In this document: in pieces, positions 1 to 64,000 of the stretch
Position numbering within the stretch: the first letter of the stretch is position 1
How the letters are laid out: every line of letters starts with the position of its first letter
Source: Nocardioides donggukensis
GTDB lineage: Bacteria > Actinomycetota > Actinomycetes > Propionibacteriales > Nocardioidaceae
Reading direction: 5' to 3'
DNA: 64,000 nucleotides
Assembly (NCBI RefSeq): GCF_014842875.1
Contig: NZ_JACYXZ010000005.1
Coordinates: 62,001-126,000 of the forward strand
Notes under the pieces: model-generated
Told to the model about the DNA's origin: nothing
The model's input: only the letters and a program-made list of their open reading frames with translations
Database searches by the model: none
Made by a program: the position numbers and the translations under genes

Positions 1-1053
1 CGCCGCGCCGCCGAGCTGCGCCGCCGGGTCCGCGAGCGGGCCTGGCAGACGCCCGGCTCCGGCGAGGTCACCGAGCCGGTGCCCCTGGAGGAGGTACGCC
101 GTGCGCTGGGCACCGACGACGCCCTGGTGGCCTGGGTGGTCGGCAACGAGTGCGTGGTGGGCCTCGTCGTGACCGACGAGCGGATCGTCCGGCACGAGCT
201 GGGACCGGTCGCCCCCGTCCGAGCCCTGCTCGAGGGGCTGCTCCCCGACCTCGACGTCGCCGCCTCCGACCTACCACCGACGCTGGCCGACGCCGTGCGG
301 GTCGGCCTCACGGCCCGGCTGGAGCGACTCGGCCGCCTGCTGGTCGCGCCGCTCCTCCCCGCGATCGGTGACCGCCGGGTCGTGGCCACGCCGTCCGGCG
401 GCCTGGCCGGCACCCCGTGGACCCTGCTGCCCGGGCTCCGCGGACGACCGGTGACCCTCGCCCCCTCGGCCACCGGCTGGGTGGCCGGACGTGCCCGCCC
501 GCTGCGCCTGGGCACCGCCGGCTTCGTCGCCGGACCGCGGGTGGCCCGGGCCGAGGACGAGGTGCGGCAGGCGGCCGGGTGCTGGCCCGGCGCCAGCCGA
601 CTCGCGGGCGCCGCCGCGACCGCCGCCGCGGTCGCGCGGCTGGCCGGGGAGGTCGACGTCCTGCACGTCGCCGCCCACGGGCGGCACTCCGCCGACAACC
701 CGCTGTTCTCCGGGGTCGAGCTGGCCGGTGGCGCGTGGTTCGGCTACGACATCGACCTGCTCGAGCGGGTCCCGCAGGTGGTGATCCTCTCCGCGTGCGA
801 GGTGGGCAGGTCCTCGGTGCGGTTCGGGGAGGAGCTGATCGGGATGACCGCGGCCTGGCTGCACGCGGGCGTGCGGTGCGTCGTGGCCTCGCCCTCCGCC
901 GTGGCCGACACCGCCGCCCACGACGTCCTGACCGAGATGCACCGCGGGCTGGCCGGCGGCCAGGACCCGGCCGCGGCCCTGGCCGCCGCCATCCCCGGGC
1001 CCGGTGCCGAGGTCGCGCCGGCGCCGTTCGTGTGCTTCGGGGCCGGCTGGTAG
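1..1053 (+). CDS. CHAT-domain (caspase-like) protein, C-terminal part
   Basis: The frame is open from base 1, so the start lies outside the window and only about 350 C-terminal residues are seen. The C-terminal half is a CHAT domain, a caspase/separase-type cysteine peptidase fold. The presumed catalytic His is in LHVAAHGRHS (codon 676-678). The presumed catalytic Cys is in VILSACEVG (codon 796-798), followed by the usual GEELIGM and ALHAG-like helix. Family members often carry N-terminal TPRs or other sensor modules and act in protease cascades; that part is not visible here. A chagasin-like inhibitor gene starts 62 bases downstream on the same strand. The CHAT assignment is firm; substrate and activation are unknown. 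Confidence 0.88.
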   Translation, partial: RRAAELRRRVRERAWQTPGSGEVTEPVPLEEVRRALGTDDALVAWVVGNECVVGLVVTDERIVRHELGPVAPVRALLEGLLPDLDVAASDLPPTLADAVRVGLTARLERLGRLLVAPLLPAIGDRRVVATPSGGLAGTPWTLLPGLRGRPVTLAPSATGWVAGRARPLRLGTAGFVAGPRVARAEDEVRQAAGCWPGASRLAGAAATAAAVARLAGEVDVLHVAAHGRHSADNPLFSGVELAGGAWFGYDIDLLERVPQVVILSACEVGRSSVRFGEELIGMTAAWLHAGVRCVVASPSAVADTAAHDVLTEMHRGLAGGQDPAAALAAAIPGPGAEVAPAPFVCFGAGW

Positions 1054-1115
1054 CCCGCAGGTATCTGGCGGTCCGGTCGGCGGTCCTCGGTGGTGTCGGA
1101 CACCTGGGAGGGACC

Positions 1116-1550
1116 ATGACGCTGGACATCGGCCTGGAGAACGGCCTCGACATCGGCCCGGAGAAGGGCCCCGAGAACGGCCTGGGAGGCGTGTCGGGCG
1201 CCGGGCGGGACCCGGTCCCGGCACCGCGCCGCGCCGTACGTCACCACACGCTCGACCAGCCCTCGTCGGGGCGTCGGCTCGAGCTGGCGTGCGGTGACAC
1301 CCTCGAGCTCTCGCTCCGCCAGGTCGGCGGCAGCGGTTCCACGTGGAACGTCGCCGCCGCACCCGAGGGGATCGTCGTCGAGCGCGACGAGCACTACGGG
1401 CCGGGCACCCACCGCACCGGGGCGCACTCCACCCGGCTGCTGCGCTTCCGCGCGGTCCGGCCCGGCGATGGGCTGCTCCGGCTTCTGTGCGCGCGCGACG
1501 CCTTCGAGGTCGACGCCGTGCTCGACGTGCACCTCACCGTCGCCGCCTGA
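1116..1550 (+). CDS. Chagasin-like (I42 family) cysteine-protease inhibitor
   Basis: 144 residues. ATG follows GGGAGGGA at a good distance. The first ~40 residues are low-complexity with a short GL(D/E)NGL-type repeat and no clear signal peptide. Residues ~50-144 read as the chagasin fold: GDTLELSLRQVGGSGSTW (loop equivalent to NPTTGY), then RFRAVRPGDGLLRL and ARDAFEVDAV in the place of the RPW loop. The three inhibitory loops are divergent from the canonical motifs, so real inhibition is uncertain. Chagasins normally block papain-like (clan CA) enzymes. Here the gene directly follows a clan CD CHAT protease, and co-transcription is likely. It could instead be a structural Ig-like domain of unrelated function. 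Confidence 0.65.
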   Translation: MTLDIGLENGLDIGPEKGPENGLGGVSGAGRDPVPAPRRAVRHHTLDQPSSGRRLELACGDTLELSLRQVGGSGSTWNVAAAPEGIVVERDEHYGPGTHRTGAHSTRLLRFRAVRPGDGLLRLLCARDAFEVDAVLDVHLTVAA

Positions 1551-1620
1551 CCGGGCGCGCGGGCCGGCCGTCCCGGCCGGTCGGTCGGCCGGTCGTCGTC
1601 GTCGTCGGCGGCGGAGACCG

Positions 1621-2415
1621 TCAGAGGCGTTCGCGCAGCCACGCGAAGTCGGCCGCGTGCTCTGCGGCCCCGCCGGGGGTCTCGCACACCACCGGGGCTC
1701 CCGCGTCCCGGACCACCGCGGCCAGCAGCTCCGGGTCGATGTGCCCGGCCCCGAAGCTCGTGTGCCGGTCCGCGCCGGAGTCGAACTCGTCGCGGCTGTC
1801 GTTGGCGTGCACCAGGTCGATCCGGCCCGTGATGGCCAGGACGTCCTCGACCACGGTCTCCAGGGCGTTGCCACCGGCGTGGGCGTGGCAGGTGTCGAGA
1901 CAGAAGCCGACCCGGTCGGCCTGGTCGGCGGAGCCGATGGCGTCCCAGACCCCGGCGATCCGCTCGAGGTAGCGGGTCATGGCGTTGTCGCCGCCGGCGG
2001 TGTTCTCGATCAGCAGGGGGACGGTCATGTCGGTCGCCTCCACCGCCTTGCGCCAGTTGTCGAAGCCGATCGCCGGGTCCTCGTCCTTGCCCAGGTGCCC
2101 GCCGTGCACGATCAGCCCCTTGGCGCCGATGGCCGCGGCGGCGTCCATGTGCTTCTGCAGCAGCTTGCGGCTCGGGATCCGGAGCCGGTTGTTGGTGGTC
2201 GCCACGTTGATGAGGTACGGCGCGTGGACGTAGAGGTCGACCCCCGCCTCCTCCGCCTCGGCGCGCAGCCCCTCCGCACCACCCTCGTGCGCGATCACGG
2301 GCCCCTTGTAGCTCTGCGGGTCGCCGAGGAAGAACTGGACCAGGTCGGTGTCCCGGGCCCGCGCCTGCGCCACGGGGTCGTTCTGGTCCACGTGCGCGCC
2401 GATCCGGATGCCCAT
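1621..2415 (-). CDS. nfo: Deoxyribonuclease IV (endonuclease IV, AP endonuclease family 2)
   Basis: 264 residues, close to the usual ~280. Cuts DNA 5' of abasic sites and removes 3' blocking groups in base excision repair, in the cytosol. The full trinuclear zinc ligand set is recognisable: H64 (VHAPYL), H104 (VHGGHLG), E137 (IENTAGG), D174 and H177 (LDTCHAHA), H203 (VHANDS), D216 and H218 ([11 protein letters not shown]), E245 (VCETPGG). Divergent to rpsF, with 194 bases between them. The downstream neighbour is convergent. Assignment is secure. Confidence 0.95.
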
Positions 2416-2501
2416 GGCCCCATCGTAGGAGCCGGCCGGCGGTCCGGATCCACCCCGTCGGCACGATTTCCGGGCGGGGCCGCCTCGCTGATAGCCTGCA
2501 G

Positions 2502-2580
2502 CGTCTCATCGAGCCGGTGCCCCCGACGGGTGCTGTGCCGGAGACGACGCACAGCCCTCCTGCCACGGAGAGACCGTGGC
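2502..2580 (+). promoter_or_regulatory. Structured 5' leader of the rpsF operon
   Basis: Two stems lie just before the rpsF Shine-Dalgarno. CGTCTC (2502-2507) pairs with GAGACG (2541-2546) around a CCG-rich interior. GCCACGG (2562-2568) pairs perfectly with CCGTGGC (2574-2580) over a 5-base loop. rpsF operons in many bacteria carry a leader bound by the S6:S18 complex for autogenous control. These stems are in the right place for that, but I could not match the conserved motif base by base. Confidence 0.4.
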
Positions 2581-2609
2581 CGCCGAGTCCAGAGGAGGTG
2601 GAGACCGCT

Positions 2610-2897
2610 ATGCGTGCCTACGAAGTCATGGTCATCCTCGACCCCAGCCTTGAAGAGCGCACCATCGAGCCGTCGCTCGACAAGTACCTCAACGTCATCC
2701 GCAAGGATGGTGGCAGCGTGGAGAGCGTCGACGTCTGGGGACGTCGCCGCCTCGCCTACGAGGTCAAGAAGAACGCCGAAGGCATCTACGCCGTCATCTC
2801 GCTGCAGGCCGAGCCGGACACGGTCAAGGAGTTCGACCGCCAGCTCGGGCTGAACGAGTCGATCCTGCGGACCAAGGTCCTGCGCGCCGAGGCCTGA
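2610..2897 (+). CDS. rpsF: 30S ribosomal protein S6
   Basis: 95 residues, the normal length. The ATG was chosen because GGAGG (2594-2598) sits 11 bases upstream and the product then begins [14 protein letters not shown], the standard S6 N-terminus. Binds 16S rRNA as a heterodimer with S18. First gene of rpsF-ssb-rpsR-rplI, the conserved actinobacterial order. The C-terminus has the typical [11 protein letters not shown]. Confidence 0.97.
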
Positions 2898-3018
2898 GCC
2901 CCGGCTCGACCCAGCCCCGCCGCGCCCCGCCTCGTGCACAGCGCACCGACCCGCACCCTGGTGCTTGTCGGTGCCGACGGGGACGATGTGGGGCACACAC
3001 AACCAAGGGAGATCTGAC

Positions 3019-3567
3019 ATGGCAGGCGAGACCGTCATCACGGTGGTCGGCAACCTGGTCGACGACCCGGAGCTGCGCTTCACCCCCTCGGGTGCCGCCG
3101 TGGCGAACTTCCGGATCGCGTCGACGCCCCGCACCTTCGACCGGCAGACCAACGACTGGAAGGACGGCGACGCGCTGTTCCTCTCCTGCGCGGTCTGGCG
3201 GCAGGCGGCCGAGAACGTCGCGGAGTCCCTGCAGAAGGGCATGCGCGTCGTGGTCCAGGGTCGCCTGAAGTCGCGTCAGTACGAGACCCGCGAGGGCGAG
3301 AAGCGCACCGTCTTCGAGATCGACGTCGACGAGGTCGGCCCGAGCCTGAAGTACGCCACCGCCAAGGTCACCCGCACCCAGCGCTCCGGCGGTGGGGGCG
3401 GCTTCTCCGGCCAGGGCGGCCAGGGCGGCGGGGGCCAGCAGGGCGGCCAGCAGGGCGGCAACGACCCGTGGGCCACTCCGGCACCACAGGGCGGGCAGCC
3501 CGGCCAGGGCGGTCAGGCCGACCCGTGGGGCGCGCCCGGCGTGGGCTCGGAGGAGCCCCCGTTCTGA
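3019..3567 (+). CDS. ssb: Single-stranded DNA-binding protein
   Basis: 182 residues. The OB fold covers ~1-110 ([20 protein letters not shown], then [21 protein letters not shown] and [16 protein letters not shown]). A Gly/Gln-rich disordered linker covers ~120-170, and the acidic-hydrophobic partner-binding tip EEPPF closes the protein. The start was set at 3019, preceded by AAGGGAG; an in-frame start 54 bases earlier would add an unrelated N-terminus. Coats ssDNA at forks and repair sites and recruits replication and repair proteins through its tip. Lies between rpsF and rpsR, as in most actinobacteria. Confidence 0.97.
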
Positions 3568-3698
3568 TCCCCGAGCGGGCTCCGATCCACCCCTGACCAG
3601 CACCACCCGAAGTATCCGAATCCAGCCACCATTCCGGCGTACGCCGGGCTCATTCTGAGTTTGATCTGAGGCCCCCGGGCCTCGGGAGGAGCACCACA

Positions 3699-3935
3699 AT
3701 GGCCAAGGCAGTGATGCGCAAGCCGAAGAAGAAGGTTTGCCAGTTCTGCAAGGAGAAGGCGACCGGTGTCGACTACAAGGACACCACGTTGCTTCGCAAG
3801 TTCATCTCCGACCGCGGCAAGATCCGCGCCCGTCGGGTGACCGGCAACTGCGTGCAGCACCAGCGCGACGTCGCCATCGCGGTCAAGAACGCCCGCGAGG
3901 TCGCCCTGCTGCCCTACACCTCGACCGGTCGCTGA
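3699..3935 (+). CDS. rpsR: 30S ribosomal protein S18 (zinc-binding form)
   Basis: 78 residues, starting [12 protein letters not shown] after GGGAGGA. It keeps the 'C+' zinc ligand set: CQFC near the N-terminus plus GNCVQHQ. Actinobacteria often also encode a zinc-free S18 paralogue used under zinc limitation. This is the zinc-containing housekeeping type. Partner of S6 on the 30S platform, and 11 bases upstream of rplI. Confidence 0.96.
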
Positions 3936-3946
3936 GGAGGACTGAC

Positions 3947-4393
3947 ATGAAGCTGATCCTCACCCAGGAAGTGTCGGGTCTCGGCGCCGCGGGCGACGTG
4001 ATCGAGGTCCGTGACGGCTACGGCCGCAACTACCTCGTGCCGCGTGGGTTCGCCATCCAGTGGACCCGCGGCGGCGAGAAGACGATCGAGTCCATCAAGG
4101 CCGCGAGGTCGTCGCGGGCGCTGCGCGACCAGGACCACGCCGCGGAGGTCAAGGCCAAGCTCGAGGCCGCGCCGGTCAACGTCGCGGTCCGGGCCGGCGA
4201 GGGCGGTCGCCTCTTCGGCGCCGTCACCGCCGCCGAGATCGCCGGCGCCCTCGCCGAGACGTCGGGGGAGTCGGTCGACAAGCGCACGATCGTGCTCGGC
4301 AACCCGATCAAGTCCCTCGGAGCGCACGAGGTCTCGGTCAAGCTGCACGACGAGGTGTCCGCCACGGTGGCCCTCAACGTCGTCAGCGGCTGA
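3947..4393 (+). CDS. rplI: 50S ribosomal protein L9
   Basis: 148 residues, normal length. The N-terminal domain [24 protein letters not shown] binds 23S rRNA. A long helix (~42-75) links it to the C-terminal domain. GAGGAG directly precedes the ATG. Last gene of the ribosomal/ssb operon, followed by a strong hairpin. Confidence 0.97.
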
Positions 4394-4411
4394 CCCAGCC
4401 ACCGACAGCGA

Positions 4412-4443
4412 GGCCCCGGTTCCCCGAATGGGGGGCCGGGGCC
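4412..4443 (+). terminator. GC-rich terminator hairpin after rplI
   Basis: GGCCCCGG (4412-4419) pairs with CCGGGGCC (4436-4443). Inside it CCCC (4422-4425) pairs with GGGG (4430-4433) over a GAAT loop. There is no U-tract, which is usual for high-GC actinobacterial terminators. It sits 18 bases past the rplI stop and probably ends the operon. Confidence 0.7.
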
Positions 4444-4629
4444 CTGTCGTGGCCCGGTCCCAGCCCAGCTCCCGACCCGGTCAGGGCACGGTCAGGGCCG
4501 GGTCAGCCGACCGTGACCCGGCGCGCGCGCGATCGTTGGTTGCGGGGACCGGGGACCCAGCGCTTAGCATTGTCTGAGTTGTCGTTCCGCATGATCACAT
4601 CCGCACACCGTCCCGGGGGAGTCCCTGAC

Positions 4630-6066
4630 ATGTTCCGCAGAACAGTGGTGCCCGCTGCACTGAGCATCCTGCTGCCGCTCCTGGTGGTGGGGGCCTACTC
4701 CGGCGGCTCGGCGAGCGCCAGCCCGGCTCCGGCGACCGCGCCGCTCTCGGTCGAGCAGGTGCGCGGCCAGTCCGCCAACATCGCGCGGCTCGCGCGGGTC
4801 GGCCTGAAGCGCACGGCGCCGGGCCGGACCACCCCGGCCGGGGGGCCGTCGTTCAACAACCCCAACGGCGGGACGATCGCCAAGCGTCGGAACCTGGACC
4901 GCATCTACCGCATGGTCCAGTCGACCCTCGGCTACAAGGTCAAGAGCCCCTCGCAGTGCCCCCAGCGGCGCGAGCTGTGGCCCAACGAGATCAAGATCGC
5001 GCTCTACTCCTTCAGCGACCCCAAGGTGGCCGACGCCCTGATCCGCGCGCACCGGCGGTGCGTGAGCGTCCAGATCCTCATGAACGACCACCTGAGCAAC
5101 TCCGACGTCCCCGCATTCGGCCGGGTCCAGCGGGCCCTCGGCGGCTCTCGCAAGAACCGCAGCTGGGCGCGCCGCTGCAAGAAGGGCTGCCGCGGCTACA
5201 ACGGCCCGCTGCACAGCAAGATCTTCCTCTTCAGCAACGTCCGCAAGGCCACCGACGTGGTCACCGTGGGCAGCAGCAACATGACCGGCAAGGCCGCGAA
5301 GGTCCAGTGGAACGACCTGTTCGTCTTCAAGGGCCGCCAGAAGCTCTACAACCAGTACCAGACCATCTTCAAGGAGATGAAGCGGGACAAGGTCGCCCCG
5401 GCCCCCATCGAGCGCAACTACCGGGCCGGCGCCATCAAGAGCATGTTCTGGCCGCAGCCGGGTCACACCAAGACGACCGACCGGGTCATGAAGGTGCTGC
5501 GCAGCGTGCACTGCGACCGGAAGCCGACCGGCGGCACCGGCTACGCCGGGAAGACCGCGGTGGCGATCAACATCCACGCCATGGAGGGCGACCGCGGCTA
5601 CTACATCGCCCGCAAGATCGTCTCGATGCGCAAGGCCGGCTGCCGGGTCAGGGTGCTCTACGGCCTGATCGCCCCGCGGATCCACAAGCGCTTCAAGGCC
5701 GGCGGCGTCGCCACCCGGCGCACGATCTTCGACCGCGACAAGAACGGCTACACCGAGATGTACAGCCACATGAAGATGGTCGCGATCAACGGCAACGTCG
5801 GCAAGGAGAGCGGTGACCGGGTCGTCTACACCGGCTCCGAGAACTTCTCGCACCGCACCGTGGGCGCGGACGAGGTGTGGGTCCGGATCCCGTGGACCAA
5901 GATGTGGCGCAAGTACATGAACAACTTCGACATGGTCTGGAAGTCCGACTTCTACTCCAACCCGAAGTACGCGCACTACCGCCAGAGCGGGACCCCGATC
6001 CACGCCCGCGAGGCGCCTCCGGAGGACGGCGCGATCCTGGTCACCCAGGAGGACCTCGAGGGCTGA
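4630..6066 (+). CDS. Secreted phospholipase D-like protein
   Basis: 478 residues. A signal peptide (~1-30, RRTVVPAALSILLPLLVVG ending near ASA) directs export. There are two PLD half-sites, each with HxK: H195-S-K197 in GPLHSKIFLFSN followed by VGSSNMTG, and H380-M-K382 in SHMKMVAINGN followed by VYTGSENFSH. Two HxK(x4)D/N-type motifs form one active site that hydrolyses or transfers phosphodiester bonds. The aspartate of each canonical HKD is not obvious, so the substrate may not be a phospholipid. The start was chosen at the ATG behind GGGGGAGTCC; the 236-base gap upstream is non-coding. Monocistronic. Confidence 0.85.
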   Translation: MFRRTVVPAALSILLPLLVVGAYSGGSASASPAPATAPLSVEQVRGQSANIARLARVGLKRTAPGRTTPAGGPSFNNPNGGTIAKRRNLDRIYRMVQSTLGYKVKSPSQCPQRRELWPNEIKIALYSFSDPKVADALIRAHRRCVSVQILMNDHLSNSDVPAFGRVQRALGGSRKNRSWARRCKKGCRGYNGPLHSKIFLFSNVRKATDVVTVGSSNMTGKAAKVQWNDLFVFKGRQKLYNQYQTIFKEMKRDKVAPAPIERNYRAGAIKSMFWPQPGHTKTTDRVMKVLRSVHCDRKPTGGTGYAGKTAVAINIHAMEGDRGYYIARKIVSMRKAGCRVRVLYGLIAPRIHKRFKAGGVATRRTIFDRDKNGYTEMYSHMKMVAINGNVGKESGDRVVYTGSENFSHRTVGADEVWVRIPWTKMWRKYMNNFDMVWKSDFYSNPKYAHYRQSGTPIHAREAPPEDGAILVTQEDLEG

Positions 6067-6106
6067 GCCCCACCTTCGCCCGACGACCTCCGGTCGGCGG
6101 CCCGCG

Positions 6107-6658
6107 TCAGCGGGTCGTGACCGGGGGTCTCGCGTACTCCCGGCCGTGGGCGGCGAACAGGTTCCACACCAACCACAGCCACAGCACCACGAAGCCGACC
6201 TCGGCGGCCACCAGCAGCCCGTCCGAGCCGGCCGCGTCGGCGATCGCCGGCAGTGCGGCCACCACCACGGCCGCCCACGCGAGCACGCCGAAGCGGGCGG
6301 CGAACCTGCGGTCGGTGGGGTCCGCCTCCCGGGCGCGCGTCGCCAGCGCCCGGCAGAGCAGCAGGACGAACAGCAGGTCGGGCAGTGAGGCGGCCCATCG
6401 CAGCGACACCTCGGCGTCCCGGAGGGGCTGGTGCACCTGCGGGAACCACAACACAAGCGAGACCGCCCCGGCCACCGCCGCCGTCGCCTGCAGGGTCCCG
6501 CGGGCCGGGGTGGGGAGGGTGGCGAGTCCCCAGAGGACGAGGGCCCAGCCGAGGAAGTCCGGCAGCGCGTCGTAGCCGCCGAGGGTGTCCAGGGCGACGA
6601 TCACCAGGCCCATGGCGATCTTCTGCAGGGGGGTCATCGGCCCGTTCACGCCGCCCAC
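6107..6658 (-). CDS. Hypothetical multi-pass membrane protein
   Basis: 183 residues from GTG; a weaker alternative is ATG at 6637. Four to five hydrophobic segments, e.g. IAMGLVIVALDTLGGYDALPD near the N-terminus and VVLWLWLVWNLFAA near the C-terminus. No family recognised. It starts 12 bases after the MATE stop on the same strand, so it is probably co-transcribed with the exporter. Confidence 0.7.
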   Translation of the reverse strand: MGGVNGPMTPLQKIAMGLVIVALDTLGGYDALPDFLGWALVLWGLATLPTPARGTLQATAAVAGAVSLVLWFPQVHQPLRDAEVSLRWAASLPDLLFVLLLCRALATRAREADPTDRRFAARFGVLAWAAVVVAALPAIADAAGSDGLLVAAEVGFVVLWLWLVWNLFAAHGREYARPPVTTR

Positions 6659-6670
6659 CCTACGGGCGGC

Positions 6671-8014
6671 TCATCGCAGGCTCGCGCCGGTGACCAGCCA
6701 CGCCTCACCCCGGGCCCGGTGCAGCAGCACCGCGCCACGACTGAGCATGAAGCCGGTCGCGAAGGCCACCCACAGCCAGGTCAGGGTGGGCGCGAGCAGC
6801 GCCAGCGGGGTGTAGACGACCAGCACCAGCAGACCGGCCCAGGCCAGGTAGGTGCCGTCCCCGGCCCCGATCAGCACCCCGTCCAGCACGAACACCACTC
6901 CCGCCACCGGCTGCGCGAGGGCGGCCACGAGCAGCACGGTCCCGAGCCGGTCGACGACGTCGGCGTCCCGGGTGAAGAGGTGACCGAGGACCGGGCTGGC
7001 GAGGGCCAGCGCGACCCCGGTGACCACCCCGCTCACGACACCCCACCGCAGCATGCGCTGGGTGACCCGGCGGGTGCCGGGGGCGTCGCCGGCACCGAGG
7101 AACCGCCCGGTGATGGCCTGGGCGGCGATCGCCACCGCGTCGAGGGCGAAGGCCAGGAAGGTCCACAGCGTCATCGCGAGCTGGTGCGCGGCCAGGTCCG
7201 CGTCGCTGCCGGTCTGGGTGACGGCGTACGTCGTGACCAGCAGGGCCGCGCGCAGCGTGAGCGTGCGCACCACGAGCGCCACGGCGGCGTGGGCGGCGAC
7301 CCGGATCCCGGGCAGGTCCGGTCCCAACGGGGCGCCCTCGCGGCGTGCCGCCCGGGTCACGACCGCGAGCAGGTAGGCCGCGGCGAGCATCTGGGCCACG
7401 ACCGAGCCGACGGCCGCGCCGGGCATCCCGAGCGCCGGGAGCGGCCCGAGGCCGTAGACGAGGGTGACGTTGAGGGCCACGTTGAGGAGGTTCCCCCCGA
7501 CGGCCGCGACCAGGGGCGTCCGGGTGTCCTGGAGGCCGCGCAGCACCCCGGTGGCGGCGAGCATCACGAGCAGCGGCGTGGTGCCGAGGAAGGCGATCCG
7601 CAGGTACGACGTCGCGTGGCCGGCGACCTCGGGGCCGGCGCCGAACGCCCCGACCAGGGCGGGCGCGGACAGCACCCCGACGACGGTCGTGAGCGCCCCG
7701 ATCAGGACCGCGAGCCAGAGGCCGTCCACGCCCTGGGCCAGCGCGGCCCGCAGGTCCCCCGCGCCGACCCGGCGGGCCACGGACGCGGTGGTCCCGTAGG
7801 CCAGGAACACGCAGAGCCCGACCGCGGTCTGCAGGATCGCGCCGGCGATCCCCAGGCCGGCCAGCTCGGGCGTCCCGAGGTGGCCGATGACGGCCGCGTC
7901 GGCGAGCAGGAACAACGGCTCGGCGACCAGCGCGAGGAAGGCGGGCACGGCCAGCCGGAGGATCTCCCGGTCGGTTCCGCGGTGGTCCGGGGGCGGCACC
8001 GGTCGAGACCTCAC
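6671..8014 (-). CDS. MATE-family multidrug/toxin efflux transporter (DinF-like)
   Basis: 447 residues with about 12 membrane helices. Begins LRLAVPAFLALVAEPLFLLADAAVIGHLG, characteristic of the MATE/DinF family, with a pseudo-repeat in the second half. Expels cationic compounds or metabolites using Na+ or H+ gradients at the inner membrane. GTG start with a poor ribosome site. Divergent from dnaB across a long 428-base region. The substrate cannot be told from sequence. Confidence 0.9.
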   Translation of the reverse strand: MRSRPVPPPDHRGTDREILRLAVPAFLALVAEPLFLLADAAVIGHLGTPELAGLGIAGAILQTAVGLCVFLAYGTTASVARRVGAGDLRAALAQGVDGLWLAVLIGALTTVVGVLSAPALVGAFGAGPEVAGHATSYLRIAFLGTTPLLVMLAATGVLRGLQDTRTPLVAAVGGNLLNVALNVTLVYGLGPLPALGMPGAAVGSVVAQMLAAAYLLAVVTRAARREGAPLGPDLPGIRVAAHAAVALVVRTLTLRAALLVTTYAVTQTGSDADLAAHQLAMTLWTFLAFALDAVAIAAQAITGRFLGAGDAPGTRRVTQRMLRWGVVSGVVTGVALALASPVLGHLFTRDADVVDRLGTVLLVAALAQPVAGVVFVLDGVLIGAGDGTYLAWAGLLVLVVYTPLALLAPTLTWLWVAFATGFMLSRGAVLLHRARGEAWLVTGASLR

Positions 8015-8442
8015 CCGAAGAGCCTATTGACGTTGACCCGACTGGTTGTGTAGTTGGGGAAAACCTGTGAGTTGTGCGGGGCGCCCGACCTCATGTCGAC
8101 AAAGCCACCGGCCCCGGCGTGTCGCGCACGGCGCGTCTGAGATCGTTCCAAGAAACTTTCCCTCCACAGCTCGGGAGAGCCATTTCCGCAGGTCAGAGCC
8201 CCTGAGCTGACCGGTTGTCCGCAGTCTTCCACAGGCCGTTCCCCAGCCTGTGCACAGGCTGGTGGTGCTCCTCCACCTCTCCACCCCGGTTATCCACACC
8301 CCCCTGTGGAGGACGGACTGGTGCCGGGCTCCGCGGCCGACGTACCGTCGCTCGTCCGCTGGGTGTCCCGGGCAGTCGTTGTCGGTGCCTGTCCCTAGCG
8401 TGTCGGGACAGACGGGCACATCAGAACAGGAGGGGGAACGGG
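8015..8442. promoter_or_regulatory. Long dnaB upstream region with DnaA box and palindromes
   Basis: 428 bases without a gene. It holds a perfect DnaA box TTATCCACA (8290-8298), the near-box TTGTCCGCA (8215-8223), and TCCACA-N6-TGTGGA facing half-boxes (8293-8310). It also holds a 20-base palindrome (8243-8262) and a 7-bp hairpin CTGTCCC/GGGACAG (8389-8411) just before the dnaB ribosome site. The leftmost ~170 bases show nothing I recognise. Probably the dnaB promoter with DnaA or other replication-linked control. Not oriC proper, since no dnaA/dnaN or box array is present. Confidence 0.55.
8243..8262. repeat. 20-base perfect palindrome
   Basis: CCAGCCTGTGCACAGGCTGG reads the same on both strands with no spacer. 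It lies between the near-DnaA box at 8215 and the perfect box at 8290, 181 bases before the dnaB start. This is a symmetric binding site for an unknown dimeric regulator, or a cruciform-prone element. Confidence 0.7.
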
Positions 8443-11400
8443 TTGAGTGTGACCGACTGGTCCCAGGAGCTGACCGAGCCGGGGTGGGGCGACGGCCCCG
8501 CCGCCTACGAGCCCGGCGACGCCCCCCGCGGCGACCGCACCCCGCCGCAGGACAACGCGGCCGAGCAGAGCGTCCTCGGCTCGATGCTGCTCAGCAAGGA
8601 CGCCATCGCCGACGTGAGCGAGCTGCTCCGCGGCACCGACTTCTACCGGCCGGCCCACGAGGTGATCCACGACGCGATCATCGACCTCTACGGCCGTGGC
8701 GAGCCCGCCGACCCGGTCACCGTCGCCGCCGAGCTGCAGCGCAAGGGCGAGCTCCAGCGGGTCGGCGGCGCGCCGTACCTGCACACGCTCTCGGCCAACG
8801 TGCCGATCGCCGCCAACGCCGGCTACTACGCCGAGATCGTGCACGAGAAGTCGATCCTGCGCCGGATGGTCAGCGCCGGCACCAAGATCGTCCAGCTCGG
8901 GTACGCCGGCGAGGGCCAGATCGACGCCGTGGTCGACGAGGCCCAGGCCGAGGTCTACAAGATCACCGACAAGCGGGCCGCGGAGGACTACTCGCCCCTG
9001 GCCGACATCATGGAGGGCGTCCTCGACGAGATCGAGGCGATCGGCAACCGGGACGGCGGCATGTACGGCGTGCCGACCGGCTTCGCCGACCTCGACGACC
9101 TGACCAACGGCCTGCACTCGGGCCAGATGATCATCGTCGCCGCCCGCCCGGCCATGGGGAAGGCGCTGGCGCTCGACACCCCGCTGCCCACCCCCACCGG
9201 CTGGACCACGATGGGGGCGGTCCGGGTCGGCGACGACCTGGTGGACGCCGCCGGCCGGCCGACCCGGGTGCTCGCCGCCACCGAGGTCATGGAGGGGCGC
9301 CCCTGCTACGGCGTGTGCTTCTCCGACGGCACCTGGATCGTGGCCGACGAGCAGCACCTCTGGGCCACCACCACCCCCTCCGCGCCGGCCGGCCGGCGCG
9401 CCGTGCGGACCACCGCCGAGCTCGCCGCCAGCCTCGACCAGGTGCACACGATCACCCTCCCGGACGGCTCGGTCGTCAAGGTCGAGGGCGTCATCACGGT
9501 GCCGAGCGTGCCGGTGCGCTGCGTGCAGGTCGACAACCCCGAGCACCTCTACCTCGCCGGCCCGGGCGGGATCCCCACCCACAACTCGACGCTGGCGCTC
9601 GACCTGTGCCGCGCGGCCTCGATCCACAACAACATGTCCAGCGTCTTCTTCAGCCTCGAGATGAACCGCTCCGAGATCACGATGCGGCTGCTGTCGGCCG
9701 AGGCGAAGGTGCCGCTGAACCACATCCGCAACGGCAACATGACCAACGAGGACTGGGACCGGCTGGCCCGCAAGATGGGCGAGGTGTCCGGCGCCCCGAT
9801 GTTCATCGACGACTCCCCGAACATGACGATGATGGAGATCCGCTCCAAGGCGAGGCGCCTGAAGCAGAACCACGACCTGCGGCTGATCGTCATCGACTAC
9901 ATGCAGCTGATGACCTCGGGCAAGAAGGTCGAGTCCCGCCAGCTCGAGGTCTCGGAGTTCTCCCGGCAGATCAAGCTGCTGGCCAAGGAGCTCGAGGTCC
10001 CGATCATCGCGCTCTCGCAGCTCAACCGTGGTGCCGAGCAGCGCTCGGACAAGCGGCCGATGATGAGCGACCTCCGCGAGTCGGGGTGCGTCACCGCCGA
10101 GACCCGGGTGATGCGCGCCGACACCAACGCGGAGGTGACCATCGGGGAGCTGATGAGCTCCGGGGCACGCGACGTGCCCGTCTGGGCCCTGGACGACCGG
10201 CTGAAGCTGGTCCCGCGCACCATGACGCACGCCTTCCCCAGCGGCACCAAGCAGGTCTTCGAGCTCACGCTCGCCTCCGGTCGGCGGATCCAGGCCACCG
10301 CCAACCACCCCTTCCTGACCTACGACGGGTGGATGCCACTCGGCGAGCTGGCACCCGGGGCGCGGGTCGGGTCCGTGCGGCACGTCCCGCCACCCATGCA
10401 GGTCACCCCGAGGGACGAGGACGAGATCGTCCTGCTCGCCCACATGCTCGGCGACGGCTCCTTCGTGAAGCGGCAGCCGATCCGCTACGCGAGCATCGAC
10501 GAGGCCAACCTGTCGGCCGTCTCCGAGGCGGCGTCGCGGCGGTTCGGGATCAGGTCGGTCCGGGACGACTACCCCGCCGCCCGGGTCACGACGCTCCGGC
10601 TCCCGGCTCCCTACCGCCTGGCCCGTGGCCGCCGGAACCCGATCGCGACCTGGCTCGACGACGACGGGCTCTTCGGCCTGCGCAGCCACGAGAAGTTCGT
10701 GCCCTCCTGGGTCTTCGGCCTGCCGAAGGAGCAGGTGGGCCTCTTCCTGCGCCACATCTGGGCGACGGACGGCTCGGTCGGCTTCGACGCGAAGCGACGC
10801 GTGGGCCGCGTCTACTACGCCTCCACCAGTCGGCGGCTCGTCGACGACCTGGCTCGACTCCTCCTGCGCCACAACGTGTTCACCCGGATCAAGCGCGTCC
10901 GCAAGCCCGGCTACCGGGACTGCTGGCACCTCTACGTCTACGGCGCCGAGAACCAGCTGCGCTTCGTCGACGAGATCGGGGTCCACGGTGCGCGTGGCGA
11001 GAAGGCGCGCGAGCTGGCGGACGGGCTGCGTGAGGTCCAGGTCAACACCAACCTCGACACGGTTCCCGTCGAGGTCTGGGGTCGGGTCCGGGAGGCGCTC
11101 ACCGAGCGGCGGATGACCCACCGCGAGTTCGCCTCGGAGATGGGCACGAGGTTCTGTGGCTCGACGATGTGGAAGCACGCCCCGAGCCGGCAGCGGCTGG
11201 CCCAGGTCGCGACCGTGCTCCACGACGCCGATCTCGAGGTGATGGCCACCAACGACGTGTACTGGGACTCGATCACCGCGATCGAGCCGCTGGGCGAGCA
11301 GGAGGTGTACGACGCCACCGTGATGGGCGTCCACAACTTCGTCGCCAACGGCATGCCCATCCACAACAGCCTCGAGCAAGATGCCGACATGGTGATCCTG

Positions 11401-11547
11401 CTGCACCGTGACGACGTCTACGAGAAGGAGTCACCTCGCCCCGGCGAGGCCGACCTGATCGTGGCCAAGCACCGCAACGGCCCCACCCGGGACATCACCG
11501 TCGCCTTCCAGGGCCACTACAGCCGGTTCGTCGACATGGCGCACTGA
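8443..11547 (+). CDS. dnaB: Replicative DNA helicase DnaB precursor with two inteins
   Basis: 1034-residue precursor. After excision of two inteins the exteins (1-240, 382-548, 976-1034) join to a normal 466-residue DnaB. A TTG start (8443) is chosen because AGGAGGGGG ends 6 bases upstream; GTG at 8449 is possible. Extein landmarks: the N-domain PPQDNAAEQSVLGSMLLS, the P-loop ARPAMGK|STLALD interrupted between K and S by intein 1, Walker B LRLIVIDYMQLM, and SDLRESG|SLEQDADMV interrupted by intein 2. DnaB is the hexameric 5'-3' fork helicase, so replication depends on both splicing events. Downstream of the rpsF-rplI block as in other actinobacteria, though an exporter and two other genes intervene. 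Confidence 0.97.
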   Translation: MSVTDWSQELTEPGWGDGPAAYEPGDAPRGDRTPPQDNAAEQSVLGSMLLSKDAIADVSELLRGTDFYRPAHEVIHDAIIDLYGRGEPADPVTVAAELQRKGELQRVGGAPYLHTLSANVPIAANAGYYAEIVHEKSILRRMVSAGTKIVQLGYAGEGQIDAVVDEAQAEVYKITDKRAAEDYSPLADIMEGVLDEIEAIGNRDGGMYGVPTGFADLDDLTNGLHSGQMIIVAARPAMGKALALDTPLPTPTGWTTMGAVRVGDDLVDAAGRPTRVLAATEVMEGRPCYGVCFSDGTWIVADEQHLWATTTPSAPAGRRAVRTTAELAASLDQVHTITLPDGSVVKVEGVITVPSVPVRCVQVDNPEHLYLAGPGGIPTHNSTLALDLCRAASIHNNMSSVFFSLEMNRSEITMRLLSAEAKVPLNHIRNGNMTNEDWDRLARKMGEVSGAPMFIDDSPNMTMMEIRSKARRLKQNHDLRLIVIDYMQLMTSGKKVESRQLEVSEFSRQIKLLAKELEVPIIALSQLNRGAEQRSDKRPMMSDLRESGCVTAETRVMRADTNAEVTIGELMSSGARDVPVWALDDRLKLVPRTMTHAFPSGTKQVFELTLASGRRIQATANHPFLTYDGWMPLGELAPGARVGSVRHVPPPMQVTPRDEDEIVLLAHMLGDGSFVKRQPIRYASIDEANLSAVSEAASRRFGIRSVRDDYPAARVTTLRLPAPYRLARGRRNPIATWLDDDGLFGLRSHEKFVPSWVFGLPKEQVGLFLRHIWATDGSVGFDAKRRVGRVYYASTSRRLVDDLARLLLRHNVFTRIKRVRKPGYRDCWHLYVYGAENQLRFVDEIGVHGARGEKARELADGLREVQVNTNLDTVPVEVWGRVREALTERRMTHREFASEMGTRFCGSTMWKHAPSRQRLAQVATVLHDADLEVMATNDVYWDSITAIEPLGEQEVYDATVMGVHNFVANGMPIHNSLEQDADMVILLHRDDVYEKESPRPGEADLIVAKHRNGPTRDITVAFQGHYSRFVDMAH
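9163..9585 (+). other. DnaB intein 1: class 3 (WCT) mini-intein in the Walker A motif
   Basis: 141 residues (precursor 241-381), begins Ala (ALALDTPLPTPTGWTTMG) and ends THN before Ser+1. Ala1 cannot perform the usual first acyl shift. The markers of class 3 inteins are present: Trp two after the block B His (DEQHLW), Cys in block F (VPVRCVQVDNPEHLYLAG), and Thr in block G (IPTHN). In this class the block F Cys makes the first nucleophilic attack. No homing-endonuclease motifs, so the element is immobile by itself. Removal restores GK-ST of the P-loop. Confidence 0.9.
10087..11367 (+). other. DnaB intein 2: class 1 intein with LAGLIDADG endonuclease
   Basis: 427 residues (precursor 549-975). 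Canonical Cys1 (CVTAETRVM), block B TANHPFLT, block F EVYDATVMGVHNFVANG and block G PIHN before Ser+1. Two dodecapeptide motifs, LLAHMLGDGSF and FLRHIWATDGSVG, mark a LAGLIDADG (DOD) homing endonuclease with its acidic residues intact. Between the endonuclease and block F is a helix-turn-helix-like stretch (~REALTERRMTHREFASEMG), perhaps a DNA-recognition module. The acidic residues suggest a still-active homing element inserted at DLRESG. Confidence 0.93.
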
Positions 11548-11552
11548 GACGG

Positions 11553-12554
11553 TCAGGTCGCGAGGCCGGTGGTGCGAGCCAGCTGCTCGGCGAAACGCGT
11601 GCCAGGACCCCGTCCGGAGGGGGCCAGCACGTCATCGACGCTGGCGACTCTGCGCCCCTCCAGGATCAACGCGTAGGACACCCCTGCCGAGTAGGACTGC
11701 AGGTGCTCGACCTGAGCCCTTGCCAGTCGCATCAGCCGACGGTGGTCCGTCGGGTCCTCGAGGGACAGTGGAGCCTCGGTTCCCCGCACGGTGACGCGCA
11801 CGCGGGGGTAGACCCGGCCCTTGCGGTCGCGGTGGGCGACGTAGTCGACGGCGTACTCGGCGCCGGGCACCTCGACGCTCCCCAGCTGCCGCCAACGACG
11901 CAGTGTCCGAGGGCTCGGGGAGACTTCTTCCGCGGCCAGCCCCGATCCATCCGCCGCACGCACCGTCCAGCCCAGGTCCGCCAGGTCGTCGGCGGTCGCC
12001 TCGAGCTCCGCGAAGGTCGGCAGCACGGCGGCGCCGGTGCTTCCGGGAGGCAGTCGAAGCACCACCGCGGTCCGGACCCCCGGGTCGGCCGGGACGTCGT
12101 CGGCCAGCACCCCGACCTCGAGACGACCCCGGTCCGCGGCCCGGAGCGCCGCGGTGGTCTGGGTGCGCACGGCGGCGCGGTCGGCGACCGGCTCGAAGGT
12201 CCGGAGGTGGACTCGATCGTCGCCCCACCGGACGCTGAGGTCACCCTCCTCGTGGACGTGCGTGGTCGCGTACGCGTCGTAGACGGTCGCGACCACCTCG
12301 GCCACCTCAGCGGTGCCCGCCCGGGGAGACATCTCGACTCGGATGTCCAGCTTGCCGCTGTCGAGAGTCATCGGCTCGGCGTAGTCGAGTGTGGCGGTCT
12401 CCACGCCGGCCGAGGAGCGCACCGCCTCCAGCAGCGTCCGTGCTTCGGTGTGCAGGCTCGGCGGCGCGCAGCCGGTGAGGGCGGCAGCCGCGGCCACCGC
12501 ACCGACGACCACACCGACGACGGGGGAGACGTTGAGCATCCGGGAGCCAGGCAT
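11553..12554 (-). CDS. Hypothetical lipoprotein
   Basis: 333 residues from the ATG at 12554; ATG at 12539 is an alternative. A signal sequence with hydrophobic VVGVVVGAVAAAAAL and lipobox LTGC predicts lipid anchoring outside the membrane. The mature part has no motif I recognise; it appears to hold two similar alpha/beta halves. The stop lies 5 bases from the convergent dnaB stop. No function proposed. Confidence 0.75.
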   Translation of the reverse strand: MPGSRMLNVSPVVGVVVGAVAAAAALTGCAPPSLHTEARTLLEAVRSSAGVETATLDYAEPMTLDSGKLDIRVEMSPRAGTAEVAEVVATVYDAYATTHVHEEGDLSVRWGDDRVHLRTFEPVADRAAVRTQTTAALRAADRGRLEVGVLADDVPADPGVRTAVVLRLPPGSTGAAVLPTFAELEATADDLADLGWTVRAADGSGLAAEEVSPSPRTLRRWRQLGSVEVPGAEYAVDYVAHRDRKGRVYPRVRVTVRGTEAPLSLEDPTDHRRLMRLARAQVEHLQSYSAGVSYALILEGRRVASVDDVLAPSGRGPGTRFAEQLARTTGLAT

Positions 12555-12651
12555 GGGACGAGCGTGGCGCAGACCGCTGCTGGCCACATGAGTCGTCGTA
12601 CTCACTCGTGGCTGCACGCGAAGGAAGCCGCGGTGTGCGCCTGCCAGCTCG

Positions 12652-13029
12652 TCACTCCGTGGCGACGAGGATGGCGACCACCAGCACCGTGCGCGCCAGT
12701 CCCAGCAGTGGTCCGAACGGCAGCGCGAAACCGATCCAGAACACGAGCTCGACCGGCAGCAGGGCCAGTGCCAGCCATGGGGCGGTCGTGACGTCGCTCC
12801 AGAGCAGGAGGCCTACGACGACCTCGGCCGTGCACACCGCCACGAAGCCGAGCAGTAGCCCGACGCCGGTTTCGAGTCCCCAGCGCTCGAACGGACCCTC
12901 CCCGTAGGTGGGGAAGCCGAGGAACGTCCACACCTCGCCCTGTCGCGCGTAGTACCACGCGGCGTACACACCCGGGAGGCCGAAGCCCAGACCGAGCACG
13001 AGTGAGCAGGCTCCGGCAGCCTTGGTCAC
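12652..13029 (-). CDS. Hypothetical four-helix membrane protein
   Basis: 125 residues, four hydrophobic segments (e.g. SLVLGLGFGLPGVYAAWYYA, and LALALLPVELVFWIGFALPFG). The start lies 13 bases after the hemerythrin stop, so it may be the third gene of the MarR-divergent operon. No known family. Confidence 0.65.
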   Translation of the reverse strand: MTKAAGACSLVLGLGFGLPGVYAAWYYARQGEVWTFLGFPTYGEGPFERWGLETGVGLLLGFVAVCTAEVVVGLLLWSDVTTAPWLALALLPVELVFWIGFALPFGPLLGLARTVLVVAILVATE

Positions 13030-13042
13030 GGCGTCCCACGGC

Positions 13043-13705
13043 TCACACGAGCTGAGCGCCGCGGACGGCGGCGATGTACCTGCGGTACTTGCGCCTGCCG
13101 ACCAGGCGCCAGAGGACCTTGACCGGCGGCGGAAGCCCGCCGAACATCATCGCCACCTCCTCGGCCGTCGCGACCTCGACGAGCTGTCCGGTGGCGATCC
13201 ACCGCTGGGCCGGCGTGAACTTCTCGAAGCCGCGCTCCCCGACCTCCTCCCACTCGGCCTGGGACAGGTAGCGGTCGATCAGCGGCACGACGACCTGCTC
13301 CTCCTCGTCGAGATGTCCTTCGAGGACGACGAGGAACTCGCCGAGGCGGTCGGCGAGGGTCGAGGACGTCGCCCGTGTCGGATCCGAGAGCCACTCGGAC
13401 ATGGCTGCGCGCACCTTGGCGACCGACTCGTCGATCTGCCGGTGCTGCTCCTCCATCCGCACCACGAGCGGCGCGTCGAGCCCCGCCCGGTCCATCAGCT
13501 TTGGCCAGATCAGATGGTCCTCGGTGGTGTGGTGCATGTGCAGTCCGTCGAGGAGGAAGCCGAGGTGGTCGGCGACGGCGCCCGTCCGCGCTGCTTCGGC
13601 TGCCGGCAGACCGCGCACAAGCGCCCGCACCTCGGCGAACTGACGCCGGAAGATCCGGTGAATGATCGGCATCTCACGGGCCGCCGGCCCTCCGTCGCCG
13701 CTCAT
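13043..13705 (-). CDS. Hemerythrin-domain protein
   Basis: 220 residues. A four-helix hemerythrin/HHE cation-binding pattern in the first ~150 residues: HHTTEDHLIWP, EEQHRQID and HLDEEEQVVVPLI supply His and acidic ligands for a di-iron site. Such proteins bind O2 or NO or store iron in the cytosol. ATG overlaps the preceding stop by four bases (ATGA at 13702-13705), so translation is coupled to the upstream membrane protein. The C-terminal ~60 residues are basic and of unknown role. Likely controlled by the divergent MarR regulator. Confidence 0.85.
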   Translation of the reverse strand: MSGDGGPAAREMPIIHRIFRRQFAEVRALVRGLPAAEAARTGAVADHLGFLLDGLHMHHTTEDHLIWPKLMDRAGLDAPLVVRMEEQHRQIDESVAKVRAAMSEWLSDPTRATSSTLADRLGEFLVVLEGHLDEEEQVVVPLIDRYLSQAEWEEVGERGFEKFTPAQRWIATGQLVEVATAEEVAMMFGGLPPPVKVLWRLVGRRKYRRYIAAVRGAQLV

Positions 13706-14340
13706 CGCCGGCCGACCCTCCAGAGCGAGTAGCCGAGAGCCGCGAAGAGCAGCATCCAGACCGTGATCGCCAGCCGAGCGAGAACGAACGGGCCCATGAG
13801 AGCGGGCATCATCGGCACGAACACGAAGATTCCGGCGACCAGCACGACGGCCCCTCGCCAGCCGGTCCAGCTCGCCCGACGGCGGACGGCAAGACCGGCC
13901 AGAATCAATCCCACCCCGACCGCCACGGTGGAGACGCCGTAGAGCACGTCGAGCAGGCCGGTGCCGTCGCCAGGGTAGGTCGAGTTTCGTGCGGAGATGG
14001 CGATCAGCTCGGTGACCGCGAGCAGCGCCATGCCCGATGCGGCGAGGCCGATGCCCCAGCGGGCACTGTGGCCCGGGGCCATGGCCTCCGCACGGGCGAG
14101 TGCTGCGATGCCGGCGAGCAGCCCGAGGTGCTGGATGAAGAACCAGATCTGGATGACGGTGAACTCGCCCGCCGTGTTCGGGTAGCTGAACATGTCCTCG
14201 GACACCTGGGCCGGGTAGACGGCCAGGACGATGCCGCTGAGGGCTCCGAGGATCCCGGCGGCCAGGCATGTCGAACCGGCGCGGGCCACCCAGTCGGGCG
14301 CCGTGGTGACAGGCGGTGTGCCTGCCTCGATGTGGGTCAT
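13702..14340 (-). CDS. Hypothetical membrane protein of the MarR-divergent operon
   Basis: 212 residues, about six membrane helices. ATG at 14340 is preferred over GTG at 14346 because AGGAG lies 8 bases upstream of the ATG and only 2 from the GTG. Begins THIEAGTPPVTTAPDWVARA before the first helix. No family recognised with confidence. First gene of an operon with the hemerythrin protein, transcribed away from the marR gene. Confidence 0.72.
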   Translation of the reverse strand: MTHIEAGTPPVTTAPDWVARAGSTCLAAGILGALSGIVLAVYPAQVSEDMFSYPNTAGEFTVIQIWFFIQHLGLLAGIAALARAEAMAPGHSARWGIGLAASGMALLAVTELIAISARNSTYPGDGTGLLDVLYGVSTVAVGVGLILAGLAVRRRASWTGWRGAVVLVAGIFVFVPMMPALMGPFVLARLAITVWMLLFAALGYSLWRVGRR

Positions 14341-14390
14341 GGTCACGGCTCCTCTCGCTCTGCGAGAGCAACGCTCCGAGGTGGAGTGTG

Positions 14391-14414
14391 CTAGAAACTA
14401 GTCAGGTAACCTGA
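14391..14414. promoter_or_regulatory. Palindromic operator between marR and the hemerythrin operon
   Basis: TCAGGT-A-ACCTGA (14402-14414) is a perfect 13-base inverted repeat. It abuts CTAG-AAA-CTAG (14391-14401). Both lie in the 99-base divergent promoter region, a typical place for MarR dimers to block both promoters. On the minus strand TTGACA (14440-14435) is 17 bases before TATTCA, a possible promoter overlapping the operator. Confidence 0.6.
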
Positions 14415-14439
14415 ATACTCTTCGGAGCTGGAGTTGTCA

Positions 14440-14865
14440 ATGGCGAAGACCCTGAACACGATCTCGATGCTGGGGCAGGCCTACAGCCTGTTGGGCTTCC
14501 AGATCGTCGAGGGCGTGGTCGGTGCCGGCTATCCGCAGAAACCCAAGCACTCGGCTGTCTTCGCCCAGATCTCTCTCGAGGGCTCACGCCTCACCGAGCT
14601 CGCACGCAAGGCCGACATGACCCCTCAGTCCATGGCCGAGCTGGTCGATGAGCTGGTCGACATGGGCTATGTCGTCCGTCAGCCCGACCCCAGTGACGGG
14701 CGAGCGAAGCTCATCGTCCTCACCGATCGCGGGCGCCAGGCCGTGGAGGCCGGACGCCGGACGATCGAGGGCCTCGAGGATCAGGTGACCGCGATCCTGG
14801 GTGAGCACGGACATCGCCAGCTCCGACGACTGCTGACGAAGCTGCTCGACGCGACGAACACCTGA
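14440..14865 (+). CDS. MarR-family transcriptional regulator
   Basis: 141 residues, winged helix. The recognition-helix region is RLTELARKADMTPQSMAELVDELV and the wing is RQPDPSDGRAKLIVLTDRG. GGAG six bases before the ATG fixes the start. Probably represses itself and the divergent membrane/hemerythrin operon through the 14402 palindrome. The ligand is unknown; phenolic compounds or oxidants are common for the family. Confidence 0.9.
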   Translation: MAKTLNTISMLGQAYSLLGFQIVEGVVGAGYPQKPKHSAVFAQISLEGSRLTELARKADMTPQSMAELVDELVDMGYVVRQPDPSDGRAKLIVLTDRGRQAVEAGRRTIEGLEDQVTAILGEHGHRQLRRLLTKLLDATNT

Positions 14866-14885
14866 GGCAGCCTCGCCGGGTCAGG

Positions 14886-14933
14886 CTCTACGTTCTGCAG
14901 GTTCTCGGCCCTGGAAACCTGCAGAACGTAGAG
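14886..14933. terminator. 18-bp perfect inverted repeat between convergent genes
   Basis: CTCTACGTTCTGCAGGTT (14886-14903) and AACCTGCAGAACGTAGAG (14916-14933) are perfect complements around a 12-base loop. It lies between the stops of marR (+) and the TfoX-like gene (-), so it can act as a bidirectional terminator. It is less GC-rich than its surroundings, and the perfection of the arms is unusual for a simple terminator. Confidence 0.65.
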
Positions 14934-14981
14934 ACTCGCGCGGCGGCGGGCGACGGGCTAGCGGCGATAGACGCCGAGCGG

Positions 14982-15308
14982 CTACGAGCCAGGCTTGGGC
15001 GGGTTCGCGGCGAGACCGCGGTCGACCCACAGGCGCAGGGCGCGTTCATCCTGCAGCGCGTCGATGCCGACGCGGACCCAGGAGTCGGAGACCGTGTCGC
15101 GCATGGTCATCGGCTCGACGTGCGCGAGCTCGACCAGCTCGGGGAACCCGGCCCGGCCGACCTTGACCAGCAGTCCCTGGCCGCTCACGCAGCAGGCCAT
15201 CCGACCCGCCACCATGAAGGCCAGCCCGCCGAACATCCTCTTCTCCGCCTCGACCTGGTCGCCGAGCAGGTCGCGGACCCGCCCTGCCAGGCGCTCGTCG
15301 TACGTCAT
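14982..15308 (-). CDS. TfoX/Sxy N-terminal domain protein
   Basis: 108 residues. MTYDERLAGRVRDLL, then EKRMFGGLAFMVAGRMACCV and LLVKVGRAGFPELV match the TfoX_N domain. In gammaproteobacteria Sxy/TfoX co-activates competence genes with CRP. The free-standing N-terminal domain in actinobacteria has no established role. Single gene. Confidence 0.85.
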   Translation of the reverse strand: MTYDERLAGRVRDLLGDQVEAEKRMFGGLAFMVAGRMACCVSGQGLLVKVGRAGFPELVELAHVEPMTMRDTVSDSWVRVGIDALQDERALRLWVDRGLAANPPKPGS

Positions 15309-15372
15309 GCACGGATGCTCAGAGATGCGCCCAGGCCCGGCCCCGTGAGCGGGCCGGACCCGTGGGACGGCG

Positions 15373-16896
15373 TCAGGCCTTGTCCTGCATGCTCGACCGG
15401 GCCGGGTTGCTCTGCTCGGCGGCCTTGGGGTCCTTCTCACCCTGCTTCGCGCGGACGCCGCTCTCGACCCGGTCGCCCAGGTCCCGGTCGACGTTGCGCC
15501 AGTACTCGAACGCTCGGGCGAGGACGGGCTCGCTCACCCCGTTGAGCAGGTGCCCGACGATGTTGTCGACGAGACGCTCCCGACCCGCGTCGTCGAGGAC
15601 CTCGCGGACCATCGTGCCCGCCTGTCCCCAGTCGTCGTCGTCGGCGCGGAGGGTGTAGGCGGTGCGCACCATCTCGCCGTCGGAGTACCAGTGCCCGCCG
15701 TCGTCGGTGAGCGCCGGGTCGGCCTTCGGGCCACCGTAGGAGTTCGGTGCGTAGACGGGATCCGAGACGTTGTGCACCCGCATGTGGCCGTCCTTGGAGT
15801 AGCTGTGCACGGGGACGCGCGGCTGGTTCACCGGGATCTGCCGGTAGTTCCCGCCGAGCCGCGCCCGGTGCGCGTCGGAGTAGCTGAACCCCCGGGCGAG
15901 CAGCATCTTGTCGGGCGAGAGCCCGGTGCCGGCCACACTGTTGTTCGGCTCGAAGGCGGCCTGCTCGATCTCGGTGTGGTAGTCGGTGACGTTCCGGTTG
16001 AGCGTCAACCGGCCGACCTCCCGCAGGGGGTAGTCGGCATGCGGCCAGACCTTGGTGAGGTCGAACGGGTTGAACCGGTAGGTCTTGGCGTCCTCGAACG
16101 GCATGATCTGCATCTGCAGCGTCCAGCTGGGGAACTCGCCGGCCTCGAGGTGCTCGTAGAGGTCGCGCTGGTGGTAGTCGGTGTCGACCGCGGCCATCTG
16201 GTCGGCCTCGTCCTGGGTGAAGAACTCGACGCCCTGGTCGGTCTTGAAGTGGTACTTCACCCAGAACCGCTCACCCTGGGCGTTGATCCACATGTAGGTG
16301 TGGCTGGAGTAGCCGTTCATGTGCCGCCACGTCCGGGGGATGCCGCGGTCGCCCATCAGCCAGGCGACCTGGTGCGCCGACTCCGGCGTCAGCGTCCAGA
16401 AGTCCCACTGCATGTCGTGGTCGCGCAGGTTGTTGGCCGCCCGCCGCTTCTGGGACCGGATGAAGTGCTGGAACTTCATCGGGTCCCGGACGAAGAACAC
16501 CGGGGTGTTGTTGCCGACCATGTCGAAGTTGCCCTCGCTGGTGTAGAACCGCAGCGAGAACCCACGCGGATCCCGCCACGTGTCCGGGCTGCCCCGCTCG
16601 CCGGCCACCGTGGAGAACCGGGCCAGGACCTCGGTGCGGGCACCTGGTTGGAACACCGCGGCCCGGGTGAAGGCGGAGACGTCCTGGGTCACCTCGAACT
16701 CGCCGAACGCTCCGCCACCCTTGGCGTGCGGCTGGCGCTCCGGGATGCGTTCGCGGTTGAACGCCGCCATCTGCTCGATCAGGTAGTGGTCCTGCAGCAG
16801 CAACGGGCCGTCGGGCCCGACGCTGAGCGAGTGCTCGTCGCTCGCGACCGGAATGCCGGCGTCGGTGGTGGTCGGTCGAGGCTCTGATCCGGTCAC
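15373..16896 (-). CDS. Catalase (monofunctional haem type)
   Basis: 507 residues, small-subunit clade length. Distal His H57 ([17 protein letters not shown]), haem-pocket [14 protein letters not shown], and the proximal Tyr Y339 in [14 protein letters not shown]. The GTG at 16896 with GAGGAA upstream is chosen; longer in-frame extensions are non-coding in composition. Dismutates hydrogen peroxide in the cytosol. No regulator gene is adjacent. Divergent to pgm over 207 bases with no feature I can name. Confidence 0.95.
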
Positions 16897-17103
16897 TCGA
16901 GGTTCCTCAATCGTCGTTGGGGGCACACAGGTCGCTGCGCGACCCAATCTGCGCCCGCCGCTGGGAGGAGTCAAGGCATCCCTGACGAGCGGTACGACGA
17001 TCGAGGTCATCGTGGTCGATCCCGGGGAGGAGCGGCCCCTCCTGCCCGGAGTCGTCTGCCGCGACCCCTCGGCATGGCCGCTCGCAGACGGCATGATGCC
17101 TTC

Positions 17104-18753
<1,650 letters not shown>

Positions 18754-18766
18754 CGGCCGGCGGCGG

Positions 18767-19003
18767 TCAGTCCTCCGGCAGCCGGCTGAAGGCGGCCTTG
18801 GTGTCGCGGTACCAGCCGAGTGACCGCTTCGGGTGTCGCCAGCGGCCCTTCATGGCCTCCCGGGCCTCCTGGTGGCTGGTGTCGCCGGCCCGGTCCGCCT
18901 CCTTGAGGTGACGGTCCTGGGCCTTGAGGACGTCGTCGGCGGTCTCGCCGTGGTGCTCGAGGTCGCAGGGGCCACCGAGCTGGCGGCAGGTCATCGTCCT
19001 CAT
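18767..19003 (-). CDS. DUF1059 small protein
   Basis: 78 residues. Starts MRTMTCRQLGGPCD, the DUF1059 hallmark with two Cys, then LEHHGETADDVLKAQDRHLK. AGAAGGAGA precedes the ATG. The ATG overlaps the stop of the upstream sigma-factor gene by four bases (19000-19003), so the two are translationally coupled. No biochemical function known; a small metal-binding stress protein is a guess. Confidence 0.88.
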   Translation of the reverse strand: MRTMTCRQLGGPCDLEHHGETADDVLKAQDRHLKEADRAGDTSHQEAREAMKGRWRHPKRSLGWYRDTKAAFSRLPED

Positions 19004-19941
19004 CGTCGGTCTCCTTCTCCGTGCTGCTGGTGCGTGCGTGGTGGTTCGTCCCCTTGACGATCGTCCGCGGCGAGGTGTGACCGGGCCGCTCGGCCGCGGC
19101 CCGCCCCGCCGTCGCGCCGCTGCACCCGGGCCAGCACCGCGGCCTCGGCGCGGAACACGATCGCCTCGACCCGGCCGTCGGCGACGGTGAAGTCGAAGAG
19201 GACCTTCGCCTCGCCTCGGTGGAACCAGGCGGCGCCCGGGCGCTCGTCGACCAGCACCGGCAGCGCCGCGCGGGCGCTGCCGTCGAAGAAGGCGGCCACC
19301 TCACCTCGACCCTCGATGCGCGCGGGGGTGCCGGCCCGGAGCGCCGCCTCGTCGGCGGTGACCACGGCACCCGGGGCGAGGAGTCGCAGCAGCCGGTCGA
19401 AGTCGCCGGCCCGGGCGGCCGCCATGAACGCGTCGACCACCTCCCAGTCGGCGAGCGCATCCTCGGCGGCCGGCTGGCCGACCTTGGCGCGGGCGCGGGA
19501 GGCGAGCTTGCGCGCCGCCGCCGGGGTGGTGGCCAGGACGCCGGCGATGGTGGTGAATTCGAAGCCGAAGCTGTCGTGCAGCACGAAGGCGACGCGCTCC
19601 CGGGGGGAGAGCCGGTCGAGGACGACCTGCAGGGCGGCGCCCACGGTGTCGGCGAGCACCAGGTCCTCCGCCGGGTCCGGGGCGGTGCCGGCCACCGCGA
19701 CGTCCGGCACCGGAGCCGGGATCCGCGCCCGCAGCCGGTCCAGGCACAGCCGCGTCGTGACGGTGGTCAGCCAGGCCGGCAGGCTCTCGATGTCCTCCCC
19801 ATCGATCCTCTCCGCCGCCCGGTGCAGGCGCAGCCAGGTCTGCTGCACCACGTCCTCGGCCTCGGCACGGTCGCCGAGCACCCGGGCGGCGATCCCCACC
19901 AGGCGGGGTCGCTCGGCCTCGAAGATCTCCGTGCGCTCCAC
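19000..19941 (-). CDS. ECF sigma factor with C-terminal SnoaL-like domain (SigJ type)
   Basis: 313 residues from GTG 19941, which has GGAAGG nine bases upstream; GTG 19950 is an alternative. Region 2 (EAERPRLVGIAARVLGDRAEAEDVVQQTWLR) and region 4 (LSPRERVAFVLHDSFGFEFTTIAGVL) cover ~1-180. Residues ~185-290 form an NTF2/SnoaL domain (ADWEVVDAFMAAARAGDFDRLLRLL), replacing a separate anti-sigma factor in this class. Residues past ~290 are polar and low complexity. Coupled to the DUF1059 gene, a likely target. Confidence 0.88.
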   Translation of the reverse strand: MERTEIFEAERPRLVGIAARVLGDRAEAEDVVQQTWLRLHRAAERIDGEDIESLPAWLTTVTTRLCLDRLRARIPAPVPDVAVAGTAPDPAEDLVLADTVGAALQVVLDRLSPRERVAFVLHDSFGFEFTTIAGVLATTPAAARKLASRARAKVGQPAAEDALADWEVVDAFMAAARAGDFDRLLRLLAPGAVVTADEAALRAGTPARIEGRGEVAAFFDGSARAALPVLVDERPGAAWFHRGEAKVLFDFTVADGRVEAIVFRAEAAVLARVQRRDGGAGRGRAARSHLAADDRQGDEPPRTHQQHGEGDRR

Positions 19942-20045
19942 GGCGCTCACCCTTCCACTGTCGTCGTCTGCTCGGGTGACGAACCGGAGGGGTCGCATGT
20001 GACCGAGCCGCCCCCTAGATTGGGAGACCCGAGCCCAGGTGCCCC

Positions 20046-20681
20046 ATGACCACCACGATCGACCTCAAGAAGAGCCTCGACGCCTACCGGGCGCAGCGAG
20101 GCCGGTTCCGTGTCGTCGACGTGCCGGAGCTGCAGTACCTCATGGTCGACGGCTCCGGGGACCCGAACGTCGGACCCGACTTCACCGAGGCCGTCGAGGC
20201 GCTGTACCCGCTGGCGTACCGGCTGAAGTTCGCGAGCAAGCGGGACCTGGGTCGCGACCACGTCGTCAACCCGCTCGAGGGCCTGTGGTGGGCCGAGGAC
20301 ATGGATGCCTTCACCACGTCCCGGGACAAGTCGCGATGGCAGTGGACGCTGATGATCCTGGTGCCGGACTGGATCGGGCCGGACATGGTCGAGACCGCCC
20401 GCGAGCGGGCCGGGGCCCGAGGGCGCCCGGCCCGGCTCGACGACGTCCGGCTGGAGCGACTGGCCGAGGGGCGGTGCGTGCAGACGCTCCACGTCGGCTC
20501 CTTCGACGACGAGGGCGAGGTGCTGGCTCGGATGCACGAGGAGTTCCTCCCGGACCACGGGCTGAGGAGGACCGGCCGGCATCACGAGATCTACCTCAGC
20601 GACCGGCGCCGGGTCGCCCCCGAGCGGCTCCGCACCATCCTCCGGCAGCCGGTCACGGCCGTCGACCAGGTCGTGCCGTAG
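20046..20681 (+). CDS. GyrI-like small-molecule-binding domain protein
   Basis: 211 residues, matches the stand-alone GyrI-like/SOUL-related domain (FRVVDVPELQYLMVDGSGDPN, then LEGLWWAEDMDAF and SRWQWTLMILVPDWI). The same fold serves as an effector domain in AraC/MerR regulators and as hydrolase in some stand-alone forms. Two bases separate its stop from the next ATG, so the two genes form an operon. Confidence 0.82.
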   Translation: MTTTIDLKKSLDAYRAQRGRFRVVDVPELQYLMVDGSGDPNVGPDFTEAVEALYPLAYRLKFASKRDLGRDHVVNPLEGLWWAEDMDAFTTSRDKSRWQWTLMILVPDWIGPDMVETARERAGARGRPARLDDVRLERLAEGRCVQTLHVGSFDDEGEVLARMHEEFLPDHGLRRTGRHHEIYLSDRRRVAPERLRTILRQPVTAVDQVVP

Positions 20682-20683
20682 TC

Positions 20684-21337
20684 ATGCGGTACGTCGACCT
20701 CAGCCACGTCGTCGAGCACCGGATGGTCACCTATCCCGGGCTGCCGGGCCCGGAGATCGGCCCGCACCTCACCTTCGAGGCCTCCCACGGCCAGTACGCC
20801 GCGGGCACCGAGTTCGCGATCGGGCGCATCGACATGGTCGCCAACACCGGCACCTACCTCGACACGCCGGCGCACCGGTACCGGAACGGGCACGACCTCG
20901 CCGGCCTCCCGCTGGAGAGGTGCGTCGACCTGCCGGCGGTGGTGGTCGACGGGACGGGTGCGATCGGGGAGCCGGCGCTCTCCGGCCTCGAGGTCGCCGG
21001 GTGTGCCGTGCTCCTGCGCACCGGCTGGGACCGGCACTGGCTCACCGAGCGGTACGGCGACGTCGACCACCCGCACCTCACCGAGGCCGGAGCCCGGACC
21101 CTGGTCGACCGGGGCGCCACGCTGGTCGGCATCGACTCGGTGAACATCGACGACACCAGCGCCGGGCAGCGACCCGCGCACAGCCTGCTCCTGGCCGCCG
21201 GGATCCCGGTCGTGGAGCACCTCACGGGCCTGGACCGGCTCCCGGCCACCGGTGCCCGGTTCACGGCCGTCCCTCCGGCCGTGCGCGGCCTCGCGACCTT
21301 CCCGGTCCGGGCCTTCGCCGGCCTGCCGGACGACTAG
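20684..21337 (+). CDS. Cyclase-family (KynB-like) metal hydrolase with altered metal motif
   Basis: 217 residues. Resembles the cyclase/kynurenine formamidase family: DLSHVVEHRMVTYPGLPGP at the N-terminus, VGIDSVNIDD in the middle, IPVVEHLTGLDRLP near the C-terminus. The signature HxGTHxDxPxH is here N54-TGT-Y58-L-D60-TP-A-H64, so two of the metal-ligand His are replaced by Asn and Tyr while D60 and H64 stay. Activity may differ from formamidase. Operon with the GyrI-like gene. Confidence 0.8.
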   Translation: MRYVDLSHVVEHRMVTYPGLPGPEIGPHLTFEASHGQYAAGTEFAIGRIDMVANTGTYLDTPAHRYRNGHDLAGLPLERCVDLPAVVVDGTGAIGEPALSGLEVAGCAVLLRTGWDRHWLTERYGDVDHPHLTEAGARTLVDRGATLVGIDSVNIDDTSAGQRPAHSLLLAAGIPVVEHLTGLDRLPATGARFTAVPPAVRGLATFPVRAFAGLPDD

Positions 21338-21354
21338 CCGGAGCTCTCCCCCGG

Positions 21355-22641
21355 CTAGCTGCGGATCCGCGCCGGGAGCCGCATCGTGAAGGTGCTGCCG
21401 GTGCCGGGTTCTGAGGCCACGCCCAGGCTGCCGCCGTACGACTCGACGATCCGACGGGCGATGGGCAGCCCGCGGCCGGTGCCCTCGATGCCGTACCGGC
21501 GCGCCTGGGTGGCGCGGCCGTAGTCCTCGAAGATCAGGGCGTGCTCGTCGGCGGGGATGCCGATCCCGGTGTCGGTGCAGGTCACCAGCAGGTCCGGACC
21601 GGTCCCGTCGACGACGACGTCGACCAGCCCTCCCCGAGGCGTGTACTTGAGGGCGTTGGTGACCAGGTTGTCCGCGGCCCGGCGCAGCTGCCGCTCGTCA
21701 CCGCGCACCCGGAAGTCGGGGCCGTGCGAGGTGATCCGCAGCTCGATGCCGCGTCGCTCGGCCACCACGGTGGAGACCAGCACGATCTCGGTCAGGGTCT
21801 CCAGCAGGTCGAGCTCCTCAGGCGCCGCGGACGACGGGGACGGCGTGCCCGGCGCCGGGCTGGCGAGCAGCTCGTCGAGGGTGTCGCCGATCCGGGCCGC
21901 CGCCCTGCCGATCCCCTGCAGGTGCAGCTCGTCCCGGTCGCCGTCGGTGACGTGCTCGAGTCCCATCTCCACGTGACCGCTGATGGCGGACAGGGGCCCC
22001 TTGAGGTCGTGCGCCAGCTCGGCCACCATGTCCTCCCGGCGCCGGTTGCCCTCGATCAGCGAGTCGAGCAGCTCCTGCTGCTGCTCGAGCAGCTTGGTCC
22101 GGTGCAGGGCGAGCGCGGCCTGGTCGGCGTACAGGCCCAGGAGCTCGCGCTGGGCGGTGTCGGGCCGCTTCCGGTCCAGGGGCAGGTCGACGCCGAGCAC
22201 GCCGAGGAGCTGGCCGGCCGGGTCGTGCAGCGCGACGTAGAGCGCATCCATCGGATGCCAGGCGTCCGGCTCGTCGCAGGCCTCCACCTCCGGGACCCAC
22301 GTGCTGACGAAGTCCTCGGGGAGCCGCTCGTGCGGCAGGAAGTAGACGTCCCCGGTGCGGTCCGCGATCGCGAACTCGCCGGCCAGCTCGGCCAGGGGCA
22401 CCGACCCCCCGGTGAGCGAGGCGACCGCGTCGTCGGGCCCGGCGACCGTGGTGGTGCGCAGCGTCCCCGTCGCCGGGTCGAGCACCCGGATGATCGCCAT
22501 GTCGTAGCGCAGGACCTCGCGCACCCCGCTCGCGACGGCATCGAGCACGACGCCGAGGTCCCGGGCGGAGTGCAGGGTGGTCATGACCTGGACCAGGCCC
22601 CGGAGCGCGACGGCTTCGCGCTGCTCCTCGGATGTGTGCAT
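21355..22641 (-). CDS. Soluble GAF-domain sensor histidine kinase
   Basis: 428 residues. GAF domain ~10-185, HisKA with phospho-acceptor H211 in ELAHDLKGPLSAISGH, HATPase_c with N box NLVTNALKYTPRGG, G1 DTGIGI and G2 GTGRGLPIARRI. No membrane segments, so it senses a cytosolic signal. The start at 22641 has AGGAGG five bases upstream. No response regulator is adjacent. An orphan response regulator lies 35 kb away; linking the two is only speculation. Confidence 0.92.
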   Translation of the reverse strand: MHTSEEQREAVALRGLVQVMTTLHSARDLGVVLDAVASGVREVLRYDMAIIRVLDPATGTLRTTTVAGPDDAVASLTGGSVPLAELAGEFAIADRTGDVYFLPHERLPEDFVSTWVPEVEACDEPDAWHPMDALYVALHDPAGQLLGVLGVDLPLDRKRPDTAQRELLGLYADQAALALHRTKLLEQQQELLDSLIEGNRRREDMVAELAHDLKGPLSAISGHVEMGLEHVTDGDRDELHLQGIGRAAARIGDTLDELLASPAPGTPSPSSAAPEELDLLETLTEIVLVSTVVAERRGIELRITSHGPDFRVRGDERQLRRAADNLVTNALKYTPRGGLVDVVVDGTGPDLLVTCTDTGIGIPADEHALIFEDYGRATQARRYGIEGTGRGLPIARRIVESYGGSLGVASEPGTGSTFTMRLPARIRS

Positions 22642-22729
22642 GGCGCCTCCTGCTGCCACCGCAGCCTAGGTCAGCCCTCGCGGGGGCGGTGCGGCATTGC
22701 CGGAATCCGGGACGACGGTCGGCGGCCGA

Positions 22730-23158
22730 TCAGCCGGGAGGCGGGTGGTCGCGGAGCCACGCGTCCGCGCGGCGTCGGGAGGCCTGGGAGAGCCAGGCGT
22801 CCTGGACGATCTCGGCCAGCTCCTGACGACTGATCTCGCCGATCCGGCTGGCCCGCACCAGCACCGACGGGTGGCCGCCGAAGTGGGGCGTGGTGAAGTA
22901 CGGCGACGCCTCGTCCTGGACCATGGCCTGCTTGTCCGCCTCCGAGCCCACCCAGACCACGATGACGTCGTCGTAGCGCTCCCCGGTCTCCGGGTCGGTC
23001 GCGTCGGGGCGCGGGTTGCGGAAGAAGACGAAGGACTTGCGGCCGACCTGGTAGATCGGGTTGTCCGCGGTCCCGGTGTCGACCGTGACGTGTGGCATGG
23101 ACAGTGCCAGGGCGTGCACGTCCTCGACCCGGGCCGGACGGTCGCCGCGGGTCGACAC
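22730..23158 (-). CDS. MmcQ/YjbR-family protein
   Basis: 142 residues. VEDVHALALSMPHVTVDTG, the FVFFRNPRP strand and ASRIGEISRQELAEIVQDAWL match the YjbR fold, a double-wing DNA-binding-like domain with unproven function. GTG start. Five bases upstream of it on the complementary strand lies the cupin gene's stop, so they may form an operon with the cupin first. Confidence 0.82.
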   Translation of the reverse strand: MSTRGDRPARVEDVHALALSMPHVTVDTGTADNPIYQVGRKSFVFFRNPRPDATDPETGERYDDVIVVWVGSEADKQAMVQDEASPYFTTPHFGGHPSVLVRASRIGEISRQELAEIVQDAWLSQASRRRADAWLRDHPPPG

Positions 23159-23162
23159 GGGC

Positions 23163-23531
23163 TCAGGTCAGGCTGTCGTCGGGGCCGGCGGTGAGCGGGC
23201 CCCCTGCGTCACCGGTGTTCACGACCCCGACGGGCTCGATCAGCAGCGCGTGCACCTCGCCGTCCGCCACGGGGCAGTGCTCGACCCCGCGCGGCACGAC
23301 GTAGAGCTGGCCGGGACCCAGGGTCACGTCCCCGTCCCGCAGCTGGACGGTCAGCTCCCCGTCGACGACGAGGAACAGCTCGTCGGTGTCGTCGTGGGCG
23401 TGCCAGACGAACTCGCCCTGCACCTTCACGACCTTGATCTCGTAGTCGTTCATCCGGGCCACCACCTTCGGTGACCAGAGATCGGAGAACAGCGAGAGCC
23501 TCTCGGCGAGGTCGACCACCTTCTCGGCCAT
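23163..23531 (-). CDS. Cupin-domain protein
   Basis: 122 residues, single cupin barrel. Motif 1 WHAHDDTDELFLVVDGEL supplies two His and one Glu ligand; motif 2 GQLYVVPRGVEHCPV supplies the third His. GGGAGG precedes the ATG at 23531. Metal-dependent; substrate unknown. Precedes the YjbR-like gene by 4 bases. Confidence 0.85.
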   Translation of the reverse strand: MAEKVVDLAERLSLFSDLWSPKVVARMNDYEIKVVKVQGEFVWHAHDDTDELFLVVDGELTVQLRDGDVTLGPGQLYVVPRGVEHCPVADGEVHALLIEPVGVVNTGDAGGPLTAGPDDSLT

Positions 23532-23568
23532 GCGGCCAGCCTCCCATAGGGCCGGGGACGCGCGGCGG

Positions 23569-23623
23569 CCCGACACAAGCGACGGGTCGGCGGGGCTCGG
23601 CCCGACACAAGCGACGGGTCGGC
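23569..23623 (-). repeat. 3'-stop repeat cluster A (2 copies)
   Basis: Two copies of the core GACCCGTCGCTTGTGTCGG (minus-strand sense), 32 bases apart, at 23569-23591 and 23601-23623. They begin 11 bases past the TAG of the lipoprotein gene at 23635 and point the same way. Outer CCGAC/GTCGG arms can pair. Confidence 0.85.
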
Positions 23624-23634
23624 ACTGACCCGGG

Positions 23635-24087
23635 CTAGGGGACCGGCGGGACCTCGACCTCCGCGGTGCCGCCGCCGTACCCGTTCTCCGTGTCGTGCCC
23701 CTCCACGGTGACCGTCGACACGCCCTCGGGGATCTGCACCCCGGTCTGGGTGCGGGTGAACGGCTGCTCGGAGGCGTGGTCGTGGCCCAGCGTCATCTCG
23801 CCCAGGACCTCCCGGTCCGGGCCGAGGACCCGCCAGCCGTCGGCGTACCGGTCCGGTGAGTCGTACGGCGAGCTGACGGTCACGTCCAGCCGGTAGGTGC
23901 CCGCGCCCTCGGCGGTGATCTCGACCCCGGTGATGTCGGGGAAGTCCGCGTCGGAGCCGGTCCCCTCCGCGGTCGGGCCGCCGGCCCCGTCTCCGGCGTC
24001 GGAGGAGCACCCGGCGAGCGCGACCACGGCGAGCAGGATCGCGGCGAGGAGGCGGAGGAGGGTCGGTCCCGATCGGCTGGCGCGCAT
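23635..24087 (-). CDS. Hypothetical lipoprotein
   Basis: 150 residues. Signal peptide LLRLLAAILLAVVALAGC with lipobox LAGC. The mature region has an Ig/FxLYD-like beta-rich pattern (EITAEGAGTYRLDVTVSSP, QIPEGVSTVTVEGHD). GGGGG precedes the ATG. No family function. Its 3' end carries repeat cluster A. Confidence 0.75.
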   Translation of the reverse strand: MRASRSGPTLLRLLAAILLAVVALAGCSSDAGDGAGGPTAEGTGSDADFPDITGVEITAEGAGTYRLDVTVSSPYDSPDRYADGWRVLGPDREVLGEMTLGHDHASEQPFTRTQTGVQIPEGVSTVTVEGHDTENGYGGGTAEVEVPPVP

Positions 24088-24216
24088 GCCCCCAGCCAAG
24101 CACGCGGACCGTGAGCCTCCCTGAGGTCGGCGCCCGGGAGCCCCGAGGGGGAGCCCGGGGTCGGTCGGGTGATCACCCCGATGTGCCGGCCGGGCGACCG
24201 GTGGTCGGCTCGGACC

Positions 24217-25053
24217 ATGAGCATCCTGGACCGGGCGCCGGCGCCCCTGTCGGTCCCGTCCCTGCCGCGGCTCACGGCTCCGGCCCGGCCCCGGATCCCG
24301 TTCCTCGTGGCCCAGCTGGCTCTCCTGACGGTCGCGGTCGGCGTCTACTTCGGGGTGCGCAACCTGACCGCCGGGGACGCCGCCCTCGCCGAGCGGAACG
24401 CCGGCTGGCTGGTGGGGCTGGAGCGCTCGCTGGGCCTCTACCTCGAGCGGGACGTGCAGCAGTGGGCGCTCGGGCTCGACGGGCCGGTGGTGGCCGTGGT
24501 CAACGCGATCTACATCTGGGGCCACTGGCCGGTCATCGCCGCGACGCTGACCTGGCTGGCCGTGCGGCACCGCGAGGCGTTCCGGGTGCACCGCAACGCG
24601 CTGCTGCTCTCGGGGCTGGTCGGCATGGTGATCGTGGCCGGGTTCCCCGTCGCCCCGCCGCGGCTGATGGACCTCGGCTTCGTCGACACGGTCACGGCGC
24701 ACTCGGACGCCTACCGGGTGCTGCAGCCGCCGTCGTTCACCAACCAGTACGCCGCAATGCCCAGCTTCCACGTCGGGTGGGACCTGCTCATGGGGATCGC
24801 CCTGGCGCGGGAGGCGAGCCGGGCCTGGGTCCGGGCGATCGGTCGGGCGCTGCCGGTGCTGATGCTCGTCGCGGTGGTCGTCTCCGGGAACCACTACCTC
24901 CTCGACGCGGTGGTCGGCGACGCGATCGTGCTCGGCTCACTGGCGATCGCGACCGCGTGGGCGGCGCGCCCCGGCGTACGGCCGGATCCACCCGCCCTCC
25001 CGCGCCGCCCGCGGCCCGACTCCCCCGACGCACCATCCCGTCGGAGGGGGTGA
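24217..25053 (+). CDS. PAP2-superfamily membrane phosphatase
   Basis: 278 residues, about six membrane helices. Catalytic motifs of the PAP2/AUR1-like group: AAMPSFHVGWDLLMGIA (His) and VSGNHYLLDAVVGDAI (His/Asp). Likely hydrolyses a lipid phosphate or transfers a phospho-head group on the outer face of the membrane. The ATG at 24217 is chosen over ATG 24169 since the extra residues are non-hydrophobic and atypical. The C-terminus is a proline/arginine-rich tail. Confidence 0.85.
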   Translation: MSILDRAPAPLSVPSLPRLTAPARPRIPFLVAQLALLTVAVGVYFGVRNLTAGDAALAERNAGWLVGLERSLGLYLERDVQQWALGLDGPVVAVVNAIYIWGHWPVIAATLTWLAVRHREAFRVHRNALLLSGLVGMVIVAGFPVAPPRLMDLGFVDTVTAHSDAYRVLQPPSFTNQYAAMPSFHVGWDLLMGIALAREASRAWVRAIGRALPVLMLVAVVVSGNHYLLDAVVGDAIVLGSLAIATAWAARPGVRPDPPALPRRPRPDSPDAPSRRRG

Positions 25054-25073
25054 GGACGCGAGAGGGTGGAGCC

Positions 25074-25754
25074 ATGCCTGCCTCGAACCCAGCGGACCCC
25101 ACGGAACCGACCGCCTTCGTCCCGGCGCCGGACCTGGCCCTGCCCGACGACCTCGCGCGGGCCCGGGTGGCCGGCTTCACCGAGGACCTGCTCCGGCGAC
25201 GTACCGTCCGGGAGTTCAGCGACCGGCCGATCCCCGACGGCGTCCTGGAGGACGCGATCCGGGCCGCGGCCAGCGCACCGAGCGGGGCGCACGTCCAGCC
25301 CTGGCGGTTCGTGGTCGTCACCGACCCGGAGGTCCGCTCCCGGCTGCGGGCGGCCGCCGAGGCCGAGGAGCGCGAGTTCTACGAGCGTCGAGCCTCGGAG
25401 GAGTGGCTGGCCGCGCTGCGGCGACTCGGCACCGACGCCGAGAAGCCCTTCCTCGAGGACGCGCCCGCGCTGATCGCCGTCTTCGAGGTGCACAAGGGCC
25501 CGCACTCCCCGCGCCCCTACTACGTCAAGGAGTCCGTCGGTATCGCCGTCGGCTTCCTGCTGGCCGCGCTGCACCAGGCCGGCCTGGCCACGCTCACCCA
25601 CACCCCCAGCCCGATGCGCTTCCTCAACGAGATCCTCGACCGGCCGCCGGAGGAGCGGGGGTTCCTGCTGGTCCCGGTCGGCTACCCGGCTCCCGGTGCG
25701 ACGGTGCCGGCGCTGGACCGGAAGCCCCTCGAGGAGGTGCTGGTCCGGCGCTGA
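25074..25754 (+). CDS. Nitroreductase-fold flavoprotein, iodotyrosine deiodinase-like
   Basis: 226 residues. FMN-binding RRRTVREFSDRPIP and SAPSGAHVQPWRFVVV, then SVGIAVGFLLAALHQAGLATL and VPVGYPAPGATVPALDRK. The lid carries E99-x3-Y103 and K124. The spacing (4 and 21) equals that of the substrate-binding triad E153, Y157, K178 of mouse iodotyrosine deiodinase as I remember it. This suggests reductive dehalogenation of halotyrosines or binding of an aromatic amino acid zwitterion. A general nitroreductase remains possible. 20 bases after the PAP2 gene. Confidence 0.82.
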   Translation: MPASNPADPTEPTAFVPAPDLALPDDLARARVAGFTEDLLRRRTVREFSDRPIPDGVLEDAIRAAASAPSGAHVQPWRFVVVTDPEVRSRLRAAAEAEEREFYERRASEEWLAALRRLGTDAEKPFLEDAPALIAVFEVHKGPHSPRPYYVKESVGIAVGFLLAALHQAGLATLTHTPSPMRFLNEILDRPPEERGFLLVPVGYPAPGATVPALDRKPLEEVLVRR

Positions 25755-25840
25755 GCACGGTTTGACGCGTACGACGAGCCCGGGCAGTCTCGCCCCGAGC
25801 TCCGGTATCGGGTCGGAGCCTTCTCTCGGGAGGTGGCCGG

Positions 25841-27193
25841 ATGTTGCATCGGGTGGCAGGCGCGTCGAGTCGGGTCGTGGAGCGCTGGATCCCAGGGTCC
25901 TTCGTGTTCGCGGTCGCGTTGACCCTGGTCGTCGCCGTGATGGCCCTGACCATGACCGACGTGGGTGCGCAGGAGCTGGTGCTCGGCTGGGGTGACGGGC
26001 TGGCGGGGCTGCTGGCGTTCATGACCCAGATCGCGCTGGTGCTGCTGCTGGGCTACACGCTGGCCAACCTCCCACCGGTGCGGCGACTGCTCGCCCGGAT
26101 CGCCGGCCTCCCACGCACCCCGCGCGCGGCGTACGCGTTCCTCGTCGTCGTGGCCGGGCTCGCCTCCCTGCTGAGCTTCGGCCTCGGCCTGATCGTGGGC
26201 GGCGTCCTCGCGGTCGAGCTGGCCCGCCAGTTCCGGGAGCGCGGGGTCGCCCTGCACTACCCGCTGCTGGTCGCCTCGGCCTACAGCGGGTTCGTGGTCT
26301 GGCACATGGGCTACTCCGGATCCGGCCCGCTCAACGCGGCCACCGAGGGCGGGGTCTACGACACCGTGCTCGAGCGGGACCTGGTCCCGGTCTCCGAGAC
26401 CATCTTCACCGGCTGGAACATCGCGGCCGTCGTCGTGGTCCTCGTGGTGCTCGCGGTCGCCCTGCCGATGATGGCGCCGACCGGCCGGGACGCGGTCCGG
26501 GCGGCACCGGACGCGGCCCTGGTCGAGCCGACCGACGACCAGCCGGTCGCCGGGGAGGCCGGGTCGCCGGCCGACTGGGTGGAGCGCTCTCGGGCGGTGA
26601 CGACGACCATGGGCCTGGCGCTGGGCCTCTACCTGGTGGTGCACTTCGCCGACCGCGGCTTCGACCTGACCCTCGACATCGTGAACTGGACCTTCCTGGC
26701 CCTGGTGCTGCTGGTGGTCGGCAACGCCCGCGAGCTCGCCGTCCTGGTCTCCCGCGGTGGTCGGACCGTGGGCGAGGTGCTCCTGCAGTACCCGCTCTAC
26801 GCCGGGATCGCCGCGATGATGAGCGTCAGCGGCCTGGTCGAGCTGCTCAGCGAGGCCGTCGTCGACGCCGCCGGCCCGGCGACGCTCGGCGTGTTCGCCT
26901 TCCTCGCGGCCGGCCTGCTCAACGTGTTCATCCCCTCCGGTGGTGGTCAGTTCGCGGTCCAGGCGCCGATCTTCTCCGGCGCCGCCGACAGCCTCGGCGT
27001 GGACCAGTCCGTGGTGATCATGGCGATCGCCTACGGCGACCAGTGGACGAACATGATCCAGCCGTTCTGGGCGGTGCCTTTGCTCGCGGTCGCCGGTCTG
27101 AAGGTGCGCGACATCCTCGGCTACACCAGCGTGGTGCTGGTCCTCTCGGGCCTGGTCTTCGCGGGCACCCTGCTGGTCGTCGGCGCCGGCTGA
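25841..27193 (+). CDS. Short-chain fatty acid transporter, AtoE/TIGR00366-like
   Basis: 450 residues, 11-12 helices. ERWIPGSFVFAVALTLVVA start and LNVFIPSGGGQFAVQAPI near the C-terminus are typical of the AtoE family, which imports short-chain fatty acids such as acetoacetate or butyrate. Clear ribosome site CGGGAGGTGG. Monocistronic. Confidence 0.9.
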   Translation: MLHRVAGASSRVVERWIPGSFVFAVALTLVVAVMALTMTDVGAQELVLGWGDGLAGLLAFMTQIALVLLLGYTLANLPPVRRLLARIAGLPRTPRAAYAFLVVVAGLASLLSFGLGLIVGGVLAVELARQFRERGVALHYPLLVASAYSGFVVWHMGYSGSGPLNAATEGGVYDTVLERDLVPVSETIFTGWNIAAVVVVLVVLAVALPMMAPTGRDAVRAAPDAALVEPTDDQPVAGEAGSPADWVERSRAVTTTMGLALGLYLVVHFADRGFDLTLDIVNWTFLALVLLVVGNARELAVLVSRGGRTVGEVLLQYPLYAGIAAMMSVSGLVELLSEAVVDAAGPATLGVFAFLAAGLLNVFIPSGGGQFAVQAPIFSGAADSLGVDQSVVIMAIAYGDQWTNMIQPFWAVPLLAVAGLKVRDILGYTSVVLVLSGLVFAGTLLVVGAG

Positions 27194-27240
27194 GGTCCGT
27201 CTCCCGAGACCTCGGCTCGGTCCGGGCCTAGGCTGGGGGC

Positions 27241-27621
27241 ATGAGCGAACCGGTCCGGGTCATCGGCGCCGACGAGCTGGTCGAGGCCGACCCGACGTAC
27301 GGCATGCTCCGCAGCCGCGCCTTCGAGGTGGCCGGGCTGTGGTCCGGGCAGGTGGTCACCGCGCCCGGCGCGGTCTCCGGGTGGCACCACCACGACTCGA
27401 ACGTCTCGAGCCTGTACGTCGTGCGCGGCGTGCTGCGGCTGGAGTGCGAGGGCGTCGAGGGTCATGTCGAGGCCCGGGCGGGGGACTACATCCACGTGCC
27501 GGCGTTCACCGTGCACCGCGAAAGCAACCCGACCTCCGAGCCGTCCGTGGCGGTCATCGCCCGGGCCGGGACCGGGGTGCCGACGATCAACGTCGACACG
27601 GCGCCGCCACCGCACGACTGA
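27241..27621 (+). CDS. Cupin-domain protein
   Basis: 126 residues, one cupin barrel: SGWHHHDSNVSSLYVVRGVLRLE (three consecutive His) and GDYIHVPAFTVHRESNP. Metal-binding, unknown substrate. ATG start; separate from its neighbours. Confidence 0.84.
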   Translation: MSEPVRVIGADELVEADPTYGMLRSRAFEVAGLWSGQVVTAPGAVSGWHHHDSNVSSLYVVRGVLRLECEGVEGHVEARAGDYIHVPAFTVHRESNPTSEPSVAVIARAGTGVPTINVDTAPPPHD

Positions 27622-27642
27622 GCGCTCCGCGGACCTGCTGCG

Positions 27643-28041
27643 CTACCGGTCGCCCTTGGGACCCGCGTGGTCCGGTGGGCCGGCGTGGTCGGGTGCTCCG
27701 GCGTGGTCCTTGGGTCCGGCGTGGTCGGGTGGTCCGGCGTGGTCGGGTGGTCCGGCGTGGTCGGGCGGACCGGATCGCTCGTCGCCGTGCTTGGCCTTGT
27801 CGTGACCGCGGGCCTTGTCCTTGTGCTTGTGCCCGTGCTTGTGCCCGTGCTTGTCCCCGTGCTTGCCCTGGTGCTTGTCCTTCTCGTAGCCGCGGACCGG
27901 GTCCGCGTCCTCGTCCCCGTCGGCGGTGTCCGACTGCGACGACACCGGCGCCGGGGCGTCGGGTGCGGACAGCGCCATCCCGACCGCGCCGGACAGCACG
28001 ACCAGGCCGCCGGCGACACCGGCCACGATCAGTGACTTCAC
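27643..28041 (-). CDS. His/Lys-rich exported repeat protein (PDHAGP repeats)
   Basis: 132 residues. The GTG at 28041 with GGGGGG six bases upstream gives a signal/anchor helix SLIVAGVAGGLVVLSGAVGMAL. Then an acidic stretch, a Lys/His-rich block with GHKHGHKHKDK, and six imperfect hexapeptides (P/A/K)-DHAG-(P/A). Fourteen or more His outside the membrane suggest zinc, copper or nickel binding, but no known domain is present. The repeats are mirrored in DNA as GGTCCGGCGTGGTCGG units, so copy number may vary among strains. Confidence 0.7.
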   Translation of the reverse strand: MKSLIVAGVAGGLVVLSGAVGMALSAPDAPAPVSSQSDTADGDEDADPVRGYEKDKHQGKHGDKHGHKHGHKHKDKARGHDKAKHGDERSGPPDHAGPPDHAGPPDHAGPKDHAGAPDHAGPPDHAGPKGDR

Positions 28042-28142
28042 CTCGGACCCCCCGTCCGTCTCGGTCTCCAGCATCGCCCCTCGCCCGGCTCCGCACCATG
28101 GTCTGATCGGGCGGTCGTGCCGGGCCCGCATGGCACAGTGGT

Positions 28143-29456
28143 GTGGTGCGCGTCCGAGCCGTGGGGGTGACGGTGGCCGCGGTGGCGGCGGTCACCGCCT
28201 GCTCCGCGTCCCCGGAGACCGGCCGCGCGGGGACGACCGCGGATCCGTCGGTCACGGCGGGCACGGGAGACACCGGCCCGCCCAGGGCGAGCGCGGATCG
28301 GCCGACCCTCTCGGCGGCACCGGACGCCTCGCCCCCGTCCCTGACGCCGGCCGAGCAGCGGGAGCTGGACGAGCGGCTGGTGGACGCGGCCTGGGACGCC
28401 GACGTCGACCGCGCCCGACGACTGATCGCACGGGGCGCCGACGTCGACTGGCGCGACGACACCCAGCAGAGCGCGTTCCTGATCGCGACCAGCGAGGGAC
28501 CGCTCGAGCTGCTGGAGCTGACCCTGGACTCTGGCGCCGACGTCGGCCTGCACGACGGCTTCGACGGCACCGGCCTGATCCGGGCGGCCGAGCGCGGCCT
28601 CGGGCAGGTCGTCGGTCGACTGCTGCAGACCGACATCGAGGTCGACCACGTCAACAACCTCGGCTGGGTCGCGCTGCACGAGGCGATCATCCTCGGGGAC
28701 GGCTCCCGCGGGTACGTCGACACGGTGCGGGCGCTGGTCGCCGGCGGTGCCGACCTGGAGGTCACCCCGGTCCGCGACGGCATCGCCCCGGTCGAGCACG
28801 CCCGGTCCCGTGGGCAGGACGCCGTCGTCGCCACGCTGAGCAGGGCACTGGCGGATCCCGCCCCGCGCGACCCCGATCGGGCGCTGCTCGCCGCCGCCGC
28901 TGCCGGTGACGCGGACCGGGCAGCGGTCGCGCTGCGGGCCGGGGCCGACCTCGAGGCCCGCGACTCCCGTGAGCGCACCCCGCTCCTGCTGGCCGTCACC
29001 GAGGAGCGGCTCGCGGTGGCCCGGTTGCTGGTCGCCCTCGGCGCCTCGCCGGACGCCTTCGACGACCGGCACGACACCCCCTGGCTGGTCACCGGGGTCA
29101 CCGGCTCGGTCCCCATGGCGGAGGTGCTGCTCGCCCACGACCCGGACCTGGGGATCCGGAACCGGTTCGGCGGCACCTCGATCATCCCGGCCAGCGAGCG
29201 CGGCCACGTCGACTACGTGCGTCGCGTCGCGCGGACCGGCATCGACCTCGACCACGTCAACGACCTCGGCTGGACCGCCCTCCTCGAGGCCGTCATCCTC
29301 GGCGACGGGTCGCGGCCCTACCAGCGGATCGTGCGGATCCTGCTCGCGGCCGGGGCCGATCCGGGGATCGCCGACCGGGACGGTGTCACCGCCCTCGAGC
29401 ACGCGATCTCCGGAGGCCAGACCCGGGTGGCGCGACTCCTGGCGCGCGCCGGCTGA
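28143..29456 (+). CDS. Ankyrin-repeat lipoprotein
   Basis: 437 residues. Short signal with lipobox VTAC (VAAVAAVTAC), so lipid-anchored outside the membrane. Two homologous ankyrin blocks: about residues 75-235 and 240-437. Each contains a near-identical segment: VDHVNNLGWVALHEAIILGDGSR, repeated as LDHVNDLGWTALLEAVILGDGSR. The internal duplication covers ~150 residues. Extracytoplasmic ankyrin proteins usually bind another protein; the partner is unknown. Two GTG starts are possible (28143, 28146). Confidence 0.85.
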   Translation: MVRVRAVGVTVAAVAAVTACSASPETGRAGTTADPSVTAGTGDTGPPRASADRPTLSAAPDASPPSLTPAEQRELDERLVDAAWDADVDRARRLIARGADVDWRDDTQQSAFLIATSEGPLELLELTLDSGADVGLHDGFDGTGLIRAAERGLGQVVGRLLQTDIEVDHVNNLGWVALHEAIILGDGSRGYVDTVRALVAGGADLEVTPVRDGIAPVEHARSRGQDAVVATLSRALADPAPRDPDRALLAAAAAGDADRAAVALRAGADLEARDSRERTPLLLAVTEERLAVARLLVALGASPDAFDDRHDTPWLVTGVTGSVPMAEVLLAHDPDLGIRNRFGGTSIIPASERGHVDYVRRVARTGIDLDHVNDLGWTALLEAVILGDGSRPYQRIVRILLAAGADPGIADRDGVTALEHAISGGQTRVARLLARAG

Positions 29457-29479
29457 GTTCTCGACGCGCCCGCGCGGGG

Positions 29480-31111
29480 TCAGTCGCCGGGCGGGTCCTC
29501 GCGCGGTCCGACGTCGTGGGGGAGCTCGTCGGAGGGACGGAGCCCGGCCGACTCGGCGGCCCGGTCGGCCAGGGCGGCCCCGGCGCCGTCGTAGATCTGG
29601 AGACCGGTGTCGGCGCCGTGCTGACGGGCCTGGTCCAGGTCCTCGTCGTAGCGCGTGACCACGGCGACGGTGCCGGAGTAGCCGCCGTCCTGCAACCGCC
29701 CCAGCGCCTCGAGGTTGCGGCCGTGGAAGGGCATCGCCAGCAGCACCAGGCGCACGTCCCCGGGGCGGAGCCGGGCCCAGAAGTCGGGGTCGGTGGCGTC
29801 GCCCTCGACGACGTCCAGCCCGGCTGCCCGGAGCCGGTGCACCCGGTCCGGGTCGCTCTCGATGCCGACCGCGACGAGCCCGTACTCGTGTGTCAGCTGC
29901 GCGTGCGCGGCTCGGCCGACCCGGCCCATCCCCAGGACGACCGCGTCCGCGTGCCCGACCTCGATCGGGCGGTCCTCGGGGTGCAGCCGGCTCGGGGGGC
30001 GGTCCGGCAGCAGCCGCCTGGCCGCCCCGACCAGTCGCTCACCGGCCCGTCCTGAGGGGAGCGCGCTCAGCACGAAGCTGGCCGCGACCGCGGTGGCCAG
30101 GACCAGCACCCACTCCTCGCCCAGCAGCTCGTCGGAGGCGGCCACCGCCACGATCAGCCCGAACTCCGAGAAGTTGGCCAACCTCGCCGCGGTGAGCACG
30201 GCGGTACGCCGCCGCAGGCCGCCGACGCGGAGCAGCAGCGTGAAGCCGAGCGCCTTGAGCGGGAGCAGCAGGAGCAGCGCGGCCGCCACCAGCAGGTGCT
30301 CGGCGGTCGGGAGGCCGCCCAGCCCGATGGAGACGAAGAACCCGACCAGCAGCAGGTCCTTCAGCGTGAACAGGCTCTTCGCGAGCTCCTCCGAGCCCGG
30401 GTGGGAGGCCAGCAGCACGCCGACCACGAGGGCGCCCAGGTCCCCCTTCAGGCCGAGCGCCTCGAACAGTGCGAACCCCGGCACCAGCGCCAGGGTCAGA
30501 CCCAGCAGGGGTCGCAGCTCGTCGTGGCCCAGGGTGTCCAGCAGGCGGCGGAGCAGCAGCGCCCCGGGCAGCAGCAGGACAAGCAGGGCCGCCCAAGGGC
30601 TCGGCGGGTGCCCGGCGGCCGCGGCCAGGAAGACGACGGCCGCGAGGTCCTGGAAGACCAGGATCCCGATCGCCGTGCGGCCCCCCAGCGACCGGATCGC
30701 GCTGCGCTCCTCCAGCCGTCGCACCACGAACACGGTGCTGGAGAAGGAGAGGGCGAAGCCGACCAGCAGCCAGGTGCGCCAGTCCTCGCCCTCCACCAGG
30801 CCCACCCCGACCACCGCCATGGCGGCCAGGAGCGCGGTGCCCAGCGCCGCCGACACCGCCAGGTGCACCGAGGCGGTCAGCCACACCTCGCGCCGACCCA
30901 GGCTCCGGACGTCGAGCTTCAGCCCGACCCCGAACAGCAGCAACGTGACGCCCAGGTCGGCGACGGTGTCCAGCGCCGGGACCGCGCCTACCCCCATGGC
31001 GTGCAGGACGAACCCGGCCACCAGGAACCCGGTGAGCGGTGGCAGCCGGACCCACCTGGCGACCAGGCCGGCGGCCAGGGCGACCACCAGGATCAGCGAC
31101 GCGTCGTCCAT
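29480..31111 (-). CDS. Monovalent cation:proton antiporter-2 (Kef-type) with TrkA-N domain
   Basis: 543 residues. CPA2 antiporter core with ~12 helices (residues ~1-370), including LSFSSTVFVVRRLEER and ILVFQDLAAV. A Rossmann NAD-binding RCK/TrkA-N domain starts at VVLGMGRVGRAA. Probably K+/H+ exchange gated by nucleotide. The C-terminus (~515-543) is acidic and Pro-rich. Divergent from the doxX-like operon over 169 bases. Confidence 0.9.
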   Translation of the reverse strand: MDDASLILVVALAAGLVARWVRLPPLTGFLVAGFVLHAMGVGAVPALDTVADLGVTLLLFGVGLKLDVRSLGRREVWLTASVHLAVSAALGTALLAAMAVVGVGLVEGEDWRTWLLVGFALSFSSTVFVVRRLEERSAIRSLGGRTAIGILVFQDLAAVVFLAAAAGHPPSPWAALLVLLLPGALLLRRLLDTLGHDELRPLLGLTLALVPGFALFEALGLKGDLGALVVGVLLASHPGSEELAKSLFTLKDLLLVGFFVSIGLGGLPTAEHLLVAAALLLLLPLKALGFTLLLRVGGLRRRTAVLTAARLANFSEFGLIVAVAASDELLGEEWVLVLATAVAASFVLSALPSGRAGERLVGAARRLLPDRPPSRLHPEDRPIEVGHADAVVLGMGRVGRAAHAQLTHEYGLVAVGIESDPDRVHRLRAAGLDVVEGDATDPDFWARLRPGDVRLVLLAMPFHGRNLEALGRLQDGGYSGTVAVVTRYDEDLDQARQHGADTGLQIYDGAGAALADRAAESAGLRPSDELPHDVGPREDPPGD

Positions 31112-31280
31112 GGGCCCTCCTGCCGGCCAGTGTCAGGCCATTCTCCCGGCCATTCTCGCAGCGATCCGCGGGGCGCCTGTGGGGGCGGCGTAAGGCTTTC
31201 GTCACCTCGCGGGAAGCATGTGGCGCACCGACCGGGTTACGGTGCACAGACGGGGCGACCACGACAGAGGACGGACGGCG

Positions 31281-32222
31281 ATGTCTGGGACGGTGACCGA
31301 CCGCCTGACCTGGGTGCTGGCACCCGCTGTGGAGGACGGACCCCGATCGCACGCGATCGCGGCGGCCGGCCTGCGGATCCTCGTGGGCGTGATGTGGCTC
31401 TACAACGTCTCCTGGAAGCGGGCCCCCGACTTCGGGCAGGAGGCCGAGAACGGGCTGTACAAGTTCACCAGCTTCGCGGTCAGCGACCCGGTCTTCCCTC
31501 CGTTCAGCTGGGTGGTCGAGAAGCTGGTCCTGCCGAACTTCGAGATCTTCGGCTGGGGCGTGCTGGCCTCGGAGACCGCGCTCGCGGTGCTGCTGCTCAG
31601 CGGCGCCTTCGTGCGGGTCGCGGCCCTGCTCGGCGTGGCCCAGTCGGTGGCGATCGCCCTCTCGGTGACCGTGGCCCCGCACGAGTGGCCCTGGTCCTAC
31701 TACCTCATGATCGGTGCCCACCTGCTGATCCTGTTCAGTGCCGCGGGACGGTACGCCGCGGTCGACGCGGTGCGAGCGGGCCGCGGCGGCGTCCGGCTGG
31801 GCACGGTCTGGGGCGGCCTGGCCGTCGTCGCCGGACTGATCGCCGCGGCCGTCTCGCTGGGCGACCCGTTCGCGGCAGCCGGCACCAACCTCGGCACCTC
31901 CGACTTCTCGGTGGGCATCGGGCGCTACAACCTGCTCGGCGGTGTGCTGCTCGTGGCGGTCGGCGTGCTGCTGCTCCTCGCGGCCCGGGGCGGCCGCGCC
32001 GCGCTGGCGTGGGCGGCGGCCGGCCTGGGCGCGCTGGGTGCGCTCTCCCTCTACGCCCAGCTGGGCTTCACGGACCCGATCCTCGGCGGCTCACCCACGA
32101 CCGCCGCGGTCTACCTCGCCTGCGCAGCGGTCGCGGCCGGCCTCGCCCTCGCGGACCGAGGCGCCCGGCCAGGTGCCCGGCCCGCGGTCGACTCCGAGCA
32201 TTCGGACCGGGCGGCGCCTTGA
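31281..32222 (+). CDS. DoxX/DoxD-like membrane protein, first gene of chalcogen cluster
   Basis: 313 residues, ~7 helices. RILVGVMWLYNVSWKRAPDFG and SWVVEKLVLPNFEIFGWG match the DoxX/TQO-small-subunit family. DoxD is the quinone-reducing subunit of archaeal thiosulfate:quinone oxidoreductase; other DoxX proteins have redox partners or unknown roles. The TGA overlaps the TTG start of the next gene (32219-32222), tying it to the TusA-like, DsrE-like and radical SAM genes. A membrane redox role in the cluster is inferred. Confidence 0.78.
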   Translation: MSGTVTDRLTWVLAPAVEDGPRSHAIAAAGLRILVGVMWLYNVSWKRAPDFGQEAENGLYKFTSFAVSDPVFPPFSWVVEKLVLPNFEIFGWGVLASETALAVLLLSGAFVRVAALLGVAQSVAIALSVTVAPHEWPWSYYLMIGAHLLILFSAAGRYAAVDAVRAGRGGVRLGTVWGGLAVVAGLIAAAVSLGDPFAAAGTNLGTSDFSVGIGRYNLLGGVLLVAVGVLLLLAARGGRAALAWAAAGLGALGALSLYAQLGFTDPILGGSPTTAAVYLACAAVAAGLALADRGARPGARPAVDSEHSDRAAP

Positions 32223-32542
32223 TCGTCGTCGACGGCGGTGACCGCGCCTGCGGGGAGCTGCTGCTCGTCCTCGCCGGGCGAGCGCGAGGTCTCCCGGCCG
32301 ACTCGCCGGTTCGGCTCATCGCCACCGACCCGGCCGCCGCCATCGACCTCCCCGCCTGGTGCCACCTGACCGGCCACCACTTCGCGGGCCGCGGCGTGCT
32401 GGCCGACGACGGCCGGCCCTACTACGACGTGGTCACCTCCGCCTCGGGGCGGCGATCCGACCCGGCCCGACCCTGGCGGCTGGCCCCCGCCACCGCAGTC
32501 CCGTCCGAGCAAGAGTCCGACAACCGAGAGGAACACCCATGA
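32219..32542 (+). CDS. TusA-like sulfur-relay protein with CG in place of CP
   Basis: 107 residues. TTG start overlaps the DoxX stop by four bases; no in-frame ATG exists. VVDGGDRACGELLLVLAGRA, VRLIATDPAAAIDLPAWC and HLTGHHF match the TusA/SirA fold, where a Cys in C-P-x-P carries a persulfide (or selenide) between enzymes. Here C11 is kept but followed by Gly rather than Pro. The ~30-residue tail is disordered. The stop overlaps the ATG of the DsrE-like gene (ATGA, 32539-32542). Probable cytosolic S/Se carrier; carriage is inferred. Confidence 0.75.
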   Translation: MIVVDGGDRACGELLLVLAGRARGLPADSPVRLIATDPAAAIDLPAWCHLTGHHFAGRGVLADDGRPYYDVVTSASGRRSDPARPWRLAPATAVPSEQESDNREEHP

Positions 32543-32898
32543 ACGGCCTCGTCATCAACCTCACCCACTCCGTCGACGACGTCGACCGCACCAGCGTCGC
32601 CATGGTCGTCGCCGGCGCGTCGGTCGCCTCGGACCAGAAGACCACGGTCTTCCTCTCCAGCGAGGGCACGCGCCTGGCTGCCAAGGGGGTCGCCGAGGAC
32701 CTCCACGAGGAGGGCTTCGCCCCCATGTCCGAACTCGTGTCCAACTACGTCGCCGCCGGCGGCACGTTCCTCGTGTGCAGCCCGTGCGCCAAGAAGCGGG
32801 ACATCGGCGAGGACGACCTCATCGAGGGCGCCAGTGTCGTCGGAGGGGCCACGCTGGTCGCCCTCCTCGCCGACGGCGCCGCCTCGCTGTCCTTCTGA
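32539..32898 (+). CDS. DsrE-family sulfur-relay-like protein
   Basis: 119 residues. Rossmann-like DsrE/TusD fold: LVINLTHSVDDVDRTSVAMVV start, TTVFLSSEGTRLAAKG, then FLVCSPCAKKRDIGEDDL with C80 and C83 as a CxxC. DsrE proteins pass persulfide sulfur to TusA-like partners, and the neighbouring gene encodes one. DsrE and TusA domains are fused in YedF of selenium-metabolism loci, a parallel to this adjacency. GAGAGGAAC ribosome site; 17 bases before the radical SAM gene. Confidence 0.82.
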   Translation: MNGLVINLTHSVDDVDRTSVAMVVAGASVASDQKTTVFLSSEGTRLAAKGVAEDLHEEGFAPMSELVSNYVAAGGTFLVCSPCAKKRDIGEDDLIEGASVVGGATLVALLADGAASLSF

Positions 32899-32915
32899 TC
32901 CCCCGGGAGAAGCCC

Positions 32916-34058
32916 ATGACCGGCACGACCGGCTCCACCGCGCCCACCGGCGCCGACCAGGCGCGGCAGCTCGAGCAGCTCCCGGTCGCCACCGAGTACG
33001 ACGGCGGCGACATGGACTGCGGCAGCGGGCTGCTGCTCGCGATCACGTCCCGGATCCGCGCGATCGACCCGGGCGAGACGATGCTGCTGCACACCACGGA
33101 GCCCTCGGTGCTCGCCGACCTGCCCGCCTGGGCCAGGCTCGCCGGGCACGAGCTCGTCGGCACGACCAACGACGAGGGCGACGGGGCCTGGCGGCTCTGG
33201 GTGCGCCGGGGGGAGGCTCGGACCGCCGGGTCGCGGGCTCCCGCACCGGAGGTGGAATACTCCTCCGGCGCACCGGCGCCGCTGGGCACCCGGCTCTGGC
33301 TGTACTCCAACTTCCACTGCAACCTGGCCTGCGCCTACTGCTGCGCCGGCTCCTCACCGCAGGCGGAGGCCCGGCTGATGCCGGTGGAGATGGCGGCCAG
33401 CGCGGCCACCGAGTTCGCGGCCCAGGGCGGACGGGAGCTGCTGGTCACCGGCGGCGAGCCGTTCCTGCACCCCGAGCTGGGGGCCCTGGTCGCGGCCACC
33501 TCGGCGGAGGTCCCGGTGACCCTGCTGACCAATGCCATGGTGTTCGAGCGGGGCCGGCGTCGCGAGACGCTCGAGTCGTTCGACCGCGACCGCGTGGTGC
33601 TGCAGATCAGCCTCGACTCCGTCGGTCCCGGCCTGCACGACCGGCAGCGGGGCAAGGGCTCGCACGCCAAGGCGATGTCCGGGATCCGGCTCGCCAGTGA
33701 GCTCGGGTTCACCGTGCGGGTCGCGGCGACCTACACACCGGAGGACGCCGGCGAGGCCGGCGACCTGCACCGGGCGCTGGGCGCACTCGGCATCGCCGAG
33801 GAGGACCAGCTGATCCGGCCGGTCGCCCACGAGGGGTTCGCCGAGGGCGGGGTCGAGATCTCCCTGGACACCGTCGAGCCCGAGCCCACCCTGACCGCCG
33901 ACGGTGCCTGGTGGCACCCCGTGGGTGTGACCAACCGCCACCTCAAGGTGGCCGACGCCCCGTTGCCCGTCGCCCACGTGCTCGACGTCATGCGCGACGT
34001 CGTCGAGGTCCAGCAGGCAGCCGGCGACCAAGGACGGACGGTATTCCGATGCACCTGA
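32916..34058 (+). CDS. Radical SAM protein with N-terminal TusA-like domain
   Basis: 380 residues. Residues ~25-85 repeat the TusA-like pattern (C35 in DMDCGSGLLLAI; LADLPAWARLAGHELVG), parallel to the stand-alone TusA-like protein two genes upstream. The radical SAM core starts at ~125: C135-NLA-C139-AY-C142 binds the 4Fe-4S cluster, and VTGGEPFLHPELGALV is the SAM-binding GGE motif. The C-terminal ~90 residues are unassigned and end FRCT; I see no clear SPASM cysteine array. The last 10 bases overlap the binding-protein gene. The likely job is a radical modification using a sulfur or selenium carrier; the substrate is unknown. Confidence 0.85.
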   Translation: MTGTTGSTAPTGADQARQLEQLPVATEYDGGDMDCGSGLLLAITSRIRAIDPGETMLLHTTEPSVLADLPAWARLAGHELVGTTNDEGDGAWRLWVRRGEARTAGSRAPAPEVEYSSGAPAPLGTRLWLYSNFHCNLACAYCCAGSSPQAEARLMPVEMAASAATEFAAQGGRELLVTGGEPFLHPELGALVAATSAEVPVTLLTNAMVFERGRRRETLESFDRDRVVLQISLDSVGPGLHDRQRGKGSHAKAMSGIRLASELGFTVRVAATYTPEDAGEAGDLHRALGALGIAEEDQLIRPVAHEGFAEGGVEISLDTVEPEPTLTADGAWWHPVGVTNRHLKVADAPLPVAHVLDVMRDVVEVQQAAGDQGRTVFRCT

Positions 34059-34990
34059 CCCCCACCTCCCCGCTGCGCGGCTCCCTCGGCAGACGCGGCT
34101 TCCTGCTCGGCTCGGCGGGGGTGGTCCTGCTGGCCGCCTGCGGTGGCACCGACGACGGCGGGGATGCGGCCTCCGCCGGCCCGCTGGGCATCTCGGCGAT
34201 CCCGGACCAGGATCCGGAGCTGCTCAACCGGCTCTACCCGGACGTGGCCGCGCGGTTCGCGGACAGCACCGGGCTGGAGGTGACCTACACCCCGCTGACC
34301 GACTACACGGCGGTGGTCCGGGCCTTCGAGGTCGGCGACATCCACCTGGCCTGGATGGGCGGGCTGACCGGAGTCCAGGCACGGTCCCGGGTGCCCGGCT
34401 CCGAGGCGATCGCCCAGCGCGACATCGACGCCGACTTCCACAGCCTCTTCATCGCGAACACCCGGTCGGGGTTGGAGCCGTTCACGGAGATCGACGGCCT
34501 CACCGCCCTCGCGGGGCACAGCCTCACCTTCGGCTCGGAGACCTCGACCTCCGGCCGGCTGATGCCGCAGTTCTTCATGCAGGAGGGCGGGCTCGACGAG
34601 GCCGACCTCAAGGGACAGCCCGGCTTCTCCGGCTCCCACGACGCGACGATCGAGGCGGTGGCCTCGGGCAGCTTCGAGGTCGGCGCGGTGAACGAGCAGG
34701 TCTGGACGGCAACCGAGGAGGCCGGCGAGGTCGACCTGAGCGAGGTCCAGGTGTTGTGGCGCACCCCCGGCTACGCCGACTACCACTGGCTGGCCCGCCC
34801 GGACCTCGACGACACCTTCGGCGCCGGCACCCTCGACAAGGTCACGGAGCTGCTGCTCGGACTCGATGCGGCGAACGAGGAGGACGCCGGCATCCTCGAG
34901 CTGTTCGGCGCCGAGACCTTCGTGGCGACCGAGAACGCCAACTACGACCAGATCGAGGCGGTGGCCATGGAGCAGGGGCTCCTGGCGTGA
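34049..34990 (+). CDS. Tat-type lipoprotein, PhnD-related ABC binding protein ('putative selenate' clade)
   Basis: 313 residues. Twin-Arg signal GRRGFLLGSAG plus lipobox LAAC (C31): folded export and lipid anchoring. ISAIPDQDPELLNRLYPDV, DIHLAWMGGLTGVQARS, FGSETSTSGRLMPQFF and GKPGFSGSHDA-like text agree closely with the phosphonate-type binding-protein clade annotated as a putative selenate receptor and often found by selD. That specificity is a genomic inference from other species, not proven. No selD is in this window. Sulfur, phosphite or phosphonate anions remain alternatives. Confidence 0.82.
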   Translation: MHLTPTSPLRGSLGRRGFLLGSAGVVLLAACGGTDDGGDAASAGPLGISAIPDQDPELLNRLYPDVAARFADSTGLEVTYTPLTDYTAVVRAFEVGDIHLAWMGGLTGVQARSRVPGSEAIAQRDIDADFHSLFIANTRSGLEPFTEIDGLTALAGHSLTFGSETSTSGRLMPQFFMQEGGLDEADLKGQPGFSGSHDATIEAVASGSFEVGAVNEQVWTATEEAGEVDLSEVQVLWRTPGYADYHWLARPDLDDTFGAGTLDKVTELLLGLDAANEEDAGILELFGAETFVATENANYDQIEAVAMEQGLLA

Positions 34991-35733
34991 GCCCCGGCGC
35001 GCCCGTCGTGCGGCTCCGCGGCGCCGGGCGCACGTTCGGAGCGACCGCCGCCCTGCAGGACACCGACCTCACGGTGCACGCCGGCGAGCGGGTCGCGCTG
35101 CTCGGCGCGAGCGGTGCCGGCAAGAGCACGCTGCTCTCGCTGCTCAACGGATCCCTCCGTGCGACGTCCGGCACGGTCGAGGTGCTGGGGCAGGAGATGA
35201 CCGGGCTGGCCTCGGGCCGGCTGCGCGCGCTGCAGCGCCGGATCGGCACCGTCCAGCAGGGCCTCGACCTGATCGAGCAGGTCCGGGTGGTGCACAACGT
35301 CAACGCCGGTCGGTTGGGCCACTGGAGCACGCCGCGGGCGCTGTCGACGTTCCTGTGGCCGCGGGAGTCCTCGGAGGCCCAGCGGGCCCTCGACCGGGTC
35401 GGCCTGGACTGGGCGCTGTTCGAGCGCACGGAGCGGCTCTCCGGCGGTGAGCGGCAGCGGGTGGCGATCGCCCGGCTGCTGGTCCAGCGCCCGGAGCTGG
35501 TGCTCGCCGACGAGCCGGTCTCGAGCCTGGACCCGACCCGGGCGGCGGAGATCCTGCGACTGCTCCACGAGCCCGAGGAGGCCCGGGCCCTGGTGGTCAG
35601 CCTGCACCAGCCGGAGCTCGCCCGCCGGCACTGCACCCGCGCGGTGGGGCTGCGGGCGGGCCGCGTGGTCTTCGACGTCGCCGCCGACCAGATCGACGAG
35701 TCGCTGCTCACCGAGCTGTACGAGCTGACGTGA
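34987..35733 (+). CDS. ABC transporter ATP-binding protein (PhnC-like)
   Basis: 248 residues. Walker A LLGASGAGKST, signature LSGGERQRVAIARLL, Walker B LVLADEPVSSLD, H-loop LVVSLHQPELA. GTG start within GTGA overlapping the binding-protein stop (34987-34990). Energises the importer; partner of the fused permease. Confidence 0.93.
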   Translation: MSPGAPVVRLRGAGRTFGATAALQDTDLTVHAGERVALLGASGAGKSTLLSLLNGSLRATSGTVEVLGQEMTGLASGRLRALQRRIGTVQQGLDLIEQVRVVHNVNAGRLGHWSTPRALSTFLWPRESSEAQRALDRVGLDWALFERTERLSGGERQRVAIARLLVQRPELVLADEPVSSLDPTRAAEILRLLHEPEEARALVVSLHQPELARRHCTRAVGLRAGRVVFDVAADQIDESLLTELYELT

Positions 35734-37478
35734 GCACCGCGCTCGACCGGCCTGCGGCTCCCGGCTCACCTCGCCCGACCGCCCGCCCGCGGGTGACCGC
35801 GCGGGTCGTGCTCGCCCGCAGGCTGCTGGCCGTGGCGATCGTCGTCCTACCGGTGCTGTGGGCCCTGCACCGGTCGTTCTCGGGCGGCACGGCCGTGGTG
35901 AACACCGGCGGGTTGCGGCTGCTCGCGGACCTCGGCGCCTCGGTGCTGGACCCGGCCCTGGCGCCGGACTTCCTCGCCCGGGTGGCCGACGCCGCGCTGG
36001 TGACGGTGGTCTTCGCCGCGCTCGGCACGGCCGGAGCCCTGGTGATCGGCGCCGCCGGCGGGCTGGTCCTCAGCGACATCGCCTGGTCCCGGCGGCCTGC
36101 CCCGTGGCTGCGAGGAGTCCGGCTCGTGCTGAGGGGCGCTCTCGTCGCGATCCGCTCGATCCACGAGGTCATCTGGGCGCTGCTGTTCGTCAGCGTGCTG
36201 GGGCTGGACCCGCTGGTCGCGGTGCTGGCGATCGCCCTGCCCTTCGGCGCCCAGACCGCCAAGGTGTTCAGCGAGACCCTCGACGGCGTCCCGCACGGCT
36301 CCCTGCTCGCGCTGCGCCATGCCGGAGCCCGGCCCGGGCCGGCGCTGGCCTACGGCCTGCTGCCCGGGGCGACCCCGCTGCTGCTGTCGTACTCGTTCTA
36401 CCGGTTCGAGTGCGCGATCCGCTCGGCCGTCCTCCTCGGTGTGGTGGGGATCGGCGGGCTCGGCCAGGAGCTGGTCGTCAGCCTGCAGTCCCGCAACTGG
36501 GACGAGGTGTGGACGCTGATCGGGGCGGTGCTGGTGCTCTCGGCACTGGTGGACGCCTGGAGCAGCAGGATCCGCGCGGACGTCTCGGTCGCGAGCTGCT
36601 CGGACTGGTCGGCCGGTGACGCGGCCCGGGCGACCCGGCCCTCCCCGTGGGCGCGCTGGTCGCTCGCCCTGCTGCCCCTGGTCCTGGTCGCGTCCTGGAT
36701 CGCCTCGGGGGTCTCGCTGGCCGGGCTCACCTCGGCCCGGACCCGCGACCTGACCGTGAGCCTGCTGGAGGACATGCTGCCGCCCGAGCTGCCGCCGGGG
36801 GGCGTGCCCGAGCTCTCCGGGGCGGTGCTCGACACCGTGGCGATGGCGGTCCTGGCCATGGTGCTCGCGGTCGGGATCACCCTGCTGGTGGCCCCGTGGG
36901 CGACCAGGCCGTGGTCCACCCGTGGCGGCACCGGCCCCGCGGGCGGCGGCGTGGCCGCGGGCGCCGTACGCCGGGTGCTGTGGATCGGCAGCCGGCTCCT
37001 GCTGCTGGTGCTGCGGTCGGTGCCGCCGCCGGTCTGGGCGGTCGTCGCGCTGCTCGCGCTGTTCCCCGGCGTGCTGCCCGGTGCGGTGGCGCTGGGGCTC
37101 TACACCGGAGGCATCCTCGGCCGGCTGGTCGCCGAGGCCTGGGAGAGCCTCGACCGCCGGTCCCTCGAGGCCCTGCTGCATGCCGGGGTACGCCGCCCGG
37201 TCGCGGCGGCCGCGGCCCTGACGCCGGCCTCGACGCACCACCTGGTCACGTTCACGCTGTACCGCTTCGAGATCTGCGTGCGGGACACCGCGGTGGTGGG
37301 CGTGGTGGGCGCCGCCGGCCTGGGCCGCCTGCTCACCGAGAACCTCGTCGCGTTCCGGTTCCCGGTGGTGGCCACCGTGCTGGTGGCCTCCTTCGGGGTC
37401 AGCCTCGCGAGCGAGGTCCTCGGCAGGCGGCTACGCGCCGCCCTGCGCGGGACTCAGGCGGCGCCGCGCGCCGGGTAG
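35730..37478 (+). CDS. Double-length PhnE-type ABC permease (two fused permease domains)
   Basis: 582 residues, roughly twice a normal PhnE. Domain 1 (~1-285) and domain 2 (~300-582) each contain a permease segment with the same coupling pattern: LRHAGARPGPALAYGLLPG..YRFECAIRSA and LLHAGVRRPVAAAAALTPA..YRFEICVRDTA. One polypeptide can therefore form the whole channel as a pseudo-dimer. GTG start overlaps the ATPase stop (GTGA). The last 25 bases overlap the convergent peroxiredoxin gene. Confidence 0.88.
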   Translation: MSTALDRPAAPGSPRPTARPRVTARVVLARRLLAVAIVVLPVLWALHRSFSGGTAVVNTGGLRLLADLGASVLDPALAPDFLARVADAALVTVVFAALGTAGALVIGAAGGLVLSDIAWSRRPAPWLRGVRLVLRGALVAIRSIHEVIWALLFVSVLGLDPLVAVLAIALPFGAQTAKVFSETLDGVPHGSLLALRHAGARPGPALAYGLLPGATPLLLSYSFYRFECAIRSAVLLGVVGIGGLGQELVVSLQSRNWDEVWTLIGAVLVLSALVDAWSSRIRADVSVASCSDWSAGDAARATRPSPWARWSLALLPLVLVASWIASGVSLAGLTSARTRDLTVSLLEDMLPPELPPGGVPELSGAVLDTVAMAVLAMVLAVGITLLVAPWATRPWSTRGGTGPAGGGVAAGAVRRVLWIGSRLLLLVLRSVPPPVWAVVALLALFPGVLPGAVALGLYTGGILGRLVAEAWESLDRRSLEALLHAGVRRPVAAAAALTPASTHHLVTFTLYRFEICVRDTAVVGVVGAAGLGRLLTENLVAFRFPVVATVLVASFGVSLASEVLGRRLRAALRGTQAAPRAG

Positions 37479-37978
37479 TCCGCGTCCTGGGCGAACTTCA
37501 GCCCGGCCAGCAGGTCGTCGATGGCGGGCCGGCCGAAGGGCATCGTCGAGACGTTGCTCCAGAACAGGCTGCCGTCGGAGTCGAGCACGAAGATGCCGGG
37601 CTCGTTGAAGACCGCCGGCTCGCCCTCCTTGATCGAGGTGGAGACGAACAGGCCCCACTCGCGGGCCGACTCCTCGGTCAGGCCGTGCGCGACCGGGAGG
37701 TCGGACAGGTGCCAGTCCTGCACCAGCTGCGCGCTGCGCTCGGGCGTCTCCATGCTGACCGCCACGACTCGGCCGACGCCGCCCTCGCGCAGGTCGGAGA
37801 GCCGGCGGTCCAGCTCGCCGAGCTGCTTGCGGCACACCGGGCAGTGCAGGCCGCGGAAGAAGACCACGACCGAGAACCGGCCGTCGGCGCCCGTGCCCAG
37901 CGCCAGGTCGTCGGTGCTGCCTCCGCCGGTGAGGGGGAGGTCGAGGACGGGTGTGGGGCGGGTGGGTGTGAGTGTCAT
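37454..37978 (-). CDS. AhpC/TSA-type peroxiredoxin-like protein
   Basis: 174 residues. Thioredoxin fold with CxxC C46/C49 in FFRGLHCPVCRKQLGELDRR, of the peroxiredoxin-like (AhpC/TSA_2) group. Likely a thiol peroxidase or disulfide reductase in the cytosol. Convergent with and overlapping the permease gene by 25 bases, so not in that operon. Confidence 0.85.
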   Translation of the reverse strand: MTLTPTRPTPVLDLPLTGGGSTDDLALGTGADGRFSVVVFFRGLHCPVCRKQLGELDRRLSDLREGGVGRVVAVSMETPERSAQLVQDWHLSDLPVAHGLTEESAREWGLFVSTSIKEGEPAVFNEPGIFVLDSDGSLFWSNVSTMPFGRPAIDDLLAGLKFAQDADYPARGAA

Positions 37979-38041
37979 ACAGGGCGCAACAGGTGCCGGG
38001 CGGCCGACTATTCCTGCCGCGGACGTCGCCGGGCGGCGCGG

Positions 38042-38057
38042 TGTGACCCGACTCACG
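38042..38057. promoter_or_regulatory. Near-consensus Crp/GlxR-type site
   Basis: TGTGA-CCCGAC-TCACG differs by one base from the palindrome TGTGA-N6-TCACA bound by Crp/GlxR proteins in actinobacteria. It lies between the peroxiredoxin (-) and a lipoprotein (+), 64 bases from either start. Single sites like this occur by chance, so confidence is limited. Confidence 0.35.
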
Positions 38058-38120
38058 CTCCCGGGCCCGGCCACGGGCCGGGCTACCGTGGGACCCCAGC
38101 AACGTCGAGGAGGTCTGCGG

Positions 38121-38651
38121 GTGACCGGTCCGGGTGTCCTGGCCGCCGGGCTGCCGGCGCTGCTCCTCGGCGCGCTCCTGCTCGGGGCCTGCTCGGGTGC
38201 CGACGAGCCGGTGGACCGGGCCGAGACCGAGGCGACAGCGACCCCCACGGGCCCGACGTCGGGCGGTGCGAGCCCCGACGAGGGTCCGCCCGCCGGCACC
38301 GAGACGGTGCTGTCGGTGCCGCCAGGGGGCGGGGCGGGCCGCTGCCTGCCCACGACCGCGGAGCACCTGACGGGTGCCGAGCTCGCCGTCGACGCCACCG
38401 TGCTGACCCGGGACCGCCGGGAGGTGGTCTTGGAGCCGACCCGCTGGTTCGCGGGAGAGCCGACCGAGACGCTCACCGTGCGCGCGGTCCCCGAGGTGCT
38501 CAGCTCCCTGCTGCTCGCGGTCGACCTGCGCGAGGGGGAGCGCTACCTGGTGGCCGCCGACGCCGAGGGGACGCTGATGGTCTGCGGCTTCAGCGCCACC
38601 TGGACCCCCCGGCTCGAGCGGATCTACGAGGAGGCCTTCGGCGGCCGGTGA
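38121..38651 (+). CDS. Hypothetical lipoprotein
   Basis: 176 residues. GTG with GAGGAGG nine bases upstream. Signal LAAGLPALLLGALLLGAC with lipobox LGAC, a Thr/Ser/Pro linker (~25-65), then a domain with one Cys near each end (GRCLPTT, MVCGFSATW) that may form a disulfide. Resembles netrin-like/TIMP-like small domains only in outline. Function unknown. Confidence 0.75.
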   Translation: MTGPGVLAAGLPALLLGALLLGACSGADEPVDRAETEATATPTGPTSGGASPDEGPPAGTETVLSVPPGGGAGRCLPTTAEHLTGAELAVDATVLTRDRREVVLEPTRWFAGEPTETLTVRAVPEVLSSLLLAVDLREGERYLVAADAEGTLMVCGFSATWTPRLERIYEEAFGGR

Positions 38652-38868
38652 GCAGGATCACGGGCGGGCCCGGCGTCGACGTTTCACCGGGATCGGCAGC
38701 CCGGCCCTACACTGGAGCCTTGATCCGGCGGCGTCACGCACACGTCGGCCGCGCTGCCTCTGCAGCGCCCGGTCCAGCGCGCGGCCTCGGGGTCACGCTG
38801 CGGCCCGGCCACCCGCACTGACGTTCTCCCGCGCGATGGGGGGACACGATCCCGCCACGGAGACCCAC

Positions 38869-40389
38869 GTGACCACCCCTGCGCTGCCTGCCGAGCGGCC
38901 CGCCGCCCCCGCCCTCCCCGACGACTCCGTGCGCCACGCCCTGCGCACCCCCAGCATCCTGCGCCGAGAGATGGTCGCCGGGCTGGTCGTCGCCCTCGCC
39001 CTCATCCCGGAGGCGATCTCGTTCTCGATCATCGCCGGCGTCGACCCGCGGGTCGGGCTGTTCGCGTCGTTCACGATGGCCGTCAGCATCGCCTTCCTCG
39101 GCGGTCGGCCGGCGATGATCTCCGCGGCGACCGGTGCCATCGCGCTCGTGATCGCCCCGGTGTCGCGCGAGTACGGCCTCGACTACCTGATCGCCACCGT
39201 CATCCTCGGCGGCATCCTGCAGCTGCTGCTCGGCCTGGCCGGGGTGGCGAAGCTGATGCGCTTCGTGCCCCGCTCGGTGATGGTCGGCTTCGTCAACGCC
39301 CTGGCGATCCTGATCTTCCTCGCCCAGCTGCCGCACCTGGTCGACGTACCGGCGCTGGTCTACCCGGCGGTCCTGCTCGGCATCCTGGTCATGGTGGCCC
39401 TGCCGCGGATCACGAACGTCGTGCCCGCGCCGCTGGTGGCGATCGTGCTGCTGACCGCGATCACCCTCGCGGCCGGCTTCGCGCTGCCGGACGTCGGCGA
39501 CGAGGGAGACCTGCCCGAGTCCCTGCCCAGCCTGCTGTTCCCCGACGTGCCCCTGACGATGGAGACGCTGCGGATCATCGCCCCCTACGCGTTGGCCCTC
39601 GCCCTGGTCGGGCTGCTCGAGTCCCTGCTCACCGCGAAGCTCGTCGACGACATCACCGACACCCACTCGGACAAGTCCCGCGAGTCGCTCGGGCAGGGTG
39701 CGGCGAACGTCATCACCGGCTTCTTCGGCGGCATGGGCGGCTGCGCCATGATCGGCCAGACGATGATCAACGTGAAGGCCTCCGGCGCCCGCACCCGGAT
39801 CTCCACGTTCTGCGCCGGGATCTTCCTGCTGATCCTGGTGGTCGGCTTCGGCGACGTCGTGGGGATGATCCCGATGGCGGCGCTGGTCGCGGTGATGATC
39901 ATGGTCGCGGTGGCCACGTTCGACTGGCACAGCGTCGCCCCGGCGACCCTGCGGCGGATGCCGAAGAGCGAGACCACGGTGATGCTCTCCACGGTCGCGG
40001 TCGTGGTCACCACCCACAACCTGGCGATCGGCGTCGTGGTCGGCGTGCTGGTGGCGATGACGCTCTTCGCCCGCCGGGTCGCCCACCTCGCCGCGGTCCG
40101 CCGTGAGCTGGTCGAGGACGAGCACGGCGGCGCCCACGCCCGCTACACCGTGACCGGGATGCTGTTCTTCGCCTCCAGCAACGACCTCTACGCCCAGTTC
40201 GAGTACGCTGCCGACCCGGACCGGGTCGTCATCGACCTGAGCGCCTCGCACGTCTGGGACGCCTCCACGGTCGCGGCCCTGGACGGGATCACGACCAAGT
40301 ACGAGCGCAAGCACAAGACGGTCGAGATCGTGGGGCTCAACGAGGCGAGCGCGCACATGCACGACCGGCTCACCGGCCGGCTGCCCTGA
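38869..40389 (+). CDS. SulP-family anion transporter with STAS domain
   Basis: 506 residues from GTG 38869 (GGAG upstream); ATG 38836 would add 11 residues. SulP membrane domain with ~11-12 helices (LRREMVAGLVVALALIPEAIS, ISAATGAIALVI) and a C-terminal STAS domain (VVIDLSASHVWDASTVAALD). Moves sulfate, bicarbonate or a related anion. Selenate often enters through sulfate transporters, which is of interest given the cluster 1.5 kb upstream, but no direct link is seen. The 217 bases before it show no clear element. Confidence 0.92.
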   Translation: MTTPALPAERPAAPALPDDSVRHALRTPSILRREMVAGLVVALALIPEAISFSIIAGVDPRVGLFASFTMAVSIAFLGGRPAMISAATGAIALVIAPVSREYGLDYLIATVILGGILQLLLGLAGVAKLMRFVPRSVMVGFVNALAILIFLAQLPHLVDVPALVYPAVLLGILVMVALPRITNVVPAPLVAIVLLTAITLAAGFALPDVGDEGDLPESLPSLLFPDVPLTMETLRIIAPYALALALVGLLESLLTAKLVDDITDTHSDKSRESLGQGAANVITGFFGGMGGCAMIGQTMINVKASGARTRISTFCAGIFLLILVVGFGDVVGMIPMAALVAVMIMVAVATFDWHSVAPATLRRMPKSETTVMLSTVAVVVTTHNLAIGVVVGVLVAMTLFARRVAHLAAVRRELVEDEHGGAHARYTVTGMLFFASSNDLYAQFEYAADPDRVVIDLSASHVWDASTVAALDGITTKYERKHKTVEIVGLNEASAHMHDRLTGRLP

Positions 40390-40411
40390 CCGGGGTCGCT
40401 ACCCTCGGTCG

Positions 40412-41335
40412 GTGATCTCCGACGCCGCGACCGCGACCGACCCGACCACCGGCGCCAGCTGGCAGACCCGGGTGCTCTGCCTGTTCCTCCGACTGGCGAA
40501 GAGGCGTCGCTGGACCACCGCGGCGGCCGGGGAGCGCACCCTGGCCCGCGCGAAGGGCGACCCGACCCCGCCCCGATCGCTGACCCGGCACCGTGAGGTG
40601 ACCACGCGCACCGTGGCCGGGTTCGCGGTGCACCGGGTGCTGCCGCGCTCGGGGGTGCGGGAGCGCGGCGCGGTGGTCTACCTGCACGGGGGCGCCTACG
40701 TCAGCGAGATCGTCTCCCAGCACTGGTCGCTGGTGGCCGACCTCGCCGACGCGACGGGCCGTCCGGTGCACGTCCCGATCTACGGCCTGGCGCCGCAGCA
40801 CGGCGCGCTCGAGGCCCGCGCCCTCGCCTCGAGGGTCGTCGCCGAGGCGGCCGCCGAGGGCCCGGTGCACCTGCTCGGGGACTCGGCCGGCGGTGGCCTG
40901 GCGCTGCTCGCCGCCCAGCACCTGCGCGACACCGACGGCCCCCGGCCGGTCGGGATCACCGTGATGGCGCCCTGGGTCGACCTGACGATGGCCAACCCCG
41001 GCATCGACGAGATCGAGCCCTACGATCCCTGGCTGGCCCGTCCGGGTCTGCGTCCGGTCGCCGCGGCCTGGGCCGGCGACGTACCGCTCGAGGACCCGCG
41101 GCTCAGCCCGATCCACGGTGACCTCGCCGGGCTGCCCCCGATCACCGTGCACGTCGGCACCCGCGACATCACGCTCGCCGACAGTCGCCTGCTGCGGGAC
41201 CGGGTGCGGGCCGCCGGCGGGACGGTCCACCTCGACGAGGTGCCCGGCTCGCCCCACGTCCACCCGCTGCTGCCCACCCCCGAGGGTCGCCGGGCCAGGG
41301 CTCGGCTGCTGGCCGGCGTCGGTGGGGTCGCGTGA
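40412..41335 (+). CDS. Alpha/beta hydrolase (hormone-sensitive-lipase-like esterase)
   Basis: 307 residues. Oxyanion motif YLHGGAYVSEI, nucleophile GDSAGGGLAL, the Asp in a GTRDI-like region and His in GSPHVHPLLP. Carboxylester hydrolase, HSL (family IV) type. Cytosolic; GTG start. The stop overlaps the next gene's GTG (GTGA, 41332-41335). Confidence 0.88.
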   Translation: MISDAATATDPTTGASWQTRVLCLFLRLAKRRRWTTAAAGERTLARAKGDPTPPRSLTRHREVTTRTVAGFAVHRVLPRSGVRERGAVVYLHGGAYVSEIVSQHWSLVADLADATGRPVHVPIYGLAPQHGALEARALASRVVAEAAAEGPVHLLGDSAGGGLALLAAQHLRDTDGPRPVGITVMAPWVDLTMANPGIDEIEPYDPWLARPGLRPVAAAWAGDVPLEDPRLSPIHGDLAGLPPITVHVGTRDITLADSRLLRDRVRAAGGTVHLDEVPGSPHVHPLLPTPEGRRARARLLAGVGGVA

Positions 41336-41856
41336 GCGAGCAGTTCACGATCAGCCCGCTGACCGCGGTGACGGTCGTCGTCACGACCGTGTGCATCTAC
41401 CTCACGTTCATCGTCCTGGTGCGGCTGCTCGGCTCGCGCAGCCTGACGGTGATGTCGAGCTTCGACTTCGCCTGCGTGGTCGCCTTCGGCGCGGTGCTGG
41501 GTCGGACCGCCCTGCTGGCCGAGCCGACGCTGGCGATCGGCGTGGTGGCCCTGACGACGTTCTTCGGGATGCAGGGGCTGCTCGGCCTGGTCTCCCAGCA
41601 CCGGCGGCTCGACCGGCTGGTGAACCGGGCGCCGCTCCTGCTGGTCCGGGACGGCGGACTGCTGCACGCGAACATGCGCCGCGCCCACGTGGCCGAGGAC
41701 GAGGTGCGGCAGGCGGTGCGCCGGGCCGGCCTGCACACGCTGCGCGACGTCGGGTACGCCGTCCTGGAGCGCAACGGGACGGTCAGCGTCATCCGGGCCG
41801 GCGCGCGGGTCGACCCCTGGCTCCTCGCCGACGTGGGGACCGCGGCCGGCCGTTGA
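41332..41856 (+). CDS. DUF421 (YetF-like) membrane protein
   Basis: 174 residues. Three N-terminal helices, then the soluble DUF421 domain: RLLGSRSLTVMSSFDFACVVAFG and RAPLLLVRDGGLLHANMRRAHV. YetF-type proteins act in germinant-receptor assembly in Bacillus, but no general role is known. Coupled to the esterase gene. Confidence 0.85.
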   Translation: MSEQFTISPLTAVTVVVTTVCIYLTFIVLVRLLGSRSLTVMSSFDFACVVAFGAVLGRTALLAEPTLAIGVVALTTFFGMQGLLGLVSQHRRLDRLVNRAPLLLVRDGGLLHANMRRAHVAEDEVRQAVRRAGLHTLRDVGYAVLERNGTVSVIRAGARVDPWLLADVGTAAGR

Positions 41857-41934
41857 CAGCCGCCCCGGCGCGGGGTTTCGTGGGCACCCGGAGAGCAGCA
41901 CCCGCGCAGCACCGCACCACCCACGGGGGAGCAG

Positions 41935-42249
41935 ATGGACGACGCGGACGACCGGACCCGCACCGATGCCGAGACCGACGGCGGGGCGGGCAGCGAGACG
42001 GGCAGCGAGACGGGCGACGAGACCCCGGTGGGCAGCGGCACCGAGGAGCTCTCGGAGGCGGAGCAGGAGCAGATCGAGGCCGAGCGCCGGGAGCGGCTCG
42101 ACCCGGCCAACCGTCCCGACAACGTGGAGGTCGACAACACCGACCGGGACTTCGACGCCACCACCGGGCAGTTCACCGATCACGAGACCGACCCGGACAT
42201 CGGCCCCTTCCCGGCGCCCGGCGAGGACGCCGACTCCGCTGAGGACTGA
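41935..42249 (+). CDS. Acidic disordered hypothetical protein
   Basis: 104 residues, rich in Asp/Glu/Thr/Gly, with no hydrophobic core; GSETGSETGDET near the N-terminus. GGGGGAG precedes the ATG. The last 70 bases overlap the convergent GNAT gene. Conserved short acidic proteins of this kind are seen in Nocardioides-like genomes, but nothing is known about them. Confidence 0.6.
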   Translation: MDDADDRTRTDAETDGGAGSETGSETGDETPVGSGTEELSEAEQEQIEAERRERLDPANRPDNVEVDNTDRDFDATTGQFTDHETDPDIGPFPAPGEDADSAED

Positions 42250-42845
42250 GCCGCCGCCCACTCCTCGGACAGCTGCGCGTAGCCGTAGCCGTCCAGCCAC
42301 CGGCCCGACCGGTGCAGCGACTCCCGGACCGTGTGCTGCTCGCGCCGCATCCCCAGCCGCTCCATGAGCCGCCACGAGGACTCGTTGTCGGCGAAGCACT
42401 GCGCGATGACCCGACGCAGCCCGAGCTCCTCGAAGCAGACCCGCACCAGGGCGGCGACGGCCTCGGTCGCGTAGCCCTGCCCACCGTGCTCCGGGTGCAG
42501 GACCCACCCGAGCTCGGCCTGCACGCCCCGGACCCGCTCGGCCACCTCGGCCTGGCCCCAGCCGTCCTCGATCGCGATCATGAGGTCGCCGACGACCTCC
42601 CCGTCGTGCTCGATCACGAGGGTCTTGGCCAGCCGCTCCGGCTCCCGGAAGTGCTCCGCGTACGCCGCGGCGTCGCCCGGCGCCGCCGTGATCCACCGCG
42701 CGACCTCGGGCAGCCGTCGGAAGGCCCAGGTCGGCTCCGCGTCGGCGGCGGTGGCGGGCCGGATCGTGAGCCGCGCGGTGCGCACCGGCCAGGCGACGGC
42801 GGCCAGCGCGGGCCGCCCGGCGGCGGGGGTCGGCAGGTCGGGCAT
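42180..42845 (-). CDS. GNAT N-acetyltransferase (RimJ/L type)
   Basis: 221 residues. RTARLTIRPATAADAEPTWA start, acetyl-CoA loop ELGWVLHPEHGGQGYATEAV and FADNESSWRLMERLGM are the RimJ/RimL-like GNAT pattern. The acceptor is unknown. The C-terminal ~25 Ser/Gly-rich residues lie in the overlap with the convergent acidic protein. Confidence 0.88.
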   Translation of the reverse strand: MPDLPTPAAGRPALAAVAWPVRTARLTIRPATAADAEPTWAFRRLPEVARWITAAPGDAAAYAEHFREPERLAKTLVIEHDGEVVGDLMIAIEDGWGQAEVAERVRGVQAELGWVLHPEHGGQGYATEAVAALVRVCFEELGLRRVIAQCFADNESSWRLMERLGMRREQHTVRESLHRSGRWLDGYGYAQLSEEWAAAQSSAESASSPGAGKGPMSGSVS

Positions 42846-42922
42846 GCCAGGAATTGTGCCCAACCGCGCCCGCGGCCGGATATCGAGTTGCCGGGGTCGA
42901 CCCCGGCCCGGAGACTGACGCG

Positions 42923-44062
42923 GTGCGCTACCCCGACGACGTACCGGTCCTGAGCGACGGCTCGGTTACCCTGCGCGCCCTGCGCCTGGACGACGTTCCA
43001 CGGGTGGTGGAGCAGTGCACCGACCCGGCGAGCATCACGTGGACGACCGTGCCGGTGCCCTACGACGAGGCGGAGGCGCGGACCTGGATCGGCCGGGTCG
43101 TGCCGGCCGGCTGGGTCGAGGGGGTCGACCTGACCTTCGCGGTTGAGCACGAGGGTGCCTTCGCCGGTTCGGTCTCGCTGCGGCCACGGGGTGGCTGGGA
43201 GGCCGAGATCGGCTTCGGCCTGCACGCGGACGCCCGCGGGCGGGGAGTCATGCGCGCCGGCCTCGACCTGCTGCTGGACTGGGCGTTCGCGGACCGCGGC
43301 CGCCGGGTCGTGCACTGGCGGGCCAACGTCGGCAACTGGGCCTCACGGCGGGTGGTGTGGTCGCTGGGCTTCACTTTCGGGCCGACCGTCCCCGGGCTGC
43401 TCGACCACCGGGGCACGCCCACGGACGGGTGGACCGCCTGGCTCGGGCGGGACGACCCGCGTCGGCCGGGTGCCCCGTGGCACGAGGTCTCCACCCTCGA
43501 GGACGGCGACCTGCGGCTGCGGGCCTGGCGCGACGCCGACGGCGCCGGGCTCGTGGAGACCGGGCGGGACCCGGTGCTGCGCCGGTTCCTGCCCGGATCG
43601 CCGCTGCCGACCCTCCCGGAGGAGGTGACCGGCTACCTGGACCGGGTCCGGCTCGGCGTGGTCACCGGCGAGCGGCTGGCCTGGTGTGTCGCCGACCGGG
43701 AGACCGACGCCGTCCTCGGTGGGGTGGCGCTCTTCGACCTCGAGGGACCCGAGCAGGCGGGGGCCGCGCAGGTCGGCTTCTGGTCGCACCCGGCCGGGCG
43801 GGGGCGCGGTGTCACCACGCGGGCGGTGCGGGCCCTGGCCGGGCACGCGTTCCGGGAGCGGCCGGCTGGCCTGGGCATGCGCCGGCTCTACCTGCTGACC
43901 GCCGCGACCAACACCGGTGCCATTCGGGTCGCCGAGCGGGCCGGATTCGCCCACGTCGGCACCGAGCGGAAGGGTGCGCTCGTGGCCGACGGGTTCGTCG
44001 ACAACGTGGTCTACGACCTGCTCGCCGGCGAGTCGTCCGGCTCCTGGTCCTCGGGCCGGTAG
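42923..44062 (+). CDS. Tandem GNAT N-acetyltransferase
   Basis: 379 residues from GTG. Two complete GNAT domains: ~1-170 (EIGFGLHADARGRGVMRAGLD) and ~185-379 (QVGFWSHPAGRGRGVTTRAV, then ATNTGAIRVAERAGF). Tandem GNATs may use one half as a structural or regulatory domain. The 3' end overlaps the convergent PGPGW-type gene by 52 bases. Confidence 0.87.
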   Translation: MRYPDDVPVLSDGSVTLRALRLDDVPRVVEQCTDPASITWTTVPVPYDEAEARTWIGRVVPAGWVEGVDLTFAVEHEGAFAGSVSLRPRGGWEAEIGFGLHADARGRGVMRAGLDLLLDWAFADRGRRVVHWRANVGNWASRRVVWSLGFTFGPTVPGLLDHRGTPTDGWTAWLGRDDPRRPGAPWHEVSTLEDGDLRLRAWRDADGAGLVETGRDPVLRRFLPGSPLPTLPEEVTGYLDRVRLGVVTGERLAWCVADRETDAVLGGVALFDLEGPEQAGAAQVGFWSHPAGRGRGVTTRAVRALAGHAFRERPAGLGMRRLYLLTAATNTGAIRVAERAGFAHVGTERKGALVADGFVDNVVYDLLAGESSGSWSSGR

Positions 44063-44502
44063 GGGCGGTGGCGGTAGCGGCGGAAGCTGTAGACCAGCAG
44101 CCCGAGGGCGAACAGGCCGGAGCCGATGAGCGTGACCCCGGTCGCCCAACCGCCCACCAGCCACCAGCTCTCCCGCAGCGGCCACCAGCCCGGCACGGGG
44201 GCGGCGCTGCCCCAGTAGACGCCGAGGCCCACCAGCCACGCGCAGCCGGCCACCGAGGCGGCGATCCGCGGCCAGGTCTGGACGCCGTCGGAGGCGGCCT
44301 GGAGTGCGCGCCACTTGACCGGCTCCACCCGCCTCTCCGCCCAGGCGTACTGCTGGGAGAGGACGACCAGGCCCGCGAAGAGCAGGAGCAGGCCGGGACC
44401 GGGGAGCACGAGGGCGGCGATGCCGACCAGCACCAGCGTCCAGCCGACCACCTCGAGGGCCACCCGGCGTACCGCCGCTGCGCCCATCCTCCCGACCATC
44501 AT
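44011..44502 (-). CDS. PGPGW-type (TIGR02611-like) transmembrane protein
   Basis: 163 residues. LVLVGIAALVLPGPGLLLLFAGL carries the LPGPG signature of the putative transmembrane PGPGW family; two hairpins of helices in total. Begins ATGATG seven bases after the GlsB-like gene's stop, so likely its operon partner. Function unknown. Confidence 0.83.
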   Translation of the reverse strand: MMVGRMGAAAVRRVALEVVGWTLVLVGIAALVLPGPGLLLLFAGLVVLSQQYAWAERRVEPVKWRALQAASDGVQTWPRIAASVAGCAWLVGLGVYWGSAAPVPGWWPLRESWWLVGGWATGVTLIGSGLFALGLLVYSFRRYRHRPYRPEDQEPDDSPASRS

Positions 44503-44509
44503 GGGCGCG

Positions 44510-44785
44510 TCAGGAGACCTTCTTGCGACCAGCCATGCTCTCCGCGACGCCGATCAGCAGGACCGCCGCGATGACGGCGAAGACCGTCCCCCAGAAGTTG
44601 AGCTCGGTGATCTCGCCGACCCCGAGGGCGCTGGCGATGGTGCCGCCGATGACGGACCCGACGAGCCCGAGGATCAGCGTCCACAGGATGGTGAGGTTCT
44701 GGCGGCCGGGCTTGACGAGCCGGGCAAGTGCGCCGACCACGAGTCCGAAGACGATGAAACCGATCACGAGGACCTCCCAGGTCAC
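44510..44785 (-). CDS. GlsB/YeaQ/YmgE-family stress membrane protein
   Basis: 91 residues from GTG 44785; a TTG at 44803 has the better ribosome site (GGGAGG) and would add six residues. Three helices with glycine zippers: VIGFIVFGLVVGALARLVKPG and LILGLVGSVIGGTIASALG. Small envelope-stress proteins of the YeaQ family; precise role unknown. Confidence 0.85.
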   Translation of the reverse strand: MTWEVLVIGFIVFGLVVGALARLVKPGRQNLTILWTLILGLVGSVIGGTIASALGVGEITELNFWGTVFAVIAAVLLIGVAESMAGRKKVS

Positions 44786-44885
44786 GGGTACGTGTCCGCC
44801 CAACCTACCTCCCGGGTCGGCACCGGCCGGCGAACGACGCCGCGGCCGCGGATCCGATCAGGACCGCGTGGCTACCGTGGCGGGC

Positions 44886-45866
44886 ATGAGCATCCTCGCC
44901 CGGAAGGTCGCCGCCGGCCTCGACACCGCGATGGACCGCACCGTCGCGCCAGGCTTCACCCGGATCGGGATGGGCGTGCGCAGCCGGCTGCCCGGGTGGC
45001 CGGCCGACCCGCCGCCGGGCGCCCTGGCCGGGCGGGTGGCCGCGGTCACCGGGGCCACCTCGGGTCTCGGCCTTGCCACTGTCGAGGAGCTCGCCCGCCT
45101 CGGCGCGACAGTGCGGCTGGTCGTGCGCGATGTGCCCAAGGGGGAGCGGGTGCGCGCCGAGATCCTGCAGCGGGTGCCGGGTGCCGACCTGCGGGTCGAC
45201 CGGTGCGACGTCGCCGACCTCGACGACGTACGCCGCTTCGTGGCCGAGGCCGACGGGCTCGACGACCTCGACCTGCTGGTCCACAACGCCGGCGCCATGC
45301 CGGCCACCAGGACCGAGTCCGCCCAGGGGCACGAGCTGACGATGGCGCTGCACCTGCTCGGGCCGCTGCTCATGACCGAGCTGCTGCGCCCGGCGCTGAA
45401 GGGGAGCGTCGACGGCGCCCGGGTCGTCTTCGTCACCTCGGGCGGGATGTACGGGCAGCGGCTGCGCGCCGACGACCCCGAGTACGTGCGCGGGGAGTAC
45501 TCGGGCACGACCGCCTACGCCCGCAGCAAGCGGGCCCAGGTGGAGCTGATGCCGGTGCTGGCCGAGCGGTGGGGCACGGACGGGATCAGCGTGCACGCGA
45601 CGCACCCCGGCTGGGCGGACACCCCGGGAGTCGTGGACTCGCTGCCCACCTTCCACCGGGTCCTCGGCCCCCTCCTGCGGGACGCGCGCGGGGGAGCGGA
45701 CACGACCGTGTGGCTGGCGGCGGTCCGTCCGGCGCCGCCCGGCGGGCTGCTCTGGCACGACCGGCGGGACCGGCCGACCCACCTGCTCTCCCGCACCCGC
45801 ACCGGCGACGCCGAGCGGCGCGAGATGTGGGAGTGGGCGCGCGACCAGGCCGGGCTGACCGGCTGA
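44886..45866 (+). CDS. Short-chain dehydrogenase/reductase (DHRS12/retinol-dehydrogenase-like)
   Basis: 326 residues. NAD(P) motif VTGATSGLGLATVEEL (~55), VHNAGAM, catalytic Ser in FVTSGGMYG and YxxxK as YARSK. An N-terminal ~50-residue extension precedes the Rossmann fold. Oxidoreductase of unknown substrate, cytosolic. Confidence 0.88.
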   Translation: MSILARKVAAGLDTAMDRTVAPGFTRIGMGVRSRLPGWPADPPPGALAGRVAAVTGATSGLGLATVEELARLGATVRLVVRDVPKGERVRAEILQRVPGADLRVDRCDVADLDDVRRFVAEADGLDDLDLLVHNAGAMPATRTESAQGHELTMALHLLGPLLMTELLRPALKGSVDGARVVFVTSGGMYGQRLRADDPEYVRGEYSGTTAYARSKRAQVELMPVLAERWGTDGISVHATHPGWADTPGVVDSLPTFHRVLGPLLRDARGGADTTVWLAAVRPAPPGGLLWHDRRDRPTHLLSRTRTGDAERREMWEWARDQAGLTG

Positions 45867-45888
45867 TCCGGGACGGGCGGACCGGGCT

Positions 45889-45944
45889 GGGGGGACCGGG
45901 ACGGGGGGACCGGGCTGGGGGTGATCGGGCTGGGGCTGACCGGG
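45889..45944 (+). other. G-quadruplex-prone G-run array
   Basis: Eight runs of three or more G within 56 bases (45889-94, 45898-900, 45903-08, 45912-14, 45917-21, 45927-29, 45932-35, 45942-44) with loops of 2-5 bases. The units resemble GGACCGGGCTGGGG repeated. It lies after the SDR gene and ~105 bases before the SGNH hydrolase start. Confidence 0.7.
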
Positions 45945-46050
45945 CTGGCGGGCGATCCGCGGGTTCTGGCACACGGGGTCGGGGCAGCGACTACGATCTG
46001 GGCACGCCGGCCCGCTTGGGGAGCCGGGGGCTCTCCTGGGGGACGATCTG

Positions 46051-46674
46051 ATGCTGGACGACGCTCGCGTCTCCGTGCGCCGCGGCAGCGTGCTGCTGCT
46101 GCCGATCCTGACGGTGCTGGGCGCGACCGCGGTCGTCGTACCGTCGCCGCCGGCCGAGTCCGTCTCGGCGCGGGCGTCCGTCAACGGCCGGACCGTCGTG
46201 CTCGGCGACTCGCTGTCCTACTGGGGCGGCGGTGAGCTGCGCGCCCGGGTCCCTGGCGTGGAGGTGCGCGGCAAGCGCGGGCGTCCGGTCACCGAGCTGC
46301 CCGGCATGATCGAGGACTACCTCGCCACCGAGGGCGCGCCCTCCCGACTGGTGATCGCGCTCGGGACCAACAACCGGGCCGGCTGGTCGAAGCAGGACTA
46401 CGTCGACGCGGTGAGCCTGGTGCCGGCCCGGACCGAGGTGGTCTTCATGAGCGTGCACCGGACCCCCGAGGTCTTCGGGGAGGAGCGGACCCGCACCATG
46501 AAGCGCTACAGCCGGTGGATGCGCCGGATCGCCGAGGCCCGCCCCCGCACGCAGGTCGTGCCCTGGCGCCGCAAGGTGATCCGCAACCCCGACCTGCTGC
46601 GCGACGGCGTGCACGCGACGTACGAGCGCGGCGAGGACGTCTGGGCCCGGATGCTCGCCCGCGCCCTCCGCTGA
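46051..46674 (+). CDS. Exported SGNH/GDSL-type hydrolase
   Basis: 207 residues. A hydrophobic N-terminal segment (SVLLLPILTVLGATAVVV) predicts export. Block I VVLGDSLSYWGGG (nucleophile Ser), block III LGTNNRAGW and block V RDGVHAT (Asp/His) of the SGNH family. Acts outside the membrane on an ester, perhaps acetyl groups of wall polymers. Repeat cluster B begins at its stop codon. Confidence 0.85.
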   Translation: MLDDARVSVRRGSVLLLPILTVLGATAVVVPSPPAESVSARASVNGRTVVLGDSLSYWGGGELRARVPGVEVRGKRGRPVTELPGMIEDYLATEGAPSRLVIALGTNNRAGWSKQDYVDAVSLVPARTEVVFMSVHRTPEVFGEERTRTMKRYSRWMRRIAEARPRTQVVPWRRKVIRNPDLLRDGVHATYERGEDVWARMLARALR

Positions 46675-46787
46675 CCCGTCGCTTGTGTCGGGTCCAGGAC
46701 CGTCGACCCGTCGCTTGTGTCGGGTTCAGGACCGTCGACCCGTCGCTTGTGTCGGCCCCAGGACCGTCGACCCGTCGCTTGTGTCGG
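46673..46787 (+). repeat. 3'-stop repeat cluster B (4 copies)
   Basis: GACCCGTCGCTTGTGTCGG at 46673, 46705, 46737 and 46769: exact 32-base period, with spacers of the type (c/t)-c-aggaccgtc. The first copy starts in the TGA of the SGNH hydrolase gene. Same sense as that gene. Confidence 0.9.
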
Positions 46788-46849
46788 CTGCCGGTGGCCA
46801 CCCCTGAGGGGGTGCCGAGCGCTGGGACGTCGCTCCTACGCTGGGCGAC

Positions 46850-47374
46850 ATGACCAAGCGGATCGCATTCCTCACGGCAGCCGAAGGCATCGAGCGGGTC
46901 GAGCTCACCGAGCCCTGGGAGGCGCTCACCGGCGCCGGGCACACCGCCGAGCTGCTGGCACCGGAGGAGGGCGAGGTGCAGACCTTCGATCACCTCGAGG
47001 CCGCGGACAAGCACCCCGTGGACCGGGCGGTCGGCAGCGCGTCCCCGGACGAGTACGACGCCCTCGTCCTGCCAGGAGGTGTGGCCAACCCGGACGCCCT
47101 GCGCATGGACACCGACGCGGTGGCGTTCATCCGCGACTTCGTGACCTCGGGCAAGCCGGTGGCCGCGATCTGTCACGCGGCCTGGACGCTGGTGGAGGCG
47201 GACGTGCTCGAAGGGCGCCGGATCGCCGCGTGGCCGAGCCTGCAGACCGACATCCGCAACGCCGGCGGCGAGTGGTGCGACGAGGAGGTCGTCATCGACG
47301 GCAACCTGATCACCAGCCGGAACCCGGGCGACCTCCCCGCGTTCAACGCCGCGCTGCTCGACGCCCTCTCCTGA
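46850..47374 (+). CDS. DJ-1/PfpI-family glutamine amidotransferase-like protein
   Basis: 174 residues. Nucleophile elbow AAICHAAW (C108, H109) after LVLPGGVANPDALR, typical of the PfpI/YhbO group, which includes proteases, deglycases and stress chaperones. ATG start. Single gene following repeat cluster B. Confidence 0.88.
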   Translation: MTKRIAFLTAAEGIERVELTEPWEALTGAGHTAELLAPEEGEVQTFDHLEAADKHPVDRAVGSASPDEYDALVLPGGVANPDALRMDTDAVAFIRDFVTSGKPVAAICHAAWTLVEADVLEGRRIAAWPSLQTDIRNAGGEWCDEEVVIDGNLITSRNPGDLPAFNAALLDALS

Positions 47375-47516
47375 TCAACCCGCCGCTCCCCGCCTCGGCG
47401 GGACCCGCGACCTCGCGTGGGTCCGCGAGTCGAGCGCGCGCCCATCCGGTCGCACCGTGTCTCCGAAGCACTGGTGGATGCCGACCTACCGCCACCCAAC
47501 CGACGAAGGGGACACC

Positions 47517-47999
47517 GTGACCACGCTCAACGACTTCACCGCCACCACGCTCACCGGGCAGGAGCAGCCGCTCTCGGCGTACGAGGGGAGGGTGGCGCTG
47601 GTGGTCAACACGGCGTCCCAGTGCGGCTTCACCCCTCAGTTCGAGGGCCTGGAGAAGCTGCACCAGGAGTACGCCGACCAGGGGCTGGCGGTGCTCGGCT
47701 TCCCCTGCAACCAGTTCGGCGAGCAGGAGCCCGGCGAGGCGGACGAGATCGGCGAGTTCTGCCAGCGCAACTACGGCGTCAGCTTCCCGATGTTCGAGAA
47801 GGTCGACGTCAATGGACCCGACGCGCACCCGGTCTACCAGTGGCTGCGCCGCGAGAAGCGCGGCCTGCTCGGCGAGAAGATCAAGTGGAACTTCACCAAG
47901 TTCCTCGTCGGCAAGGACGGGACCGTGCTCAAGCGCTACGGCTCGACCACCAAGCCCGAGAAGATCGCCGGCGACATCGAGAAGGCGCTCACCGCGTAG
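47517..47999 (+). CDS. Glutathione-peroxidase-family thiol peroxidase
   Basis: 160 residues from GTG (AAGGGGAC upstream). Peroxidatic C36 in NTASQCGFTPQFEGL, Gln in FPCNQFGEQEPG and Trp in KWNFTKFL complete the GPx tetrad; Cys replaces selenocysteine. In actinobacteria such enzymes normally use thioredoxin rather than glutathione. Reduces peroxides in the cytosol. Confidence 0.93.
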   Translation: MTTLNDFTATTLTGQEQPLSAYEGRVALVVNTASQCGFTPQFEGLEKLHQEYADQGLAVLGFPCNQFGEQEPGEADEIGEFCQRNYGVSFPMFEKVDVNGPDAHPVYQWLRREKRGLLGEKIKWNFTKFLVGKDGTVLKRYGSTTKPEKIAGDIEKALTA

Positions 48000-48008
48000 G
48001 TTGGGCGG

Positions 48009-48659
48009 ATGGAGAAGCCGACCCTGTTGGTCCTCGGCGCCGGCCCGGGCGTCGGAGCCGAGGTCGCGCGTCGCTTCGCCCGGGAGGGGTACGCCGTCGC
48101 GCTGGCCGCCCGGTCCGCCGACCGGCTGGCCGGCCTGGCGGACGAGATCGGCGGCACCGCGCACCCGGTGGACCTGACCGATCCGGAGAGCCTGACCCGG
48201 GTCGTGCGCGAGGTCGGCGAGGCGGCCGGGCACCTCGACGTACTGCACTTCAACCCGAGCGCGTTCCGGATGGCCGACCCGCTGCACCTGCGGGTCGAGG
48301 ACCTCCTCGACGACCTGCGCCTGGGCGTCACCCCGCTCCTGACCGCCGTCCAGGCCGCCCGTCCGCACCTGCGCCGGGGGGCTCGCGTCCTGGTCACCGG
48401 CAGTGCCGCGGCGGAGAAGCCCTGGCACGAGGCGTGCTCGCTGGGCATGCAGAAGGCCGCGCTGCGCAACCTGGTGGTGAGTCTGGACGCGACGCTGGCC
48501 CCGGACGGGATCCGCGCGGTCGCGGTGCAGGTGGAGGGGCTGCTCGCCGACGAGGGGCCGTTCGCTCCGCCCGCCGTCGCCGAGGCCCTGCACGCGGCCG
48601 CCGCTCGACCGGACGCGGACTGGACACCGCACGTGTCCTACGCCGGCCCGCCGGCCTGA
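48009..48659 (+). CDS. SDR-family protein lacking the catalytic tyrosine
   Basis: 216 residues. Dinucleotide motif LGAGPGVGAEVARRF and strand LVTGSAAAEK agree with the SDR fold. The YxxxK site reads L145-GMQ-K149, so the tyrosine is Leu. Dehydrogenase activity is doubtful; NAD(P)-binding sensor or isomerase-like roles are possible. Nine bases after the GPx gene, so probably co-transcribed. Confidence 0.8.
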   Translation: MEKPTLLVLGAGPGVGAEVARRFAREGYAVALAARSADRLAGLADEIGGTAHPVDLTDPESLTRVVREVGEAAGHLDVLHFNPSAFRMADPLHLRVEDLLDDLRLGVTPLLTAVQAARPHLRRGARVLVTGSAAAEKPWHEACSLGMQKAALRNLVVSLDATLAPDGIRAVAVQVEGLLADEGPFAPPAVAEALHAAAARPDADWTPHVSYAGPPA

Positions 48660-48690
48660 GCCGTCACCGGCCCGCTGCCATGCTGGTGGG

Positions 48691-49311
48691 GTGTCGCCCC
48701 GAGAACGCTCCCGCTTCCACGGCCGGATCCTCGGCGTCGGCACCACCTCCGGCACCCGGGTCGTGGTCGGTCACTGGCACGACACCCCGCTCGGCGCCTT
48801 CTCGGACGCGATGGTCGAGACCCCCGCCGGCCACCGGGTCCTGCTGGCCCCGCGCGCGGAGGTGCGGGACTTCATCGCGGCGACGTACTCGTTCGACGAG
48901 ATCCGCCTGGAGCCGGTCACGGTGACCCGCGAGGGCGCCGGGTGGAGCTTGGACTCTCCGTCGCTGTCCCTGCGCGTGACGCAGGGTCGTCGCACCGCGC
49001 TGGGACGTCTGCTGCGGCTGGTGCCCGCGCGGGTGGCCACCAGTCCGGCGTGGTGCGCTGTCACGGACCCGGTGGCGCGGCTGGTCCTGCGCGGCGTACG
49101 GACCCGTGGCACGGCCGGCAACGACCGCCGCGAGTGGTACGGCGCCTCCGACGTGCACGCGATCACCGCGGTGCACGGCTCCTTCGACGGCGCGGACCTG
49201 GGCAGCCTCACCGCCGTCGAGCCCCCCGCCCGCTTCGGGTTCTCCTCGACGCCGCGCCGTCCCACGGTGACGTCGGTCGTCACCACCGTCGAGATCCGCG
49301 ACCCGTCGTGA
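48691..49311 (+). CDS. Hypothetical protein
   Basis: 206 residues from GTG. No signal peptide or helix; beta-rich with conserved-looking FHGRILGVGTTSGTRVVVGHW and MVETPAGHRVLLAP. I recognise no family. Its last codons (RDPS-stop) lie within the first copy of repeat cluster C, so the repeat encodes the C-terminus. Confidence 0.72.
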   Translation: MSPRERSRFHGRILGVGTTSGTRVVVGHWHDTPLGAFSDAMVETPAGHRVLLAPRAEVRDFIAATYSFDEIRLEPVTVTREGAGWSLDSPSLSLRVTQGRRTALGRLLRLVPARVATSPAWCAVTDPVARLVLRGVRTRGTAGNDRREWYGASDVHAITAVHGSFDGADLGSLTAVEPPARFGFSSTPRRPTVTSVVTTVEIRDPS

Positions 49312-49350
49312 GTGTCGGCCCCAGGAACGCCGACCCGTCGTGAGTGTCGG
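49300..49350 (+). repeat. 3'-stop repeat cluster C (2 variant copies)
   Basis: GACCCGTCGTGAGTGTCGG at 49300 and 49332, 32 bases apart. The stem bases match the other clusters, but the loop has CGTGAGT instead of CGCTTGT. Copy 1 contains the TGA of the gene at 48691. Confidence 0.8.
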
Positions 49351-49431
49351 CCGGGCCGGGCGGCGCCCGATGATTCCGGCCGTGCGCGGGAGTCCAGACT
49401 TGGACAGAAGCGACGGCTCGAGGAGGCAGGT

Positions 49432-49863
49432 ATGGCAGAGGGTGCGATGGACTGGCGGATCGAGGTGATCGTGGTGCCGGTCTCAGACGTCGACCGGGCC
49501 AAGGAGTTCTACGTGGACGGGTTGGGGTTCAGGCTCGACACGGACCACGTCGGAGGGGAGCACTTCCGCGTCGTCCAGGTGACCCCGCCCGGCTCCGGTT
49601 GCTCGCTGGCGTTCGGCCGCGGACTGGGCGGCGGTGAGCCGGGGACGCTGAAGGGCACCCAGTTCGTGGTCCCGGACGCCCGAGCGGCCGTGGCCCGGCT
49701 CGACGAGGCGGGCATCTCACATTCCGGCCTGAAGCACTTCGTCGCCGGGACGATGACCGACGGCCCCGAGCCCGACGACGCCGACTTCGGGACGTTCGTG
49801 TTCTTCGACGACCCCGACGGCAACTCGTTCGCGATCCAGCAGGGCCGTCGTCCGGCAGCGTGA
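49432..49863 (+). CDS. VOC (glyoxalase/bleomycin-resistance) family protein
   Basis: 143 residues. MDWRIEVIVVPVSDVDRAKEFYVDGLGF and FVFFDDPDGNSFAIQQ are the paired beta-alpha-beta modules of the vicinal-oxygen-chelate fold. CGAGGAGGCAGGT gives a strong ribosome site. A lyase, dioxygenase or binding protein; substrate unknown. Confidence 0.9.
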   Translation: MAEGAMDWRIEVIVVPVSDVDRAKEFYVDGLGFRLDTDHVGGEHFRVVQVTPPGSGCSLAFGRGLGGGEPGTLKGTQFVVPDARAAVARLDEAGISHSGLKHFVAGTMTDGPEPDDADFGTFVFFDDPDGNSFAIQQGRRPAA

Positions 49864-49890
49864 GCCCGACGCGAGCTGACTGAGGGCCGC

Positions 49891-50005
49891 CCGACACAAG
49901 CGACGGGTCGGCGCCCCGGGACCGACACAAGCGACGGGTCGGCGGCCCCAGGATCCGACACAAGCGACGGGTCGGCGGCCCGGGATCCGACACAAGCGAC
50001 GGGTC
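49891..50005 (-). repeat. 3'-stop repeat cluster D (4 copies)
   Basis: Minus-sense copies ending at 49909, 49940, 49973 and 50005 (period 31-33). The first, in the sense of transcription, begins 8 bases after the stop of the 54-residue gene at 50013. Confidence 0.88.
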
Positions 50006-50012
50006 GGCGGCC

Positions 50013-50177
50013 TCAGGAGCGGGAGAACAGCCGGCTCAGCCACCCGGAGCCCGGCTCCTTCGGGTGGCCCGGGCAGCGGGCGGACTTCGGGACGCCGGCC
50101 ATGACCTGGTCGACGTGCTGCCCGCACCCCGCCCAGCTCGCCTTGCCGCAGGTCCGGCAGGTGACGCGTCGGCACAT
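50013..50177 (-). CDS. Small Cys-rich protein (54 residues)
   Basis: Starts MCRRVTCRTCGKASWAGC and contains GQHVDQVMAGVP and ARCPGH: five Cys and two His arranged like a small zinc-binding domain. AAGGAG lies seven bases before the ATG. Very similar small proteins (CxxVTCxTCGKxTWAGCGxH) are widespread in actinobacteria and fungi with no known role. Monocistronic; followed by repeat cluster D. Confidence 0.82.
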   Translation of the reverse strand: MCRRVTCRTCGKASWAGCGQHVDQVMAGVPKSARCPGHPKEPGSGWLSRLFSRS

Positions 50178-50252
50178 CGTGGTTCTCCTTCAACTCGGTT
50201 CCATCGGATCATGACGAGGCGGGCGGCCCCGCGGGACCGCCCGCCCCGGGGG

Positions 50253-52424
50253 TCAGTCGTGCGCGAAGCGGACCGTGGGCAGCACCCTGGTCAGCCAGCG
50301 CGGGCTCCACCACGCCGCCGAGCCGGTCAGTCGCAGCAGCACCGGCAGCAGCACCAGCCGCACCAGGAAGGCGTCCAGCAGCACCGCGAGGCCGAGCACC
50401 ACGCCCATCTCCTTCGGCGGCAGCGGGCCCGAGAGGGCGAACGTGAAGAAGACCGCCACCATCACCGCGGCGGCGGCGAAGATCACCCGGCCCGAGTGCG
50501 CCAGTGCCCCCACCATCGCCTCGCGGGGGTCGCCGGTGCGCTCGTAGTGCTCCTTGGCCGACGCCAGCAGGAAGACCGTGTAGTCCATGGCGATCGCGAA
50601 GATCATCGCGAAGAAGAACACCGGCGCCCACGCGTCGAGGAAGCCCTGGCTCTCGAAGCCCAGCAGACCGGCGCCGAAGCCTTCCTGGAACACCAACCGG
50701 GCGACCCCGAACGCGGCCCCGGTCGAGAGCAGGCTGGCCAGCGTGCCGAGTACGGCGATGAGCGGGGCCTGCAGTGCCACCAGCAGCAGCACGAATCCGA
50801 GCACGAGCACGACGCCGATCACGAGCGGGGTGGAGGCGTCGAGCTGGTCCTTGAGGTCCAGGTTCTCCACGGCGGCACCGCCGACGAGGGCGCTGTCGGG
50901 CAGGTCGCCCCGCAGCCGGTCGACCGTCTCGGCGAGCGCGGGATCGGACGGGTCGACGGTGGGTACGGCGCTGATGAGCACCAGGTCGCTGCCGTCGGAG
51001 GAGGGCTGGGCCGGGACCGCGGCCGCGATGCCGGGGTCCGCGGTGAGGGCGGCCGCGGTGCCGTCGGCGTCCGCGGCGTCGGCCACGACCTGCAGCGTGC
51101 CGGGTGCGCCCTCGCCGAACGCGTCCTGGACCACGTCGTAGCCGACCCGGGCGCTGGCGTCCTCCGGGAGCACCTTGATGCTCGGCATGGCCGTGTTGAG
51201 GCCGAGCACCGGAAAGGCCAGTGCCAGCAGCACGAGCAGCGAGGCCAGGCCGAACGCGACCGGTCGGCGCCACAGGCGCTCGCCCCAGGCCGCGAAGCGC
51301 GCGGAGCGGTGCTCGCCGGCGTTCACCCACTTCAGTGCGCCCTTGTTGATGCGCAGGTCGAGTTTGGCCAGCACCAGGGGCAGCAGGGTCAGGGTGGCGG
51401 CGAGGACGAACAGCACCGCGAGCATGATGCCGCCGGCCATCGACCGGAACGCCGGCGACGGCACCAGCATCACCGCGGACAGCGAGATGAGAACGGTGGC
51501 CCCGGACAGCAGGACTGCCTTCCCGGCGGTGTCCATGGTCTCCGCGATCGCCGTACGCACCGGCTTGCCGTGGCCCATCCGGCTGGCTCGGTAGCGGACG
51601 ACCAGGAACAGCGCGTAGTCGATGCCGAGCGCGAGCGCGAACATCATCGCGAAGTTCATCGCCCAGATCGAGACCGGCACCAGCTCGTTGAGCAGCACCA
51701 GCGACCCGGCCGAGGCGACCAGGCCGGCGAGGGTGAGGATCAGCGGCAGGCCGGCGGCGACCAGCGCCCCGAAGGCGAGCACGAGGATCGCCAGGGTCAC
51801 CGGCCAGGAGTACATCTCGGACGTGAGCATCGCCTCGAGGTTGGCCTCGTTGAAGTCCGACCACAGCAGCGATGCGCCGGTCGGGTTGACCTCGACGGCG
51901 CCGTTCGAGAGCTCCTCGAGCGGGCCCTTGAGGTCGTTGGCGGCGCGCACCATGTCGTTGGTGTCGGCGTCGGCACCGGCGAGCAGCACGGCGGTGCCAC
52001 CGTCCTCGCTGAGCGACACCCCCGGCTGGGGCGGGACGATCTCGCCGATCCGCTCATCGGCCTCGAGCAGGGTGGTGGCCTCGGCCAGCACGGCGTCGCC
52101 GCCGTTCTCCGCCAGCGGGCCGTCGTCGCTGTGTACGACGACCTGGATGGCCGAGCTGGCGTTGCCGCCGAAGCTGTCCCGGGCCAGCTCGCGCACCGCC
52201 ACCGACTCGGAGCCGTCGGCCTGCCAGCCGGCACCGGACAGCTCCTGCTCGACCCGTGGCGCGAAGGCACCCAGGACGACGATCGCCAGCACCCAGACCA
52301 GGGTCACCAGGCGGGCGTGGTCGAGGACCCACCCGCCGAGCCGGCCGAGCGGCCCGGGTCCGGTCGGGTCCTCGGGGCGGTCGTCGGCGGGCCGCGGGCG
52401 GGCGGCGGGGTCGGTGAGCGTCAT
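50253..52424 (-). CDS. MMPL-family (RND-type) transporter
   Basis: 723 residues. Two RND halves, each with a large external loop after helix 1 and a helix bundle: GRLGGWVLDHARLVTLVWVLA start, ALGIDYALFLVVRYR and AIAMDYTVFLLASAK are the two proton-relay helices. Exports lipids, siderophores or drugs by proton motive force. No lipid-synthesis genes adjacent, so the substrate is open. Confidence 0.93.
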   Translation of the reverse strand: MTLTDPAARPRPADDRPEDPTGPGPLGRLGGWVLDHARLVTLVWVLAIVVLGAFAPRVEQELSGAGWQADGSESVAVRELARDSFGGNASSAIQVVVHSDDGPLAENGGDAVLAEATTLLEADERIGEIVPPQPGVSLSEDGGTAVLLAGADADTNDMVRAANDLKGPLEELSNGAVEVNPTGASLLWSDFNEANLEAMLTSEMYSWPVTLAILVLAFGALVAAGLPLILTLAGLVASAGSLVLLNELVPVSIWAMNFAMMFALALGIDYALFLVVRYRASRMGHGKPVRTAIAETMDTAGKAVLLSGATVLISLSAVMLVPSPAFRSMAGGIMLAVLFVLAATLTLLPLVLAKLDLRINKGALKWVNAGEHRSARFAAWGERLWRRPVAFGLASLLVLLALAFPVLGLNTAMPSIKVLPEDASARVGYDVVQDAFGEGAPGTLQVVADAADADGTAAALTADPGIAAAVPAQPSSDGSDLVLISAVPTVDPSDPALAETVDRLRGDLPDSALVGGAAVENLDLKDQLDASTPLVIGVVLVLGFVLLLVALQAPLIAVLGTLASLLSTGAAFGVARLVFQEGFGAGLLGFESQGFLDAWAPVFFFAMIFAIAMDYTVFLLASAKEHYERTGDPREAMVGALAHSGRVIFAAAAVMVAVFFTFALSGPLPPKEMGVVLGLAVLLDAFLVRLVLLPVLLRLTGSAAWWSPRWLTRVLPTVRFAHD

Positions 52425-52466
52425 GTCAGGCGCCTTTCAAGGTTCGTTCTGAGCGTGCAGGGGGTG

Positions 52467-52547
52467 GACACAAGCGACGGGTCGGCGGGTCAGGGCCCGA
52501 CACAAGCGACGGGTCGGCGGGTCAGGGCCCGACACAAGCGACGGGTG
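52467..52547 (-). repeat. 3'-stop repeat cluster E (3 copies)
   Basis: Minus-sense copies at 52467, 52499 and 52531 (32-base period), spacers gggtcagggccc identical. In the sense of transcription they start 5 bases after the TauE stop; the first copy is partly degenerate. Confidence 0.88.
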
Positions 52548-52551
52548 GGGG

Positions 52552-53373
52552 TCAGAGGAGGGCGGGGATGGCCTGCCAGGCGATGCCGACGGCGACGAGG
52601 AGCACGACGCCGGTGAAGGCCTGGCCCAGCCGCCGGGTGCCGATCCGGCGGGCGACCCGGGCCCCGACCAGCGCGCCGACCGAGGTGGCCACGGTCAGCA
52701 GCAGCACCAGGCCCCAGTCCGGAGCCACGCCGGACCCGGCCCGGACCGCGAGCGCGACCGCGCTGGTCACGGCGATCACGACCAGCGAGGTGCCGGTGGC
52801 GTGCCGCAGCGACATGCCGAGGGCCAGGGCGAGGGCGGGGACCACCAGGAAGCCGCCGCCGACGCCGAGGAAGCCGGTCAGCAGGCCCACGACGGTCGCG
52901 GTCACCAGCACCTTGAGGGCCCGGGGGCACTGGCAGGCGAACACCGGGCTGAACTGCAGGATCGGCTCGTGGTTCTCGGGTACGCCGTCCTCGTCGTCCT
53001 GGCCGCTCCCGCGCAGCGAGCGGTGCAGCATCAGGCCGCCGACGACGAGCATGAGCACGGCGAACGAGGCCAGCAGCACCTCGTCGGAGACCAGGGACGA
53101 GGCCCGGGCCCCGACCACGGCACCGACGACCGCCGTGGCGGCGAAGCCGAGCCCGCGTCCGAGCAGCACGGTGCCCGAGCGGTGCGCGGTGACGGCGCCG
53201 GTGACCGCACCGACCCCGACCACCACCAGCGAGCCGGTGGTGGCCTGGGCGGCGGACTGGTCGAGGGCGTAGACCAGCACCGGCACGGCCAGGATCGAGC
53301 CGCCTCCGCCGAGCGCGCCGAGGCTGACGCCGATGACGACGCCCGCGAGGACGGCGAGGAGGGCCAGGGTCAC
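52552..53373 (-). CDS. TauE/SafE-family sulfite/anion exporter
   Basis: 273 residues, ~8 helices. LAVLAGVVIGVSLGALGGGGSIL and VVGLLTGFLGVGGGFLVVPAL are the two TauE repeats with GGGG and GVGGG turns. Predicted to export sulfite or organosulfonate, which fits a product of persulfide dioxygenase in the gene 7 bases upstream. Last gene of the CstR-type operon arm. Confidence 0.9.
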   Translation of the reverse strand: MTLALLAVLAGVVIGVSLGALGGGGSILAVPVLVYALDQSAAQATTGSLVVVGVGAVTGAVTAHRSGTVLLGRGLGFAATAVVGAVVGARASSLVSDEVLLASFAVLMLVVGGLMLHRSLRGSGQDDEDGVPENHEPILQFSPVFACQCPRALKVLVTATVVGLLTGFLGVGGGFLVVPALALALGMSLRHATGTSLVVIAVTSAVALAVRAGSGVAPDWGLVLLLTVATSVGALVGARVARRIGTRRLGQAFTGVVLLVAVGIAWQAIPALL

Positions 53374-53380
53374 GAGCCGG

Positions 53381-54754
53381 TCACGCCTCGGGGCCCACGA
53401 GGTGCAGGCCGACGTCCTCGGCGTGGTCGAAGGAGTCGTCGATCGCGACCAGCCGGCGACCGCGGGCGGCGATCAGCGACGCGGCGACCGAGGCCCGGTA
53501 GCCGCTGGCGCAGTGCACCCAGATCTCCTCGTCGGGGACCTCGTCGAGCCGGTCCACCAGCTCGTGCAGCGGGATGTTCAGCGCGCCGTCGATCCGGGCC
53601 GCGGCGTACTCCTCGGCGCGGCGCACGTCGAGGACCCGCACCTCGCGGTGGTGCCGGACGTCGGCCAGGTCGCCGAACGTGCCGGTGGGGTACGACGCGG
53701 GCTCGCCGCCGGCCCACTCCTCCGGGCCGCCGGTGGCGTGGGCGGCCGGCCGGTCGATGCCGATCCGGACCAGCTCGCGCTGGGCGTCGGCCACCTGGTC
53801 GGGGGACTCGCCGAGCAGGGTCAGCGGAGTGCCCCACGGGATCAGCCAGCCGAGGTAGGTCGCGAACGCACCGTCGATGCCGAAGTTCAGGCTGCCGGCG
53901 GCGTGACCGGCGGCGAAGGCCGTCCGGTTGCGCAGGTCGACGACCCACTCGCCGTCGGTGATCCGGCGCCGCAGCTCGTCGGCGTCGGCGCGGTCCGGCG
54001 GGCTGAGGTCCGGCTCGTCCGGCCCGGCCTCGTTGCCGGGGGACATGTGCACGTAGTACGCCGGCCAGGCGCCGAGCCCGGCGAGCATCTCCTCCACCCA
54101 CTGCTCCCGCTCCTGGGTGAGCGCGGGGTTCTCCCGGCGCTCGCGGCCGATCGTGGACTCGGTGCCGCCCGAGGAGCCGGAGGAGCAGAACGAGCCGAAG
54201 CCGTGGGTGGGGAGGACCTCGGCGTCCTCCGGCAGCAGGTCGGCGAGCCGGTGGACGGAGTCGTGCTGGCGGCGGGCCAGCTCGTGGGTGTGCTCGTCAC
54301 CGAGCAGGTCCGGGCGTCCGGTGGCGCCGAAGAGCAGCGACCCCCCGGAGAACACCGCGACCTCCTCGCCGGTGCCCTCGTCGCGCAGGGCGTAGCTGAG
54401 GTGGGTGAAGGTGTGCCCGGGGGTGGCCACGGCGACCAGCCGGATCCGGTCCCCCACGGCGACGGTCTCGCCGTCGGTGACCGGGGTCCGGTCGAAGGCC
54501 ACGTCGTCCTCGCCGTTGACGAGGTACGCCGCCCCCGTGCGCCGGGCCAGGGCCAGCCCGCCGGTGAGGTAGTCGTTGTGGATGTGGGTCTCGAGCACGT
54601 GCGTCAGGCGCAGGTCGTGCTCCTCGAGCAGGGCGAGGACCCGGTCGATGTCGCGCTGCGGGTCGATCGCCGCCGCCACCCGGCCGTCGTGGACCAGGTA
54701 GCTGCGGTCGCCGAGGCTCGGGGTCTCGATGGTCAGGATGCTCAGGTCGCTCAT
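53381..54754 (-). CDS. Persulfide dioxygenase-rhodanese fusion (CstB/ETHE1-like)
   Basis: 457 residues. N-terminal metallo-beta-lactamase domain: ETHIHNDYLTGG, VAVATPGHTFTHLSY. Then an inactive-looking rhodanese (VVDLRNRTAFAAGHAAGSLN) and a C-terminal rhodanese with active Cys in WVHCASGYRASVAASL. CstB-type enzymes oxidise persulfides to sulfite or thiosulfate. Between a rhodanese gene and TauE, near a CstR-like repressor and tandem operators. Confidence 0.9.
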   Translation of the reverse strand: MSDLSILTIETPSLGDRSYLVHDGRVAAAIDPQRDIDRVLALLEEHDLRLTHVLETHIHNDYLTGGLALARRTGAAYLVNGEDDVAFDRTPVTDGETVAVGDRIRLVAVATPGHTFTHLSYALRDEGTGEEVAVFSGGSLLFGATGRPDLLGDEHTHELARRQHDSVHRLADLLPEDAEVLPTHGFGSFCSSGSSGGTESTIGRERRENPALTQEREQWVEEMLAGLGAWPAYYVHMSPGNEAGPDEPDLSPPDRADADELRRRITDGEWVVDLRNRTAFAAGHAAGSLNFGIDGAFATYLGWLIPWGTPLTLLGESPDQVADAQRELVRIGIDRPAAHATGGPEEWAGGEPASYPTGTFGDLADVRHHREVRVLDVRRAEEYAAARIDGALNIPLHELVDRLDEVPDEEIWVHCASGYRASVAASLIAARGRRLVAIDDSFDHAEDVGLHLVGPEA

Positions 54755-54771
54755 GTGCTCCTCCTCGGGAC

Positions 54772-55077
54772 TCAGCGGGTCTGGACGGGGCGCCCGGACC
54801 TCTGCCAGGCGCCCGTGCCTCCCGCGACGTTCACGGCGTCGAACCCGGCCTGGTCGAGGACCTCGGCCATGGCGCTGGACCGGTTGCCGGACGCGCAGAT
54901 CACGAACACCGGCCGCTCCCGGTCGAGCTCGCCCAGGCGGGCGGGCAGCTGGCCCATCGGGATCGGTCGCGCGCCGGGCACGTGGCCCTCGGCGTACTCG
55001 TCGGGCTCCCGGACGTCCACCAGGGTGGCGCCGTCCTCGAGGGCGGCCTCGAGTCCTGCGATGTCGGTCTCGCGCAT
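54772..55077 (-). CDS. Single-domain rhodanese sulfurtransferase
   Basis: 101 residues. ETDIAGLEAALEDGATLVDVREPDEYAEGHVPGA and active Cys in VFVICASGNRSSAMAEVL. Passes sulfane sulfur to thiols. First gene of the leftward arm; start 28 bases from the first CstR-type palindrome. Confidence 0.93.
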   Translation of the reverse strand: MRETDIAGLEAALEDGATLVDVREPDEYAEGHVPGARPIPMGQLPARLGELDRERPVFVICASGNRSSAMAEVLDQAGFDAVNVAGGTGAWQRSGRPVQTR

Positions 55078-55104
55078 GCTGTCGTGCTCCGTTCCTTCTC
55101 GGGA

Positions 55105-55156
55105 ATACCCAGCGGGGTATGACCGGTTGACCTCACCGTAACACCCCCTGGGGTAT
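55105..55156. promoter_or_regulatory. Two CsoR/CstR-type operators in divergent promoter
   Basis: ATACCC-AGCG-GGGTAT (55105-55120) is a perfect inverted repeat. ACACCC-CCTG-GGGTAT (55141-55156) has one mismatch. Centres are 36 bases apart. This is the pattern bound by CsoR-family repressors, and one gene for such a repressor lies 475 bases away in the rightward arm. They should control both arms. Confidence 0.82.
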
Positions 55157-55188
55157 GGTCAAGTCAACGACGACGGAGAGGTGGACCC

Positions 55189-55575
55189 ATGAGCGCCATC
55201 GAGCTGGGTGCGGAGAACTTCGAACGCACCATCACCGAGAACGAGATCGTCCTGGTGGACTTCTGGGCCTCCTGGTGCGGCCCCTGCCGGCAGTTCGCGC
55301 CGGTCTACGAGGCCGCCTCCGAGGCCAACCCGGATCTCGTCTTCGGCAGCATCAACACCGAGACCGAGCAGCAGCTGGCGGCGGCGGCGAAGGTGACCTC
55401 GATCCCGACGCTGATGGCGTTCAAGGACGGCAGCCTGGTCTTCTCCCAGCCGGGAGCGATGCCGGCGCCGGCGCTGGACCAGCTGATCGCCGCCGTGCGC
55501 GAGCTGGACGTGGAGAAGGCCCGGGCCGAGGCCCAGGCGGGCCAGCAGGGCCAGTCGGGGGACGGCACCGCATGA
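55189..55575 (+). CDS. Thioredoxin
   Basis: 128 residues. FWASWCGPCRQ with C30 and C33, cis-Pro in VTSIPTLMAFKDG. Reduces disulfides and can release sulfide from protein persulfides. The C-terminal ~20 residues are Gln/Gly-rich and extra. First gene of the rightward arm, 33 bases from the second operator. Confidence 0.95.
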   Translation: MSAIELGAENFERTITENEIVLVDFWASWCGPCRQFAPVYEAASEANPDLVFGSINTETEQQLAAAAKVTSIPTLMAFKDGSLVFSQPGAMPAPALDQLIAAVRELDVEKARAEAQAGQQGQSGDGTA

Positions 55576-55630
55576 GCGGCCGCCCGACGAGGACCACCGC
55601 CCCGGCGGCACCCGAGAGGAAGGACTGACC

Positions 55631-55894
55631 ATGGAGCTCGACGCGACCGAGATGGGTCCGGTCATCAACCGGATCAAGCGCGCCCAGGGCCAGCTCGGCG
55701 GGGTGCTGCGCATGCTCGAGGAGGGCCGGGACTGCGAGGACGTCGTGACCCAGCTGGCCGCGGTCTCCCGCGCCCTGGACCGGGCCGGCTTCGCGATCGT
55801 GGCCTCGGGCCTGCAGCAGTGCCTGACCACGGGCGAGGGCATGGAGAGCGTGGACGTGAAGAAGATGGAGAAGCTCTTCCTCTCGCTCGCCTGA
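55631..55894 (+). CDS. CstR-like (CsoR/DUF156 family) persulfide-responsive repressor
   Basis: 87 residues, all-helical: VINRIKRAQGQLGGVLRMLEEGRDCEDVVTQLAAV pattern. Cys C35 and C64 are kept, but the CsoR copper-ligand His (four before the second Cys) is Gly60. CsoR uses Cys-His-Cys for Cu(I); CstR keeps only the two Cys, which form di- to tetrasulfide crosslinks on persulfide exposure. So a sulfur-sensing role is favoured, matching its neighbours. 55 bases after the trx gene; GAGGAAGGA ribosome site. Confidence 0.88.
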   Translation: MELDATEMGPVINRIKRAQGQLGGVLRMLEEGRDCEDVVTQLAAVSRALDRAGFAIVASGLQQCLTTGEGMESVDVKKMEKLFLSLA

Positions 55895-55913
55895 TCCGGC
55901 TCAGCCCGCCCGT

Positions 55914-56594
55914 TCAGTCCGCCCGCGCGAGCGACTCCCGCTCGGAGGAGCGGTCCAGGCGACGGTCGACGAGCCGGGCCAGGGCGAAGAGCCCGACCAT
56001 CACCGCGCAGACGAGGCCGACGTTGAGCAGGGTGCGCCCGTAGCCGATCTCGAGGACGTCGAGGAACGGGTAGGGGTACCAGTCCACGACCGCCCCCCGG
56101 ACGAGCGTGTGCGTCAGCCACAGCCCCAGCAGGGCCAGGAACGGGCCGAGCAGGGGCCAGGTCACCCGCCCCCGCGGCTCGAACGCGAGCCAGCCGACGA
56201 CGGCGAGCGCCGGGACCACCACGTGCAGGAGCGTGTCGGCGGCCTGGTTCCACCCCTCGAGGTCGAGCAGCGGCCGGAGCAGGAAGAAGTGCACGACCAT
56301 GACGCCGAAGATCACCACCACGGCGCTGATCCGCAGGGCCCGCCACGCCCGGCCGTCCCGGCCCGGGTCGCGGGCCAGCGCGGCCGCCGTCCAGGCCACC
56401 AGGACGTTGCTCCAGATGGTCAGGTAGGACGCGAACCGGATCAGCCGGGTCGCCAGCCCGGGGTCCTCGGTCTCGTCGAGCACCGCCGCCCCGCGCGCCA
56501 CCAGCACCAGCTGGAGCAGGACGGCGCAGGCGGCCGCGACCGCGGTGACGAGATGGAGGGCCCGGGCGTGCCGGGGTGAACGGAGGCCCGTCAT
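55914..56594 (-). CDS. Pr6Pr-family membrane protein
   Basis: 226 residues, six helices. RFASYLTIWSNVLVAWTAA and VHFFLLRPLLDLEG fit the Pr6Pr (FAR-17a/AIG1-related) family. Function unknown in bacteria. Ends 20 bases from the convergent repressor gene. Confidence 0.78.
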   Translation of the reverse strand: MTGLRSPRHARALHLVTAVAAACAVLLQLVLVARGAAVLDETEDPGLATRLIRFASYLTIWSNVLVAWTAAALARDPGRDGRAWRALRISAVVVIFGVMVVHFFLLRPLLDLEGWNQAADTLLHVVVPALAVVGWLAFEPRGRVTWPLLGPFLALLGLWLTHTLVRGAVVDWYPYPFLDVLEIGYGRTLLNVGLVCAVMVGLFALARLVDRRLDRSSERESLARAD

Positions 56595-56604
56595 GCGGCG
56601 CAGG

Positions 56605-57543
56605 CTATCGGCCCGGCACCCGGTCGGTGGCCGGAACCGGCAGCTCGACGGCCCGGTTGAGCCAGGTCTGCACGACCTCCATCCCCACCCCGAGGTAGAG
56701 GTCGAGGGCGCCCGTGCGGGAGTCGGTCGCCAGCTCGGCCCTCGGGAACCCGTGCTCGCGCCCGGCGCGGAAGGCGTCCGCGAGCAGTGCCTGCGCCAGT
56801 CCCCGCCGACGGTGGTCGCGGTGTACGCCGACCCGGGCCACGTCGGCGTACCCGTCGGAGCCGGTGACGTGGACCGCGCCGACCACGGCCCCGGTGTCGT
56901 CGGTGACCACCCGGAGGTTCCACCCGGCGGCACCCGGCCGCTCCCACACCTGCGCGGCGAAGTCGCCGAGGCTCTGGCGCTCGCGGTCGGACCACTCGAG
57001 GAACGCGTCTTCGAGGACCCGCCACACCGCCTCGCGGTCCGCGGGCCCGGCCTCGCGCACCGTGTGGCCCGCAGGCAGGGAGCGGGCGGGCACCTCCCGC
57101 CCCTCGGGCAGGCGGAGGACCCACGACTCCCACCGCACCTGCCAGCCCAGGGAGGCGAGCAGCCGGTCGCCCGCCGACCCCCGGGGCACGGGCATCCCGA
57201 CGCGGGCCGCCCCTCCGGAGGCGGCGACCCGCTGCAGCCAGTGGGCGAGCGCCGTCCCGAGCCCCCGGCCGTGGTGGTCGGGGTGGACGGCGGCGTCGGC
57301 CCGGTCGCCGCCGCTCCACTCGGCGAAGCCGACCAGTCCCCCGGCCGCGACCACGCCCACGGTGCTGGCAGCGAGGTCGAAGCTGGGGCGGCGCCACTCG
57401 CCGACGATGTCGGCCTCCTCGATGGCGACCTCGCCGAGGTCGGCGAGCTCGTTCGCGGCGACCAGCGCCGTCACGGCCGCGGCATCCTCGTCGACGAGCG
57501 GGCGGGCGGTCAGTCCGGCCGGAAGGCCGTCGAGCGGTTCCAT
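56605..57543 (-). CDS. Tandem GNAT acetyltransferase (mycothiol-synthase-like)
   Basis: 312 residues, two GNAT domains: ~1-140 (DAAVHPDHHGRGLGTALAHW) and ~155-312 (RVGVHRDHRRRGLAQALLADAF). Arrangement as in MshD, which acetylates Cys-GlcN-Ins. Whether this is MshD or one of several paralogues is not decidable without comparison. Ten bases after it is the Pr6Pr gene on the same strand. Confidence 0.82.
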   Translation of the reverse strand: MEPLDGLPAGLTARPLVDEDAAAVTALVAANELADLGEVAIEEADIVGEWRRPSFDLAASTVGVVAAGGLVGFAEWSGGDRADAAVHPDHHGRGLGTALAHWLQRVAASGGAARVGMPVPRGSAGDRLLASLGWQVRWESWVLRLPEGREVPARSLPAGHTVREAGPADREAVWRVLEDAFLEWSDRERQSLGDFAAQVWERPGAAGWNLRVVTDDTGAVVGAVHVTGSDGYADVARVGVHRDHRRRGLAQALLADAFRAGREHGFPRAELATDSRTGALDLYLGVGMEVVQTWLNRAVELPVPATDRVPGR

Positions 57544-57597
57544 CCGTCGATCACAGCAGTCGGCGCGCCGCGGCGCACCTGATTTCTCCTGGGGGCC

Positions 57598-57631
57598 GTC
57601 CTCCTCCGCTCCCCCGAGGGCGGAGGAGGAC
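57598..57631 (-). terminator. 12-bp hairpin in the 57544-57848 gap
   Basis: GTCCTCCTCCGC (57598-57609) and GCGGAGGAGGAC (57620-57631) pair perfectly over a 10-base loop. This 305-base gap is otherwise empty. It also holds CACCC-GTA-GGGGTG (57763-57776), an imperfect palindrome. The hairpin lies downstream of the response regulator and upstream of the GNAT, both on the minus strand. Confidence 0.55.
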
Positions 57632-57848
57632 GCCCGCTGTGGGGCTGGTCTGGGCGCGGCCGGCATTGGGGGCTGGCCGCACCCAGGATCGTGGTCGTCG
57701 CCCGCGCGACGAGGCACTCCAGGGGCGGCTTCGACCCTAGAGCGGGCGCCGATCGGGTCGACACACCCGTAGGGGTGGAGTTCCGGGGCCCGGGAGGGGG
57801 CGTCGGTCCGGTGGAGCCGGGGTGCGGGAGTCGGCGTGCGGGAGCCGG

Positions 57849-58490
57849 TCAGTCCGGGTCCTGCACCCGGATCCGGTCGGGCAGGAAGCCGTGCCGGACC
57901 CCCCAGAGCACCGCCTGCGAGCGGCTCCGGGCGTCGATCTTGCGATAGCAGGAGCGGATGTAGGACTTGATCGAGTTGATCGACAACGAGGTGCGCTCGG
58001 CGATCTCAGCGTTGCTCCGCCCCTGCGTGATCAGGGCGAGGACCTCGGCCTCGCGAGCGGTCAGGCCCTCCTCGCGGCCGGGCCAGTCCCCGCCGATCAC
58101 CGCGCCGGTGCGACCCGGGTCCGGGGAGACCACGACCTCGCCGTCGACCACGGCGCGCAGGGCCGCGGCCAGCTCGGAGCCGGTCAGCGACTTGGAGAGG
58201 TAGCCGGCCACGCCGTGGGCGACGCTGGCCTGGCTGAGCACGTGCCCCAGGTTCCACGTGTAGACGACCAGCCGGTCCACCAGCGGGTTGGCCACCAGCT
58301 GGGAGACGGCGTCGCCGTCCCCCTGGGTCTGGGCGAAGGTGTCGTAGAGCGCGATGTCCACCGAGCTGGCCACGGCGGTGTCCGCGTTCAGCTCGACGAT
58401 CTCGAAGTCGTCGGAGTAGGAGCGCAGCATGTCGGCCAGGCCCCGGACCACGACCTCGTAGTCGTTGACGATGGCGAGGCGGATCGGCAT
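57849..58490 (-). CDS. NarL/FixJ-type response regulator (orphan)
   Basis: 213 residues. REC domain with D50 as phospho-acceptor (IALYD) and K100 (YLSKSL); the first acidic pair is N9-D10. LuxR-type HTH in EGLTAREAEVLALITQGRSNAEIAERTSLS, then SIKSYIRSCYRKID. No kinase beside it. Starts 16 bases from a 16-bp hairpin. Confidence 0.9.
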   Translation of the reverse strand: MPIRLAIVNDYEVVVRGLADMLRSYSDDFEIVELNADTAVASSVDIALYDTFAQTQGDGDAVSQLVANPLVDRLVVYTWNLGHVLSQASVAHGVAGYLSKSLTGSELAAALRAVVDGEVVVSPDPGRTGAVIGGDWPGREEGLTAREAEVLALITQGRSNAEIAERTSLSINSIKSYIRSCYRKIDARSRSQAVLWGVRHGFLPDRIRVQDPD

Positions 58491-58505
58491 GGGCGTCAAT
58501 GTAGC

Positions 58506-58553
58506 CGGGCCCGGCGTCCGGTGCCGAGGGAACTCGACCGGACGCCGGGCCCG
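58506..58553. terminator. 16-bp perfect inverted repeat
   Basis: CGGGCCCGGCGTCCGG (58506-58521) and CCGGACGCCGGGCCCG (58538-58553) with a 16-base loop. Placed between YceI stop (58614) and response regulator start (58490), both leftward. Terminator of the YceI transcript or leader structure of the regulator. Confidence 0.7.
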
Positions 58554-58600
58554 TTGTGGCCCGTTGTGGACCGCAGTGGCCCGATGTGGAACGTTGTTGA
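58551..58600. repeat. Five helically phased 10-base repeats
   Basis: CCGTTGTGGC, CCGTTGTGGA, CCGCAGTGGC, CCGATGTGGA, ACGTTGTTGA run without gaps, consensus CCG-TGTGG-. A 10-base period puts each unit on the same helix face. Confidence 0.75.
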
Positions 58601-58613
58601 CCGCCGGGACGGA

Positions 58614-59240
58614 TCAGGCGTTGCGGATCGCGGAGACGTCGAAGCTCAGCTTGACCTTCTCCGAGATCAGGACGCCGCCGGTCTCGAGCGCGGCGTTCCA
58701 GGTGAGGCCCCAGTCCTTGCGGTTGACCGAGACCTCGCCCTCGAAGCCGACCCGCACGTTGCCGAAGGGGTCCCGGGCGGAGCCGGTGGCCTCGAAGGGC
58801 ACCGTGACCGGCCGGGTGACGTCCTTGATCGTCAGGTCGCCGGTGACCAGCCAGGTGCTCTCGCCCTCGCGCTCGACGGCGGTGGAGACGAACGTGATCC
58901 TGGGGAACTGCTCGACGTCGAGGAAGTCGCCCGAGCGCAGGTGGCCGTCGCGGTCCGCGACGCCGGTGTCGATGCTGGCCACGTCGATCGCGAGCTCGAC
59001 CGAGGAGTCGGCCGGCCGCTGGGCGTCGATCCGGGCGGCCCCGTCGAAGGTGGCGAAGGAGCCACGGACCGTGGTGACCATCGCGTGCCGGGCCGAGAAG
59101 CCGATCCGGGTGTGGGTCGGGTCGAGGGTGTACTCGCCGGTGAGGTCGGCGACCGCGCCGCTCTGGGCGCCCTCGGTGCCCTCCGTGTCAATGCCCTCCG
59201 TGTCGGGGGCCTCGGTCTTGGTGCGGCTGAAGATGCTCAT
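58614..59240 (-). CDS. YceI-family lipid-binding protein
   Basis: 208 residues. YTLDPTHTRIGFSARHAMVTTVRGSF start and DRDGHLRSGDFLDVEQFP are YceI (lipocalin-like, polyisoprenoid-binding) hallmarks. No signal peptide: a Thr/Glu-rich ~30-residue N-terminus instead, so it is cytosolic. ATG with AGGAGCACAG. Upstream, GTTGAAA-GTTGAAC (59271-59284) is a direct repeat in the promoter, possibly a regulator site. Confidence 0.9.
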   Translation of the reverse strand: MSIFSRTKTEAPDTEGIDTEGTEGAQSGAVADLTGEYTLDPTHTRIGFSARHAMVTTVRGSFATFDGAARIDAQRPADSSVELAIDVASIDTGVADRDGHLRSGDFLDVEQFPRITFVSTAVEREGESTWLVTGDLTIKDVTRPVTVPFEATGSARDPFGNVRVGFEGEVSVNRKDWGLTWNAALETGGVLISEKVKLSFDVSAIRNA

Positions 59241-59387
59241 CTGTGCTCCTCCTGGGTTTGCGGGTATCTCGTTGAAAGTTGAACAAGCATCGGATCGAGA
59301 CATTCCTGCCCCAGTGCGTGACCTGCACCACACCTCGGCCTAGAGTCGCGCGCACGTCACCCCACGAGGCACTCCCAGGAGCCGCAC

Positions 59388-60374
59388 GTGATCGAGATCC
59401 ACGACCGCACCAGCCTGCGATCCGTCGCGGTCCGCGTCGCCGCCCGCGCCGTCGTCCGCCCGGTCCTCTCCCTCTGGCCGGTGGAGGGTCCGCTGGGCCC
59501 GGCCCGGCACGTGGTCGAGGTCGGGGCGCGGGCGCTGCCCCGGCTGCGGTCCACGACCGTCGAGCACGTGCAGGGAGACGGGTGGACCGCCGAGCTGGTG
59601 CGGCCGCGCGGGGCCGAGCCCGGCCGGGAGGCGCTGGTCTACTTCCACGGTGGGGCGTTCCTGTTCTGCGGCCTGGCGACGCACCGTCGGATCGTGGAGC
59701 GGCTCTCCCTGCGGACCGGGCTGCCGGTGCTCTCGGTGGCCTACCGGCAGCGCAGCAGCCACTTCGTCGAGACCAGCGTCTCCGACTGCACCGACGCCGT
59801 GAACTGGCTCGTCGAGCGCGGCTACGACCCGGGCCGGATGGTGCTGGTCGGTGACTCGGCCGGTGGCCACCTGGCGTTCACGGTGGCCATGGAGGCCGGA
59901 GCCCAGGGCCTCGGCGTCGCCGGCGTCGTGGGGCTCTCGCCCTGGCTGGACTTCGACAACTCCGTGCGACGCACCCACGCCAACGCCCGGCGCGACGCCT
60001 ACATCCCGACCTTCCGCCTGGACCGGATCGCCCGCCAGGTCACCGGCAAGCAGATCCTCGAGCCCTCGCTCTCCCCGGTGAACCGGGACCTCGACGACCT
60101 GCCGCCGGCGCTGCTGGTGTGCGCGGCCGACGAGGTGCTGCGCTGCGACGCCGAGCTGATGACCGAGCGGCTCGACGCCGCCGGAGTGCCGGTGGACCTG
60201 CACGTGTGGAGGGGGCAGGTGCACGCCTTCCCGGTCCTGGCCCACCTGCTGCCGGAGTCCAGCGCCGCACTGGACCTGGTCTCCTCCTTCGTCGCCGACG
60301 CGCTGGGCGTGCGCGAGCGCACAGCGTCGTGGATGTGGGCAGCCGCCGAAGGACCCACTACCGTTGCGGGGTGA
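59388..60374 (+). CDS. Alpha/beta hydrolase (hormone-sensitive-lipase-like esterase)
   Basis: 328 residues. VYFHGGAFLFCG oxyanion motif, VGDSAGGHLAFTV nucleophile, CAADEVLRCDAE (Asp) and GQVHAFPVL (His). AGGAG precedes the GTG. TGA overlaps the helicase GTG (60371-60374). Cytosolic esterase of unknown substrate; weakly similar to the esterase at 40412. Confidence 0.9.
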   Translation: MIEIHDRTSLRSVAVRVAARAVVRPVLSLWPVEGPLGPARHVVEVGARALPRLRSTTVEHVQGDGWTAELVRPRGAEPGREALVYFHGGAFLFCGLATHRRIVERLSLRTGLPVLSVAYRQRSSHFVETSVSDCTDAVNWLVERGYDPGRMVLVGDSAGGHLAFTVAMEAGAQGLGVAGVVGLSPWLDFDNSVRRTHANARRDAYIPTFRLDRIARQVTGKQILEPSLSPVNRDLDDLPPALLVCAADEVLRCDAELMTERLDAAGVPVDLHVWRGQVHAFPVLAHLLPESSAALDLVSSFVADALGVRERTASWMWAAAEGPTTVAG

Positions 60375-62101
60375 GTGACACCGCGGAACCGACCGGCCCG
60401 ACCGAGCAGCAGACGACCTTCGAGGACCTGGGTCTCGACGACCGGGTGCTGCAGGCGCTCCGGGCGGTCGGCTACGAGTCGCCCTCGCCCATCCAGGCGC
60501 AGACCATCCCGCCCCTGCTCGAGGGCCGGCACGTGGTCGGCCTGGCGCAGACCGGCACCGGCAAGACGGCCGCGTTCGCGCTCCCCATCCTCTCCCGGCT
60601 GGACCTGACCCAGAAGACGCCGCAGGCTCTGGTCCTCACCCCGACCCGCGAGCTCGCGATCCAGGTCTCGGAGGCCTTCGAGAAGTACGCCGCCCGGCTC
60701 AGCGGGGTCCGGGTGCTCCCGGTCTACGGCGGCCAGGCGTACGGCGTCCAGCTCAGCGCCCTGCGCCGCGGCGTGCACGTCATCGTCGGCACGCCGGGGC
60801 GGATCATGGACCACCTCGAGAAGGGCACCCTGGACCTCTCCGAGCTGCGCTTCCTGGTGCTCGACGAGGCCGACGAGATGCTGAAGATGGGCTTCGCCGA
60901 CGACGTCGAGACGATCCTGGCCGACACCCCGGACAGCAAGCACGTCGCGCTGTTCTCGGCGACGATGCCCGCGCAGATCCGGCGGATCTCGAAGAAGTAC
61001 CTCACCGACGCCGCCGAGATCACGGTCAAGAGCAGGACGACCACGGCCGCCAACACCACCCAGCGCTACCTGCTGGTCTCCCACCCGCAGAAGATCGACG
61101 CCCTCACCCGGATCCTCGAGGTCGAGAACTTCGAGGCGATGATCATCTTCGCCCGCACCAAGCAGGGCACCGAGGAGCTGGCCGAGCGGCTCCGGGCCCG
61201 CGGCTTCTCGGCGACCGCCATCAACGGCGACGTCGCCCAGGTGCAGCGGGAGCGGACCATCAACCAGCTGCGCCAGGGCAAGCTCGACATCCTGGTCGCC
61301 ACCGACGTCGCCGCCCGCGGACTCGACGTCGAGCGGATCAGCCACGTCGTCAACTACGACATCCCCACCGACACCGAGTCCTACGTCCACCGCATCGGCC
61401 GCACCGGTCGCGCCGGCCGCAGCGGGGACGCGATCTCGTTCATCACCCCGCGCGAGCGGTACCTGCTCAAGGCCATCGAGAAGGCCACCCGGCAGGCCCT
61501 GACCCAGATGCAGCTCCCGACGGTGGAGGACATCAACTCGACCCGGCTCACCCGCTTCGACGACGCGATCACCGAGGCGCTGGGCACGGACCGGGTGGCG
61601 TTCTTCCGCGACGTCGTCGACCACTACGTCCGGGAGCACAACGTCCCCGAGGCCGACGTCGCGGCCGCGCTGGCCGTGGTGCTCCAGGGCGACCAGCCGC
61701 TGCTGCTCGAGGAGGAGCCGGAGCCGGTCCGGATGCCGCGGGAGGACCGTCCCGCGCGGGCCGACCGGGGCTCGGACCGCGGTCGGGGACCGGGCCGGGA
61801 GCGGGGTCCGCGCAGCTCGGGCCCGAGCGCGACGTACCGGATCGCGGTCGGCAAGCGGCACAAGGTCGAGCCGCGCCAGATCGTCGGGGCGCTCGCCAAC
61901 GAGGGCAACCTCGGACGCGGGGACTTCGGCAAGATCGACATCCGCGGCGACCACTCCTTCGTGGAGCTGCCGGCCCAGCTGCCCGGTGACACCTGGGACG
62001 CGCTGCGCAGCACGCGGATCTCCGGCAAGCTCATCGAGCTGAGCAGGGCCGAGGGGCACGCTGCGGCGCCGCAGGGCAAGCGGAAGCCGCGACACAAGTA
62101 G
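60371..62101 (+). CDS. DEAD-box RNA helicase (DeaD/CsdA-like)
   Basis: 576 residues. Q motif FEDLGLDDRVLQALRAVGYESPSPIQ, Walker A AQTGTGKT, DEAD in VLDEADEML, SAT, HRIGRTGRAGR. The C-terminal ~75 residues (TYRIAVGKRHKVEPRQIVGA..IDIRGDHSFVELP) are the DbpA/CsdA RRM-like RNA-binding domain after an Arg/Gly-rich linker. Unwinds RNA in ribosome assembly and cold adaptation. Confidence 0.94.
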   Translation: MSDTAEPTGPTEQQTTFEDLGLDDRVLQALRAVGYESPSPIQAQTIPPLLEGRHVVGLAQTGTGKTAAFALPILSRLDLTQKTPQALVLTPTRELAIQVSEAFEKYAARLSGVRVLPVYGGQAYGVQLSALRRGVHVIVGTPGRIMDHLEKGTLDLSELRFLVLDEADEMLKMGFADDVETILADTPDSKHVALFSATMPAQIRRISKKYLTDAAEITVKSRTTTAANTTQRYLLVSHPQKIDALTRILEVENFEAMIIFARTKQGTEELAERLRARGFSATAINGDVAQVQRERTINQLRQGKLDILVATDVAARGLDVERISHVVNYDIPTDTESYVHRIGRTGRAGRSGDAISFITPRERYLLKAIEKATRQALTQMQLPTVEDINSTRLTRFDDAITEALGTDRVAFFRDVVDHYVREHNVPEADVAAALAVVLQGDQPLLLEEEPEPVRMPREDRPARADRGSDRGRGPGRERGPRSSGPSATYRIAVGKRHKVEPRQIVGALANEGNLGRGDFGKIDIRGDHSFVELPAQLPGDTWDALRSTRISGKLIELSRAEGHAAAPQGKRKPRHK

Positions 62102-62140
62102 CCCCGCGTTCCTCTCGCCCGGAAGCCCCGCGTGCCCTAG

Positions 62141-62156
62141 TGTGACGGCAGTCACA
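62141..62156. promoter_or_regulatory. Perfect Crp/GlxR-type operator
   Basis: TGTGA-CGGCAG-TCACA is the exact TGTGA-N6-TCACA palindrome of Crp-family dimers, 29 bases before the SGNH lipase ATG. At that distance it should repress, or sit over the promoter. Confidence 0.65.
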
Positions 62157-62185
62157 TGTGGGGACAGGTGCCGAAGGAGCAAGAG

Positions 62186-63268
62186 ATGCAGCAGCAGGTC
62201 CCCCTCGTCCGCGCGGTCCCGGTGATCGCGGTCGTGACCACCCTCCTCGCGCTGCTGGCCGCGGCGCTGACCACCCCCGCAGGGGCGGCCGAGCGCGCCG
62301 CGAGCCCGTCGTACGTCGCGCTCGGCGACTCCTACGCCTCTGGCACCGGGACCCGCAGCTACCTGGCTGACGGGACCAGCTGCCAGCGGTCCACCCGGGC
62401 CTACCCGGCCCTGATCGCGGCGGCCCGTGGCTACGAGCTCAGCTTCCGGGCCTGCTCGGGCGCGCGGGTCTCCGACGTCGCCACCCAGGTGGAGGCGCTC
62501 TCGCCGGCGACCGGATACGTCACGGTCTCGGTCGGCGGCAACGACGCCGGCTTCGCCGACGTGCTCACCGAGTGCGCCCAGCCCGGCTGGATGAGCGACT
62601 GCAACGGCGCCATCGACGCCGCCCGCAGGTTCATCGACCGCACCCTGCCGGGGCGGCTGGCCGGCCTGTACGCCGACATCGACCAGCGGGCGCCCAACGC
62701 CCGCGTGGTCGTGGTCGGCTACCCCCGGATCTTCATGGGCAAGGACTGCAACTGGGCCACCTGGTTCTCCCGCAGCGAGATGACCCGGCTCAACGAGACC
62801 GCCGACCTGCTCAACCAGCGCACCGCCGGGCTGGCCGCCACCCGGGGCTTCGGGTTCGCCGACCCCACCGACCGGTTCGTCGGGCACGCGGTCTGCGCGG
62901 ACGCCGAGTGGATCAACGGCCTGTCCTGGCCGATCTCGGAGTCCTACCACCCGAATCGGCCCGGTCACTCCTCCGGCTACACGCCCACGGTCAGCCCGCT
63001 GCTGACCGGCGCCGCGGTCGCGGTCAGCCGGACCGTCCGGCAGCGGGCGGCCGCGTCGGCGGAGCGGCTGGTCGAGGCGCAGCGCGAGCACACCGCGACG
63101 GACGCGGCGATCGAGCCGGAGACCGTCGCTGCCCCGGACCTGACCACGCCGCGGGCCCGGAAGGCGGCCCGCCGGGCCGGGGTCGACCTCGGCAGCCGGC
63201 GCAGCATCGACGCCGCCGACCGCCGGGCCTCGCGCGCCCAGGCCCGGGCCTGGGCCCGCACCCACTGA
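62186..63268 (+). CDS. Secreted SGNH/GDSL lipase
   Basis: 360 residues. Signal peptide ~1-35 (ITLL-type: VPVIAVVTTLLALLAAALTTPAGA). Block I VALGDSYASGTGTRSYL, block III SVGGNDAGF, block V SYHPNRPGHSSGY: catalytic Ser and Asp/His of the Streptomyces-type lipase. Six Cys likely form three disulfides. The ~90-residue Ala/Arg-rich tail has no known domain. GAAGGAGC ribosome site. Confidence 0.92.
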   Translation: MQQQVPLVRAVPVIAVVTTLLALLAAALTTPAGAAERAASPSYVALGDSYASGTGTRSYLADGTSCQRSTRAYPALIAAARGYELSFRACSGARVSDVATQVEALSPATGYVTVSVGGNDAGFADVLTECAQPGWMSDCNGAIDAARRFIDRTLPGRLAGLYADIDQRAPNARVVVVGYPRIFMGKDCNWATWFSRSEMTRLNETADLLNQRTAGLAATRGFGFADPTDRFVGHAVCADAEWINGLSWPISESYHPNRPGHSSGYTPTVSPLLTGAAVAVSRTVRQRAAASAERLVEAQREHTATDAAIEPETVAAPDLTTPRARKAARRAGVDLGSRRSIDAADRRASRAQARAWARTH

Positions 63269-63369
63269 CGCTCACGGCGCCGCCGGGGCCGCCGGGGCCG
63301 CCGGCCGCTCGGGCCGGTTCGGCCGGGGACGGTCCGAGAGGGGTCCGGGCCGGGACTAGGGTGGTGCCG

Positions 63370-64000
63370 ATGTCCCGGTTGGTCGGTCGCGCAGCCCTCG
63401 TCGAGGAGATCCACGCCCGCCTCGCGTCCGGTCGGCCGGTCGCCCTGCACGGCCCGACCGGCATCGGCAAGAGCGCGCTGCTCGACGAGGTCGAGGCGCA
63501 CGCGGCGTCCTCGGGCACCCGGGTGCTGCGGGCCCGCGGCGCGGTCGCGGAGCGCTCGCTGCGGTTCGCGGCGCTGCAGGACCTGCTCGACCAGGTCCCC
63601 GGGGACGTCCTGGCCGCCCGACCCGAGGAGGCCCGGGTCGTGGGCACGGGCCTCGTGGGGCGACCCCTCGACCCGGACGCGGTGCACCAGGTGCAGCGGG
63701 CGTGGTTCCGGATCCTGGGCGAGCTCGCGGCGGCCGGCCCGGTGCTGCTGCTCGTCGACGACGCGCAGTGGATCGATGCCGAGTCCCTCGCCGCGATCGG
63801 GTACGCCGGCCGCCGGGTCGCCGCGTCCGCCGGCCTGGTCTCCACCTGGGGTCCCGAGCCGGACGGGTCCGCCGAGGTCCTCCCCGCCGCGGACCACCTC
63901 GACGTGCCCGCACTGGACTCCGGCGACGTCGTCCACCTGCTGGGCCGGCACGGGGTCTCCCCGTCGGCGGCACAGCGGATCTGCACCCAGGCCGGTGGGC
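63370..64000 (+). CDS. AAA-ATPase regulator, N-terminal part (LuxR/LAL-like)
   Basis: 210 codons seen, cut by the window end. MSRLVGRAALVEEIHARLASG, Walker A HGPTGIGKSALLDE, Walker B LLLVDDAQWIDAESLAAI. Matches large ATP-dependent LuxR (LAL) regulators that end in an HTH; the HTH would lie outside the window. ATG start; no strong ribosome site seen. Confidence 0.8.
   Translation, partial: MSRLVGRAALVEEIHARLASGRPVALHGPTGIGKSALLDEVEAHAASSGTRVLRARGAVAERSLRFAALQDLLDQVPGDVLAARPEEARVVGTGLVGRPLDPDAVHQVQRAWFRILGELAAAGPVLLLVDDAQWIDAESLAAIGYAGRRVAASAGLVSTWGPEPDGSAEVLPAADHLDVPALDSGDVVHLLGRHGVSPSAAQRICTQAGG

What the first reader, a model, noticed from the sequence alone, without database searches (positions are those of the whole stretch)
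31281..37478. Uncharacterised chalcogen-type operon: DoxX, TusA-like, DsrE-like, radical SAM, selenate-type ABC importer
Seven genes with stop/start overlaps at five of six junctions and a 17-base gap at the other. A carrier pair (TusA-like, DsrE-like), a radical SAM enzyme with its own carrier-like domain, a membrane redox-like protein and a binding-protein/ABC set that matches the PhnD-related clade named putative selenate receptor form one unit. YedF fuses DsrE and TusA in selenium loci, so the theme is S/Se handling. I know of no description of this combination. Hypothesis: an oxyanion is imported, reduced and passed by persulfide/perselenide carriers to a radical SAM step.
Basis: partly seen in the sequence, partly recalled or inferred. 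Interest (0 to 1): 0.85.

Follow-up and report, generated by a model that had tools for sequence, protein, structure and literature searches.

The report
Carrier-fed radical SAM operon with importer
A seven-gene bacterial operon joins two sulfur-carrier proteins, a radical enzyme and a nutrient importer; parts of it recur in other actinobacteria, including relatives of unexplained tuberculosis genes, and the imported nutrient looks more like a phosphorus oxyanion than selenate.

Summary
Seven + strand genes at 31281-37478 overlap at five of six junctions, with a 17-base gap at the sixth, and homologues recur elsewhere. The closest NCBIfam models for the membrane protein and the radical SAM are named after M. 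tuberculosis Rv1678 and Rv1681 (moeX): catalogued, function unknown.

The gene set has three layouts: methyltransferase-rSAM-DoxX-importer; TusA-DsrE-rSAM, mostly with DoxX, without importer; and FadE16-SBP-like-rSAM. The window joins the first two. Its rSAM nests with the carrier layout, while its importer is as close to the first layout's importers as those are to each other. I saw the exact seven-gene order only here.

The selenate reading is weakened. The genome lacks selD and selA over cut-off. Ten of 11 pocket residues match cyanobacterial PhnD1, which binds phosphite and phosphate; selenium was not reported there. Three SBPs that do lie near selD have a different pocket.

Best reading: DsrE and TusA relay sulfane sulfur to the TusA domain of the rSAM, which makes a carbon-heteroatom bond, and the importer brings in a protonated phosphite-like oxyanion. 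Relay, bond and ligand are inferred. Other TusA-domain proteins (MetE-core, SnoaL-like) occur beside related carriers.

The parts
31190..31205 (+). promoter-region direct repeat GTAAG-N6-GTCAC (11-bp period), 32 nt upstream of a TACGGT hexamer
   Evidence: Pattern GTMAN-N6-GTMAN in 9 of 22 methyltransferase/rSAM intergenic regions and here; shuffled sets gave a mean of 0.08 of 23. Pattern chosen after viewing the sequences (post hoc).
31238..31243 (+). putative -10 hexamer TACGGT
   Evidence: DNA; of the 9 other hits 4 (L031, L034, L041, L043) have a similar hexamer at 32-34 nt, L044 one at 6 nt, 4 none; L027 one at 32 nt
31281..32222 (+). g1, Rv1678/DoxX-like membrane protein, 313 aa
   Evidence: NF049986 69.1 bits over cut-off 50; AF2 model pLDDT 86.9, no PDB match with E at or under 0.001
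32219..32542 (+). g2, TusA-like carrier with CGEL instead of CPxP, 107 aa, TTG start
   Evidence: PF01206 20.2 bits, below cut-off; Cys11 and Cys48 invariant in 3 of 3 aligned and present in the six further frames found by tblastn
32539..32898 (+). g3, DsrE-family sulfurtransferase, 119 aa, Cys80-x-x-Cys83
   Evidence: PF02635 49.7 bits over cut-off; both Cys invariant in 8 of 8; PDB 3mc3 E 1.2e-10
32916..34058 (+). g4, radical SAM enzyme related to Rv1681/MoeX, 380 aa
   Evidence: NF049973 346.4 bits, below its cut-off of 380; tree
32985..33212 (+). TusA-like domain of g4 (about residues 24-99; Cys35)
33318..33344 (+). [4Fe-4S]/SAM motif C135-x3-C139-x2-C142-C143
   Evidence: invariant in all 22 rows of A1
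34050..34052 (+). penultimate Cys379 of g4
   Evidence: invariant in all 22 rows of A1; at least 90% in the wider set of 43, missing in L039_07
34049..34990 (+). g5, PhnD1-type substrate-binding protein with a lipoprotein-like start (by eye)
   Evidence: TIGR04553 308.9 bits; PDB 7s6g E 2.6e-87; pocket
34987..35733 (+). g6, PhnC-like ABC ATPase, GTG start
   Evidence: TIGR02315 214.1 bits, below cut-off 266.1; PF00005 115.1, over cut-off 25
35730..37478 (+). g7, double-length PhnE-type permease, GTG start
   Evidence: TIGR01097 274.5 bits over cut-off 216.7, two matched stretches

Best explanation
A carrier-fed radical SAM operon. SHOWN (sequence and comparison): seven coupled genes; the rSAM belongs with the carrier lineage, and the importer with another operon type that pairs with the same rSAM family, so the importer module has a separate history; pocket, cysteines and motifs as listed. 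INFERRED: DsrE (Cys80) takes sulfane sulfur and passes it to the TusA-like protein (Cys11), which loads the TusA domain of the rSAM (Cys35). The rSAM cleaves SAM at its Cx3Cx2C cluster and joins the 5'-deoxyadenosyl radical, or a substrate radical made by it, to a heteroatom held at the active site, with the conserved penultimate Cys379 as the last relay or anchor. The importer supplies a small protonated tetrahedral or pyramidal oxyanion, most likely phosphite/phosphate-like, as co-substrate or source of the heteroatom. DoxX couples the pathway to the membrane quinone pool. My rough odds for each step: operon real 0.97; sulfur relay to the rSAM 0.65; P-type oxyanion as main ligand 0.55; C-heteroatom bond formation by the rSAM 0.5. 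The confidence below is for the whole picture.
For: Carriers plus rSAM in 9 loci. Importer plus the same rSAM family in 17 of 32 loci, two more cut. Mixed history: rSAM window-S median identity 57.8% against S-S 75.5%, while SBP is 71.9 against 69.0, ATPase 65.8 against 65.7 and permease 64.5 against 62.5; the rSAM tree puts the window inside the carrier group (sister L023, 100/99; carrier group plus window 92/87), and the SBP tree puts its SBP in an unresolved crown with the S-type SBPs. Modularity: beside related DsrE genes lie TusA domains fused to a cobalamin-independent methionine-synthase core (L135) and to a SnoaL-like domain (L136, PF12680 below cut-off; L174, by eye). Other DsrE genes found by the same profile lie near a CoA-disulfide-reductase-like or a rhodanese-like gene (names judged by eye). 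Pocket: 10 of 11 PhnD1 residues identical, S123 to Thr; PhnD1 Kd for phosphite 0.05-4.3 uM, phosphate 7-182 uM (PMC10284923). Deeper relatives of the rSAM, with a phosphoesterase-like N-terminus (by eye), have TIGR04283 'arsenosugar' glycosyltransferase-type genes within two genes in 3 of 3 loci, the setting of ArsS, which adenosylates arsenic (passage in PMC12159101).
Against: No activity or ligand is shown. Importer-type operons have no DsrE or free TusA next to them, and in the 9 Nocardioidaceae FadE16-type rSAMs aligned the TusA-domain Cys is missing, while the two Solirubrobacteraceae ones lack the domain, so the sulfur relay is not universal to the family. Seven of 8 carrier-type genomes tested had no TIGR04553 SBP over cut-off, and the eighth's is only 51% identical to the window's: the importer is not needed by most carrier-type enzymes. 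PhnD1's hosts do not grow on phosphite (abstract of PMC10284923), so its tight phosphite binding may be incidental. The AF2 model has the cluster loop under pLDDT 50, so the place of Cys379 could not be judged. The window's DoxX is as far from S-type DoxX as these are from each other (59.3 against 59.1), so DoxX does not sort clearly with either half.
Confidence: 0.42

Rival explanations
1. One reading: selenium. The importer takes up selenate or selenite, carriers hold perselenide, and the rSAM inserts selenium. Within this, selenite (pyramidal, like phosphite) fits better than selenate.
For: TIGR04553 is named putative selenate SBP. 20 of 23 other genomes with TIGR04553-like SBPs have selD, against 193 of 296 in the whole sample. 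In four genomes of family f18 the SBP lies 3-13 kb from selD. Four of 7 carrier-type genomes tested have selD.
Against: selD and selA absent over cut-off in the window's genome. selD in only 2 of 12 importer-type genomes tested. The three selD-near SBPs compared are about 30% identical and have D244 to Gly, N215 to Glu and D53 to Asn. In two single-contig genomes with over-cut-off SBPs selD is 0.8 Mb or more away. No selenium test of PhnD1 in the main text of PMC10284923.
Confidence: 0.2
2. Sulfur only: thiosulfate or sulfane sulfur handling. DoxX/DoxD is a thiosulfate:quinone-type membrane part, DsrE and TusA carry sulfur, and the rSAM thiolates a metabolite. The importer is for phosphate and only feeds the cell.
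For: Short g1 relative in L040 hits DoxD PF04173 36.1 bits (cut-off 22.7). DsrE relatives near rhodanese-like and CoA-disulfide-reductase-like genes (by eye). TusA-like/DsrE/MetE-core set.
Against: Does not explain why the same importer clade is paired with this rSAM family in two operon types with different histories.
Confidence: 0.22
3. Arsenic: the importer takes arsenate (phosphate mimic), DsrE/TusA thiols hold As(III), and the rSAM adenosylates it as ArsS does.
For: Deeper rSAM relatives near arsenosugar-type glycosyltransferases; the S layout pairs a methyltransferase with the rSAM, as ArsM with ArsS.
Against: rSAM scores only 50 bits to ArsS (cut-off 300). The one S-type methyltransferase scanned (L037) matches only general class I models. 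No arsenic gene in the seven.
Confidence: 0.06
4. Loose grouping: importer captured by chance next to an unrelated carrier-rSAM operon; no shared pathway.
For: Importer and rSAM histories differ; the exact order was seen once; 7 of 8 carrier-type genomes have no such SBP over cut-off.
Against: The same importer clade already pairs with this rSAM family in 17 loci; start/stop coupling; shared promoter pattern (post hoc).
Confidence: 0.1

Closest known systems
Rv1678-Rv1681 (fadE16, moeX) gene set of mycobacteria, NCBIfam NF049986, NF049984, NF049985, NF049973
   Same: Related rSAM with the same cysteines and tail, related DoxX-like protein, an SBP-fold protein beside it
   Different: This type has FadE16 and an SBP-like protein; the L047 and L048 copies start without a signal peptide and the pocket is lost; no TusA, DsrE or complete importer was called beside it. 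moeX is annotated as a possible molybdopterin gene and known as a urine antigen (passages of PMC4202705). The Rv gene order in M. tuberculosis is recalled.
Picocyanobacterial PhnD1/PhnC1/PhnE1 importer (PDB 7s6g; PMC10284923)
   Same: Binding pocket 10 of 11 residues
   Different: There it is co-located with tesA; rSAM or carriers are not mentioned in that section
ArsS (TIGR04167) and arsenosugar set
   Same: rSAM; deeper relatives of this family lie near TIGR04282/TIGR04283 genes
   Different: g4 is far below the ArsS cut-off (50 against 300 bits) and has a TusA domain
sHdr sulfur-oxidation clusters (PMC6067878)
   Same: TusA, DsrE and radical SAM genes shown in such clusters (passages)
   Different: No Hdr, lipoate-binding or ligase gene among the seven; one rSAM fused to TusA instead of two separate ones
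YedF (DsrE-TusA) of selenium loci
   Same: Same two carrier types
   Different: Recalled only; not tested here; no selD in this genome over cut-off

Membership tests
TIGR04553 putative selenate SBP | score over curated cut-off 250 | tested here: met
   308.9 bits
TIGR04553 putative selenate SBP | binds selenate | not testable with these tools
   no binding data in the calls; model kind is hypoth_equivalog
Selenium-utilisation trait | selD in the genome | tested here: not met
   best 72 bits, cut-off 125
Selenium-utilisation trait | selA in the genome | tested here: not met
   18.4 bits, cut-off 267.9
PhnD1-type phosphite/phosphate SBP | ligand residues Y44, S124, T125, S126, H156, D203, Y204 | tested here: met
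   all 7 identical; D11, T65 and N174 too; S123 is Thr
PhnD1-type phosphite/phosphate SBP | micromolar phosphite binding | not testable with these tools
   needs ITC or DSF
PhnD phosphonate SBP (TIGR03431) | cut-off 261.1 | tested here: not met
   105 bits
Rv1681-family rSAM (NF049973) | cut-off 380 | tested here: not met
   346.4 bits: closest family, but below its cut-off
Rv1678 family (NF049986) | cut-off 50 | tested here: met
   69.1 bits
Radical SAM superfamily | PF04055 over cut-off and Cx3Cx2C | tested here: met
   70.9 against 29.5; invariant in 22 of 22
MoaA (TIGR02666; the molybdopterin label of moeX) | cut-off 284.05 | tested here: not met
   53.5 bits
ArsS (TIGR04167) | cut-off 300 | tested here: not met
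   50.3 bits
TusA (PF01206) | cut-off 28.6 | tested here: not met
   g2 20.2, g4 domain 27.9 bits; relative in L135 33.3, over cut-off
TusA (PF01206) | CPxP motif (recalled) | tested here: not met
   CGEL in g2, CGSG in g4; the Cys itself is kept
DsrE (PF02635) | cut-off 22.7 and a conserved Cys | tested here: met
   49.7 bits; Cys80 in 8 of 8
sHdr sulfur oxidation | hdr and lbpA genes with tusA/dsrE | tested here: not met
   none among the seven genes; rest of genome not searched

The most novel reading that the evidence does not exclude
The rSAM family makes a carbon-heteroatom bond with an imported reduced oxyanion: the 5'-deoxyadenosyl radical adds to imported phosphite (a C-P bond, by analogy to ArsS on arsenic), or the radical is caught by carrier-borne sulfur or selenium, giving an undescribed class of heteroatom nucleoside or sugar in Actinomycetota, mycobacteria included.
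Probability: 0.15. Interest if true: 0.88.

Novelty: new variant of a known kind. Interest (0 to 1): 0.58.

Why it matters
It ties three unsolved items to one testable unit: what the moeX-type radical SAM of actinobacteria does, what the TIGR04553/PhnD1 importers carry (a selenate label against measured phosphite binding with no phosphite use), and what the non-CPxP TusA/DsrE pairs deliver to. The window is useful because, of the loci seen here, it alone puts importer, carriers and enzyme in one likely transcription unit, so deletion of single genes can order the pathway.

Tried and rejected
Selenium by selD/selA: tested and not supported. DoxX fold: no PDB match with E at or under 0.001; weak hits to vitamin K carboxylase not used. 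rSAM fold search: only general rSAM relatives (SkfB, BlsE, SuiB, MoaA, viperin). Redoxin 37457-37978 on the minus strand as part of the unit: rejected; convergent, in no cluster with another locus, only 44.3 bits to SelL-related (cut-off 120). DUF2064/GT2/epimerase/MTAP cluster of the own genome (L128): same themes but at another place; not claimed as part.

Literature: searches for Rv gene names and moeX, PhnD1/selenate (13), Sao (38), TusA/DsrE/rSAM (39, 93), phosphite/selenite SBP (56), ArsS (95). Lists were capped (one search showed 5 of 1,355 papers, 25 of 208) and most papers were seen only as listings. Of the listed papers that name moeX I opened passages of four: molybdopterin annotation, urine antigen, a drug-resistance association, a proximity-labelling hit with the metal-efflux protein PacL1, and an expression change; no tested function and no word of this operon in those passages. 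Subscription papers and preprints are not in the library.

Dropped or unclassified: in the rSAM tree L053, L063 and L052 were left out (divergent or short calls), and calls of 230 aa or less (L027, L046) fell out by the length filter; L046 was left out of the promoter count; L014 (3 kb contig) was never classified; L115 and L120 gave no gene calls and L170 no DsrE call. Of the 30 matches I fetched 15 regions. My gene caller missed the short TusA-like frames in six carrier loci; tblastn found them. Layout names S, N, M are mine. Names of neighbours that I did not scan (rhodanese, CoA-disulfide reductase, phosphoesterase part, SnoaL in L174, TlpA/CcdA in L064 and L066) were judged by eye or by cluster from the translations.

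Full report
WHAT IS THERE. g1 is an Rv1678-type membrane protein (69.1 bits, cut-off 50), g3 a DsrE protein, g4 a radical SAM enzyme whose best family is Rv1681 (346.4 bits, under the cut-off of 380), g5 a TIGR04553 substrate-binding protein (308.9, cut-off 250), g6 and g7 the PhnC- and PhnE-like parts of its importer. g2 and the first 100 residues of g4 are both TusA-like but below the Pfam cut-off; they resemble each other (43% over 54 aa, E 5e-12). Both have DGGD-x-x-CG in place of the usual CPxP (recalled motif). In g4 the cluster cysteines C135, C139, C142 and C143, the motif W332-W-H-P-V336 and the penultimate Cys379 are invariant in 22 of 22 aligned relatives; in a wider set of 43 the four cysteines and Cys379 are kept in at least 90%.

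WHERE IT OCCURS. One scan of genome contigs with g4 gave 32 loci. I called genes with my own codon-model script and clustered them (recount). Three layouts appear. S: a divergent class I methyltransferase, then rSAM, SBP, ATPase, permease, with a DoxX-like gene after the rSAM or elsewhere in most loci: 17 of 32 complete, 2 cut by contig ends (L039, L041). N: TusA-like, DsrE, rSAM, with a DoxX-like gene called in 5 of 7 and no importer next to it: 7 of 32. M: FadE16 and SBP-like protein, divergent from the rSAM in these: 2 of 32. The other four are L042 (methyltransferase and rSAM, no importer), L046 and L054 (cut) and L053 (other). In the window's family 18 of 197 genomes have a match, the window's own included. 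Fetched stretches showed M for nine (one, L062, cut before FadE16), S for three (in L066 no permease was called) and N for one more, L067. With the window that makes 9 loci with TusA-like, DsrE and rSAM together. None of the other loci classified carries both DsrE and the importer; L014 was not classified. So the exact seven-gene order was seen once, and both halves recur.

HISTORY. In the rSAM tree (45 rows) the window sits inside the N group, sister to L023 with 100/99 support (N plus window 92/87), and the S group is one clade with 100/98. In the SBP tree the window's SBP lies in an unresolved crown with the 22 S-type SBPs (100/100 against 7 outgroup rows). Median identities say the same: rSAM window-S 57.8 against S-S 75.5; SBP 71.9 against 69.0; ATPase 65.8 against 65.7; permease 64.5 against 62.5. 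DoxX does not sort (59.3 against 59.1; 67 to L023). The importer thus has another history than the rSAM. Either it was taken up from an S-type operon, or rSAM and carriers replaced an S-type enzyme. Two pairings of the same importer clade with the same enzyme family speak for a shared pathway. A direct repeat GTMAN-N6-GTMAN lies upstream of the window operon and in 9 of 22 methyltransferase/rSAM intergenic regions; shuffles gave a mean of 0.08 of 23, at most 2. It was also found in 2 of 8 N loci. I picked the pattern after viewing the sequences, so this is weaker than the number suggests. Its 11-bp period is that of OmpR-type regulators (recalled).

THE IMPORTER'S LIGAND. The closest solved relative is Synechococcus PhnD1, 7s6g, E 2.6e-87. 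From the abstract and sections 5-7 of PMC10284923: Synechococcus PhnD1 proteins bind phosphite at 0.67-4.3 uM and phosphate at 7.4-88 uM (Prochlorococcus PhnD1: 0.05-0.12 and 55-182 uM); X-ray data at the sulfur edge argued against bound sulfate; selenium is not mentioned in the main text. Ten of the 11 named pocket residues are identical in the window SBP; S123, which holds a water, is Thr. The Asp equivalent to D203 accepts a hydrogen bond, which by established reasoning favours a protonated oxyanion over selenate or sulfate (inference). TIGR04553-like SBPs and selD: 20 of 23 other genomes with such SBPs have selD, against 193 of 296 in the whole sample. In four genomes of one family (f18) the SBP lies 3 to 13 kb from selD (positions); in the other f18 genomes with both, the two lie on different contigs. 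These four SBPs are below the TIGR04553 cut-off; the three that I compared are about 30% identical to the window's and have Asn, Glu and Gly at three pocket positions. The seven other over-cut-off SBPs in the sample share the window's pocket, and their genomes have selD, which speaks for a selenium link of the wider clade; but in the two of them that are single contigs selD is 0.8 Mb or more away. The window's genome has no selD or selA over cut-off. Of 19 genomes of S and N loci that I tested (19 of the 26) selD is in 2 of 12 S and 4 of 7 N. So selenium is not shown and, for this operon, not needed by selD logic. Selenite, a pyramidal anion like phosphite, remains possible.

THE CARRIERS. DsrE keeps Cys80 and Cys83 in 8 of 8, and the TusA-like protein Cys11 and Cys48 in 3 of 3; the six further TusA-like frames found by tblastn keep both. 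A DsrE profile search of 391 genomes of the order gave 3 hits: the window, G595 and G071. In G595 the order is TusA-like, DsrE, then a TusA domain fused to a cobalamin-independent methionine-synthase core (PF01717 91.2 bits, cut-off 21). In G071 it is DsrE next to a TusA domain with a SnoaL-like part (PF12680 23.3, cut-off 27). A search of 396 genomes of the phylum gave 26 genomes. Of 15 regions fetched, one more has TusA-like and DsrE together (L166), one has a similar SnoaL-like/TusA protein (L174), three have a CoA-disulfide-reductase-like gene within two genes of DsrE, and the window genome's second DsrE lies four genes from a rhodanese-like gene (names of the last two by eye). Most of the other fetched DsrE genes stand without a called TusA-like neighbour. 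The picture is a sulfur relay with exchangeable TusA-domain enzymes, of which the rSAM is one. Against this: S-type operons have no DsrE or free TusA beside them, and the FadE16-type rSAMs have no Cys at the TusA position or no TusA domain.

THE RADICAL SAM STEP. AF2 gives pLDDT 81.9, but the cluster loop is under 50. Foldseek finds only general rSAM relatives. Deeper relatives carry a phosphoesterase-like N-terminus (by eye) and have TIGR04283-type genes within two genes (218.1, 212.0 and 176.0 bits; cut-off 182, so two of three over it); one also has TIGR04282 (163.1, cut-off 134) and an MTAP-like gene (134.3, cut-off 274.85). They end in a similar Cys-containing tail. In arsenosugar synthesis the rSAM ArsS adenosylates arsenic (passage in PMC12159101). 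By analogy I propose a carbon-heteroatom bond, but g4 itself scores 50 bits to ArsS (cut-off 300), so this is 'works like', not 'is'. The molybdopterin label of moeX is not borne out for g4: MoaA scores 53.5 bits (cut-off 284).

COMPARISON AND NOVELTY. The family is catalogued (NCBIfam models named for Rv1678, Rv1679, Rv1680, Rv1681) without function. TusA, DsrE and rSAM genes also meet in sHdr sulfur oxidation (passages of PMC6067878), but there with Hdr and lipoate-binding proteins. The combination here is a new variant of a known but unexplained gene set. Searches in print: seen as capped listings, with passages of four moeX papers. The mended counts did not require a change of odds.

Noticed in passing
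L047, L048, L057, L119 (SBP-like genes): Rv1680-like SBP-fold proteins beside the rSAM: the two in alignment A2 (L047, L048) start without a signal peptide; in L047, L057 and L119 the oxyanion pocket is gone and His-Cys stands at the D203/Y204 positions: perhaps a cytosolic binding protein or enzyme.
   Followed up: partly
L114, L117, L118: TIGR04553-like SBPs 3-13 kb from selD in family f18 with a changed pocket (N, E, G): a possible true selenium-oxyanion importer clade.
   Followed up: partly
L135:8602-10832: TusA-like, DsrE and a TusA/methionine-synthase-core fusion in one run: an S-methylation unit?
   Followed up: partly
L121:7893-9566, L122:1883-3709, L123:6839-8536: Phosphoesterase-like/rSAM fusions near arsenosugar-type glycosyltransferases.
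   Followed up: partly
L128:7492-14118 (G000 contig 2): The window's genome also holds a cluster of DUF2064 (130 bits, cut-off 134), GT2, methyltransferase, a weak sulfite-oxidase-like match, epimerase and MTAP (381.5 bits, cut-off 306).
   Followed up: partly
L124:7211-9158, L125:2480-4495, L126:7258-9269, L039:4589-6000: A second rSAM subfamily without the Cys tail, paired with an AhpD-like gene (and DoxX next to it in three of four).
   Followed up: no
window 37457-37978, minus strand: AhpC/TSA redoxin, convergent with the operon, weak match to SelL-related (44.3 bits, cut-off 120).
   Followed up: no
L024:2284-5146: TlpA/DsbE-like, CcdA-like (by eye) and DUF3179 genes upstream of the carrier operon; the same three clusters lie beside the S-type operons L064 and L066, and the first two beside the M-type L058.
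   Followed up: no
literature: MoeX was enriched in proximity labelling with the M. tuberculosis metal-efflux protein PacL1 (passage of PMC13043812).
   Followed up: no
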